Positions 1 through 43,263 of a stretch of 43,263 nucleotides of DNA are shown piece after piece; position 1 is the stretch's first letter; every line of letters starts with the position of its first letter. Source of the DNA: Anaerolineae bacterium (GTDB lineage Bacteria > Chloroflexota > Anaerolineae > Aggregatilineales > UBA3940). The stretch covers positions 1 to 43,263 of the forward strand of contig JAFGOY010000047.1 of the NCBI GenBank assembly GCA_016926255.1, read 5' to 3'. The notes beneath the pieces are model-generated. The model ran no database searches, was not told where the DNA came from, and saw nothing but the letters and a program-made list of their open reading frames with translations. The position numbers and the translations under genes are program-made.

Positions 1-136
1 GCCTGACTGGAACCATCTCGAACCGTCCAAAGTGGGGGCGGAACAATTCTTCGAAATGCTGAGGTTTCCTCAGCGTAAAAAATACGAGGAATTGTCCCCC
101 CAACTGATGGAGGTGTATCGAGATGGTTCTTTTTGA
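1..136 (+). CDS. C-terminal fragment of an unidentified protein
   Basis: A reading frame open from the window edge (first full codon at 2) encodes 44 residues ending in ...MEVYRDGSF and stops with TGA at 134-136. It is rich in charged and aromatic residues and I do not recognise the family. Its last 14 bases overlap the ATG (123) of the next small gene, so the two were probably translationally coupled. The missing N-terminus lies outside the window. Confidence 0.5.
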   Translation, partial: PDWNHLEPSKVGAEQFFEMLRFPQRKKYEELSPQLMEVYRDGSF

Positions 137-260
137 TTCACATACCGATCAATCCGGCGTTATCTTCGATGACTGCCTCACCGCAGAGGCAGCGTCCAGA
201 CTGACCGGGTACAACATCCGGTTCTGTTGCAAAAAATCTGGACAAAAAACAGATAGGTAA
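123..260 (+). pseudogene. Helix-turn-helix (excisionase/MerR-like) gene truncated by an IS6 element
   Basis: From ATG 123 the first 32 codons encode a short N-terminus followed by 'CLTAEAASRLTGYNI', which resembles the start of the helix-turn-helix in excisionase-type DNA-binding proteins (LTAEEAA..SGYN..). At 220 the native sequence ends exactly at the inverted repeat of the IS6 element, and the frame runs 13 codons into the insertion before a TAA at 258-260. The recognition helix and wing are therefore lost. It overlaps the preceding frame by 14 bases. The remainder of the gene is not found on the far side of the insertion, so the event looks like an insertion plus deletion. Confidence 0.5.
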
Positions 261-1070
261 GAAAAGGCTAGAGGGCAGATTCTAACTTACGCGGCTAAGC
301 CAAACAGGTCATTGATGAACTGAGTCTGTGCTTGAATATTGCCTTTATCTACTCCCCGAACTTGTCCCTTTCTGATCATATGCATCATCTCATAGCCTTG
401 TAATGTTCGCCAGGCGGTGGGGTAGGAATGAAACCCCAGACCTGGCTTCACTCTGCGCTTGATGAAGCGATGGTCCTGTTCGACGATGTTGTTCAGATAC
501 TTCGTCGGTCTCAGTTGACATTCTTCAGACAACTGCTTGTCTTTCTTCAAATCCTGGACAGCTTTGGGATAGGCAGCGTTCTGATCAACGTTGATTACGC
601 GGGGGGGCCTGGTATGGGGGCTGTCGAGCACCTTCTTAAAGAAGCGCCTGGCGGCTCGTGCATGCGCGTTTCATTCAGTTGAAAATCGAGTGTCTGCCCA
701 CTCGAATCCACCGCGCGATACAAATACAGCCACTTTCCCCTGACCTTGACGTAGGTCTCGTCTACTCGCCAAGAATCGTTGCTCTTCTTCAAATAAGGGC
801 GACTTCGTTGGTCGATTTCGGGGGCATATTCCTGCACCCAGCGATAGATGGTTGTATGCACCACTGACAACCCTCTCTCGCTCATCATTTCTGCCAGGTC
901 ACGATAACTCAGTTCATATCTCAAGTACCATTGCACACACAACACAATGATGGCTGCTTCGTAGTGTTTCCATTTGAACGGATTATCCATGCTTGTCGCT
1001 TTGCTTTTTCACCGGTTACTGGTCAAAGCGACGAAGGTTACCTTTTCTCCATTATTTTTGCAACAGAACC
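220..1070 (-). mobile_element. IS6-family insertion sequence, 851 bp
   Basis: The ends are near-perfect inverted repeats. The left end at 220 begins GGTTCTGTTGCAAAAA, and the right end, read on the minus strand from 1070, begins with the same GGTTCTGTTGCAAAAA. This is the classical IS6/IS26-type terminus. Size (851 bp) and a single transposase frame filling the element fit the family. The 8 bases outside each end (CAACATCC at 212-219; TGCCGTTC at 1071-1078) do not match, so there is no target-site duplication. That is expected after replicative transposition with an adjacent deletion, or after recombination between copies. The element is AT-richer than the gene to its right. Confidence 0.9.
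287..990 (-). pseudogene. IS6-family DDE transposase, frameshifted
   Basis: Two overlapping minus-strand frames together give one IS6 transposase of about 234 residues, the usual family length. The N-terminal part (start 990) has the zinc-finger/HTH-like 'FKWKHYEAAIIVLCVQWYLRYELSYRDL' type region (written here only as a family cue) and the first catalytic Asp in WRVDETYVKV. After LNETR the frame is lost. It resumes in another frame with RRFFKKVLDSPHTRPP, the second Asp in NVDQN and the Glu in VEQDHRF. A one-base deletion near 664 explains the shift (a missing G after the ACGCGC codons on the coding strand). Unless a programmed frameshift occurs, the element cannot move on its own. Confidence 0.88.
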
Positions 1071-1078
1071 TGCCGTTC

Positions 1079-3742
1079 TCACTTGCTTCCTATCGACAGG
1101 ACTTCTAACTGAATAAGGCCGTTTTGCGCCTCAGGGCTGCTGCCTGACACGAGCAAGCGATCCAGTTCCGGGTAGCGATACATCCCGGTGAACAGCGTGT
1201 AGCTGCCGGGCGGAAGGTCGGGGGGGAGCGCCAGCTCGATCCGCTGGTGGATGATCTCACCGGGCGACCAGCTCGTGGTGGGATAGGCATCACGCAGGGG
1301 AGCGCCGTCGGATTGGGCAACGATGCCGCCCTGTTCATCGACCAGGTGCACAAAATAGTGAACCCGGCCTTCGGTCGGCGCGAGCGCCTGCCAGGCCAGC
1401 GTGAAAGCGAACGTCTCGCCGGGTGCGGGGTCGTTTTCACGGCGGTAGTCGATCAGGCTGATCGACTCGCCGAGATGCACATCGAACGGCGTCGAGGCGG
1501 CGGCGTCACCGGACGGGAGGAACTCGACGGATTGCAGCAGCACACCGGTGCAGGATTCGCGTGGGTCGTCGAGCCAGCATTCGGCGTCGGAGAGCGGGGC
1601 GTGGGTCAGCGAACAGCCGATCATACAGCGCGGGTCACCGGACACGGCGCGGCAGGGTTCGCGCTCGATGAAGCGGATGACGTTCAGACCTTCGGCGAGG
1701 GTCACACCGGGGAGCAGGTAATCGAGATATTCGCCGATCACGAGGTTGACCGCGGCGGGTTCATCGTTGACTATCAGGCTGAGGTGGCGAGGCGCATCGG
1801 GGGCAAGGGCGCGAAAGCGCAGGGAGCCAGATACCGGCTGCGGGGCGTAAATGACAAGGTCGGCGGGGCCGGTCAGCCAGCGGGCAGGGAGTCCGCCGAA
1901 GGTCGTCGTCGGCGACCAGCCTTCACGGGTGTCGAGGCCATACATGAGCGGCAGATCAGGCGTGCCTGAAGCATCGACGCGATAGACGGCGGCGGCAGCA
2001 TCGACGGCCAGCGGGTCGCCAAAAACGATTTGCTGCCACGCCTCAACGGTGGCGGCATCCTGAAGACGCCCGCGACCGACGATCACATAGCCGATGCCCT
2101 GGTCAGCGAGGAATGTGCGGACGGCGTCGGGCGACGGGGCAGGGATGATGTCCGCATGGGCGGCGCCGTTCGCCTGCCAGCCAAGCAGGCCGACGAGGCC
2201 GGGTTCGGGTTCGATGTCGCGCAGATCGTGGCCGCCAACCATCGGACGCCGGTGGGTGAGTATGAAGCCCATCGCCTCCTGGGTCATGTCATAGGATTCG
2301 GTGGGGATGTTCAGCACGCCGCCGGGGCCGGGTTCAGCGGCAAGGGCGGCGACCGCCGAGGGGGGTGCGGCGGAACGGACGGGCAGCGGCCAGCCGACCT
2401 GGGTGTCGAGGACGATCAACACGCAGAGCAGCGGCAGCGCAGCGCGGCGCAGCCAGAGCGGACGGCGCGAGAGCCACTCGATCATAATCAGCGCACCCTG
2501 GGCGGCAAGGACGGCAACGGCAATGCCGGTCGAGAGGTTAAAGCGGCCCGGCGTGCGACCCAGACTGAGCAGCGGCAGACGGTCGACGAGGGTATAGGGG
2601 AGCGGGATCGCGGCGTTCTGCTCAGCGATGGTGAAGCTGACAACCTCGCCGCCGACCTTGAGCAGCGGGCCGAGGGCAAGCACATGGCCGGTAATCGCAG
2701 CGGCGATCCACAGTCCGGACTCAGATCGGTGGCGGACCAGGGCGAGGACGATCAGCAGCATCGCGAAAAAGCCCCAATAGGCGGTGACCTCGTGCATGGC
2801 GTCAGGCGGCTGGCGCAGGGACTCCGGTAGCAGGTGCGACCAGACCAGGCCGGTTGGCGGGGGGCGGAAGATGGTGAAGAGCGAGGTCGAATTGGCGGTG
2901 TCGCCGCCAGTCTGCCAGTTATAGGGGATGGCGGCAGTCTGGCGCAGCAGCGGCGCGGCGATGGGCAGCAGGATCAACAGGCCGACCGCGACGACTATCA
3001 GCAGGGCACGCCAGACCGGCCACGAACGGCGGCGGTCGGCATCGAGCAGGACACAGCCGACGACAAGAACGACCGTCAGCGGGGCGGCGGCATAGACACT
3101 GGCGGAGATGTGGGACATCGCGGCAAGGGCCATAAAAAGCCCGGTCACAAGGGCGTGGCGATAGGTTGGATCGAGGATCGTGCGGCGCAGAAACAGGATA
3201 AAGAGCATCGTGAAAGTGAGGTCGCCGACTTCGAGATGCCCGGCGAGGCCGTGCAGCACGCGGAGCGGGAACTGCATCAGCACAAGGCCGCCGACAAACG
3301 CCGCGCGGCGGTCTTTGACGACGTCGAGGCAGAGCAGGTAGGCGGCGAAGCCGTTGAGCGTGTAGACGGTCAGCCAGAGGAGGGAATAGGCGCGCACCGG
3401 CGTGAAGAGAAGCTCGAAGGGGAAAGCAAGCAGCATATGGAGCGAGGCCAGCGCGCGCAGCGGCGAGAAGTAGCCGGTGGGACAGCCAAGCTGGGTGAAG
3501 TGGGCGGGATGGCGACCGGCGAGGATCGCGTCTTTGGCCTGGGAGTAGAGCCAGGTCAGTTGGAATTGATCGCCGATCTGGAAGCCGGGGAAGGCGCGGC
3601 CCGATTGGGCGATGACGGGCCAGGTGAGCAGCACGGCCAGCAGGGCGAACAGGAAGAAGACCGCGCCGTCGAGCAGAGTCGATTGGCGGCGGGGGGAAAG
3701 CTGGTGGTAGCGGTCGCGGGCCTGGTTGTATAGTTTGATCAA
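1079..3742 (-). CDS. Large polytopic membrane protein, GT-C/YfhO-like, with C-terminal beta-module
   Basis: 887 residues. The N-terminal 460 or so residues hold about ten hydrophobic segments, with a long first outside loop (GDQFQLTWLY, 'HFTQLGCPTGYFSPL') of the type found in GT-C-fold glycosyltransferases that use polyprenyl-linked sugars. The rest is extracytoplasmic. It ends in a beta-sandwich module 'FAFTLAWQAL...YFVHLVDEQG...TTSWSPGE...LPPDLPPGSYTLFTGMY', which also occurs at the end of the protein at 27053-30271. The substrate is unknown; transfer of sugars to an outer-surface glycan is an inference. The IS6 element sits 8 bases past the stop codon, so the gene is intact but may have lost its original terminator. 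Confidence 0.8.
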   Translation of the reverse strand: MIKLYNQARDRYHQLSPRRQSTLLDGAVFFLFALLAVLLTWPVIAQSGRAFPGFQIGDQFQLTWLYSQAKDAILAGRHPAHFTQLGCPTGYFSPLRALASLHMLLAFPFELLFTPVRAYSLLWLTVYTLNGFAAYLLCLDVVKDRRAAFVGGLVLMQFPLRVLHGLAGHLEVGDLTFTMLFILFLRRTILDPTYRHALVTGLFMALAAMSHISASVYAAAPLTVVLVVGCVLLDADRRRSWPVWRALLIVVAVGLLILLPIAAPLLRQTAAIPYNWQTGGDTANSTSLFTIFRPPPTGLVWSHLLPESLRQPPDAMHEVTAYWGFFAMLLIVLALVRHRSESGLWIAAAITGHVLALGPLLKVGGEVVSFTIAEQNAAIPLPYTLVDRLPLLSLGRTPGRFNLSTGIAVAVLAAQGALIMIEWLSRRPLWLRRAALPLLCVLIVLDTQVGWPLPVRSAAPPSAVAALAAEPGPGGVLNIPTESYDMTQEAMGFILTHRRPMVGGHDLRDIEPEPGLVGLLGWQANGAAHADIIPAPSPDAVRTFLADQGIGYVIVGRGRLQDAATVEAWQQIVFGDPLAVDAAAAVYRVDASGTPDLPLMYGLDTREGWSPTTTFGGLPARWLTGPADLVIYAPQPVSGSLRFRALAPDAPRHLSLIVNDEPAAVNLVIGEYLDYLLPGVTLAEGLNVIRFIEREPCRAVSGDPRCMIGCSLTHAPLSDAECWLDDPRESCTGVLLQSVEFLPSGDAAASTPFDVHLGESISLIDYRRENDPAPGETFAFTLAWQALAPTEGRVHYFVHLVDEQGGIVAQSDGAPLRDAYPTTSWSPGEIIHQRIELALPPDLPPGSYTLFTGMYRYPELDRLLVSGSSPEAQNGLIQLEVLSIGSK

Positions 3743-3928
3743 TGTAGTACGTCTCCATCACTTGTATTCATAGACCTATCATACCCCCTGTGAGCCTGAC
3801 GGCTCATCCGTCCCGTGTGAAACGAACCCGGCATCTGGCCAAAGCCGCCGGGTTATGGGGCCTCAGACGACCCTGTCCCGGATTGGCTATTTACGCACCT
3901 TTGTTATATCGCACCCAGGAGCCACCGA
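3743..3928. other. Non-coding stretch with two strong hairpins
   Basis: No convincing protein frame. Two perfect stem-loops are visible: TGAGCC/GGCTCA (3791-3796 with 3801-3806) and the 8-bp stem AACCCGGC/GCCGGGTT (3825-3832 with 3847-3854), the latter with a smaller GGC/GCC stem inside its loop. Neither is followed by a T-run, so they are not typical terminators. The region must carry the promoter of the minus-strand gene that starts at 3742. Confidence 0.4.
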
Positions 3929-4090
3929 TTGAGCAACATCATCGCTCTCAACCAGGCCCTATTTGCTGCTCAGCCCTACTTCGTGTTCTCTTCGACGCGA
4001 AACTCGACTATGCGGCGTCTGGATATCGCTGCGTGTCCGGCTCTTTACGTATATGGTCAATTGCGACGGAGGCTATCTCAGCAGGAATGA
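3929..4090 (+). CDS. Possible small protein (TTG start), unknown function
   Basis: A 53-codon frame starts with TTG at 3929, preceded by a good ribosome binding site (AGGAG, 3917-3921, 7 bases away), and stops with TGA at 4088-4090. The product is basic, with a C-terminus rich in Arg and Gln (QLRRRLSQQ), one Cys and no obvious signal or membrane segment. It could equally be the remnant of a longer gene. It stops 6 bases before the end of the convergent ADP-ribosylglycohydrolase gene. No homologue is recognised. Confidence 0.25.
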   Translation: MSNIIALNQALFAAQPYFVFSSTRNSTMRRLDIAACPALYVYGQLRRRLSQQE

Positions 4091-4096
4091 ATCTAT

Positions 4097-4945
4097 CTAC
4101 TCGTCAGGCTGAGTAATTTCCATCAACTGACCATCAAGCTTCTCGATGTACTCGCGTCCATATGCGCCATTCTCCAGACTTTGTAGAAGGTGATCGGGAA
4201 GATTCTGAGTATATTCCTCGCTGCATGATGCGGCAGCCAGTGCGACTGTCGCGACGGTATCGACATCACCAGTGAATTCGATGCAGTCGCGCAGCAGATC
4301 GCTCAGCGAGTCGTTCCGTTGCACTGCTGTGATAGCAGCGCGTACACTCATCCAGCCTTTGCTCTTGACTTTTCCTGCCCAGGGTTCAGACCATTGACCC
4401 GGCACAAGACTTTCCAGCCAGCGCCCCAAATCAGCTTTTGGGCCAATCCCGTAAATGAAATAGTGCGTCATCAGGGATGCTACCTGCGCAGCGTGGATTC
4501 CATCCGGGGTGTTGTGGGTAATGGCGGCCTGCAATTTGCAGCGTTCTTTGACCTCCGCCAAATCACTATAAACACCGATTGGTCCAGCGCGCATCGCGGC
4601 TCCACTTTTATCGCTTGTCGGGCGGATTTCGGCAAGGAACTGCTCACCACTCTCGATGCGCTGTAGAAACTCGTAGAATCCACCCGCGTACCCGGTTCGT
4701 TGATCGCGTTTGAAGCACTCAACGAACTTGTTCGCCAGCATGAGTGGTGTCCACGCTTCGCCGGAGAGTATCGCTTCGGCAATCGCCAGGCTCATCTGTG
4801 TATCGTCGGTATACATGCCCGGCAGGATTCTTCTGTGTCGCGGATGATGAAAGTAGCGACTCAAATCGTTGTGCTGCTGGATCAAATCCGCGCTGACATA
4901 TTCAAATCCGGCACCATAGGCATCACCGACTGCCAGTTCAAGAAG
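4097..4945 (-). CDS. ADP-ribosylglycohydrolase (DraG/ARH3 family)
   Basis: 282 residues, the usual size of the family. The two-metal site is complete: the N-terminal LAVGDAYGAGFEY glycine motif, the MYTDDTQM motif that provides Thr-Asp-Asp ligands, and the C-terminal FTGDVDTVA motif (GDxDT). The family hydrolyses ADP-ribose from proteins, or related N/O-glycosidic ADP-ribose links, in the cytoplasm. A longer frame reaches 5071, but the first 42 residues are the shadow of the upstream gene. ATG 4945 overlaps the upstream TGA (4938-4940) by 8 bases, and LELAVGDA follows directly, as expected at the family N-terminus. Translation is probably coupled to the amidase gene. GC content is lower than in the neighbours. 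Confidence 0.9.
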   Translation of the reverse strand, partial: LLELAVGDAYGAGFEYVSADLIQQHNDLSRYFHHPRHRRILPGMYTDDTQMSLAIAEAILSGEAWTPLMLANKFVECFKRDQRTGYAGGFYEFLQRIESGEQFLAEIRPTSDKSGAAMRAGPIGVYSDLAEVKERCKLQAAITHNTPDGIHAAQVASLMTHYFIYGIGPKADLGRWLESLVPGQWSEPWAGKVKSKGWMSVRAAITAVQRNDSLSDLLRDCIEFTGDVDTVATVALAAASCSEEYTQNLPDHLLQSLENGAYGREYIEKLDGQLMEITQPDE

Positions 4946-5891
4946 CATTCTCAATCCTACTCGACCCGGTTTGGGAGGAAAACACCATCTGCTGTACGGT
5001 GATATCCATCTGGATGCCAGGGTCTCGAAGGATAGCCAGGCATTCGGCATCCGTTGATGGAAGGTGATCAAGCAGATGCTCAGCCGTTCGTTGGTACCGT
5101 CCGCACGAAGTCTCCTGCAACTCGCCTGCTGACGACGATGTGTTGGATTCCATCGTTCGATAGTTGTTGGTTACGATGACAAAGCCTTCTTCCTCATTTC
5201 GAACTGCTGACCGGGTAGGCGTACGCTCAACTACTGCCATCTCTCCCGACTGTGTACCGGTGATGAGTAACAGGCAATCACAGGCAATACTCTGTTTGGC
5301 CAGCATTGTTAGTGCTTCTTTATATGTCGCTGCCTGCTCGAACACCGTTCGCAGAAAGAGTGATATTGGTGTGGCCAGTGCTGGCGATTCTTCACTCAGT
5401 ACTGCATTGAGCGTGACAGAAAATCGTCCATGCGCCACACCTGATAATGCTCCAACGAACCCAGGCCAGCCAACCGTCGTGAAGTTGCCATACTGCCCAC
5501 CAACAAAATGAGTGAGCAAAGTGTATTGAGAGAGCATGTCATTTTTTGTCCACCAATCGAGATTTCGGGCATGGAGTGGCCCACCGGGTGTATCGACTCC
5601 AAAGGCCGTACATCCAAACACGAATTTAATGGCGTCGTAGTATAGATTCACGAGCAGTGCTTCATCAGTTGTTGCACCTATTTGATCGGCAATGCTTAGA
5701 ATCTCTGCCATGTAAGCAGATTCTACGAAGCTCTCCGCGTAGCCTGATAGCAAATCGGCAAAGTCATCAAGTCCTCCGAGGTCTTGTAGATATGAGTCCA
5801 GTAGCAACTGTGCCTGTTCAATCTGCATATCTGTCAACTTCCATCGTTTAGATGGTGGCTGTGTCAGATCAACAACGATTTCTTGAATCAT
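4938..5891 (-). CDS. Ntn-type amidase, NAAA/acid ceramidase-like (linear amide C-N hydrolase)
   Basis: 317 residues. After about 93 residues of predicted propeptide comes 'FGCTAFGVD...GPLHARNLDW', the signature of the N-acylethanolamine acid amidase/acid ceramidase/choloylglycine hydrolase group. Cys94 would be the nucleophile freed by self-cleavage, and the Arg-Asn-Leu-Asp motif (about 109-112) lies in the active site. A conserved-looking NNY follows in the C-terminal half. No signal peptide is visible, so it is probably cytoplasmic, unlike lysosomal relatives. The substrate could be an N-acyl amide. The stop overlaps the start of the ADP-ribosylglycohydrolase gene, which points to a two-gene operon. 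A lower GC than the flanking genes suggests acquisition. Confidence 0.82.
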   Translation of the reverse strand: MIQEIVVDLTQPPSKRWKLTDMQIEQAQLLLDSYLQDLGGLDDFADLLSGYAESFVESAYMAEILSIADQIGATTDEALLVNLYYDAIKFVFGCTAFGVDTPGGPLHARNLDWWTKNDMLSQYTLLTHFVGGQYGNFTTVGWPGFVGALSGVAHGRFSVTLNAVLSEESPALATPISLFLRTVFEQAATYKEALTMLAKQSIACDCLLLITGTQSGEMAVVERTPTRSAVRNEEEGFVIVTNNYRTMESNTSSSAGELQETSCGRYQRTAEHLLDHLPSTDAECLAILRDPGIQMDITVQQMVFSSQTGSSRIENAS

Positions 5892-5950
5892 GATCCACTC
5901 TCGCCTGTAAATTTATGATTGGCACTGATTTGTTGTCGCCTAATAGTGTA

Positions 5951-7375
5951 TCAGGCCAGGCCAAGGTCCGCTGCTTTGATCTCCTCATTTGTCACACGGA
6001 GTCTATTCGACGCTGCTCGGCCACTCCCCGCGAGAAGGGTTTCCAGCACCGGCAGGAAACGCGATACCTGCCCCGCCCGGATCACCACGTCCCAGAGCGG
6101 TTCGAATTTCTTCCAGCCGCCCGCATAGGCCAAGTGACGCAGCCTGCCGACGATATCCGGCTTTGCCGCCGCCCCTTTGAAGATCGCTCCCCAGCGGTAG
6201 AAATCACGATAGGCTTTCCAGTACCCGGCTTCGAGTGCCTCCGCTGTCATCTTCGCCGGGCGATAGACAGCATGGCGCGTGTCATATAAATTCCAGTCAT
6301 GGGTCGTGATGCGCCCGGCGGCTGACATGCGATCATAGAGCGCGGTGCCGGGGTAGGGCGTCAGGATGTGGAAGGTCGCCGTCTCGATTCCCTGCTCGAC
6401 CGCCCATTCGACGGTTCGGTCGAATACCGTTTCGTCGTCGTGGTCCATGCCAAAGACAAAACTGGCATTGATCATCACTCCCAGGTCTCGCAGGCGTTTG
6501 ATCGTCGCGTTGTAATCGCGATTCAGATTCTGGTACTTGTTCTGCTCGCGCAGGCCGTCCTGATCGAGCGTTTCGAACCCGACGAACAGGCTGCGCAGCC
6601 CGGCCTCCGCCGCCTTCTCGATCAGGTCGCCGCGCAGGATCGATGGCACCGTCGCTGCCGCCTGAAAAAGTCGGCCCATCCCGCGCATCCCTTCGAAAAG
6701 TTCCGCCGCAAAGCGTGGATGCCCGAACAGGTGATCGTCGAGGAAGTACAGGTGACGACCCGGCAGGCTGTCGATTTCGGCCAGGGCAACGTCGACATCC
6801 TGTGTGTAGAATGACTTTCCGCCCCGGTAGAACGCCTCCTTGTAGCAGAAATCGCAGGAATGCGGGCACCCGCGCGAGACGACAATCGAGTTGGGCACAA
6901 GGTACAGGTGACGTTTGATCAGGTCACGGCGGATCGGCGGCATCCCGATCAGGGTGCGCTGCCGGGAGCGATAGACTGCTCCCGGCTGTCCGGCCCGGAA
7001 ATCGACGAGGAACTGCGGCCAGGTATCTTCGCCTGGGCCGAGGAAGATCGTGTCGGCGTGCTGTGCGGCCTCGTCGGGCAGGCTGGTGACATGCAGCCCG
7101 CCCAGACAAACATGCGCACCCCGCGCCCGGTAGTGATCGGCGATCTCGTAGGCGCGATAGGCAGATGTGATATATACCTGAATCGCCACCAGATCGGGGG
7201 TATCGTCCAGGTCGAGCGCCTCGACGTGCTCGTCCTGGAGATCGATCTCGTCGTCATCGCTGAGATACCCGGCCAGCGTCGCCAGTCCCAGCGGGGGAAA
7301 CAGCGAATACTTGATCGGGCGGAAGAACGGGCTTTTTGCTTCGGTCAGCGCCGGTAAAATCATCTTGACTTTCAT
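5951..7375 (-). CDS. B12-binding-domain radical SAM protein
   Basis: 474 residues. The N-terminal Rossmann-like domain (about 1-135; PPLGLATLAGYL, 'GGLHVTSLPDEA', 'GPGEDTWPQFL') is the cobalamin-binding type found in BchE/HpnP/HpnJ-like enzymes. The radical SAM domain follows, with the cluster motif Cys170-x3-Cys174-x2-Cys177 in SRGCPHSCDFCYK, then 'FLDDHLFG' and 'FGMDHDDETVFDRTVEWA'. Such enzymes catalyse methylations or C-C rearrangements on lipids, tetrapyrroles or natural products; the substrate cannot be read from the sequence. A ribosome binding site (GGGGAG) precedes ATG 7375. It lies 19 bases downstream of a small membrane protein gene on the same strand, so the two are probably one operon and the reaction may take place at the membrane. 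Confidence 0.88.
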   Translation of the reverse strand: MKVKMILPALTEAKSPFFRPIKYSLFPPLGLATLAGYLSDDDEIDLQDEHVEALDLDDTPDLVAIQVYITSAYRAYEIADHYRARGAHVCLGGLHVTSLPDEAAQHADTIFLGPGEDTWPQFLVDFRAGQPGAVYRSRQRTLIGMPPIRRDLIKRHLYLVPNSIVVSRGCPHSCDFCYKEAFYRGGKSFYTQDVDVALAEIDSLPGRHLYFLDDHLFGHPRFAAELFEGMRGMGRLFQAAATVPSILRGDLIEKAAEAGLRSLFVGFETLDQDGLREQNKYQNLNRDYNATIKRLRDLGVMINASFVFGMDHDDETVFDRTVEWAVEQGIETATFHILTPYPGTALYDRMSAAGRITTHDWNLYDTRHAVYRPAKMTAEALEAGYWKAYRDFYRWGAIFKGAAAKPDIVGRLRHLAYAGGWKKFEPLWDVVIRAGQVSRFLPVLETLLAGSGRAASNRLRVTNEEIKAADLGLA

Positions 7376-7394
7376 CGTCTATCTCCCCTCGACA

Positions 7395-8075
7395 TCATCG
7401 AAACAGCATCAGGAAGCTGTCGAACACATCGGTGTAGAAATTGCTCTGTGTCTCCCGAAACAATATGAAGGGCATTTCAGGATCGCCGATGAACGGGCTG
7501 AGTGTATAGGCCATCTGTGTGCCGACGAAGCCGTACAGCAGCATCCACAGGATGAAGATGAACCACCGTGTTCCCTTCCCTTTTATCTCTTCACTAGAAT
7601 CGGCCACCACGTTCAATCCCTGACGCAGGAACACCACGCCGATCCAGCCTGAAACGGTAAAGAAAAGCACGTTGAGCAGCTTGTAAAAGGCATAGTTTTT
7701 GCTGGTGATCAAAAAGAACAAGGTGATCGGTGCGAAGCTGAACAGCAGCACCGACGTGGTCGTGATCGCGGTCAGGCTGAGCGCAATGCTCTGTGATGCT
7801 GTCTGTTTGGAACCGGCCAGGATATTGAAGAAGTGCAGCGACGGCGCACAGATCACCAGCGTGACCAGGAACAGCACCGGCAGCTTGACCATCGATGACA
7901 GCGCCTGCAAAATACCGCGATTCAGGCCCATCACCACGCCGTAGATCGCCAGGAAGACCGACGACGAGAGCAGCATCGCCCGGATCAGCCGGGTGTTGTG
8001 TTTGCCTTCGAGGATAGTTGCAAAGAACGCCGAACGGTTCCGCAGAATGCTTTCGATGATTGACAGGTCTTTCAT
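7395..8075 (-). CDS. Small polytopic membrane protein, unknown function
   Basis: 226 residues from ATG 8075, which has an AAGGGGG ribosome binding site; the frame extends upstream to 8159 without one. A soluble N-terminus (MKDLSIIESILRNRSAFF) is followed by about six hydrophobic segments, including 'LPVLFLVTLVICAPSLHFFNILAG'. Similar Yip1-like small membrane proteins are often left as hypothetical. It is the first gene of a pair with the radical SAM enzyme and is divergent from the response regulator gene at 8204, so its expression may be controlled by that two-component system (inference). Confidence 0.7.
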   Translation of the reverse strand: MKDLSIIESILRNRSAFFATILEGKHNTRLIRAMLLSSSVFLAIYGVVMGLNRGILQALSSMVKLPVLFLVTLVICAPSLHFFNILAGSKQTASQSIALSLTAITTTSVLLFSFAPITLFFLITSKNYAFYKLLNVLFFTVSGWIGVVFLRQGLNVVADSSEEIKGKGTRWFIFILWMLLYGFVGTQMAYTLSPFIGDPEMPFILFRETQSNFYTDVFDSFLMLFR

Positions 8076-8167
8076 GTTGCCCCCTTTTATACGTGTTTCA
8101 ACCAGCCTACAACCAGAGAGCCTGCCGGGGCGACGGCGTGAGGCCGCAATAAAAAGCACCTGGGTGC

Positions 8168-8203
8168 TTGACGCTCTCGCCTTCTGCTGATACTGTGCTC
8201 TAT
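8168..8203 (+). promoter_or_regulatory. Promoter for a leaderless response regulator mRNA
   Basis: TTGACG (8168-8173), a 17-base spacer, TACTGT (8191-8196), then 7 bases to ATG 8204. With the usual distance from -10 to the start site, transcription would begin on or next to the A of the start codon, which agrees with the absence of any ribosome binding site. Confidence 0.5.
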
Positions 8204-8950
8204 ATGATTGCCATCCTGCTTGTCGAAGATAACCTCAGGCTGCAAGATGCCCTCCGGCGCGGGCTGGAAGCCACCGGCGAAGTCGGTGTGATGACCTGCA
8301 CCGACAGCGGCGAGCGCGCCCTGGACATCTGCCTGTCAGGGGAACCTCCCGAAGCGATCCTGATGGACGTGGCGCTGGCCGGGGAGATGAACGGTATCGA
8401 GGCCGCCGCCGCCATCCGCCGCGAGTTCCCCCGGCTGCCGGTCGTCTTCTATTCGATCCAGGACGACGACGCCTACTACCGGGCTTTCCGCGAGTCGGGA
8501 ATTCTCAGCCATTACGCCTATGTGCGGAAATCGAATTACCTGCTGCCGGAGATGATCGTTCCGCTTTTGCAGGATGCCGTATCGGGGCGCAGCTTTATCG
8601 ACCCGGAGATCGAGACCCGCGTCCACGAGGTGCGCTATCAGGACGAGCACGATCCGATGGCCCTGCTTGAACCGAACGAGCAGACCGTCGCGCGGATGCT
8701 CGCCCAGGGCCTGACCAACGAGGACATCGCCGCGCGGCTGGGCTTCCGCGACAAGCGGACGATCAGCCGCACCAACGGGCAGATATATGCCGCCTGGGGG
8801 CTGGTCGAGACTGCCACCGACGAGAAGATCGCGCGCACCCGCGCTGCCGTCATCGTCCACGCCGGGCGGTTGATCCATTGGAACGACGAGGGCCAGCCGC
8901 AGGTGATCGATGGGCGCGGCGAGTGGGTGCCCTGGGACGGCCAATCATGA
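8204..8950 (+). CDS. Two-component response regulator, receiver plus LuxR/NarL-like HTH
   Basis: 248 residues. Residues 1-125 form the receiver domain, with acidic pocket (VEDN), phosphoacceptor Asp55 in ILMDVALAG, and Lys in the YVRKSN strand. The C-terminal half has a LuxR-like helix-turn-helix (LEPNEQTVARMLAQGLTNEDIAARLGF..., about 155-195) and a short tail rich in Trp and Gly. The frame could begin 12 codons upstream, but ATG 8204 directly precedes the IAILLVEDN strand. The stop overlaps the histidine kinase start (ATGA, 8947-8950), so the pair is co-translated. Divergent from the membrane protein/radical SAM operon, a plausible target. Confidence 0.88.
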   Translation: MIAILLVEDNLRLQDALRRGLEATGEVGVMTCTDSGERALDICLSGEPPEAILMDVALAGEMNGIEAAAAIRREFPRLPVVFYSIQDDDAYYRAFRESGILSHYAYVRKSNYLLPEMIVPLLQDAVSGRSFIDPEIETRVHEVRYQDEHDPMALLEPNEQTVARMLAQGLTNEDIAARLGFRDKRTISRTNGQIYAAWGLVETATDEKIARTRAAVIVHAGRLIHWNDEGQPQVIDGRGEWVPWDGQS

Positions 8951-11031
8951 CGGGACTTATTCCCCTCGATTGGGCGATCCTCACCGTGTCGCTGTTCAAC
9001 ACGATCCTGCTGCTATGGCTGGGGCTGACCGTGCTGCTGACCACCGAACGTCGTAATCTGGGTGTGTGGATGCTTGGCGCAGGTCTGCTGCTGGGTGCCG
9101 GGTTCTTCATCAGCCACACGGCGATCCTGGGCGGCGGGCTTCCCCTGTTCAGTTCGTCGCTCAACTTCTGGTGGCGAACGGGCTGGCTGCCTGTGATCGC
9201 CGCGCCGCTGGCCTGGTACGGCATGATCCTCTGGTTCGCCGGGTACTGGTCGCCTGCCGCCGGGCCGCTTCGCCGACGCCACCGGCTGTGGGTGATTCTT
9301 CTGGCCGTATTCATGCTGACCCTGCTCGTTGTGATGTACATCGGCCACGGCCTGCCGACCTTCCTGAATATTGCCCAACTGAATTTGAGCGGCATCCTCA
9401 CGATTGGCGGCTTGCCGGTGTTGCTGGTGCTCTATCCTGTTTATATGGTGATGTGCGTCGGACTGGCGGTCGATGTCCTGCGCCACCCGGCCCGATCGGA
9501 ACGCTTTATGGGCGATATCGCCCGGCAGCGCACCTATCCCTGGCTGCTGGCCGCGTCGATTACCCTGCTGGTGGTGAGCCTGCTCGTCGGATGGTTCATG
9601 TTATGGGCGGTCGGCAGCACCCGTGCGCCGGGCTACGATGGCCCCTCGCCGACCATTATTGCTTCTGCCGCCTGGTTCGACATCGGTATCCAGCTGCTGA
9701 TCGCGCTGGCGGTGGTCTTCATCGGGCAGGCGATTGTCTCCTACGAGATATTCACCGGAAAGTCCCTTCCCCGGCGCGAGTTCTTCCGCCACTGGCGCGA
9801 TGCGCTGATCCTGGCCGGTGGTTATGCCTTTGTGGTTGGCGGCAGCCTCACCCTCGACCTGAACCCGATCTACAGCCTGCTCCTGACCACTGTGCTGATG
9901 GTCACCTTCTATGCGCTGTTTAGCTGGCGATCATTCGTTGTCCGCGACCGGTTCATGGAGCAGATTCGACCATTCGTCGGTAGCCAGAATCTTGTCGAGC
10001 AGATTACTTCGGACGAGGCCAAGAGCACGGCCAGCACGATCTTCCAGGCCCTGTGCAGCGATGTGCTCAACGCCACCGGGGCGCAGCTTCTACCCGGCCC
10101 GCCGCTTGCCGATCTGGTCGGTGAACCGCTGGTCTATCCGCCGGGTGCGTCTCTGCCACCCGTTCTGTCCGGCCTCGATCTGGCGTCTTTGCCTCAGGCG
10201 AATATCGCCCCACTACCCAATCCTGAAGGCGACCTTCGATGGACGGTCGGATTGTGGGCTGCACGCGGATTGGTTGGTGTACTGCTGCTGGGAGACAAAC
10301 GCGATGGGGGTGTGTACACCCTGGAGGAGATCGAGATTGCGCAGGCGACCAGTGAGCGCATCCTTGATATGCTGGCCGGGGAAGAGACCGCCCGGCGGTT
10401 GATGGCGCTCCAGCGCAGGCGGCTGGCCGAAACGCAAATCCTCGATCACCAGACCCGGCGTGCGCTCCACGACGAAGTCCTACCCGCGCTCCACACGACG
10501 ATCCTGGATGTCGCCGCTTCGCAGGAATCGAAGCAAACCGTCGCCACGCTGACCGCGCTCCACCGCCGCATCTCCGACCTGATCCACACGCATCCCGGTG
10601 TGACTTTCGATGAAAGCAGCTCTGACCTGATCGCGGCAGTCAGGACGATGCTGCAATCGGAGTTTTCCCATGCTTTTGTATCGGTGACCTGGGAAGGCAT
10701 CGATGAACTGGTCGGGCTTGATCCGCTGGTTCAGGAAGTGCTGTTCTATGCGGTTCGTGAGGTGGTTCGAAATGCCGCATTGCACGGTCGGGGCGGCGAT
10801 CCCCACCGCGAGGTCAATCTGAAGATCTCGGTTGCTGTCGGCGATGGCATAACCGTGCAAATCGAGGATGACGGAATCGGCATACCGGGCGATCTCGATT
10901 TGACCGGTCAGGGAGGACTGGCGCTGCACAGCACCATGCTTGCGCTGCTGGGTGGCACGATGGTCTGGAAGCCGGTTGAGTCGACGGGCACCCGCGTCGA
11001 AATCAGCCTGCCGAAACGGCGTCATTTGTAA
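8947..11031 (+). CDS. Membrane sensor histidine kinase (NarX/DesK-like)
   Basis: 694 residues from the ATG that overlaps the regulator stop by 4 bases. The first 330 residues contain about nine hydrophobic segments, an unusually large membrane sensor. A GAF-like soluble region follows. The dimerisation helix holds His508 in RRALHDEVLPALH (HisKA_3 type, HDE rather than the usual HDG). The ATPase domain shows an N-box (VREVVRNAALHG), a G1-type box (EDDGIGIPG) and a G2 box (TGQGGLALHS). It should phosphorylate the regulator encoded just upstream. The signal is unknown; a membrane or lipid state is possible given the multi-pass sensor and the divergent membrane protein/radical SAM operon. Confidence 0.88.
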   Translation: MTGLIPLDWAILTVSLFNTILLLWLGLTVLLTTERRNLGVWMLGAGLLLGAGFFISHTAILGGGLPLFSSSLNFWWRTGWLPVIAAPLAWYGMILWFAGYWSPAAGPLRRRHRLWVILLAVFMLTLLVVMYIGHGLPTFLNIAQLNLSGILTIGGLPVLLVLYPVYMVMCVGLAVDVLRHPARSERFMGDIARQRTYPWLLAASITLLVVSLLVGWFMLWAVGSTRAPGYDGPSPTIIASAAWFDIGIQLLIALAVVFIGQAIVSYEIFTGKSLPRREFFRHWRDALILAGGYAFVVGGSLTLDLNPIYSLLLTTVLMVTFYALFSWRSFVVRDRFMEQIRPFVGSQNLVEQITSDEAKSTASTIFQALCSDVLNATGAQLLPGPPLADLVGEPLVYPPGASLPPVLSGLDLASLPQANIAPLPNPEGDLRWTVGLWAARGLVGVLLLGDKRDGGVYTLEEIEIAQATSERILDMLAGEETARRLMALQRRRLAETQILDHQTRRALHDEVLPALHTTILDVAASQESKQTVATLTALHRRISDLIHTHPGVTFDESSSDLIAAVRTMLQSEFSHAFVSVTWEGIDELVGLDPLVQEVLFYAVREVVRNAALHGRGGDPHREVNLKISVAVGDGITVQIEDDGIGIPGDLDLTGQGGLALHSTMLALLGGTMVWKPVESTGTRVEISLPKRRHL

Positions 11032-11059
11032 GGGTATTTCAGCCACCCCCCCTGGTGGT

Positions 11060-11335
11060 TTAATACCCCTTCGCCATTTCGTCGACCGCGTCCTTGGCTT
11101 CCTTCAACCCGACCCCGGTTTGCAGCCGGTACAGCTTGATCGCCTCGATCTTGTTGCCGCTGAGCAGCGCCGCGCGCACATCGTCCAGGTCGAACAGGTC
11201 GTCGTCTCCAAAATCATCGTAGACGAGGTTCATCTCACTGAGGATGAAATCAACCTTGCGCTCAAGCTGTTTGACCACCCGCGCCAGGATCATTATCCGT
11301 TCCGAGTCCGATTGGGTGTCCATAAATTTGTCCAT
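11060..11335 (-). CDS. Small protein with ribosomal protein L7/L12 C-terminal-like domain
   Basis: 91 residues from ATG 11335, with a strong AGGAGG ribosome binding site. Residues 1-35 form an amphipathic helix that may be a coiled coil (ERIMILARVVKQLERKVDFIL). Residues 55-90 (AALLSGNKIEAIKLYRLQTGVGLKEAKDAVDEM) match the helix-turn-helix face of the bL12 C-terminal domain that contacts translation factors. It lacks the N-terminal stalk-binding domain and hinge of true L7/L12, so it is not the ribosomal stalk protein. Its role is unknown. The gene stands alone, convergent with the histidine kinase gene. Confidence 0.75.
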   Translation of the reverse strand: MDKFMDTQSDSERIMILARVVKQLERKVDFILSEMNLVYDDFGDDDLFDLDDVRAALLSGNKIEAIKLYRLQTGVGLKEAKDAVDEMAKGY

Positions 11336-11488
11336 GATCGCCTCCTGTGAATCGAATTACCCCCAGTATTGCACCGATCGGGATTTTGTGCCCGGACGAC
11401 CGATCAGGAGCACGGTTGCCTGCGGCTGACAGCGGGTCTATAGTGAATGATCATCACCTTTGTAGAGTTGGGGAGGATACCAGACACG

Positions 11489-11842
11489 ATGGGCGCTTTC
11501 GATCTGATCAAGATGGTCTTCCGGCCCAAACCCGGCTGGATCAACCGGACGGAGAAGGATGGCACGCCTGCTACCGCCGAGCTGATCGGTGATCCGCAGG
11601 CGATTTTGAAGGGCATCGGCGGCTATCAGGGTAAGGACGGCTGGGTGGATGTCGATGCCCGGATTCAGCCGCCCGGTGATGCGCCCTACGAGGCGAAAGT
11701 CACTGCCCGGCTGTCTCAGGTGGTCTTCGGGCTATTGGAGGCGGGCCAGACCGTCAACGTGAAGATCGATCCGCGCAGCGCCGAGCACGTCCTGCTGGTG
11801 GACGACGTCGATACGCTGCTGAAACGCCGGGTGATTTCGTAG
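11489..11842 (+). CDS. Small unknown protein
   Basis: 117 residues from ATG 11489; the frame is open from 11447, but the GGGGAGG at 11470-11476 lies between the two starts and supports the downstream one. It has no signal peptide or membrane segment. The C-terminal half (WVDVDARIQPPGDAPYEAKVTARL...LEAGQTVNVKIDP) looks like the small all-beta domain seen after SHOCT or PH-like proteins, where bond-type 'xxVRVDP' strands close a barrel. I cannot name the family. No operon partner: the next gene is convergent. Confidence 0.6.
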   Translation: MGAFDLIKMVFRPKPGWINRTEKDGTPATAELIGDPQAILKGIGGYQGKDGWVDVDARIQPPGDAPYEAKVTARLSQVVFGLLEAGQTVNVKIDPRSAEHVLLVDDVDTLLKRRVIS

Positions 11843-11904
11843 TCTTCTGACTGATCAACCTGAGACGAGTACAGATGGCGGTAGATCGCTGTATCGGAAT
11901 TCAA

Positions 11905-13077
11905 TTAGGGGATGCCTTTCCACAGGTAATGATAAATGTTTAGCCGCATGAAATGATGAAATACTAACGTACCTGCGAACAATGACAGATTCCAGATGAC
12001 CATTACTGCAAATCCGCGCTGTGCCAGGACGTTTTTTCTATTGGCATAGAAATAAGGGAAAACCAGTGCTATTCCGACCAATGAACTGATGAGCAAGCCG
12101 GACACCAATTTCTTTGCTTTTCTTTCGAAGAAGTTTGTATTTGGATATTTATAGACCCTGTGAATAGGAAATAGTCTGTCGCCAGATTCCTTAATATAGA
12201 GATCATAGCGGTTGGCTACATACGCGAGTCTTGATTTATCTGGCGACTCGGCACTATCATCAAATACTCTGGTTTCGGGAAACCCTCGTGAAAAATACTC
12301 GCGTTCAACCAAGTCTGCTTTTCCGGTATTAATGTCAATGATGTACACGGAGTGCTCGTAGCCACAACCAACACAATCCGTCAGGTGAAGTCCAACGAGA
12401 CCGAAAGTGATCTTGTGATCTGATGTCCATTCAACGTTATCGATGTATGAACGGTCAGATGGAGCAAAACATATTCCGCGCTCCAGGCTGCCTTGAATCA
12501 CGATAATCAGCGTAATAAGTGCCGGTAGTGACCCGATGATCGCCAGCCAGCGCCATAACCGCTTTAAATCTCCGCTAGATGTATATAGCCAACCCGATTC
12601 GCGTGTGGCCGGAACAGACTGACTTTCAGGTGGTTTGCCTTCTGGATGCTCGTGCATAGCACTGTATTCTCTACCAGCCATAACGCCGACAATAATCGAG
12701 CAGACAGTGTAGAGTGCTCCCATAGGTAGTTGAGCGCTATCCCATATTCTGTAGTTGAATGAGGGTGAGCTTCTCAGTTCCCACAATAGATAGTATAGGG
12801 TTGTATAGACCAACAAAAAGCAGCCCGAAACGATTATAAAACGTGTCCCGCTTTTCCTGGTTAATCCGATCCAGAACGTCTCGTCAATCAGAGCCTGTTT
12901 GATATTTTCGCATGTACCGATAGCAAAAATGATATATACAAGCAATGCTATGAGAATATTGCTTATAGGTGTTATTATGAAAGACGGCATGATCAAAAAA
13001 ACAACAGTGGGAACCAGAACGATTATCAGCTTAATATAGAAAGCTCTTCGATCTGGCGTATCTTGTACAGTCTTCAT
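11905..13077 (-). CDS. AT-richer polytopic membrane protein, unknown
   Basis: 390 residues. Two hydrophobic N-terminal segments, two more around 80-130, one at about 185-205 (LAIIGSLPALITLIIVIQGS), then a soluble region of about 110 residues with 4 Cys (GICFAPSD, LHLTDCVGCGYEH) and WD-like phrases ('DKSRLAYVANRYDLYI'), and two final membrane segments. This suggests an extracytoplasmic beta domain held by membrane segments at both sides. Ribosome binding site AAGGGG upstream of ATG 13077. The gene is clearly AT-richer than the flanking genes, with rare-looking codons, which suggests recent acquisition. No homologue recognised. Confidence 0.65.
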   Translation of the reverse strand: MKTVQDTPDRRAFYIKLIIVLVPTVVFLIMPSFIITPISNILIALLVYIIFAIGTCENIKQALIDETFWIGLTRKSGTRFIIVSGCFLLVYTTLYYLLWELRSSPSFNYRIWDSAQLPMGALYTVCSIIVGVMAGREYSAMHEHPEGKPPESQSVPATRESGWLYTSSGDLKRLWRWLAIIGSLPALITLIIVIQGSLERGICFAPSDRSYIDNVEWTSDHKITFGLVGLHLTDCVGCGYEHSVYIIDINTGKADLVEREYFSRGFPETRVFDDSAESPDKSRLAYVANRYDLYIKESGDRLFPIHRVYKYPNTNFFERKAKKLVSGLLISSLVGIALVFPYFYANRKNVLAQRGFAVMVIWNLSLFAGTLVFHHFMRLNIYHYLWKGIP

Positions 13078-13203
13078 TCCCAGGCCCCTTTAAGAATAAC
13101 GCCACCAGTTCCTGAATGGCTGTAGAAGCTTTTATAGCACTATGTGTGGGAGAAACACAACATGGATGCCAACAGTCATTACGGGATTGCTTGGTTTTTA
13201 GCT

Positions 13204-13238
13204 ATGACATCCCCGCCCCGAAACGGTACAATTGGCCC
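13204..13238 (+). promoter_or_regulatory. Promoter for a leaderless ubiX mRNA
   Basis: ATGACA (13204-13209), a 17-base spacer, TACAAT (13227-13232), then 6 bases to ATG 13239. No ribosome binding site precedes the start codon. This geometry predicts transcription starting at the start codon and places the whole ubiX-ubiD (and possibly acnX) group under one promoter. Confidence 0.55.
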
Positions 13239-13802
13239 ATGAGCAGACAGATCATCGTTGCCATCACCGGGGCATCCGGGGCCATATACGGAATCCGGGC
13301 GCTGGAAATCCTGCGCTCGCTGGGCCATGAGACGCACCTGATTGTGAGCGCCGCCGCCCGGCATACCATCGCCCAGGAAACCGATCTCACGGCGGGCGAT
13401 ATTACCGCGCTGGCGGCATCCACCTACGATCCCGCCGACGTTGCCGCGCCGGTTGCCTCCGGGTCTTTCCCGGTTGACGCGATGATCGTCGCCCCCTGTT
13501 CGATCAAAACGCTGTCGGCCATCGCCAACTCCTACACCGCCCACCTGATCCCCCGTGCCGCCGATGTCTGCCTGAAGGAAGGCCGCCCCCTGGTGCTGAT
13601 GGTCCGCGAGTCGCCGCTCCATCTCGGCCATCTCCGGCTGATGACCCAGGCCGCCGAGATCGGCGCGGTGATCTGCCCGCCCATCCCGACCTTCTACGGG
13701 CACCCGCAAACCGTCGAAGATGTTGTCGATGCTTCCGTTGGTCGCGCGCTTGCGCGCATCGGTATCGAGAACGACGCTTACACAAAATGGGGAGGAGATT
13801 AA
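13239..13802 (+). CDS. ubiX: Flavin prenyltransferase UbiX
   Basis: 187 residues, standard length. The FMN-binding N-terminus IIVAITGASGAIYG and the 'IVAPCSIKTLSAIANSYT' and 'LVLMVRESPLHLGHLRLM' motifs are those of UbiX/Pad1. The enzyme joins a dimethylallyl group from DMAP to FMN and forms prenyl-FMN, the cofactor of UbiD decarboxylases. A longer frame reaches 13116, but ATG 13239 fits the family N-terminus and the upstream promoter. The TAA (13800-13802) abuts the ubiD ATG (13803), so cofactor and enzyme are made together. Because it uses DMAP, the product of isoprenoid monophosphate metabolism, its linkage to an isopentenyl-phosphate route makes biochemical sense. Confidence 0.95.
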   Translation: MSRQIIVAITGASGAIYGIRALEILRSLGHETHLIVSAAARHTIAQETDLTAGDITALAASTYDPADVAAPVASGSFPVDAMIVAPCSIKTLSAIANSYTAHLIPRAADVCLKEGRPLVLMVRESPLHLGHLRLMTQAAEIGAVICPPIPTFYGHPQTVEDVVDASVGRALARIGIENDAYTKWGGD

Positions 13803-15125
13803 ATGCCTCTGCGTGATTACATCCAATCGCTGGAGCAAAGCGGCAGGCTGATCATCATCCGCGAGCCGGTATCGAAGACTTACGAGATCGCCGGTATCCT
13901 CAAAAAGCTCGAACCGCGCCCGGTGCTGTTCGAGAACGTCAAAGAATCGCGTTTCCGCGTCGCCGGTAACCTGTTCTGTGGCAAAGGCCCCTTCGCCGAT
14001 TACTTCGGCATCCCGCCCGCGCAGATCATCCCCACGCTGACCCTTGCCATCGATTCGGCCTCGCCTCCGGCGGCCTTCGCTGGCGATGTCGCCCCCTGCC
14101 AGGAAGTCGTCACCCTCGACCCCGATCTCGACGACCTGCCGATCCTGTTCCATTGTGCGGGCGACGGCGGCAATTACATCAGCTCAGGCGTTTTTCTCGC
14201 CCGGCACCCGGAGCACGGTCAGAACGCCGATTTTCACCGCGCGATGCAGTTCTCGAAGACCGAGATGGCGATCCGCGTGGTGAAGGGCCGTCACTTCGAT
14301 GCCTTCCTGCAGGATCGCAAAGAACTCGACGTGGCGGTATGTGTTGGCCTCCCACCGAACATTCTCGCTGCCGGTGCGACCTCGGTCTCCATCGGTTTCG
14401 ACGAGTTGACCATCGCCAACGCGCTCGAACCTTTCGCCGTTGTCCCGGCCAAAACGGTCGATGTGCTTGTCCCCGCCGAAGCGGAGTTTGTGCTCGAAGG
14501 CACCGTCTATCTTGATCGCCGCCATGCCGAAGGCCCCTTTGTCGACCTGACTGAGACGCAGGATGTTATCCGCAATGAGCCGGTGCTTGTCGTAAAGGCA
14601 ATCACCCATCGTCACGATGCCATCTGGCACGCCCTTCTTCCCGGTGCGCTGGAACACAAACTGCTAATGGGCATGCCGCGCGAGCCAACTATCTATAAAT
14701 CGGTTAACGAGGTAGTTCGCTGCCTCGATGTTCACGTCAACCCCGGCGGCTGTTCGTGGCTTCATGCCATCGTGCAGATCGACAAGCAGTACGAGGACGA
14801 TGGGAAGAAGGCCATCGACGCGGCTTTCGCCGGGCACCGATCCTGCAAGCACGTTTTCGTCGTCGACTCCGACATCGACATCTACGATCCGCTGGCGGTT
14901 GAGTGGGCGATGGCGACCCGCTTCCAGGGCGATGTCGATCTGGCCGTAAAACTGCGTGCGCCGGGATCGTCGCTCGATCCTTCCGCCGAACCGGGGTCGC
15001 ACAAAACCTGCCGTGTCGGGTTCGATCTGACCAAACCACTGGAAGCCAGTGGCAAACAGTTCGGCAAAGCGCCCTTCCCGGAAGTCGACCTGAGCAGGTA
15101 CGACATCCCTGGTTTTGATGACTGA
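13803..15125 (+). CDS. UbiD-family prenyl-FMN decarboxylase, archaeal type (candidate anhydromevalonate-phosphate decarboxylase)
   Basis: 440 residues. Key UbiD landmarks are present: RAMQFSKTEMAIRV with the cofactor-binding Arg, 'PAEAEFVLEG', the EGPFVDLTETQD loop (about 241-252), 'HALLPGALEHKLLMGMPREPTIY' with the catalytic Glu near 283, and GSSLDP near 388. The EGPFVD(x)T...D...R and LLMG(x)P(x)EP patterns resemble archaeal UbiD proteins rather than the EGPFGDHTGYY form of bacterial ubiquinone and aromatic-acid decarboxylases (from memory of the families). Immediately preceded by ubiX and followed after a structured gap of 258 bases by both aconitase-X subunits. In Archaea this gene set makes isopentenyl phosphate from mevalonate 5-phosphate. 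An aromatic decarboxylase remains possible. Confidence 0.88.
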   Translation: MPLRDYIQSLEQSGRLIIIREPVSKTYEIAGILKKLEPRPVLFENVKESRFRVAGNLFCGKGPFADYFGIPPAQIIPTLTLAIDSASPPAAFAGDVAPCQEVVTLDPDLDDLPILFHCAGDGGNYISSGVFLARHPEHGQNADFHRAMQFSKTEMAIRVVKGRHFDAFLQDRKELDVAVCVGLPPNILAAGATSVSIGFDELTIANALEPFAVVPAKTVDVLVPAEAEFVLEGTVYLDRRHAEGPFVDLTETQDVIRNEPVLVVKAITHRHDAIWHALLPGALEHKLLMGMPREPTIYKSVNEVVRCLDVHVNPGGCSWLHAIVQIDKQYEDDGKKAIDAAFAGHRSCKHVFVVDSDIDIYDPLAVEWAMATRFQGDVDLAVKLRAPGSSLDPSAEPGSHKTCRVGFDLTKPLEASGKQFGKAPFPEVDLSRYDIPGFDD

Positions 15126-15383
15126 TCCGAATTTGCGCGTGGCGGAGCACCCCCGGCAGCCGGGCGTCCGGCTGCTTGGGAGTTTGGGGCCTGGCCCCCA
15201 AACTCCTATTAATCGGCAATTTGCCGATTATCCATCTCCCCCACAGGGGGCAAGTGGGTTGGGTCAGTTTTTGATCCGAATCTTACTATTCGGACCGCAC
15301 CTGCCCCCTGAAAGGGGGAAGTGGCGGGACGAAGTCCCGACGAAGGGGGTTGGAGGAAGTGGTAGATCGAAGAGGAATGTTTT
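15126..15383 (+). repeat. Intergenic region packed with seven hairpins
   Basis: Between ubiD and the aconitase-X large subunit lie seven perfect or near-perfect stem-loops in 184 bases: 15156-15175 (GCAGCCGG/CCGGCTGC), 15179-15206 (11-bp stem GGAGTTTGGGG), 15211-15229 (AATCGGCA/TGCCGATT), 15238-15250 (CCCCC/GGGGG), 15275-15294 (TCCGAAT/ATTCGGA), 15304-15318 (CCCCCT/AGGGGG) and 15325-15339 (CGGGAC/GTCCCG). Only the fourth to fifth gap contains a T-run (TTTTT at 15268-15272). The CCCCCTnnnAGGGGG unit has relatives at 28030-28048 and 31169-31232. It is probably an accumulation of dispersed palindromic repeats, but it could attenuate or stabilise the operon mRNA. Confidence 0.7.
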
Positions 15384-16589
15384 ATGCACCTGACCCCTGA
15401 AGAACAATCAATGCTTGCTGGCGAGCAGGGCAAAGCTGATCAAAAGGCGATGCAAATCCTCGAAACGCTGGGCCGGATTTACGGCGCGGATCGGATGCTG
15501 CCGGTCAGTTCGGTGCAGATTTCCGGCGTGAGCTACGACAATCTGGGCGACGCGGGCCTCGAATGGCTCTCCGAAATGGCCGAGGGCGGGGGCCGCGCCC
15601 GTGTCCTGACCACCCTTAACCCCGCCGGAATGGATATCGAGAACTGGGATCGGCTGGGCATCCCGCCCGAATTCGCCGAGAAGCAGCACCGGGTCATCGA
15701 TGCCTTTGCCCGCATGGGCGTGATCACCACCTGCACCTGCACGCCCTATCTGGCCGGGAACACGCCCTCCTTCGGCGAACCCATCGCCTGGGCCGAAAGC
15801 AGCGCCGTCTGCTACGCCAACTCGGTGATCGGTGCCCGTACCAACCGCGAGGGCGGGCCGGGAGCGCTCGCCGCCTCGCTGACCGGTCGGACGCCCGAAT
15901 ACGGCATGCACCTGGATGATAATCGCCAGCCGGGGATGACCATCGATGTGCAGGCCCAGTTATCCGACACCGCCGATTTCGGCGCGCTGGGTAAGGCGAT
16001 TGGCGAACGGCTGGAATCGCTGGGCCGTAAGGCGATCCCCTATATCACCGGCATCGATTCCGCGTCGATGGAGCAGCTCAAGTCCTTCTGCGCCAGCATC
16101 GCCACCTACGGTGGCCTGCCGATGTTCCACATGCAGGGCGTCACCCCCGAAGCAGGCGACCACACCCCGCCCACCGACCGGATCACGATCGCCGCCGCCG
16201 ATCTCGACTCGGCGCGCCAATCGCTGATCGATGCTTCCCCCGATGAAGTAGACTTTGTTTCGCTGGGCTGCCCGCACCTCTCGATTGACGAGGTCGCCCG
16301 CATTGCCGACCTGCTGCGCGGGAAGCGGGTTGTCAAGGAGTTCTGGATCACCACCTCCCGGCCCGTCAAGGCGCTGGCCGATCAGATGGGCTATGCAGCG
16401 ATTATCGAGGCCAGCGGCGCGAAGTTCGCCGTCGATACCTGCTGCGTCGTCGCCCCGATCCGGGGCCGCTTCCACGCCATGTCCACCGACAGCGCCAAGG
16501 CCTGTTACTATGCCTACAGCAAGAACAAATTCAGGACGCGCCTGCTCGATTTCGATCAGGTGGTCAGGGAAGCGGTCGGGGAAGGGTGA
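15384..16589 (+). CDS. Aconitase X catalytic (large) subunit, candidate phosphomevalonate dehydratase
   Basis: 401 residues, DUF521 family, the usual length of the unfused large subunit. Candidate iron-sulfur Cys ligands are Cys117/Cys119 in TTCTCTPYL, Cys296 in FVSLGCPHLS and Cys353/Cys354 in VDTCCVVAP. The substrate-site phrases 'AWAESSAVCYANSVIGARTNREGGP' and 'FWITTSRPV' are typical. Aconitase X proteins are either cis-3-hydroxyproline dehydratases (bacterial) or, in Archaea, phosphomevalonate dehydratases that remove water from mevalonate 5-phosphate. The linkage to ubiD and ubiX favours the second. A ribosome binding site (GAGG) precedes ATG 15384. The small subunit follows 7 bases after the stop. 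Confidence 0.88.
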   Translation: MHLTPEEQSMLAGEQGKADQKAMQILETLGRIYGADRMLPVSSVQISGVSYDNLGDAGLEWLSEMAEGGGRARVLTTLNPAGMDIENWDRLGIPPEFAEKQHRVIDAFARMGVITTCTCTPYLAGNTPSFGEPIAWAESSAVCYANSVIGARTNREGGPGALAASLTGRTPEYGMHLDDNRQPGMTIDVQAQLSDTADFGALGKAIGERLESLGRKAIPYITGIDSASMEQLKSFCASIATYGGLPMFHMQGVTPEAGDHTPPTDRITIAAADLDSARQSLIDASPDEVDFVSLGCPHLSIDEVARIADLLRGKRVVKEFWITTSRPVKALADQMGYAAIIEASGAKFAVDTCCVVAPIRGRFHAMSTDSAKACYYAYSKNKFRTRLLDFDQVVREAVGEG

Positions 16590-16596
16590 ATCAGAG

Positions 16597-17001
16597 ATGA
16601 CGAGATCGCAGATTTACACAGGCCGCTCGATCTACCCCGGTGCTGCCGAGGGCGAGGCGCTGGTCACCTCGATGGGTATCTCCTTCTTCGGCGGTGTCGA
16701 CCCCGATAGCGGGGTGATCGTCGAGAAGGGCCACGAACTTGAAGGCCAGTCGGTCGCCGGGAAGATTCTCGTCTTCCCCACCGGCAAGGGATCGACGGTC
16801 GGTTCCTACACCCTCTATCGACTGAGCAAAGCAGGCTTAGCGCCTGCCGCAATTGTCAACGCCGAATGTGAGCCGATCACCGCTGTGGGCTGCATCATCG
16901 CCGAAATCCCCTGCATCGACCAGGTGCCCATCGAGCGCCTGTCCACCGGCGATCACCTCCGCCTCGACGGCGAAAGTGGTCAGTTGGAAATAACGCCCTA
17001 A
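16597..17001 (+). CDS. Aconitase X small (swivel) subunit, DUF126
   Basis: 134 residues, the swivelling beta-barrel domain of aconitase X. The conserved loop PTGKGSTVGSYTLY contains Ser66, the position of the catalytic Ser of the family, and the C-terminal 'EIPCIDQVP' closes the barrel. It forms the active site together with the large subunit encoded 7 bases upstream. A separate small subunit is the form found in Archaea and some bacteria, while other bacteria carry a fused version. The frame is open upstream because of codon bias, but ATG 16597 begins just before the first strand (IYTGRSIYPG) of the domain. Confidence 0.88.
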   Translation: MTRSQIYTGRSIYPGAAEGEALVTSMGISFFGGVDPDSGVIVEKGHELEGQSVAGKILVFPTGKGSTVGSYTLYRLSKAGLAPAAIVNAECEPITAVGCIIAEIPCIDQVPIERLSTGDHLRLDGESGQLEITP

Positions 17002-17012
17002 AGAGGATAGCC

Positions 17013-17471
17013 ATGCCGCAAAACGAGTTCCGCTTCGATACCTACTGCGGCGGATTCTGCGGTGCCTGCCCGCAGTTCATCGCCACCGAAAGCGGCACGG
17101 TCGACGCCTTCGCCGCGCAGAACAATAAGACACCCGGCGAGGTGATCTGCTACGGCTGCAAAAGCGACGTCCTCTGCGGCTGGTGCAAAATCTGCCCGCT
17201 GAAAAAGTGCGCGGAGAGCCGGGGGCTTGAGTTCTGCGGTGACTGCAACGAGTATCCCTGTGACGTTCTCCAGAGGCACATCGACAATCCCGACTACCCC
17301 TACCATTCGCTGGTTCCGCAGCAGATGGCCGATATCAGGGCGATGGGTGTCGATGCCTGGCTCGCCGGGCAGGATCGCCGCTGGCGCTGCCCGACCTGCA
17401 ATGCTCGATTCTCCTGGTTCGACTCGACCTGTCCCAACTGCGGTGCCAAAACCCGTAGCTGGTCGGAGTGA
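17013..17471 (+). CDS. DUF3795 Cys-rich protein with C-terminal zinc ribbon
   Basis: 152 residues with 17 Cys. Residues 8-100 match DUF3795: 'YCGGFCGACPQFIATESG', 'ICYGCKSD', 'CKICPLKKCAESRGLEFCGDCNEYPCDVL'. The last 30 residues add a zinc ribbon (CPTCNARF...CPNCG) that is not part of the core domain. The biochemical role of DUF3795 is not established; metal or iron-sulfur binding is likely. The ATG lies 11 bases after the aconitase-X small subunit stop, with a GAGGA ribosome binding site, so it is very probably in the same transcript. A role in iron-sulfur supply to the dehydratase is an inference. Confidence 0.85.
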   Translation: MPQNEFRFDTYCGGFCGACPQFIATESGTVDAFAAQNNKTPGEVICYGCKSDVLCGWCKICPLKKCAESRGLEFCGDCNEYPCDVLQRHIDNPDYPYHSLVPQQMADIRAMGVDAWLAGQDRRWRCPTCNARFSWFDSTCPNCGAKTRSWSE

Positions 17472-17591
17472 ATTTGTCGGCTTCCTGTATCCCCTGACGC
17501 GAATTTATACAAATCTTATCCAATTTTATTGATCCGCTCCTCTGATCCGGCTAAGCTCAAAGTAGTTAAGTTGGTATAAGAGGAGAATCAC

Positions 17592-18551
17592 ATGAATCTT
17601 AATGGTATCCACCACGTCACGGCGGTGACGGCTCAGATCGGCGCAAATGCTGATTTCTACACCGGGGTGCTTGGCCTGCGCCTTGTAAAGAAATCGGTCA
17701 ACCAGGACGACACCAGCGCCTATCACCTGTTCTACGCCGACAAGGTCGGCAGCCCCGGCACCGATATGACCTTCTTCGATTGGCCTTATGTTGGCCCGGA
17801 TCAGCGCGGCACTGACAGCATCGCCACGACCGCTTTTCGCGTCGATGGCCGCGCGGCGCTCGACTACTGGGCGGATCGACTGGCTGAGCATGGCGTCGAT
17901 CATCACGGCGTCGAATCCTTTGCCGGTCGTGAGGTCATTCGTTTCGAAGACCCCGAAGGCCAGCGGCTGATGCTCGTCGATGACGGCGGCGTGCCTTTCG
18001 AGGGCGAAATCTGGGACGAAGCCGGTATTCCGGTCGATTATGCCATTCGTGGTTTCTATGCTGTTATGCTTTCGGTGCCTGCGCTTGGCCGCGTCGAGCC
18101 GATCCTCACCCAGGTGCTCGATTATCGTAAAGCGCAGCGGGTATCGCTTCCCGGCGGTGCCGATCTGCTGATCTACGAGACGGGCGAGGGTGGCCCCGGA
18201 CGCGAGTTGTGGGTGATCGAGGAGCCGGATTTGCCCGCTGCCCGGCTGGGGGCGGGCGGCGTTCACCACGTTGCCTTTCGCACCGCCGACGACGAGGAAC
18301 AGCTCTACTGGCTGAATCGGATCAGGAACGCCGGTCTGCGAAGCTCTCGCGTGATCGATCGCTTCTATTTCCACTCGATCTATTTCCGCATTTCCCCCGG
18401 CATCCTGTTTGAGATCGCCACCGACGGCCCCGGCTTCACCGCCGATGAAGACCTCGGCGCGCTGGGCGAAAAGCTGGCCCTGCCGCCCTTCCTCGAATCG
18501 CAGCGCGAGCAGATCGAAGCGGGCCTCAAGCCGATTGTTATGGCAGGGTAG
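17592..18551 (+). CDS. Ring-cleaving dioxygenase, VOC/glyoxalase family (MhqO-like)
   Basis: 319 residues, two tandem vicinal-oxygen-chelate domains (about 1-135 and 150-290). Metal-ligand cues: His7/His8 in GIHHVTAV, GVHHVAF in the second module and the Glu in GILFEIATD. Relatives such as Bacillus MhqO open hydroquinone or catechol rings and protect against quinones. A good ribosome binding site (AGAGGAG) lies before ATG 17592. A possible promoter is TTGATC (17529-17534), 17 bases, TAAGCT (17552-17557). The hydrolase gene follows 8 bases after the stop, the same order of partners as in quinone-responsive operons. Confidence 0.85.
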   Translation: MNLNGIHHVTAVTAQIGANADFYTGVLGLRLVKKSVNQDDTSAYHLFYADKVGSPGTDMTFFDWPYVGPDQRGTDSIATTAFRVDGRAALDYWADRLAEHGVDHHGVESFAGREVIRFEDPEGQRLMLVDDGGVPFEGEIWDEAGIPVDYAIRGFYAVMLSVPALGRVEPILTQVLDYRKAQRVSLPGGADLLIYETGEGGPGRELWVIEEPDLPAARLGAGGVHHVAFRTADDEEQLYWLNRIRNAGLRSSRVIDRFYFHSIYFRISPGILFEIATDGPGFTADEDLGALGEKLALPPFLESQREQIEAGLKPIVMAG

Positions 18552-18559
18552 GGGAATTA

Positions 18560-19207
18560 ATGGCAGAACAAATACATCAGGGCCAGCCGGTTTTGACCGC
18601 TGGCCCCGATCTAACCAGCGCTGATGCCGCCGTGATCCTGCTGCATGGCCGGGGAGCGTCGGCGCAGGGCATGATCGAACTGGCGGGTTATTTGCCGCAG
18701 GAGCGGATTGTCTATCTCGCGCCGCAGGCGGCTAACCAGACCTGGTATCCTTATTCCGGGTTCGATCCTATCGAGCGCAACGAGCCGTATGTATCGTCGG
18801 CCTTTCAGACCGTTGCCGATCTCGTTGAGCGAATCGTTGATGCCGGTATACCATATAAAAAGATCGTGCTGGGTGGATTTTCACAGGGGGCCTGCCTTGC
18901 CGCCGAATTCGCTGTCCGGAACCCGCGCCGCTACGGTGGGCTGATCATTCTGAGCGGTGCGCTGATGGGGCCGCCCGACCTGCCCCGCGACTATCCCGGC
19001 TCGCTCGACGGGACGCCCGTTTTCATCGGCGGCGCGGAGCGCGATCCCTGGGTCACCGAGGCTCAGCTTCGCCTCACCGGGCAGGCGACGGAGGCGCTGG
19101 GAGGAACGGTTGATATCGAGGTCTATCCCGGCGCGGAACACACGATCCGCGAATCAGAGATCGCTCATGTACATGCGATGATCAAGCATCAGATTGGGGT
19201 CGAATAG
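18560..19207 (+). CDS. Alpha/beta hydrolase, phospholipase/carboxylesterase family (MhqD-like)
   Basis: 215 residues. The fold motifs are AVILLHGRGASAQGM (oxyanion hole) and the nucleophile elbow LGGFSQGACLA with Ser108, followed by Asp162 (AERDPWV) and His194 (GAEHTI), a complete triad at the usual spacing. It is the typical partner of the ring-cleaving dioxygenase upstream; it probably hydrolyses a ring-opened or glutathione-free quinone product. The last 54 bases overlap the end of a convergent membrane protein gene. Confidence 0.88.
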   Translation: MAEQIHQGQPVLTAGPDLTSADAAVILLHGRGASAQGMIELAGYLPQERIVYLAPQAANQTWYPYSGFDPIERNEPYVSSAFQTVADLVERIVDAGIPYKKIVLGGFSQGACLAAEFAVRNPRRYGGLIILSGALMGPPDLPRDYPGSLDGTPVFIGGAERDPWVTEAQLRLTGQATEALGGTVDIEVYPGAEHTIRESEIAHVHAMIKHQIGVE

Positions 19208-20191
19208 ACATCTTATTCCTTGAGGGCATATCTGCATAACCCGCACGACTGCCGGGCCTAAGAGTACAAAAAACGCCAGAAACGTGAATGCCCAACCGGC
19301 GACGGTCGCTGCGATGGCGATTCCAATGCCGGTTCTGGCGCGGTCAAGCCAGAATCCAAGACCTATCGATAGCAGGAGAAGGGCAAAGGTCAGCATCGCT
19401 GCCGCCAGGATGTAGTTACCCTCGATTTCTGTATACAGCAGTGACATGTACTCCGGGTTGATAATCGATAAGACGGCGAACATGATCACAGGAGCGCCAA
19501 CGATCACAGCGGTGATGGCTTTTGTTGTTGGGGTATACCTGGCTACCTCCTTGCCTTGCGAGTTAAATACCAACCTGTATCCATAAACGGCAAGTGTGAT
19601 GAGTGCGAGGTTGTAAGGGAATACTGCACCAATCCCCAACCAGAATGGCCGTCTGACCTTGAGTCCTTTTGCGCAGTAGGCAACCACCACGCCCTGCACA
19701 ACGAGAAAACCGATCGTGATCCATTGTTGATACTCTCCCGCCTCTATAAGTCTCAGCATCAAGGACACAACTAATAATAGAATAAGCGGTTTTCTGAAAT
19801 TGCTTCTCACCGTGCGGGATAGCGGAGATAGGTTTGTGCTGGCAGTTTTTCTTACCGTTCCTGATAATGCTGCGTACGGGCTGTGACTGACGATCTCCTG
19901 AATCCTTGATGCCAGACCCGGCACGGAACCGAACAGGAGCAGCAGTTCCTTCACTACTGCATCGCGTGTCGTTTCATTGGGCGTGATGACAAGGATCAGT
20001 AGCGATTCTTGGAGGGTGGGAAAATCCTCGAAATGATCGGCCAGCCTGCGCCAGATCAACACAGCCGTCTGTTGTTTGGGATCAGGCCCATTGAGTTCCA
20101 GTTCCTGAAACGTGTCGTTATGTGCTAGCTCACTGCCGTGAATGCTAAGAATGGCGGCTACTTTGTCTACCAGGTCGAGTTCGACGGTCAT
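19154..20191 (-). CDS. Polytopic membrane protein with soluble N-terminal domain, unknown
   Basis: 345 residues. The first 120 residues are soluble and helical ('ETTRDAVVKELLLLFGSVPGLASRIQEIV'). The remainder holds about seven hydrophobic segments (for example 'YILAAAMLTFALLLLSIGLGFWL'). No recognised family. The C-terminal 18 codons overlap the convergent hydrolase gene. The next upstream stop-free partner on the same strand is the small membrane protein at 20215-20577, 23 bases away, so the two are probably an operon. Confidence 0.65.
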   Translation of the reverse strand: MTVELDLVDKVAAILSIHGSELAHNDTFQELELNGPDPKQQTAVLIWRRLADHFEDFPTLQESLLILVITPNETTRDAVVKELLLLFGSVPGLASRIQEIVSHSPYAALSGTVRKTASTNLSPLSRTVRSNFRKPLILLLVVSLMLRLIEAGEYQQWITIGFLVVQGVVVAYCAKGLKVRRPFWLGIGAVFPYNLALITLAVYGYRLVFNSQGKEVARYTPTTKAITAVIVGAPVIMFAVLSIINPEYMSLLYTEIEGNYILAAAMLTFALLLLSIGLGFWLDRARTGIGIAIAATVAGWAFTFLAFFVLLGPAVVRVMQICPQGIRCLFDPNLMLDHRMYMSDL

Positions 20192-20214
20192 CGCCTTCTC
20201 CCGTTTGTAAATTG

Positions 20215-20577
20215 TCAGTCAAGCCTGTCCCAGCCCTTCTGTCCCCTCCCGACTTGCAGCCCGGCGTACAACAGTGCAATAGATACCAGCCCCAGCAGCG
20301 CCCGGTTCATCCCATTGACGAGTATCAGGTCGGCGATCAGCACAACAGCGGTCGATGCGCAGAGTCCCCAGAATCCCCACTTCTTCCACGCAAAGAGCGC
20401 CCCGGCGCAGATCAGGTTGAAGACGGCAATCAGTGCGAATAGGATCGTCGACCGGTCAGCCGTATGTCGGCCAAGCCAGTATAGAACCAGCAGCATGACA
20501 TTCGCGGCGACGACGAAAATAAGCCCGGCGGTCAATAGTCCGGGACGTTCCTGTGTGATGGTTGTGGGCTTGCTCAT
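20215..20577 (-). CDS. Small membrane protein, four segments, unknown
   Basis: 120 residues from ATG 20577, which has an AAAGGGAG ribosome binding site; the longer frame upstream has none. Four hydrophobic segments fill residues 15-110, with short loops rich in Arg and Asn. Twin positions such as 'LLTAGLIFVVAANVMLLVLYWLG' and 'STAVVLIADLILVNGMNRALLGLV' suggest a simple four-helix bundle. First gene of a two-gene minus-strand operon, divergent from the secreted glucosidase gene. Confidence 0.7.
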   Translation of the reverse strand: MSKPTTITQERPGLLTAGLIFVVAANVMLLVLYWLGRHTADRSTILFALIAVFNLICAGALFAWKKWGFWGLCASTAVVLIADLILVNGMNRALLGLVSIALLYAGLQVGRGQKGWDRLD

Positions 20578-20724
20578 AGCGTTCTCCCTTTGCTGCGGTT
20601 GTCGTCCACGAGCTTGCTTGTATTCTGATTGTGTGGCGATTGCATGCCCCGGCCACAGCATCTATCTGGATGACTATAATGCCAAATACCGCTGCGGTCA
20701 ACGCTGATTGCGTTGCGTCATTTC

Positions 20725-20753
20725 TTGCGCTATCGCCGCGCATCGATCACAAT
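20725..20753 (+). promoter_or_regulatory. Promoter of the GH3 gene
   Basis: TTGCGC (20725-20730), a 17-base spacer, CACAAT (20748-20753). It predicts a leader of about 35 bases before ATG 20795, where GAGCGAGGG provides a ribosome binding site. Confidence 0.4.
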
Positions 20754-20794
20754 TCCTGCACCTGTCTGTATTCACGCAATTGAGCGAGGGACAC

Positions 20795-23428
20795 ATGAAG
20801 AAACTATGGATTGTGATCGCGGTGCTGCTCTTTGCTACCGCCTGCAAGCCTGAACCCACCCCGGCGGCCACCGAATCGGCCCCGGAAGCGACATCAACCC
20901 AGCCACCGACCGCAACGGAAGAATTGGCTGCCGTGGAAGAATTAGCCCCACCCGGCATCGACGGCGAGGTCTACTACGCTCCCTTCCCGCTGACCATCGA
21001 ACTCGACCATGACCTCTCCGACTGGGCCGGTGTGCCGACTGTCGCCATGCCGCGCGAAGACGAGCCTGGCCCGGCCACTCACGTCATAACCTTCGCCGCC
21101 GCCGCCGATGACACCTATCTGTACTTCATGGCCGATGTCATCGACGACAACATCGTCAGCGGCGAACATGGCACTGACTACTGGAACGAAGACTCGGTCG
21201 AGTTTTATGTCAACGGTACCGGCGATATCGGTCTCTCTGAGTATGTGCCCGGTGTCTCACAGATTACCGTTCCGGCGCTCGATATGAACCTGTCTCCCGA
21301 AGAGGCGATGGTCGGGGGGATGCTGGGTTCCGATGCCGAAGCGATCATTTCCGCCTTCCCAACCGAAACCGGTTATGCGGTTGAGATGGCCGTCCCGCTT
21401 GAAAATGCCGTCTGGTCGATTGAACCGATGCATGGCTCGATGATCGGCTTCCAGGTGCACCTGAACGGCACCTCGTCCGGTGCTCGCGATACCAAGCTGA
21501 TCTGGTCGTTGGCCGATACCGCCGACCAATCCTATCTCTATCCCCGTGTGTTCGGAAAGCTGGCTTTCTTTGAGATCGGTCAGACCGATATCCCCGAGCC
21601 AACCCCCACGCCGACGATCACCCCGACGCCTACACCGGAGCCGGTCGAAGTGGGCGCGGTTTATCTCGATCCGTTCGCACCGGTCGAGGATCGGGTCGCT
21701 GACCTGCTTGCCCGGATGACCCTCGACGAGAAGATCGGGCAGATGACACTTGTCGAGAAGGACAGTATCTTCATCACCGACCTGATCGATATGGGAATTG
21801 GCGGATTGCTCAGCGGTGGCGGCGGATCGCCTGACGAGAACACTCCCGAAGCCTGGGCCGCAATGGTCGATGGTTTTCAGGAGATCGCGTTCCAGAACCG
21901 CCTCGGCATCCCGATGATCTATGGCGTCGACGCAGTTCATGGCCATAACAATGTCTATGGTGCCGTGATCTTCCCTCACAATATCGGCCTGGGTGCCGCC
22001 GACGATCCTGAACTCATGACCCGGATCGGCGAGGTTACTGCCGAGGAGATGATCGCCACCGGCATCTACTGGAACTACGCTCCGGTGCTTGCTGTTGTGC
22101 AGGATCCCCGCTGGGGCCGCTACTATGAGGGCTACAGCGTCGACCCCAACCGCGTGAGGCGGCTTGGCAGCGCATATCTTCTTGGCCTGCAAGGTGATGA
22201 TCTTGCTGCTGTCGATACGGTGCTGGCTACGCCCAAACACTACATCGGTGATGGCGGTACTATCTGGGGAACCTCGACGACCGGCGATTACATGATCGAC
22301 CAGGGTGTTACCGAAGAAGACGAGTGGGCACTGCGTTCTATACTGCTCCCGCCCTATATAGAGGCGATCCATAACGGTGCGCGCAGTATCATGATTTCGT
22401 TCTCAAGTTGGGGTGATACCAAGATGCATGCCAACGATTATCTGATCAACGAAGTGTTGAAAGACCAGCTTGGCTTTACCGGTTTTGTCGTCTCCGACTG
22501 GGGAGGCATCGATCAGATTGCCCCCGGTGACTACTACACCTCGGTCGTCACGTCAATCAATGCCGGTGTCGATATGAACATGGTGCCCTATGATTACATC
22601 CTCTTCATCGACACGATGCACGAGGCCGTCGAGAACGGCGACATCACCGAAGATCGTATCGACGACGCAGTCAGCCGAATCCTCCGTGTAAAGTTCGAGA
22701 TGGGGCTGTTCGAGAATCCCTACAGCGACTCGGACCTGTTGGAGACGGTCGGCTCAGACGAACATCGCGCGGTAGCCCGTGAAGCGGTCGCTAAGTCGAT
22801 GGTACTGCTTCAGAACGAGAACGCGGCTCTCCCGCTCGATAAAGATGCGCCCTATATCGTCGTCACCGGAAATTCCGACGACATCGGGCGGCAGTCGGGC
22901 GGCTGGACGATATCGTGGCAGGGTGCGGCAGGCGATATCACGCCCGGCACCACCATCCTCGAGGCCATTGAGGCTGCAGTTGGCCTTGATACGGAGGTTG
23001 TTGAAGATACCTATGGTAATCTGGCCTACGTTCCCGACGAAGAACTGGCCGAAACGGCTTGCGTTGCCGTGGTTGGTGAAGACCCCTATGCTGAGGGAGT
23101 GGGAGACAGCGACGATCTGACCCTGCCATCCAAAGATGTGGCGATGCTGGAGCGTATGCATGAGAACTGCGGCAGCGTCATCTTGATCCTCGTTGCCGGT
23201 CGTCCCCTGATCATTACCGATCAACTCGATCTGGTCGATGCGGTGGTCATGGCCTGGCTGCCAGGAACAGAGGGTCAGGGCGTGGCCGATGTCCTTTTCG
23301 GCGATGTGCCCTTTACCGGCACCCTGCCGGTCGAATGGCCGCGCTCGATGGAACAGGTGCGCTCCGGCGACCTTTCCGATTCGCTCTATTCGCTCAGCTA
23401 TGGCCTGGTAACCGTTCCGGTTGAGTAA
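20795..23428 (+). CDS. Secreted lipoprotein: CBM9-like domain plus GH3 beta-glucosidase
   Basis: 877 residues. A lipoprotein signal ends in LFATAC, with Cys17 as the lipid site; a T/P/E-rich linker follows. Residues about 50-265 form a carbohydrate-binding family 9-like domain (YYAPFPLTIELDHDLSDWAG...). A second TPTPE linker at about 268-288 leads to the GH3 barrel and its sandwich domain. Asp568 in FVVSDWGGID is the nucleophile; 'YGVDAVHGHNNVYGA' and 'TPKHYIGDGGT' are the substrate-site motifs of GH3. It ends at the sandwich domain, with no fibronectin III module. The cell-surface location and the extra domain point to breakdown of oligo- or polysaccharides outside the cell. The start at 20795 fits the signal peptide; upstream codons do not. 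Confidence 0.92.
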   Translation: MKKLWIVIAVLLFATACKPEPTPAATESAPEATSTQPPTATEELAAVEELAPPGIDGEVYYAPFPLTIELDHDLSDWAGVPTVAMPREDEPGPATHVITFAAAADDTYLYFMADVIDDNIVSGEHGTDYWNEDSVEFYVNGTGDIGLSEYVPGVSQITVPALDMNLSPEEAMVGGMLGSDAEAIISAFPTETGYAVEMAVPLENAVWSIEPMHGSMIGFQVHLNGTSSGARDTKLIWSLADTADQSYLYPRVFGKLAFFEIGQTDIPEPTPTPTITPTPTPEPVEVGAVYLDPFAPVEDRVADLLARMTLDEKIGQMTLVEKDSIFITDLIDMGIGGLLSGGGGSPDENTPEAWAAMVDGFQEIAFQNRLGIPMIYGVDAVHGHNNVYGAVIFPHNIGLGAADDPELMTRIGEVTAEEMIATGIYWNYAPVLAVVQDPRWGRYYEGYSVDPNRVRRLGSAYLLGLQGDDLAAVDTVLATPKHYIGDGGTIWGTSTTGDYMIDQGVTEEDEWALRSILLPPYIEAIHNGARSIMISFSSWGDTKMHANDYLINEVLKDQLGFTGFVVSDWGGIDQIAPGDYYTSVVTSINAGVDMNMVPYDYILFIDTMHEAVENGDITEDRIDDAVSRILRVKFEMGLFENPYSDSDLLETVGSDEHRAVAREAVAKSMVLLQNENAALPLDKDAPYIVVTGNSDDIGRQSGGWTISWQGAAGDITPGTTILEAIEAAVGLDTEVVEDTYGNLAYVPDEELAETACVAVVGEDPYAEGVGDSDDLTLPSKDVAMLERMHENCGSVILILVAGRPLIITDQLDLVDAVVMAWLPGTEGQGVADVLFGDVPFTGTLPVEWPRSMEQVRSGDLSDSLYSLSYGLVTVPVE

Positions 23429-23440
23429 CTGACTATCGTC

Positions 23441-23475
23441 ACAATGCAAACGCCCGGCACCGCCGGGCGTTTTTC
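23441..23475 (+). terminator. Rho-independent terminator, copy 1 of a direct repeat
   Basis: A perfect 9-bp stem, ACGCCCGGC (23450-23458) with GCCGGGCGT (23462-23470), loop ACC, followed by TTTTT. It closes the GH3 gene. Bases 23441-23474 recur exactly at 24222-24255, after the toxin gene. Confidence 0.9.
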
Positions 23476-23559
23476 GTCTCTCTTGTGTCGTCAATCTCAT
23501 GAAGGGAATTTAAGGTACAATAAGGGAACAATGTGGGACTTTGGTAGGAGAGACCGGTT

Positions 23560-23769
23560 ATGGCCGCAGACCGCGTGGCAGATTTAACCATGCAGGAGCT
23601 TCGTGAATATATCAGAAAGACCGTCGATGAACGGTTGAAGTCGTGGCCTCGTCCCTACGATCCGAGAACAACACGCGAGATACTCGATTCAATTGACCGG
23701 CACATGTGGACACCTCCCGCTGGTTCGCCGAGTACTCATCAACTCCTTCGGGAGGATCGTGATCGGTGA
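23560..23769 (+). CDS. Putative antitoxin (VapB-like)
   Basis: 69 residues, start ATG 23560 with AGGAGAG eight bases upstream. Helical, charged N-terminus (DLTMQELREYIRKTVDERLKSW) and a proline-rich C-terminal tail; I see no classic AbrB or ribbon-helix-helix signature, so the antitoxin assignment comes from its position. Its TGA (23767-23769) overlaps the GTG start of the PIN toxin, the usual coupling of antitoxin before toxin. A TACAAT box at 23516-23521 may be its -10. Confidence 0.7.
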   Translation: MAADRVADLTMQELREYIRKTVDERLKSWPRPYDPRTTREILDSIDRHMWTPPAGSPSTHQLLREDRDR

Positions 23770-24203
23770 CTGCTTATGTCGTCGATGCCAGTGTCGTGAT
23801 TCAGCGTCTGATCGTAGACACGTATTCTTCTAACTCTAAGGTTTTATTCAATAGCTTGGCGGATTCTCAGGATGAGTTGTGGGTTCCAGAGTTCTGTCTT
23901 CTTGAATGTGCCAATGTATTGTGGAAGCAAGTTCGATTCAGAGGGTTGCCGGAGGAGCAGGCACTCCAGTTGATCCGGGACCTGATTGTACTGCCCTTCT
24001 ACGTTACGCCTGTCAGCGACCTCATATCAAACGCTATGCGGATCGGACTCGATCATGAACTGGCGATCTATGACTCTCTCTCTATCGCAATGGCCGCCCA
24101 TCTGGGACATTCGTTGATTACAGTAGATGCAAAACAGGAGAAAGCGGCTAAAAACATCGGCGTAACGGTCAAACCCATCACCGATTTTGTCCCGGCACCT
24201 TGA
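23766..24203 (+). CDS. vapC: PIN-domain ribonuclease toxin (VapC family)
   Basis: 145 residues, GTG start overlapping the antitoxin stop. Complete PIN acid cluster: Asp7 (YVVDASV), Glu47 (LLECANVL), Asp103 (AIYDSLSIAMA) and Asp121 (ITVDAKQ). Such toxins cut RNA (often tRNA or rRNA loops) when the antitoxin is degraded. GC is lower than in the flanking genes, and the pair lies between two copies of the same 34-bp terminator, both of which suggest a mobile cassette. Confidence 0.88.
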   Translation: MTAYVVDASVVIQRLIVDTYSSNSKVLFNSLADSQDELWVPEFCLLECANVLWKQVRFRGLPEEQALQLIRDLIVLPFYVTPVSDLISNAMRIGLDHELAIYDSLSIAMAAHLGHSLITVDAKQEKAAKNIGVTVKPITDFVPAP

Positions 24204-24221
24204 CCTTTATTGATTGCGGCA

Positions 24222-24256
24222 ACAATGCAAACGCCCGGCACCGCCGGGCGTTTTTT
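24222..24256 (+). terminator. Rho-independent terminator, copy 2 of the direct repeat
   Basis: Same 9-bp stem (24230-24238 with 24242-24250), loop ACC, followed by TTTTTT. It ends the toxin-antitoxin transcript. Identity with copy 1 includes 9 bases upstream of the stem. Confidence 0.9.
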
Positions 24257-24345
24257 ATCCCCGGTACTGACGGCCCTGTTTGCGATCTTTGCGCCTTTCA
24301 GTATGGTAGTGATCAACTATCGACAATACTGTTATGGAGCGCCCT

Positions 24346-25761
24346 ATGCCTCGAAAAGCCACGCTTAAATCCGTCGATCTCCCCGACTTCGGCCTGCCGA
24401 CCGTCGAGCCGCTGATTCCTGCCGCCGTCTATCGCAGCCGTATCATCCGGCTGGTCGAGCGTGCCCGCGATGAAGGCTTTGATGTGTTAATCGTCTATGC
24501 TGATCGCGAGCATTCAGCCAATCTCGCCTATCTCACCGGCTACGATCCCCGCTTCGAAGAGGCCCTGCTGGTGCTCGATACCGCCCCCAACGCACAGAAA
24601 CCCGTCCTGATGGTCGGCAACGAGGGAGTCGGCTATATCGATATCAGTCCCATCGTCGACGACCTGGAGATCGCTCTGTACCAGAGTTTCAGCCTGCTGG
24701 GGCAGGATCGAAGCCTCAGCCAGCCGCTGGCCGATATTCTCCGCGCGGCGGGCGTCGAACCCGGTGCGCGGATCGGCGCTGCCGGTTGGAAGTACTTCTC
24801 CCGCCGTGAGTTCGACCACCCCGAAACGCGACTCGATATCCCCGCCTATCTGGTTGATACCCTGCGCGAGTTGACCGGCGATGTGGGCAGCGTGCAGAAT
24901 GCCAATGCCCTGTTGATGGATTCTTCGACCGGCCTCCGCACTGTCAACGAGGTCGAACAGCTTGCCCGTTTTGAGTTTGCCGCGTGTTATACCTCGCAGG
25001 CCGTGCGAAACGTGATCTTTGGCCTCGAACCCGGCCTGACCGAGTTCGACGCCGTCGGCCTGATGCAGATCAACGGGCTGCCCCTCTCCTGTCACCTGAT
25101 GCTTTCAGCCGGGCCGCGTGCCTTCATGGGCCTGCCCAGCCCGTCCCTCCGGCGCATCGAGCGCGGCGATCCCTTCACCACCGCCTACGGCGTCTGGGGC
25201 GCGCTCAACTGCCGGGCGGGGTTCGTCGTCGAAGATGCTGCCGAACTCCCCTCCGGAATCGCCGATTACGTCGATAAACTCGTCGCGCCCTATTTTGAGG
25301 CCATCACCGCGTGGTATGAACACATCGGGATTGGCGTGACCGGCGGCGAACTCTACCACGTCATCCATGATCGTCTCGGCGATCCCTTCTTTGGAGTTGG
25401 CCTGAACCCCGGCCACCTGATCCACCTTGACGAGTGGGTCAATTCCCCGATCTATGAAGGATCGACCGAAACGCTTCATTCGGGCATGGCTTTGCAGGTC
25501 GATGTCATCCCCGCGACCCATTCGCCCTATTTCACCACCAACATAGAAGATGGCATTGCCCTCGCCAATGCCGCCCTCCGCGCCGATTTCGCCGCCCGCT
25601 TCCCGGAGGCTTGGGGACGCATTCAGGCGCGCCGTGCGTTTATGGAGACCGTGCTCGGAATCCGCCTCAAGCCCGAAGTGCTTCCCTTCTCGAACATTCC
25701 GGCCTATCTCCCGCCTTATCTGCTTTCGCCGCACCGTGCGATGTGCATGTCGGCGGGATGA
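24346..25761 (+). CDS. M24 (creatinase/prolidase)-like protein without metal ligands
   Basis: 471 residues. The N-terminal creatinase-like domain (YADREHSANLAYLTGYDPRFEEALLVL) is intact. The C-terminal pita-bread domain can be followed, but the metal site is gone: the usual Asp-x(10)-Asp segment reads 'DPFTTAYGVWGALNCRAGF', the HGIG segment reads GLNPGHLIHLDEW, and the position of the first Glu reads QVDVIPA. At most one or two of the five ligands remain. Either the fold acts without metals, as creatinase does, or it is a pseudoenzyme. The start 24346 has GGAG six bases upstream; an in-frame ATG at 24334 is possible. Confidence 0.78.
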   Translation: MPRKATLKSVDLPDFGLPTVEPLIPAAVYRSRIIRLVERARDEGFDVLIVYADREHSANLAYLTGYDPRFEEALLVLDTAPNAQKPVLMVGNEGVGYIDISPIVDDLEIALYQSFSLLGQDRSLSQPLADILRAAGVEPGARIGAAGWKYFSRREFDHPETRLDIPAYLVDTLRELTGDVGSVQNANALLMDSSTGLRTVNEVEQLARFEFAACYTSQAVRNVIFGLEPGLTEFDAVGLMQINGLPLSCHLMLSAGPRAFMGLPSPSLRRIERGDPFTTAYGVWGALNCRAGFVVEDAAELPSGIADYVDKLVAPYFEAITAWYEHIGIGVTGGELYHVIHDRLGDPFFGVGLNPGHLIHLDEWVNSPIYEGSTETLHSGMALQVDVIPATHSPYFTTNIEDGIALANAALRADFAARFPEAWGRIQARRAFMETVLGIRLKPEVLPFSNIPAYLPPYLLSPHRAMCMSAG

Positions 25762-25829
25762 ATCAAAGAGCGGACAGGATGTCCGCCTGCCCGCTCGATA
25801 ACCGTCTGCCGGTGTAGTTGATCGCCTGC

Positions 25830-26810
25830 CTACCGGCGTTCGATCACGTCCATGATCCCGTCGAACGCCGACCACGCATCCTTGGTCCAGGCGCTGTTTT
25901 CGTCCATCCTTGGTTCTAGATACATGCCCATCGCCGCGTCGAGCCGCTGCATCAGGTGATAGAGCAGCAGGCGTTTCTCATTCAGTACTTTGCCGTAGGA
26001 CACACAGAACGCCTCCCACCATTCGGAGGGCGGGGCGGGCATAAACACCGGGTATTTGATCGACGCTACGTCCCAGGCGGCATCCCAGTAGAGCAGGTCA
26101 TTCATCCCCATGATCTTCCTGACCTCCCATTGCCCGCCGGACTGCCCCAGGTACACCGACCAGGGGAACGCGCCCCCTGTCACCAGCGACGCGGCGTGTG
26201 CCGACATCTTTTTCAGGTTTTTGTTCCAGAGCTGAACCATCCGCCAGTAGATATGCTCCGGCATCAGCCCGCTTTCGACCGCCTGCCTACCGTTGTCGAT
26301 GATCACATCCTCGAAGTGTTCCCTGGTTGGCGACCCGGCAAAGATGCTGCCTTCGCCGTCGCAAATCCAACCGGGCCTCCTTTTGGTGATCGCATGCAGC
26401 CTCCTGTAGAAGCGTCCCAGCGCGGTGTAGATTTCCCGCCCGGTCTGATCGTCGATCTGCCCGACCAGATCGCCCAGTCTGGTACCACCTGAGGCTGCCT
26501 GGATGACGAATGGCCTGCCCAGCAGCCTTCGTTTGTCGTCGACCGCCAGTGTGTTGGGGGCAGGCAGCCGGTTGCTGCGCAGCAGTTGGGCGATATAGGC
26601 TTCTTTCAGCAGCGGTGCCCACTCGAAAACATCGGCTTTCAGAAAGACGGTCATCCCGCCTTTTAGTGTGACCTCGTAGATGTGACGCCTCCACACCCCC
26701 CGGTCGACGATCTCGACGACCTCGCTGTCGGGCAGCTTCTCCTCGACGGCCCGGCTTACCCTGTCTATCGGGGCGGGTGTGTATTCTGGCGGTTTAGGAT
26801 AATCGTACAT
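25830..26810 (-). CDS. Aminoglycoside phosphotransferase-like protein, kinase motif degenerate
   Basis: 326 residues from ATG 26810 (ribosome binding site AAGGAAAG); the frame is open to 26936 without one. N-lobe: 'IYEVTLKGGMTVFLKADVFEWAPLLKEAYIAQLL' with the Lys and Glu of ATP-binding lobes, then 'RPFVIQAASGGTRL' as hinge. The C-lobe has the helix 'IYTALGRFYRRLHAI', but the catalytic HGDxxxxN loop is replaced by 'FPWSVYLGQSGGQWEV', and only an Asp in YWDAAWDVAS resembles the DFG-like position. The fold is APH/CotH-like; kinase activity is doubtful. The substrate is unknown. Confidence 0.72.
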   Translation of the reverse strand: MYDYPKPPEYTPAPIDRVSRAVEEKLPDSEVVEIVDRGVWRRHIYEVTLKGGMTVFLKADVFEWAPLLKEAYIAQLLRSNRLPAPNTLAVDDKRRLLGRPFVIQAASGGTRLGDLVGQIDDQTGREIYTALGRFYRRLHAITKRRPGWICDGEGSIFAGSPTREHFEDVIIDNGRQAVESGLMPEHIYWRMVQLWNKNLKKMSAHAASLVTGGAFPWSVYLGQSGGQWEVRKIMGMNDLLYWDAAWDVASIKYPVFMPAPPSEWWEAFCVSYGKVLNEKRLLLYHLMQRLDAAMGMYLEPRMDENSAWTKDAWSAFDGIMDVIERR

Positions 26811-26920
26811 ATGGTCTTTCCTTGAACGATTGATAGTGGCCGTTGTTCGAATTGATTGAGCCGTCGGCGATACAGGGAGCGCGCTCTGTCTGGTCCTGTT
26901 TTGCGCGTGAGGGATTGGGT

Positions 26921-26948
26921 TTGACGGTTCCTGCATTTCGTCTACAAT
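26921..26948 (+). promoter_or_regulatory. Upstream promoter of the PTPS-related membrane protein gene
   Basis: TTGACG (26921-26926), 16 bases, TACAAT (26943-26948). A second, closer promoter is TTGTAT (27017-27022), 17 bases, GACAAT (27040-27045), 7 bases before ATG 27053, which would give a leaderless message. Confidence 0.45.
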
Positions 26949-27052
26949 AGCGGCGTGTTGTCGCCGCGTGGTGAACTGCGGGTTGATGAGTCTGCCTGAC
27001 GCAGCCGCCTATCGGATTGTATATCACCGCCAAATCTGGGACAATTGTCTGG

Positions 27053-30000
27053 ATGATCTCGAATCGGAATTCCCGTCTGAACCGGATACTCTCTACGCCT
27101 GCTGCCCACGGTCTGCTGATCGCGCTGGCGGTTGCCGTTCTGTCGTTGTGTGCGATCCAGCCCTCACTGAACGGGGCGCTGCCCCGCACCGATGACGCGA
27201 TCCTGCATTATTACCGGTTGATCGGTTACGACTATTCCATCCAACATGGCGATCTCTGGCCGCGCTATGCTCCGGCTTTTGTTTTTGGCTATGGCCTGCC
27301 CCTGTTCAACTACTATTCGCCGCTCGCCATGCTCCCGATGGAGCTTTTCCACCTGCTCGGCCTGGATTTCATCCAGGCGTTTCTGACCGGGGTGGTGCTC
27401 TACACCTTTCTTGGCGCGCTGGGTGCCTACCTGCTGAGCGATGCCTGGGGCGGGTCTGTCGCCGGGATCGTCACCTCGGCGGCCTATGCCTACGCGCCCT
27501 ACATCCTGCTGAACTGGACCCGCCGGGGATCGATCACCGAATACTGTGCGCTGGCGATCCTGCCTTGGGTTCTGTGGGCGTTTCACCGGCTGGCGCTGCG
27601 TGGTCGCCGCCGTGATTTTTTACTGGCGGTCGGGCTGCTTGCCCTGTTCATTCTGCCTCACAATGTTACTGCGCTGGCAGGTGCGGCGCTGCTTGGTGGT
27701 TACTGCCTCTTCCTCTGGCTGATCAGCCCCAGCCGCCGACAATCGCTGATCCGGCTGGCGCTGGCGCTGATTCTTGGTATCGGCCTTGCCACCTTCTTCT
27801 GGATGCCCGCCCTGTTCGAGACAGACTACGTTCATCTCGAAGCGGTTTCCCCGGAAAACGCGGCTTACGACGTCGCCAATCATTTCGAAACGCTGGATCA
27901 GGTTTTTGCCGCTCCGCAGCCGGTCGATCTCTCCCAGCAGGATTTCGAAGTGCCGCGCCCGCTTGGCTGGCCCCAGTTGATCCTCGCCCTGCTTGCCGTC
28001 GGAATGATCATCGCCCAGAAGGTATGCCGCCCCCCTTTGCAAGGGGGGGGTGATCGTCTCTCGATCCCACCATCTGAATATTCGTCCCCGCTCCCCTTCC
28101 TGATCTTCGCTCTGCCGGTCACCATCCTGCTGATTTTCATGGTCACCCGGCCATCGCTCTGGCTCTGGCGGAACATTCCCCTGATGGATTTCTGGCAGTT
28201 CCCCTGGCGGCTGATCGGGCAGGCCAGCCTGCTGATCGCCGTTCTCGCCGGGTTGGGCACCGCCCTGCTCGCCGAAAAGATTCCCTGGCCCGCTGTTCGT
28301 GCTGCCTGGGTGATCGTCGTTCTCCTGTCGTTTATTCTCTCCGGGCTGCCCTGGCTCTATGTGGTCTACGACCCTGTCCCCCCGGTCGAATCAATCGCCG
28401 ATCTCCACGCCTTCGAACAGGAAACATCCTGGATTGGCACCTCGTCTCAGGGCGAATATCTGCCCATCTGGAATCAATCTCTTCCCAATCCAGCCGCGCT
28501 TGCCGACCGCTTTGCTGAGGATGAGGTAATTTCGCGGATACAGCCTGCCTCCGGCGTGACCATTGAGGCGGAGGAATGGAAGATCACCGCCGGTCACATA
28601 CTCATCAGTGCCGAGCAGCCCACCCGCCTGGTTTTCGACTGGCTCTATTTCCCCGGCTGGCGGGCGACTGTCGGAAGCAGCCCGGTCGAGGTTACGCCCT
28701 ACGGCCCGGAAGGACTCGTCAGTTTCGAAGTCCCGAAAGGTGCCCACAACGTAGGGATCGCCTTCAAATCGACTCCCTTGCGCCGCGTGGCGGAGATCGT
28801 CAGCCTTGTTTCGCTGCTGGCTGCCGCTGCGGTTGTGGTCGGTCTGTTGATCTGGGAGCCGCCTGCCGGTGTGCCGTCCGTGTCCTCCCCCGGTTACCGG
28901 CCTGTGCTGCTGGCGGCCCTTGCCGCTGGTCTGCTGATCTTCGCTGCGAAGCTGTTCTACTTCGACCGGACACCCTCACCGATCAGGCAGGAGCGGCTGA
29001 TCGAGGGCACCGTCACCGGGATGCAAACGTCGATCCATGCCACAATCGGTGGGCAGATTCGCCTGCTGGGGCTTGATCTCCCGCAGCCGCAGATTCAATC
29101 CGGCGATGTGCTGCCGCTTCGACTTTACTGGTCGCCGCTCGTTGATCCAACCGCTGACTACTCCCGCCTCGTCGAAATCCGCGATGTTGCCGGGCAGGTG
29201 ATCGCCGAAGACCTCGATCCGATCCCTGCCGGTGCGCCTGCTTCTGATTGGCGTGCCGGGTTCTATCTCGTTGAAAACATCAGTCTGCAACCACCGCTCG
29301 GAACCCCGCCCGGAGTCTATTCGCTGCATGTAGGTTTATATGATCCGGCTGCTGGTCGCCCGCTCGATATTGTCGACGGTGGCGGCCTGCCGGTCGGCGT
29401 GTCGATTGAGGTCGGTGCAGTCGAGGTCACCCGCCCCGATCACCCGCTCTATGATGACCTGTGGCCTGAAGTATCAATCATCGAACCGGCTGGCGATGCT
29501 CTCATCCTGCTGGGTATCGACCCTCTCCCCACCGCGCTCGAAGTCGGCCAGCCGTTTGAGTTGTCCGCCTGCTGGATGGAAGGTGGTTCGATTGTTCCCG
29601 GTCTGCGTTATCGACTGCTCTGGCTGGGGGAGGGGGATCAGGTCGCCGGGAAATCGGCTGATAATGAGATCACGACCGGCTACGATACCGCACTCTGGCA
29701 TCCCGGCGATGCCTGGCGCGGCGTTCACACAATCTATGTGCCCGGCGCGCTGGAGTCGGGGCGTTATACAGTTGCCCTGCAGGTGCTCGACAATGGTCAG
29801 CATGTTGGTGATCCGATCGCGCTTGGCGAGATGGATATCACCGCGCCGCCGCGTATCTATGATCGACCGGAGATGATGGTCGAGAGCGATGCGATCTGGC
29901 AGAACCAGATTTCTCTGATTGGCTGCGATCTTCCCGATCTGTCGCTGGAATCCGGAGCGCTCCCGCTGACCCTTTACTGGCTGCCGCAGGCGCAGATCGA

Positions 30001-30271
30001 TCAGAATCTCAAGGTATTCGTCCACCTGGTCGATGAGTCCGGTGCGATCATTTCCCAGCAGGATCAGGTTCCGGCAGGCAATCGCCCGACGACCGGCTGG
30101 GCACCCGGCGAGATCGTCGCCGATGGGTATTTGCTGCCCCTCCCGGCTGATCTGCCCCCCGGTGACTATTCACTGCGCATCGGCTGGTACGATCCGCTCG
30201 CCGGTGATCGTCCCCTGCTATCGGACGGTGCTGAATTTCTCCTGCTCCCGGTGACGCTCTTCTTAGACTAG
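27053..30271 (+). CDS. PTPS-related membrane protein with three C-terminal beta-modules
   Basis: 1072 residues. The first 420 residues hold about ten hydrophobic segments and the PTPS-related motif region ('HYYRLIGYDYSIQHGDLWPRYAPAFVFGYG...LFNYYSPLAMLPME'), a GT-C-like fold. The outside part follows, with a further helix pair near 595 and 630. The C-terminal third has three repeats of a beta-module ('LPLRLYWSPL...VYSLHVGLYDPAAGRP', 'SGRYTVALQVLD', 'LPLTLYWLPQ...VHLVDESG...PADLPPGDYSLRIGWYDPLAGDRP'). The third matches the end of the protein at 1079-3742. Near residue 325 a short palindromic repeat is translated in frame. The start at 27053 is chosen because a TTG at 27017 has no ribosome binding site and lies on the -35 box. 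Confidence 0.82.
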   Translation: MISNRNSRLNRILSTPAAHGLLIALAVAVLSLCAIQPSLNGALPRTDDAILHYYRLIGYDYSIQHGDLWPRYAPAFVFGYGLPLFNYYSPLAMLPMELFHLLGLDFIQAFLTGVVLYTFLGALGAYLLSDAWGGSVAGIVTSAAYAYAPYILLNWTRRGSITEYCALAILPWVLWAFHRLALRGRRRDFLLAVGLLALFILPHNVTALAGAALLGGYCLFLWLISPSRRQSLIRLALALILGIGLATFFWMPALFETDYVHLEAVSPENAAYDVANHFETLDQVFAAPQPVDLSQQDFEVPRPLGWPQLILALLAVGMIIAQKVCRPPLQGGGDRLSIPPSEYSSPLPFLIFALPVTILLIFMVTRPSLWLWRNIPLMDFWQFPWRLIGQASLLIAVLAGLGTALLAEKIPWPAVRAAWVIVVLLSFILSGLPWLYVVYDPVPPVESIADLHAFEQETSWIGTSSQGEYLPIWNQSLPNPAALADRFAEDEVISRIQPASGVTIEAEEWKITAGHILISAEQPTRLVFDWLYFPGWRATVGSSPVEVTPYGPEGLVSFEVPKGAHNVGIAFKSTPLRRVAEIVSLVSLLAAAAVVVGLLIWEPPAGVPSVSSPGYRPVLLAALAAGLLIFAAKLFYFDRTPSPIRQERLIEGTVTGMQTSIHATIGGQIRLLGLDLPQPQIQSGDVLPLRLYWSPLVDPTADYSRLVEIRDVAGQVIAEDLDPIPAGAPASDWRAGFYLVENISLQPPLGTPPGVYSLHVGLYDPAAGRPLDIVDGGGLPVGVSIEVGAVEVTRPDHPLYDDLWPEVSIIEPAGDALILLGIDPLPTALEVGQPFELSACWMEGGSIVPGLRYRLLWLGEGDQVAGKSADNEITTGYDTALWHPGDAWRGVHTIYVPGALESGRYTVALQVLDNGQHVGDPIALGEMDITAPPRIYDRPEMMVESDAIWQNQISLIGCDLPDLSLESGALPLTLYWLPQAQIDQNLKVFVHLVDESGAIISQQDQVPAGNRPTTGWAPGEIVADGYLLPLPADLPPGDYSLRIGWYDPLAGDRPLLSDGAEFLLLPVTLFLD
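28030..28048 (+). repeat. Palindromic repeat inside a coding region
   Basis: CCCCCCTT (28030-28037) pairs with AAGGGGGG (28041-28048) around a 3-base loop. It lies in frame in the membrane protein gene and encodes RPPLQGGGD in a loop between two membrane segments. Related to the CCCCCTnnnAGGGGG units at 15304-15318 and 31169-31232. Confidence 0.6.
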
Positions 30272-31128
30272 AATCGCATTGATAGAATAGTATCGCCCAG
30301 GGTCTGGGGCAGGGCTTCCAGAAAAGCAGCGGCACCCGCCATGTGCCCGACGGAGTAGCGCGGTCGGGGCTTCGCGGCGCTGATCGCCTTGTGTACTATC
30401 TCCGCGACTTTCTCCGGTGCGGTGCGCTTCGCATCGAAGTCGACCATGCTGTCGGCCCATTCCTGCAAAGCCTTCCTGTACAGGTCGGCTTTGTCCTGCG
30501 GGCAGGATTTCAGATTGATCCACAGATCGTCATAGGTTCGCTCGGCGGCGGGCGTCTGAATACCGCCGCAGCGGATCATCACATTGGGGATGCCCCAGGG
30601 TTTCAGCTCGATACTCAGGGTGCGGGCTAGGCAGTTGACCGCGAAGTCCGCCGCGTGGATGCTGGCAACATAGGGTGTGGGGATGATGGATGGAGTCGTG
30701 ATCCACACGATGCGTCCGCTATCCGTCCGGCGGATCAGGGGCAGAAAAGCCTGCACCAGCGCCACCGATCCGACCAGCCGCGTATCGAGTTCTCGGCTGA
30801 AGGCGTCCAAATCCAGCAGCTCCACCGGGGCGACTCCGCCGCCGCCTGCATTGTGAACCAATGCCCGCAGCCCGGCTATACCCCGGCTTTCTGATTCGCG
30901 CTTCACCGTTTCCAGAATGGGGGGAATATGCTCGTGCATGGTCAGGTCAAGCGGACAGACGGGCACCAGGTTCGGTTCGTTGAGGCCGCGCAGTGCCTCC
31001 GCGTCCGCTTCTTTGCGTACGCTGGCGAATACCGTCAGGCCCTGCCGGGCCAGGTACAGCGCGGAGGCATGTCCGATGCCGGAGGAACAGCCTGTGATTA
31101 AAACGGCTTCATTCTGTTGATTACTCAT
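30268..31128 (-). CDS. Short-chain dehydrogenase/reductase-like protein lacking the catalytic Tyr-Lys
   Basis: 286 residues. The nucleotide-binding motifs are intact: ITGCSSGIGHA (TGxxxGIG) at residues 11-21 and VHNAGGGG. The active site is not: the region that should read YxASK reads 'SIIPTPYVASIHAADFAVN', so the Tyr and Lys positions hold Ile and Asp, although a Tyr and Ser lie close. It may bind NAD(P) without redox activity or use another residue. The stop codon overlaps that of the convergent membrane protein gene by 4 bases (30268-30271). Confidence 0.78.
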   Translation of the reverse strand: MSNQQNEAVLITGCSSGIGHASALYLARQGLTVFASVRKEADAEALRGLNEPNLVPVCPLDLTMHEHIPPILETVKRESESRGIAGLRALVHNAGGGGVAPVELLDLDAFSRELDTRLVGSVALVQAFLPLIRRTDSGRIVWITTPSIIPTPYVASIHAADFAVNCLARTLSIELKPWGIPNVMIRCGGIQTPAAERTYDDLWINLKSCPQDKADLYRKALQEWADSMVDFDAKRTAPEKVAEIVHKAISAAKPRPRYSVGHMAGAAAFLEALPQTLGDTILSMRF

Positions 31129-31530
31129 GATCGACTCCTTATGCTTTGTTCTTGGCTCAACTATATAGAGTGTGAATCTGCTCCCTCTCCCTTCCAGGGG
31201 GAAGGGTCAGGGGAGGGGGTCATGCTCACACTTTCTACATAAGAGCCTTGTTCTTATTGTGGTCAGGGCTGACCCCGATTGATTCGCAGTATAGATCGTG
31301 TCGGGGCCGTTGTTATCCATCAAAAGGTACATTGTGGGATGTAGGTGGAATTAATCCCCTGCGGAGTGCGTTCAGCGCCTGACTCCACCAACTTGGAACA
31401 TGCCTACTTGCGAGGGGTTCATTCATGGTTGGGGGCGCATTGCGCTCAGTCAATCCATCCCGGTCGCCTGATCCCCACTTTAGCCCGGCGGCTTCAGCCC
31501 CGGGATAGAGATTATGAGGGGTTGCCAATT
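31129..31530. other. Intergenic region with a long hairpin and a possible IS200/IS605 right-end remnant
   Basis: No convincing gene. Bases 31169-31232 form a long imperfect hairpin: outer stem AGTGTGA/TCACACT, inner stem CCCTTCC/GGAAGGG. A frame on the plus strand ends with TGA at 31379-31381 and is followed by a 120-base stretch with short stems and finally a stem-loop CCCGG-C-GGC-TTCA-GCC-CCGGG (31484-31504). A protein 3' end followed by a structured tail ending in a CCCGGC..GCCGGG hairpin is the layout of a TnpB/omega-RNA right end, but no transposase motif can be read here. Confidence 0.35.
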
Positions 31531-31533
31531 TAC

Positions 31534-31581
31534 TTGACAGAATTATATATTCTATTTATTATATTCAAAGTAGAATATATA
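31534..31581 (+). promoter_or_regulatory. PadR promoter and operator
   Basis: TTGACA (31534-31539), a 17-base spacer and TATTAT (31557-31562) make a near-consensus promoter. An 11-bp perfect inverted repeat, TATATATTCTA (31544-31554) with TAGAATATATA (31571-31581), covers the spacer and the predicted start site. A single half-site ATATTCTA recurs at 32159-32166, before the next gene. The arrangement fits autoregulation by the PadR protein encoded just downstream. Confidence 0.65.
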
Positions 31582-31598
31582 CTGGTTAAGGAGCACCT

Positions 31599-32138
31599 AT
31601 GTCCGTGCGGCTGGTGATCCTCGGTTTTTTGCGGGATCATGATCTCTACGGCTATGAAATCAAGCAGTTGATCGAAGGTAGGATGGGCGATTGGACGTCT
31701 ATTGCCTTTGGCTCGATCTATCATGCGCTTGGCAAACTGGCCGACGAGGGGCTGATCGAAAAGATTGCCACCGAGCAGGAAGGCGGTCGGCCTTCGCGCA
31801 CCGTCTACCGGATCACCGAGAGCGGAGAACGGGAGTTCATGAACCTGCTGCGTGGCATCTGGCAGAACGTCGAGCGGGTCTTCTATACGATTGACCTGGG
31901 CCTGTTCTTCATGAATGCGCTGCGGATCGATGAAGTAAAAGGCTACGTGCAGCAGCGGATCGGCCATCTGGAAGCGGTTCTCGCCCACCTTGAGACGCAT
32001 CGTGCAGAGGCGCTGCCCGCGAAACCGTATGCTGCCCTTGCCGATGCCATCTTCGATCATTCGGTTGGGCAGTACGAGGCCGAACTCGCCTGGACGAGAG
32101 AGCTTCTTGCCAGAATAGAGAATGGCGATCTGCCATAG
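31599..32138 (+). CDS. PadR-family transcriptional regulator
   Basis: 179 residues, start ATG 31599 with AAGGAG upstream. The winged helix (residues 1-85; LRDHDLYGYEIKQLIEG, 'IAFGSIYHALGKLADEGLIEK', 'GRPSRTVYRITESGEREF') is the PadR DNA-binding domain. The C-terminal half is helical, for dimerisation ('EVKGYVQQRIGHLEAVLAHLE'), subfamily PadR-s2 in size. PadR repressors respond to small molecules such as phenolics or drugs, often controlling a neighbouring transporter or membrane protein; here the gene after it encodes a membrane protein. Confidence 0.92.
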   Translation: MSVRLVILGFLRDHDLYGYEIKQLIEGRMGDWTSIAFGSIYHALGKLADEGLIEKIATEQEGGRPSRTVYRITESGEREFMNLLRGIWQNVERVFYTIDLGLFFMNALRIDEVKGYVQQRIGHLEAVLAHLETHRAEALPAKPYAALADAIFDHSVGQYEAELAWTRELLARIENGDLP

Positions 32139-32201
32139 CACGTTGTTTTTTTACCAGCATATTCTAGTTTGTATATAAAACATTGTATAAAGGAAGGGAA
32201 C

Positions 32202-33011
32202 ATGAAGAAAGAAAACCGGAAACAATTGATCATTTCGCTGGCGCTTTACGCCGGGTTCACGCTGACCTTCCTCGCTGCCAACATCCTGTCGAACGCCGCT
32301 GAGAAGGGGATCAACCCTGAACTAAACGAGTCAATCGCCGGGATGCTGCTGGGCTTTCTGGCCTTCCCGGTGTTTTGCATCGGGCTGCCGCTGTATCTTG
32401 CCCGCCGCTGGGAACTTGAATTTTCATTCTGGCCGCGCGGGAAGAAGTGGCCGCTGGTGCTGGGAGTGATTGTGCTCTACGCAGTCCTGACGCAATATCA
32501 ACCCGTCACCGCAGTTATCCAGATGCGCATCCCCTTGAGAGACTTCCTGCTGCATTTCATCTCGACAACGCTTTTCCACGTGTCATACTATCCGCTGTTT
32601 GCCGTGCTAATGCTGCCGGTGATCCGTAAGGATTATGGTGTGGCGGCAGGCGTGTTGATCCCTGCACTGCTTTTTGCGCTGTATCATCTGGCCGGGTTCT
32701 ACTACTTCCCGGCAGGTTTGACCCTTCGTATGCAGGTGCTGCTGTTTGCGTCGTATACCGCGTCGATGCTGTTCTATCTCTGGTCGGAAAGCGCGATCCT
32801 CGTCGCGCTGAATCACACCATCGGCGGGGCGGTTGGATTGGCCATCAATGGGTCTCTGTTCAATCAGGTCGATGAACTGCTGATCGTCACGGCGGTGATC
32901 ATGACCGGCCTGTTCGCCTACATGATTGTGTATACGATCCGCCACAATGATCGGCCCTATAATCGTGGATTCTGGCTGCAAACCGGGATCGACCGGGGGC
33001 CATCTACCTGA
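32202..33011 (+). CDS. CPBP-like membrane protein
   Basis: 269 residues from ATG 32202 (AAGGAAGGG before it). About eight hydrophobic segments. The last third shows FALYHLAGF, a FxxxH match, and 'ILVALNHTIGGAVG' with a second His, as in CPBP (CAAX protease/bacteriocin-processing) intramembrane proteins. The EExxxR motif of active members is not seen. It lies 63 bases after padR and has a PadR half-site (32159-32166) and a TATAAA-type -10 in that gap, so PadR probably controls it. Confidence 0.7.
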   Translation: MKKENRKQLIISLALYAGFTLTFLAANILSNAAEKGINPELNESIAGMLLGFLAFPVFCIGLPLYLARRWELEFSFWPRGKKWPLVLGVIVLYAVLTQYQPVTAVIQMRIPLRDFLLHFISTTLFHVSYYPLFAVLMLPVIRKDYGVAAGVLIPALLFALYHLAGFYYFPAGLTLRMQVLLFASYTASMLFYLWSESAILVALNHTIGGAVGLAINGSLFNQVDELLIVTAVIMTGLFAYMIVYTIRHNDRPYNRGFWLQTGIDRGPST

Positions 33012-33207
33012 TCGATCGTATTGCGCCGAATCTGCCCGCGACACCCAGGGTCAGAAACCGCGTTACGAAACAATCTATAAAGGAGAGGTGCTCCGCCCAA
33101 CCGGTGCTGCCCTCCCCTTTTCCCTTTTTTCTTTTTCCTTTATTCTTAAATCGGCTATAGTTAGAACAATCATAAATTGATTCTACTGATCCGATAGAGG
33201 GTGAAAG

Positions 33208-33879
33208 ATGTCACGACGTCTATTGAGCATTTTAATTCTGGTGCTTATCCTGATGATAACCGCCGGGTGCAGTGAGAATTTTGGCAACGCGGTTAGCAAT
33301 ATGAACGCCAACGCCACCCGCATCGCCGGAGGCATTACCGACCCCGAAAACCCGGACGCCAGCCCCGCCGAAACGGCCACCCCGGAGCCAACCGCCGAAC
33401 CCGACGGGTATTATGACCTTGTCAGCAATCCTTCCACATCACTTGTCCAGGCCTGGGGGCGAATTTACGGGCTGCCCTCCGGCACCGAGTTCACCATCAT
33501 CGCCGACGAGACTCAGGTCGCCGAGTTTACCATCCAGACCCTTCAACTGGAGGGCTGGTCCGAAACGGTGCGCGGCGGTTCCGCCTCGATTGCACTGGGG
33601 CAGATCAGGCTTGACCTTGCATTGCAGGCCGAAAACGGCGATTTTGGGTCAGGCAGTCTCACCTTCCAGCCCACTCTCGACGAAGCCGCTCAACTGCATC
33701 TCAACCCGCGTGGTGCCGAATTTGGCGGCCTGCGGATGCCCACCGACTTTATTCCCGCACTGGGCGACTCCGTCCACGCCTCGCTGACCGGCGCGCAGAC
33801 CGCCGCCCTTAGCAAGGTGACGCTCTCCCAGCTTTCGCTTGATAACGGCGTGATGACGGTCAAGGGTACCGTTCGCTAA
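33208..33879 (+). CDS. Lipoprotein of unknown function
   Basis: 223 residues. Signal peptide with lipobox MITAGC, Cys21 being lipidated. A T/P/E-rich spacer (TATPEPTAEPD) follows to residue 70, then a compact beta-rich domain of about 150 residues without Cys ('SLVQAWGRIYGLPSGTEFTIIADETQVAEF'), which seems to contain two halves. The last strands 'LSKVTLSQLSLDNGVMTVKGTVR' look like a LysM-free surface domain. No family recognised. It begins a run of three envelope genes spaced 5 and 12 bases apart. Confidence 0.7.
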   Translation: MSRRLLSILILVLILMITAGCSENFGNAVSNMNANATRIAGGITDPENPDASPAETATPEPTAEPDGYYDLVSNPSTSLVQAWGRIYGLPSGTEFTIIADETQVAEFTIQTLQLEGWSETVRGGSASIALGQIRLDLALQAENGDFGSGSLTFQPTLDEAAQLHLNPRGAEFGGLRMPTDFIPALGDSVHASLTGAQTAALSKVTLSQLSLDNGVMTVKGTVR

Positions 33880-33884
33880 CGGCA

Positions 33885-34442
33885 ATGATTGTTCCTCCTG
33901 CACGTCCGGTCAAACGCGCCCGCGTTTTGTTGATTGTGGGTGTTTTTGCTGCCTTTTTCCTGACGCCCTTTGTGGTCGTCGCCGCGCTGGGGGAGGTCTT
34001 CCCGATCTGGCTGGGTTTTCCACTCACCTGCGTCCCGGCGATCAGCGCCGTGCTGCTGGCGATCTACTGGCTCGTGATGCGCCGCCTGTTGCTGAAAAAC
34101 TACATCGCGGGCCAGCGATTTTACGAGGCGGGCGAATACCGTGAGGCAGTCGAGGCATTTGACAGTCACTTCCGGTTGATGGAATCCCGCCCCCGCCTCG
34201 ACCGAATCCCCTGGCTGGTGCTTCTCGATCCATTTCCCTGTTCACACCGCGAGCGGGCGCTGATCTATAAGGCGCTCGCTCATATCCGCCTGGGCGAACC
34301 GGAACCCGCCCTTGATGCCTACCGCCAGTGCGTGCTGATCAACCCGTCCAACGAATCTGCCCGTGCCGCGCTCGCCCTTGCCGATTCGCTGATCGATGAG
34401 CCATTCCGCCCCATCGACGAGCCGATGACCGCGATAGATTAG
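33885..34442 (+). CDS. Membrane-anchored TPR-like protein
   Basis: 185 residues. Two hydrophobic segments (about 13-35 and 42-68) precede a cytoplasmic or periplasmic helical domain with two TPR-like units: 'AGQRFYEAGEYREAVEAFDSHF' and 'YKALAHIRLGEPEPALDAYRQCVLINPSNESA'. TPR units usually hold partners together. It lies 5 bases after the lipoprotein gene and 12 bases before the M23-domain lipoprotein gene, so the three are probably one operon for envelope assembly. Confidence 0.75.
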   Translation: MIVPPARPVKRARVLLIVGVFAAFFLTPFVVVAALGEVFPIWLGFPLTCVPAISAVLLAIYWLVMRRLLLKNYIAGQRFYEAGEYREAVEAFDSHFRLMESRPRLDRIPWLVLLDPFPCSHRERALIYKALAHIRLGEPEPALDAYRQCVLINPSNESARAALALADSLIDEPFRPIDEPMTAID

Positions 34443-34454
34443 CCGGGCGGATCG

Positions 34455-36149
34455 ATGCTGTATCGTCCCTTACATAGAACGATCTGGGTAGCGGCGGCGG
34501 TGATCGCCGCCCTTCTCGTTTTCACCGCCTGCCGCGCCGAGGTCAACGGCCCGCACCCGGTCAAGACGAAAGTCCCTTCCGATGGCGAACCGGTCACCGC
34601 CACGCCCGTCCCACTGAATGAAGAATCCACCCCCACGCCGACCTTACCCCCGGCGATCATCATTCCCAACGGCGGGCTGGCAGCAGCCTGCGAATTCAAC
34701 ACGATCCGCGTTGATCTGCCCGCCGATGCAGCCAGCCGGATCGAAGCCGGGGAGAACGATCTCTACCTGCTGCTTGATGGCGGTCTGTATCGAATCGACC
34801 GGCAGTCAGTGGATGGCGGTACGGTTGAACCGGAACCGCTGCTGCTTCCCGGTACGAAGATCGGTGCGCGGGAAGTGCAAGAACTCGCCGATCTGGTTGT
34901 TTCCCCCGACGGCGAATCGGTCTATCTGCTCGACAAGGCCGGGCACATTTTTCGTACCGAACCATCGACCGGGCGCACCACGCTGACCTACCGCGCCTAT
35001 CCCGATCCATCCCTCGACATTTATCCGGAGCTTGTCGCCATCGACCTCGACGCTGAAGGAAACCCGGTCGGCCTCGACACGGCTTACGGGGCGCTCTGGA
35101 CTCCCGATGGTATTCAGTCGCTCGATATAGTAGGGCAGACCGGGGCGTTTACCACCGGAGTCGACCTGACTATCATCGGTGACCGGGCTTATGTGCTGCT
35201 GCGCGACGGCAGCATCGAGGTGCTGGAATCTGATGGGCGCGTCTGGCTGCTCGATCCGGGTAGTTCGCGCGGGCTGAGGCTTGCTCTGTGGTCCGCCGAC
35301 CCGCTGGGTGTCGATCTCGTCTACGCAGTCGATGCCCTGCATCGGGAGATCGTCGGCTTCGATCCCAATCGTGGCGATCAACTCACCCAGACGATCTTTG
35401 GATTTGGCGATATTGGCCTGCTGCGTGATGCCATCTTTACCGGCGGGCGGTTGTATGCCCTTGCGGACAATCAGCTTTATGTATATCCCGGCCCCGCCCA
35501 GCCCGGTGAAGACCTCGCCGCCTGCGTCCCGCCCTCGGTCGATGGATTTGCCCGCCCGACGCTCTATGGCAAAGACCTGATTGCCGATCTTTCCGAGTGG
35601 ACCTTCCCCATCGAAGGGGGTGAACTCCCCGATTGGCCGCGTGTCTATCCCGGTGGGAGCCGTATTTACCGGTTGGGTGTGCATCACGGCACTGATATTT
35701 ATTACTGGGATGCACCGGCTGGCTACGGAATCGGCTGGCCGGTGGTCGCCGATGCTGCCGGGCGGGTGATCCGGGCCGATACCGATTACAGGGAAATGAC
35801 CGTCGGCGAGTACGAACGGCTGATCGAACAATCGATGCGAACCGGGGGCACGCCGGACGAAGTCCTCGACCGGTTGGCAGGTCGCCAGGTGATCATCGAG
35901 CATGGCAATGGCTTGCAGACGGTTTACATGCACCTCGATTCGATTGAGCCGGGGATAACCGCCGGGGAGATCGTGCAGGCCGGTGATCTGATCGGCACAG
36001 TCGGGGTGACGGGCACGCAAGGCGAGGCTGAACCGGGCACCGCGCTGCCCCACCTGCATTTCGAAATCTGGATCGAGGATCACTACCTGGGGCAGGGGGT
36101 AACCATCCGTGAGGCGATGTGGTGGTTGGAGCAGGTCTTCGGCGAATAG
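34455..36149 (+). CDS. Lipoprotein with beta-propeller-like repeats and C-terminal M23 peptidase domain
   Basis: 564 residues. Lipobox VFTAC (Cys26) and a T/P-rich spacer, then about 300 residues of repeats such as 'DLYLLLDGGLYRID', 'SVYLLDKAGHIFRTEPSTG', 'YALADNQLYVYPGP', which suggest a six-bladed propeller. The C-terminal domain is M23 (LytM-like): zinc ligands His410 and Asp414 in VHHGTDIYY and His533/His535 in LPHLHFEIW, with 'GYGIGWPVVADAAGRVI' and 'VIIEHGNGLQTVYMHL' in between. The zinc site is complete, so it probably cuts peptidoglycan cross-bridges or another surface peptide. Confidence 0.88.
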   Translation: MLYRPLHRTIWVAAAVIAALLVFTACRAEVNGPHPVKTKVPSDGEPVTATPVPLNEESTPTPTLPPAIIIPNGGLAAACEFNTIRVDLPADAASRIEAGENDLYLLLDGGLYRIDRQSVDGGTVEPEPLLLPGTKIGAREVQELADLVVSPDGESVYLLDKAGHIFRTEPSTGRTTLTYRAYPDPSLDIYPELVAIDLDAEGNPVGLDTAYGALWTPDGIQSLDIVGQTGAFTTGVDLTIIGDRAYVLLRDGSIEVLESDGRVWLLDPGSSRGLRLALWSADPLGVDLVYAVDALHREIVGFDPNRGDQLTQTIFGFGDIGLLRDAIFTGGRLYALADNQLYVYPGPAQPGEDLAACVPPSVDGFARPTLYGKDLIADLSEWTFPIEGGELPDWPRVYPGGSRIYRLGVHHGTDIYYWDAPAGYGIGWPVVADAAGRVIRADTDYREMTVGEYERLIEQSMRTGGTPDEVLDRLAGRQVIIEHGNGLQTVYMHLDSIEPGITAGEIVQAGDLIGTVGVTGTQGEAEPGTALPHLHFEIWIEDHYLGQGVTIREAMWWLEQVFGE

Positions 36150-36165
36150 ACATCACCGGATGTGC

Positions 36166-36200
36166 AAAAAGCAGCGAGGGGCACCTGATGGGTGCCCCTC
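36166..36200 (-). terminator. Terminator for the minus-strand YHS gene
   Basis: A perfect 10-bp stem, GAGGGGCACC (36176-36185) with GGTGCCCCTC (36191-36200). On the minus strand it is followed by GCTGC and then a T-run (AAAAA at 36166-36170 on the plus strand). Confidence 0.75.
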
Positions 36201-36225
36201 ATTCGTGCCGTACGATGTGATGCCT

Positions 36226-36420
36226 CTAGTCTTCGGGCACCGGGTTGATGCCGGGATGTTCCTCGGCAAAGTTGGAGAGGTGATATTCGGGCGATTTCTC
36301 GAATGCACTCTTGCAGCCGTCACAGCAGAAAGAGTAGGTCTTGCCCTTGTAGTCGCTTTTTGACGTCCATAAACCATCCTCGGCGGACATTCCACATACG
36401 ACGTCGTATACCAGTTGCAT
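36226..36420 (-). CDS. YHS-domain metal-binding protein, copy 1
   Basis: 64 residues from ATG 36420 (ribosome binding site AGAGGAGG). YHS/TRASH-like domain: Cys9 in YDVVCGMS and Cys32-Cys33-x2-Cys36 in FCCDGCKSAF. The sequence is close to copy 2 at 37318-37512 (same length, most Cys and aromatic positions identical). Such proteins bind copper or other soft metals and often accompany CopA. A longer frame upstream to 36576 is the shadow of the decayed thioredoxin gene. Confidence 0.82.
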   Translation of the reverse strand: MQLVYDVVCGMSAEDGLWTSKSDYKGKTYSFCCDGCKSAFEKSPEYHLSNFAEEHPGINPVPED

Positions 36421-36559
36421 AATCGGCCTCCTCTGATTGAATAGTCCGATACCGGTAGACCACCGTCCTTCGACATCTTTCGTATGTTCAGCGTGACGTT
36501 GAACCACTGACATAGCATTCCTCCTGAAAAGGGTTACCTTCTCCCTCCAGGGTGCCGTC

Positions 36560-37129
36560 GAGTGCCTCCTTAGCATGTTTTGTGAAGGTTTCCCGATCCA
36601 GCGCTACAGCAATCGCCGGTAGACAGGAACGTAGACCTACAGACGGGTAATGTTGCCATTATCGGTAGTACCGCCGTAGGCCTGGACTTCACGATTCAGG
36701 CAGTTCATCTACCCGGCCCCGGTAGTCTGGTTTCAAGCGTGCGGAACAGGAGCTTGATCATCTGCTGACCAGGGCACTCAATCGAGAAAAACGCCAGGAA
36801 TTTAAAACTGCCGGTGGCATTGACCACACCAGGAGGGTTGAACCGGAGATCGGAGCTGTAGAGCGATCAGGGTGTGCTGCGGACGATCCCTCAACCACCG
36901 TAATAGAGTGGTTGTTCGAGCCAGCGTCCTCTCCTCCGCTGGCCGTTCCAGAACCGTCGGTGGCGTTGCTTTGTTGTTGGGGCGCGAAGTTGGCATCACT
37001 GACCAGAGCCAGGGCAGCGACTATCACCCCGGCTTTTGGCATCGACTCCACGTCCCCGATGCACCCTTTGTTGATGATCGCAGAATCAGCCTGCAAGAAT
37101 GCGGACCGAAGCACGCGATATCCGTTCAT
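36560..37129 (-). pseudogene. Decayed copy of the thioredoxin-like lipoprotein gene
   Basis: From ATG 37129 (AGGAG at 37135-37139) a frame runs with a signal-like segment (AGVIVAALALVS), a low-complexity linker and 'AAHPDRSTAPISG', the counterpart of 'AVHPDRPSAPVPVSG' in the intact gene at 37537-38196. The next domain is visible only in another frame: PPGVVNATGSFKFLAFF matches PPTVVGATGNPQFLEFF of the intact gene, and the following frame has no CxxC but Cys-Pro-Gly-Gln-Gln-Met. After that, further stops and frameshifts scatter thioredoxin-like pieces (for example LDRETFTKHAKEALDG near 36560-36610). So it is a duplicated and decayed copy. Confidence 0.6.
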
Positions 37130-37317
37130 ATGCTCTCCTAGGGGCATACTATAAACCTATTAGTGGATGTGGACAAGTATCCGTGATCACTTCCTTGAAA
37201 GAACGCACAGCGGGGTGAAGGGAGCCTGCCAGACTCCCTTCACGTGAGGGTGAAAATGGTGTTGAATGAGGGCTGTTTCGATCCGCTGACTCCGAATCGG
37301 CGTTGTTGTGCTGGAGC

Positions 37318-37512
37318 CTAGCCTTGCGGTGAAGGATCGACGCCGGGGTGTTCCTCGGCAAAGTTCGCCAGGTGATAATCCGGTGATTTTTCGAATGCCC
37401 CCTTACAACCATTGCAGCAGAAGTAGTAGGTCTTTCCCTCGTGCTCGCTCTGTGATGTCCAGTTGCCCTTTTCGGTGGACATTCCACATACCACATCGTA
37501 TACCATGTTCAT
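37318..37512 (-). CDS. YHS-domain metal-binding protein, copy 2
   Basis: 64 residues from ATG 37512 (ribosome binding site AAGGAAGG). Cys9 in YDVVCGMS and Cys32-Cys33-x2-Cys36 in FCCNGCKGAF, as in copy 1. It starts 24 bases after the stop of the thioredoxin lipoprotein gene and is probably co-transcribed with it. Confidence 0.85.
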   Translation of the reverse strand: MNMVYDVVCGMSTEKGNWTSQSEHEGKTYYFCCNGCKGAFEKSPDYHLANFAEEHPGVDPSPQG

Positions 37513-37536
37513 CGAAGGTTCCTTCCTTATGACAGA

Positions 37537-38196
37537 CTAACTGTTTGCCGTCGCAAGATAATCGTCGAAAGCCTCGCGCAGCGTCGGCGCGCCGACCACG
37601 CCGAACCAGCGCTCGATTTCGTTGCCGTCCGCATCGATGAGAATGAAGACCGGCTGGCTGGAAATCCCAAAGGTGCTGACCACTTCTCTGTTCTCATTGG
37701 CTTCACGATCCAGGTATACAAAATCGACTTTGCCCCAGTATTCGGCCTCCAGAGCATGGACGGTTGGTTTCATACCGCTGCAAACACCGCACCAGCCGGT
37801 GAAGAATTCGAGGAACTGCGGGTTGCCCGTTGCGCCGACGACGGTCGGCGGATCGTAGCGATAATCGCCGGAGACGGGCACCGGCGCTGAAGGACGGTCA
37901 GGGTGAACTGCTTCGCTGGAATCCATCTCGTCCATATCATCATCACCCGACATGTCGTTGTCCGCCATGTTCGAGTCTTCCATCTCGTCATCGTGCGGCT
38001 CGTCGGCCATGTCTTCGTCGTCCGACATGTCCGAGCTGTCCATGTCATCGTCGTGCGGCTCATCGGCCATACCTTCGTCGTTTGATATGCCGGTGTCGGC
38101 CATCTCGTCCGGCGCGGCCAGCGCCGAACAGCCAGCGGCGATCAGCGCCACGAGGCCCAGCAGCAGTACCAATCTAACCCCAAATTTCCCGTTCAT
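37537..38196 (-). CDS. Thioredoxin-like lipoprotein with Met/Asp/His-rich linker
   Basis: 219 residues. Lipobox IAAGC (Cys23). Residues 31-96 are a linker with 10 Met, several His and many Asp/Glu, built on two near-repeats of 'MADEPHDD(D/E)M' and smaller DDM units. The thioredoxin domain follows (QFLEFFTGWCGVCSGMKP; Cys136 and Cys139, CGVC instead of the usual CGPC), with cis-Pro in SSQPVF. It is exported and membrane-anchored. Its location between YHS and CopA genes suggests a role in handling copper or in reducing copper-oxidised thiols. The linker resembles Met/His-rich copper-binding segments (inference). Confidence 0.82.
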   Translation of the reverse strand: MNGKFGVRLVLLLGLVALIAAGCSALAAPDEMADTGISNDEGMADEPHDDDMDSSDMSDDEDMADEPHDDEMEDSNMADNDMSGDDDMDEMDSSEAVHPDRPSAPVPVSGDYRYDPPTVVGATGNPQFLEFFTGWCGVCSGMKPTVHALEAEYWGKVDFVYLDREANENREVVSTFGISSQPVFILIDADGNEIERWFGVVGAPTLREAFDDYLATANS

Positions 38197-38312
38197 ACCA
38201 TCTCCTTTGTTTTCGTGTGATCATTCCAATAAAGAGTGTTCAATAATTGGGACTCGTAAATTAGATGGGTTGTGTCGTAAATTTCTTACCAATTGAGGTT
38301 GGCGAGGATCAT

Positions 38313-38340
38313 AAAACCGGGCGGCAAACCACCCGGTTTT
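38313..38340 (-). terminator. Terminator downstream of copA
   Basis: Stem AAAACCGGG (38313-38321) with CCCGGTTTT (38332-38340), 9 bp, loop 10 bases, and T-rich on both strands. It separates copA from the thioredoxin gene. Two more hairpins, CTCGCTTTT/AAAAGCGAG (38356-38376) and GGGGGAC/GTCCCCC (38385-38401), lie between it and the copA stop and look like dispersed repeats. Confidence 0.7.
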
Positions 38341-38408
38341 CGTTATTGGTTTTGCCTCGCTTTTTCGAAAAGCGAGCAGGGGTAGGGGGACAGCGTCCCC
38401 CTGATACT

Positions 38409-40883
38409 TCATGATAGCTTCTTGCGCCGCAGCAGCAGCGAATTACCGATCACGAATACGTCGCTGAAAGCCATCGCGAAGGCGGCGAGGATCGGGTGAA
38501 GCTGGCGCAGGATGTCGGGTGCCCAGGCGAAGGGATAGAGGATACCCGCCGCGACCGGGATCAGGATAACGTTGTAGCCGAAGGCCCAGAACAGGTTCTG
38601 CTTGATCGTCTTGATCGTCGCGCGGCTCAGGGCGAGGGCTTCGGGCACGGCCCGCAGATCGCCCCGGATGAGCGTCACGTCGGCGGTTTCCATTGCCACG
38701 TCGGTCCCCGTCCCGATGGCGATCCCCACGTCCGATTGGGCCAGCGCGGGCGCGTCGTTGATCCCGTCTCCGACCATTGCCACGATCTGCCCGGCGTCCT
38801 GAAGCTGACGGATGTAGTCGGCCTTTTCGCCGGGGAGCACTTCGGCGAACACCTCGTCGACTCCTGCTTCGCGGGCGATAGCCAGCGCGGTGGCTTTGTT
38901 GTCGCCGCTGATCATCGCCACGTGCAGCCCGGCGCGTTTCATTGCCGTAATCGCCTCGCGGCTGCCCTCCTTGAGCGTATCGGCCACCGCGATCAGACCC
39001 TGCGCTTTGCCGTTCGCCGCCACCCAGATCGCCGTTTTCGCTTCGTCCTGCAAGCGTGATGCGTGATCGGTCAGCCCGTTCAGTTCGACGCCCGATTCTT
39101 CGAGCAGTCTCCGGCTGCCGACCAGCACCGTCTGCCCTTCGACCATTGCCCGGACGCCCCGCCCGGTGATCGATTCGAAGCCTTCCGGCGCGGCGAGTTC
39201 GGCCAGGCCGCCCGCGTTGACCTTCGCCTCGGCGGCCTTCACAATCGACTCGCCAAGCGGATGCTCCGACCCGCGTTCGGCAGAAGCGGCCAGCCGCAGT
39301 ACGTCGTTTTCGCTGAGAGCGGATTTCGACCCATTCACGCTGGCAGCGACGACATCGGTGACCGTCGGTTCGCCGGTCGTGATCGTCCCCGTCTTGTCGA
39401 GGACGACGGCGGTCAGTTCGTGGGCGCGTTCGAGCGCCCCGCTGTTCTTGAACAGGATGCCCATCCCCGCGCCGCGCCCCGTGCCGACCATGATCGCGGT
39501 TGGCGTAGCGAGGCCCATCGCGCACGGGCAGGCGATGATCAGCACCGCCACCAGCCGAATCAACGCCTGGGTGAAGGTTGCGTCGGGCACCAGGAACATC
39601 CAGATCAGGAAGGTGACCAGCGCCACTGCCGCCACAGCCGGGACGAAGATCGCGGCGACTTTATCGGCCAGCCTTTGGATCGGTGCTTTGCTGGCCTGCG
39701 CTTCTTCGACCAGCCGGATAATCTGGGCCAGCGCGGTCTCGCGTCCGACGGCGGTTGCTTCGAGTTTGAGCAGTCCCTGCCTGTTGATCGTAGCCCCGAT
39801 GGCTTTGTCGCCCGGTGCTTTGTCGACCGGCAGACTCTCGCCGGTAATCATGCTCTCGTCGACCGCGCTGTGGCCTTCGACGATCACGCCATCGACCGGG
39901 ATTTTCTCGCCGGGACGCACGATCACGATCTCGCCCGCCTCGACCGAATCGATAGGCACGTCGATCTCTTCACCGTCACGCACGACGCGCGCGGTTTTAG
40001 GGCGCAGACCCATCAACTGGCGGATCGCTTCGCTGGTGCGGCCTTTGGCCCGCACTTCGAGCAGCTTGCCGGTGGCAATCAGGGTGATGATCGAGGCCGA
40101 GGTTTCGAAGTAGACGTGTCCGGGGGCCAGCCCCAGCGCTACGATCACCGAGTAGAAATAGGCGACGCTCGAACCGAGCGCGACCAGCACGTCCATGTTG
40201 GCCGCGCCGTTGCGCAGGGCCTTGTATCCGCTTCGATAATACTGCCAGCCGACGTAGAACTGAACCGGGGTCGCCATCGCCCAGAACAGGAAGTTGACCC
40301 AGGGGGCATGTGCCCACTCGCCGACCAGCCCGAAGTCGCGGCCCATACTTAAAAGGAAGAGAGGCAGTGTAAACAGCACACCGACCAGCAGCAAGCGCCG
40401 CTGCCGGTCGAATTCCTGTTCGCGGGCAGCGCGTTCGGCGTCCTCCAGTTCTTCTGATGTCGCGCCGTCGGCCACGCCGTAACCCACCAGTTCGATCTGC
40501 TTGATCAGGTCTCGGCGGGTCACCTGCCCGGCGACATAGGTCACACGGGCACGCTCGGTTGCCACGTTGATCGAAATATCGACAATACCGTCCAGCCGTT
40601 TCAATCCCTTCTCGACGGCGAGGGCGCAGCTTGCGCAGTCCATCCCGGTGATCGCCAGTTCGGTCGTCGCGGTGGCGATCCCGTAGCCGGTCATTTCGAC
40701 GCGCTCGATCAGCGCGTTTTCGTCAAGCAGGGCGGGATCGTAGATGACGGTCGCCCGTTCGAGGGCGAGGTTGACATCCACCTGATCGACGCCCTGTAGT
40801 TTCGTCAATCCCTTTTCGACCACAGATACGCAGTTCGCGCAGGTCATGCCGGTGATCGGCAGGGTGGTTTGTTTGGTGGTCAT
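38409..40883 (-). CDS. copA: Copper-exporting P1B-type ATPase CopA
   Basis: 824 residues. Two heavy-metal-associated domains: Cys15/Cys18 (GMTCANC) and Cys83/Cys86 (GMDCASC). Then eight membrane segments, the TGES loop at 348-351, the CPC motif at 452-454 (IACPCAMG), the phosphorylation site Asp496 in DKTGT, an SEHPLG motif and [13 protein letters not shown] with 'NxxxYN' and MxxS-type helices is the Cu(I) subgroup. It exports Cu(I) with ATP. The start could be TTG 40892 because AGGAG sits only 4 bases before it; ATG 40883 is 13 bases away and is given here. It follows csoR after 85 bases. Confidence 0.95.
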
Positions 40884-40968
40884 GGAGATCAAAAAGCTCC
40901 TATCAAAATTAAATCGATAATCGTTGATATATCGATCTGCGGTCGTTGCTGATGCAAATAGCTGCCGA

Positions 40969-41277
40969 TCAGACTTTTGTCAGTGCCTGAAACACGTCCC
41001 GCAGTTCGTTCAGTACGCGCTCGCTCTCGCCGATGTCGCCCTTCTGGATTGCGTCGGTGACGCAGTGATGCATGTGATCGTCGAGGATCATCAGGCTGAC
41101 TTTATCCAGCGCCGCCTTGACCGCCTGTATCTGGTTGATGATGTCGATGCAGTAGGCATCCTCATCGACCATGCGGCCTATCCCCTTCACATGCCCGCTG
41201 ACGCTCCTGATCCGGTTGGTCAGGCCCTCTTTGAGATCGTCGGGGCGAGTGCGTTTCATCGTCGCTAACTGTTCCAT
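40969..41277 (-). CDS. csoR: Copper-sensing repressor CsoR
   Basis: 102 residues from ATG 41277 with AAGGAG upstream. Cu(I) ligands Cys43, His68 and Cys72 have exactly the CsoR spacing (25 and 4 residues), in 'EDAYCIDII' and '[11 protein letters not shown]'. The four-helix DUF156 fold is complete ('[17 protein letters not shown]'). Cu(I) binding releases the repressor from DNA. It is the first gene of the copper operon with copA. Confidence 0.95.
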
Positions 41278-41290
41278 TGTGTTTCTCCTT

Positions 41291-41349
41291 ACCCCACCCC
41301 AGGGGGGAGGGGGTATACAGAGTATAGCGTTTCTGATATGCTTGTACAA
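41291..41349 (-). promoter_or_regulatory. csoR-copA promoter and CsoR-type operator
   Basis: On the minus strand: TTGTAC (41344-41349), a 17-base spacer and TATACT (41321-41326). Just downstream, around the predicted start site, lies the GC-rich imperfect palindrome 41291-41317 (ACCCCACCCC followed by AGGGGGGAGGGGGTATAC), which has the G/C-tract form with TATAC edges known for CsoR operators. The layout fits repression of csoR-copA by its own product. Confidence 0.65.
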
Positions 41350-41427
41350 GTGCTCCGTAAGAAATCTCGATGAATCCACCCGGTGTTTACGTGAATCTAA
41401 CAATCAGGTGCTATATCTATAATAGGT

Positions 41428-41456
41428 GTGACAGATGCCCTGATTTGGGATACAAT
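41428..41456 (+). promoter_or_regulatory. Promoter of the FmdB gene
   Basis: GTGACA (41428-41433), 17 bases, TACAAT (41451-41456), about 34 bases before ATG 41490, which has GGAGGA upstream. Confidence 0.5.
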
Positions 41457-41489
41457 CACCCTCGAAATCAATTTTATTGGAGGACAGTG

Positions 41490-41801
41490 ATGCCGATCTA
41501 TGCCTATGAGTGCAACGAATGCGGCGTCCGTTTTGAACGGAAACAGAGTTTCAGCGACGATCCGATAACCATCTGCCCTGAGTGCGAGGGTGAGGTGCAT
41601 CGACTCATCAGCCCGGTGGGTGTGATCTTTAAAGGTAGTGGCTTTTACGTTACCGACAACAAGTCGAAGGGCCGCGTGGCGACCAGCACCAGCTCGTCGA
41701 CCGACAAGGAAAGCAAGTCGAGTGAAGCACCGGCCAAGAAGACCGAGGCGAAAGCCGAGACCAAAACGGAAAGCAAAGTTTCCAGCAGCGGCGACGCATA
41801 A
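41490..41801 (+). CDS. FmdB-family zinc ribbon protein
   Basis: 103 residues from ATG 41490. The N-terminal zinc ribbon has Cys8, Cys11, Cys29 and Cys32 (YECNECGVRFE... ICPECEGEV), the FmdB/CxxC_CxxC_SSSS domain, followed by 'SPVGVIFKGSGFYVTD'. The C-terminal 45 residues are low-complexity Lys/Glu/Ser/Thr. A regulatory role was proposed for FmdB from formamidase operons, but the general role is unknown. A longer frame to 41370 is not supported by a ribosome binding site. Confidence 0.85.
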   Translation: MPIYAYECNECGVRFERKQSFSDDPITICPECEGEVHRLISPVGVIFKGSGFYVTDNKSKGRVATSTSSSTDKESKSSEAPAKKTEAKAETKTESKVSSSGDA

Positions 41802-41832
41802 CAACAGACTATCCCCCCTTAGTAACCCCTGC

Positions 41833-41872
41833 GGCGATCCATCCCCCCGGTGACGGATCGCCGTTTCTATTT
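41833..41872 (+). terminator. Terminator after the FmdB gene
   Basis: Stem GGCGATCC (41833-41840) with GGATCGCC (41855-41862), 8 bp, followed by GTTTCTATTT. The loop is 14 bases. Confidence 0.7.
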
Positions 41873-41898
41873 ACCCCAATGCAGAATTCGGCTACAAT
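41870..41898 (+). promoter_or_regulatory. Promoter of the beta-helix protein gene
   Basis: TTTACC (41870-41875), 17 bases, TACAAT (41893-41898), which predicts a leader of about 70 bases. Confidence 0.4.
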
Positions 41899-41973
41899 GA
41901 TGTTGCTGCAAATTCATATAATGTCATGTTTCCTGCCTGCTACATAAACTTAATGTCTTCAGGACGACGACCG

Positions 41974-43263
41974 ATGAAAAAATCTGCCCACCGACTAATC
42001 CTTCTTATTGTTCTTGCCATTGTAACCCTCCTCCCGATGAGCACCGTCCATGCAGCGAACTTCACCGCCGGGAATTCTGCCGAACTGATCGTGGCGATCA
42101 ACACCGCCAACGGCAACGGTGAAGCCGATACCATTACCCTCACCGCCGACATCACCCTCAATGCGGTCGATAATTCAACCACCGGTGACAATGGTCTGCC
42201 GGTCATTACCAGCGACATTACCATCGAAGGCGATGGACACACCCTCACGCGTGATGGCAGCGCACCGAACTTTCGCTTCCTGTATGTGGATGCAGCGGGC
42301 GACCTGACGTTAAACAATGTTACGATCAGTAATGGTCGCTCAAATGTTGACGGCGGTGCCATCTACAACAATGGCGGTGCGCTCACCATCAGCCGGAGTA
42401 CGCTGGACGGCAACTATACGGGTGATGACGGGGGTGCCATTTACAATAACGGTGGCACGGTGACCATCGAGTACAGCACGATCAGCAATAATGAGGCTCC
42501 TACATCTGCTGGATTCAGCGGCGCTCTCGATAATCGCGTGGGCGGCATGATGACTATCTCCTACAGCATCCTGTCCGGCAACCGCGCAGGTAACGGCGGT
42601 GGTGCCATCTATAGCGATACGAATAATCCCACTCTGACCATTATCGGCAGCACGCTGGATGGCAATACGGCTGATTGGGGCGGTGGGATTCAATGCTCCG
42701 CTGGAACCTGCACGATCTCCGGCAGCACTTTTTCGAACAATACAGGCACTACATCTTCTGGCGGTGGAGGTCTTCGCGTCAGTACCAATGGCACCGCAGT
42801 TGTCACTAACAGCACGATCACTGGCAATACATCGGCGAATAATGGTGGGGGCATCTATGTCGCCGGGGTTCTGACGCTGAGGCATGTCACGCTTGCCGGG
42901 AACAGTGCGCCCACCGGCGCAAACCTGTACCGGGATAGCGGTTCTACTGTAAATGTGGCCTCCTCGATCATCGCCGACCCCGTTTCCGGTGGTAACTGCT
43001 CCGGTGCCATCACCGACAACGGTGGCAACCTCGAAGCGGAAAGCAGCGGTAGCTACACCTGCCCCGCGACCTTTACGCAAACGACGACCTCCGGTCTTGG
43101 GGCGCTGGCCGACAACGGCGGCCCGACCGGGACGATGGCCCTCGATACCGCGAGCTTGGCAGTCGATGGAACCGGCGCGGCCTGCGGCGGTGCGCCGACC
43201 AACGGCCTTGACCAGCGCGGCTATCCACGCGATGCTTTGTGCGACATCGGTGCCTTTGAATAC
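41974..43263 (+). CDS. Secreted right-handed beta-helix protein (choice-of-anchor type), partial
   Basis: 430 codons visible, open at the right edge. Signal peptide with TVHA cleavage. From residue about 30 a parallel beta-helix with repeats of the type GGAIYNNGGxxTIxxSTxxGN (about seven) follows a start motif 'NSAELIVAINTANGNGEADTITL'. It ends with 'TNGLDQRGYPRDALCDIGAFEY', the end motif of the choice-of-anchor Q family; the missing part would hold the cell-surface anchor. Extracellular adhesin or matrix protein is likely. An in-frame ATG at 41953 is possible; 41974 has AGGA upstream. Confidence 0.85.
   Translation, partial: MKKSAHRLILLIVLAIVTLLPMSTVHAANFTAGNSAELIVAINTANGNGEADTITLTADITLNAVDNSTTGDNGLPVITSDITIEGDGHTLTRDGSAPNFRFLYVDAAGDLTLNNVTISNGRSNVDGGAIYNNGGALTISRSTLDGNYTGDDGGAIYNNGGTVTIEYSTISNNEAPTSAGFSGALDNRVGGMMTISYSILSGNRAGNGGGAIYSDTNNPTLTIIGSTLDGNTADWGGGIQCSAGTCTISGSTFSNNTGTTSSGGGGLRVSTNGTAVVTNSTITGNTSANNGGGIYVAGVLTLRHVTLAGNSAPTGANLYRDSGSTVNVASSIIADPVSGGNCSGAITDNGGNLEAESSGSYTCPATFTQTTTSGLGALADNGGPTGTMALDTASLAVDGTGAACGGAPTNGLDQRGYPRDALCDIGAFEY

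Follow-up and report, generated by a model that had tools for sequence, protein, structure and literature searches.

Thioredoxins with a UxxC motif, in which selenocysteine (Sec) takes the first active-site position, have already been described (PMC1794560, PMC13188914). Zhang and Gladyshev (2006) counted three selenoproteins in Chloroflexi; two selenoproteome reviews, like the deep-Sep paper, do not mention Chloroflexota in their main texts, and the two reviews are silent on lipoproteins as well. Among thioredoxin-like proteins connected with copper, TlpA-type proteins reduce the cysteines of copper sites, and the copA-linked CopG binds a Cu cluster and carries CxCC with Met next to it (PMC7558416). 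The gene analysed here lies in a 43,263-nucleotide stretch of an Anaerolineae genome (contig JAFGOY010000047.1; hereafter the window). Comparison with its homologues makes it probable that its product, P0001, is the Cys form of a Chloroflexota family of surface selenothioredoxins: a lipid-anchored extracytoplasmic thiol-disulfide oxidoreductase fed by a membrane protein of the CcdA/DsbD type.

The open reading frame occupies positions 37537..38196, limits that the original prediction gave exactly, on the minus strand, and encodes 219 residues. A signal peptide with the lipobox IAAGC (residues 1-23, 38128..38196) ends at the lipidation residue Cys23, which does not vary across the 16-row family alignment; a pattern search finds a lipobox in most relatives. 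Beyond a long linker, residues 100-217 (37546..37899) form the thioredoxin fold. P0001 matches the Pfam thioredoxin family PF00085 with 40.7 bits (gathering score 23.5, E 2.5e-10), the AlphaFold2 model, computed with 16 family members, has a pLDDT of about 96 over this domain, and the top Foldseek matches of the model are thioredoxins only. An exported thioredoxin lipoprotein among CopA, CsoR and YHS genes, as first proposed, is confirmed. No NCBIfam model scores P0001 above its cut-off; the best TrxA/TrxC equivalog model reaches 43.9 bits against 96.8, and the TlpA/ResA/DsbE models reach 18.3 and 14.9 bits against 170 and 123. Those NCBIfam models with matches to most of the 15 sequences in the alignment describe thioredoxins in general. 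The CGVC site (37780..37791), which had been singled out as less common than CGPC, is present as WCGVC, but its residues are not telling, since the middle pair varies freely in the homologue alignment.

The original prediction overlooked the link of this family to selenocysteine. The first codon of the site, TGC, occupies the position at which relatives carry UGA. Genome searches return an in-frame TGA in 36 of 61 matched copies within the order and, in a phylum sample, in 20 of 22 copies from outside it; the genomes are assemblies of 65-100% completeness. When 33 distinct TGA homologues were fetched and read, the TGA fell exactly at the first active-site Cys, mostly as W-U-x-x-C, with the reading frame intact on either side. 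These relatives thus show a feature expected of bacterial selenoproteins, UGA in frame where a Cys is otherwise conserved. The second active-site Cys is invariant in all 61 sequences. Most Chloroflexota relatives appear to use Sec at the first, nucleophilic position.

The downstream hairpin was assessed with the bSECIS model and rules of PMC13188914. Counting the UGA as nt 1-3, nt 24-29 of the Sec forms pair with nt 35-40 around a five-base loop that always reads xGUxx. In this fixed register (nt 24-40) the 6-bp hairpin has a mean of 5.76 of 6 pairs in Sec forms versus 2.21 in Cys forms, and slid registers give at most 2.7. The first 15 Sec forms average 5.60 pairs, compared with 3.80 (sd 0.25) in protein-preserving shuffles of synonymous codons, none of 2000 reaching 5.60; several pairs in these forms change on both sides. 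A stem of at least 5 pairs with a G[G/U] loop at the fixed place is found in 32 of 33 Sec forms and 1 of 28 Cys forms. MFE z-scores computed over the 48-nt stretch gave no separation between Sec and Cys forms; counting pairs in the fixed register and applying the rules told them apart. At the corresponding place in the window gene (37752..37768, minus strand), comparison with the Sec relatives leaves 1 of 6 pairs and no hairpin. Three other Cys forms (L093, L080 and L010) keep 5, 5 and 4 of 6 pairs and are likely recent Sec-to-Cys exchanges; the pairs retained in L093 and L080 look like a fossil SECIS.

Of 61 genomes, 43 have SelB above cut-off. UGA copies are present in 23 of these and in none of the 18 SelB-negative genomes (Fisher p 2.9e-5); weaker matches underlie part of the 23, and the 15 closest genomes alone give p 0.003. 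A tRNA-Sec was found in most genomes with UGA copies, with ARAGORN confirmation in G002 and G006; the 75% complete genome G005 yielded none. The SelB-negative genome G003, of the same family, has three thioredoxin copies (L040, L041 and L048), all Cys. In the window's own genome, 96% complete, none of SelA, SelB and SelD exceeds its cut-off and no tRNA-Sec is found, the tRNA-Sec-like matches being tRNA-Ser. With these results, the TGC codon and the single SECIS pair, P0001 itself does not qualify as a selenoprotein. Selenoprotein forms are also listed for the FmdB-type zinc ribbon, YHS and P1B-ATPase families (PMC13188914); the window's members at 41370-41801 (+), 36226-37512 and 38409-40892 are all Cys forms, in a genome that lacks the Sec machinery.

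A tree built from 57 domains after masking of the catalytic residue puts the window copy in a fork of nine Sec and three Cys forms. The five rows nearest to it are all Sec, and the Sec/Cys label changes 8 times over the tree, against 18.8 for shuffled labels. The simplest reading, and the most likely one, is that the window's Cys form arose by a Sec-to-Cys exchange when its lineage lost selenocysteine. This direction falls short of proof because the fork has no internal resolution; as the branch is also only moderately supported (90/83), the window copy may instead descend from a Cys ancestor.

The composition of the linker and the surroundings of the gene led to the original prediction that copper capture by this redox lipoprotein is likely. 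On this view a Met/Asp/His linker would bind Cu and the thioredoxin domain would handle it within a copper regulon. The setting does favor such a role, with the gene placed right after copA and ahead of the YHS genes, all on the minus strand. Pfam and inspection of the upstream region identify a CsoR-type repressor at 40969..41277 on the minus strand, with a likely start at the ATG at 41277 and putative ligands that read as Cys-x24-His-x3-Cys; Pfam and NCBIfam identify the CopA-type copper P1B-ATPase with two HMA domains at 38409..40892. The first YHS-domain protein (37318..37512; PF04945, E 3.4e-11) starts 24 bp downstream of the lipoprotein gene. Alignment places a decayed second thioredoxin lipoprotein beyond it (36690..37042, minus strand, approximate limits), frameshifted and bereft of the active-site W and second Cys, and a second YHS-domain protein (36226..36420; Pfam) follows, with 76% nucleotide identity to the first in self-comparison. 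This order indicates that a Trx-YHS unit was duplicated and that one thioredoxin then decayed, leaving its YHS partner intact. An out-of-frame TGA near the site made the decayed copy a candidate for a dead selenoprotein gene, but three MAFFT alignments put TGC there, ungapped. At the far end of the window, 41926-43263 (+) encodes the first part of a long protein that continues beyond the window; its repeats of the STLDGN/NSTITGN type make a secreted parallel beta-helix likely.

Predicted regulatory features of the locus weigh against the copper-capture reading. A terminator-like hairpin (38313..38340, minus strand; -20.5 kcal/mol, z -3.6, ending in a T run) separates copA from the lipoprotein gene. 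Pattern search located one operator-like GC-rich inverted repeat, ATACCCCCTCCCCCCTGGGGTGGGGTA (41284..41316, minus strand), immediately upstream of the likely csoR start, which we take to be of the type that CsoR binds. It is the sole such site found, and the search returned none upstream of the lipoprotein gene.

The linker itself (residues 24-98, 75 residues; 37903..38127, minus strand) is as rich in Met as had been claimed: residues 24-94 (71 residues) hold 10 Met, 23 Asp, 8 Glu and 2 His, and a third His, H98, lies just past this stretch. At the window's Met frequency of 1.7% the probability of 10 Met is about 3e-7, and it rises to about 3e-5 if the duplicated part enters the count a single time. 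HDD and DDM do occur twice each, and this repetition derives largely from a 60-nt tandem duplication (first copy 38015..38074, second copy 37955..38014, minus strand; self-comparison). The copies are 80% identical and in frame, with 3 codons that differ synonymously and 8 non-synonymously; the three Met and the MADEPHDD block that both preserve would suit a role in binding. As a copper ligand set, however, the linker offers a single MxxM and lacks MxM, and its 23 Asp are accompanied by only two His. It is predicted to be disordered, with an AlphaFold2 pLDDT of 52-62 across most of its length.

Comparison with relatives weighs further against copper capture. The search for homologues of the same layout did recover proteins with lipobox, spacer and thioredoxin domain, but none with such a linker: where a lipobox could be recognised (about 45 relatives), the spacer is rich in Pro, Ala, Thr and Glu and nearly always without Met or His. 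The linker as a query against 61 related genomes gave three marginal matches only (E 0.06 to 0.95), and it is thus unique to the window copy among those examined. Even in the decayed second copy the linker is ordinary and not enriched in Met, and another lipoprotein of the same genome (contig 38) also carries an acidic spacer. The sole close homologue that likewise lies near copA and YHS genes, L042, counts in favor of a copper role by its position, but its spacer contains no Met, Asp or His. A copper neighbourhood was considered as a conserved feature of the family and rejected, because beyond L042 it extends only to a convergent P1B-type ATPase gene in L132, a more distant genome. There the ATPase, with a His-rich N-terminus (1365-3527, +), stands tail to tail with a Sec thioredoxin, WUVSC (3522-4291, -). 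Judged from these sequences, the copper association is real at this locus but does not characterise the family. The best reading of the linker is a flexible, acidic spacer that tandem duplication has enlarged, a repeat specific to this lineage with accessory metal binding at most. We consider copper capture unlikely, though the linker may bind copper.

Somewhat less likely still is that P0001 is an ordinary TlpA/ResA/CcmG-like surface thioredoxin for cytochrome or oxidase assembly that sits beside copA by chance. The fold, the weak family matches to ResA, DsbE and TlpA, and the activity of TlpA-type proteins on copper-site cysteines (PMC7558416) would fit, but the ResA, DsbE and TlpA models score the window protein far below cut-off and the scanned neighbours include no recognisable gene for cytochrome or oxidase assembly. 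That the UGA of the relatives reflects sequencing errors, pseudogenes or reassigned codons, a suspicion owed to general caution over draft assemblies, has almost no chance of being right, given its exact position in 33 distinct sequences with the frame intact on both sides, the covarying hairpin downstream, the co-occurrence with SelB and the ARAGORN-confirmed tRNA-Sec in two genomes.

For a surface selenothioredoxin family, of which P0001 would be a Cys form, the partners are suggested by sister branches. The neighbour scan finds in five sister-branch genomes, on the same strand, a molybdopterin oxidoreductase, one or two thioredoxins of the family and DsbD_TM (PF02683), in that order (L051, L056, L124, L125 and L126; partly in L052 and L057), and in two further genomes the oxidoreductase lies near the thioredoxin. 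The oxidoreductase belongs to PF00174 and is nearest to the SoxC/SorA sulfite dehydrogenases, under cut-off; in one of the five operons DsbD is fused to an AhpC/TSA domain. This arrangement supports electron supply by a protein of the DsbD/CcdA type. The close relatives of the window copy do not lie in such an operon, so the DsbD-type partner is carried over from the sister branches; a CcdA-type DsbD_TM gene is present elsewhere in the window's genome, on contig 35 at 70652-71344. A CcdA/DsbD-type membrane protein would keep the thioredoxin face reduced, and the reduced lipoprotein would in turn reduce oxidised thiols on exported proteins. Given the position beside copA and the YHS genes, the targets may be thiols that copper stress damages or that the cell needs during it; copper-stressed exported thiols as substrate, in the manner of TlpA or DsbC (PMC7558416), are a guess from this position. 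It is also conceivable, if improbable, that a relay runs class-wide in Chloroflexota from a DsbD-type protein through a Sec-thioredoxin lipoprotein to an exported molybdopterin oxidoreductase or its substrates, and that the window lineage, having lost Sec, redeployed the Cys form beside a copper exporter, with the Met/Asp linker binding copper near the active site.

The results point to a surface selenoprotein family in Chloroflexota that usual annotation would cut at the UGA. Its record of Sec and Cys forms, with signs of SECIS decay after exchange, offers a natural series for asking why Sec is kept or lost. They also advise caution: a Met/Asp-rich spacer beside copper genes should not be read as a copper site before the homologues are checked.

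Among known systems, CopG resembles the window protein in being exported, thioredoxin-like and encoded near copA. The window site is CGVC rather than CxCC, which sets it apart from CopG, and its Met residues lie in a disordered linker rather than beside the site. TsoB (NF045694), a rhodanese/DsbD fusion-like selenoprotein, shares the theme of selenium and DsbD and is matched by 11 of the 15 sequences in the alignment, at E values as low as 5e-9; these matches are of domain length only, against a cut-off of 805 bits, and here thioredoxin and DsbD are separate genes. With TlpA/ResA/CcmG the window protein has in common a membrane-anchored extracytoplasmic thioredoxin fold, presumably fed by CcdA/DsbD, but the family is lipid-anchored and the best-matching models stay far below their cut-offs for the window protein. 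The Sec thioredoxins of the UxxC type (PF00085; PMC13188914, PMC1794560) are like the family in fold, in Sec at the first position, in having Cys homologues and in the downstream bSECIS. Unlike them, the family consists of exported lipoproteins with a long spacer and W-U-x-x-C with variable middle residues, its genes in sister branches stand beside a molybdopterin oxidoreductase and DsbD, and the window protein scores far under the TrxA/TrxC equivalog cut-offs.
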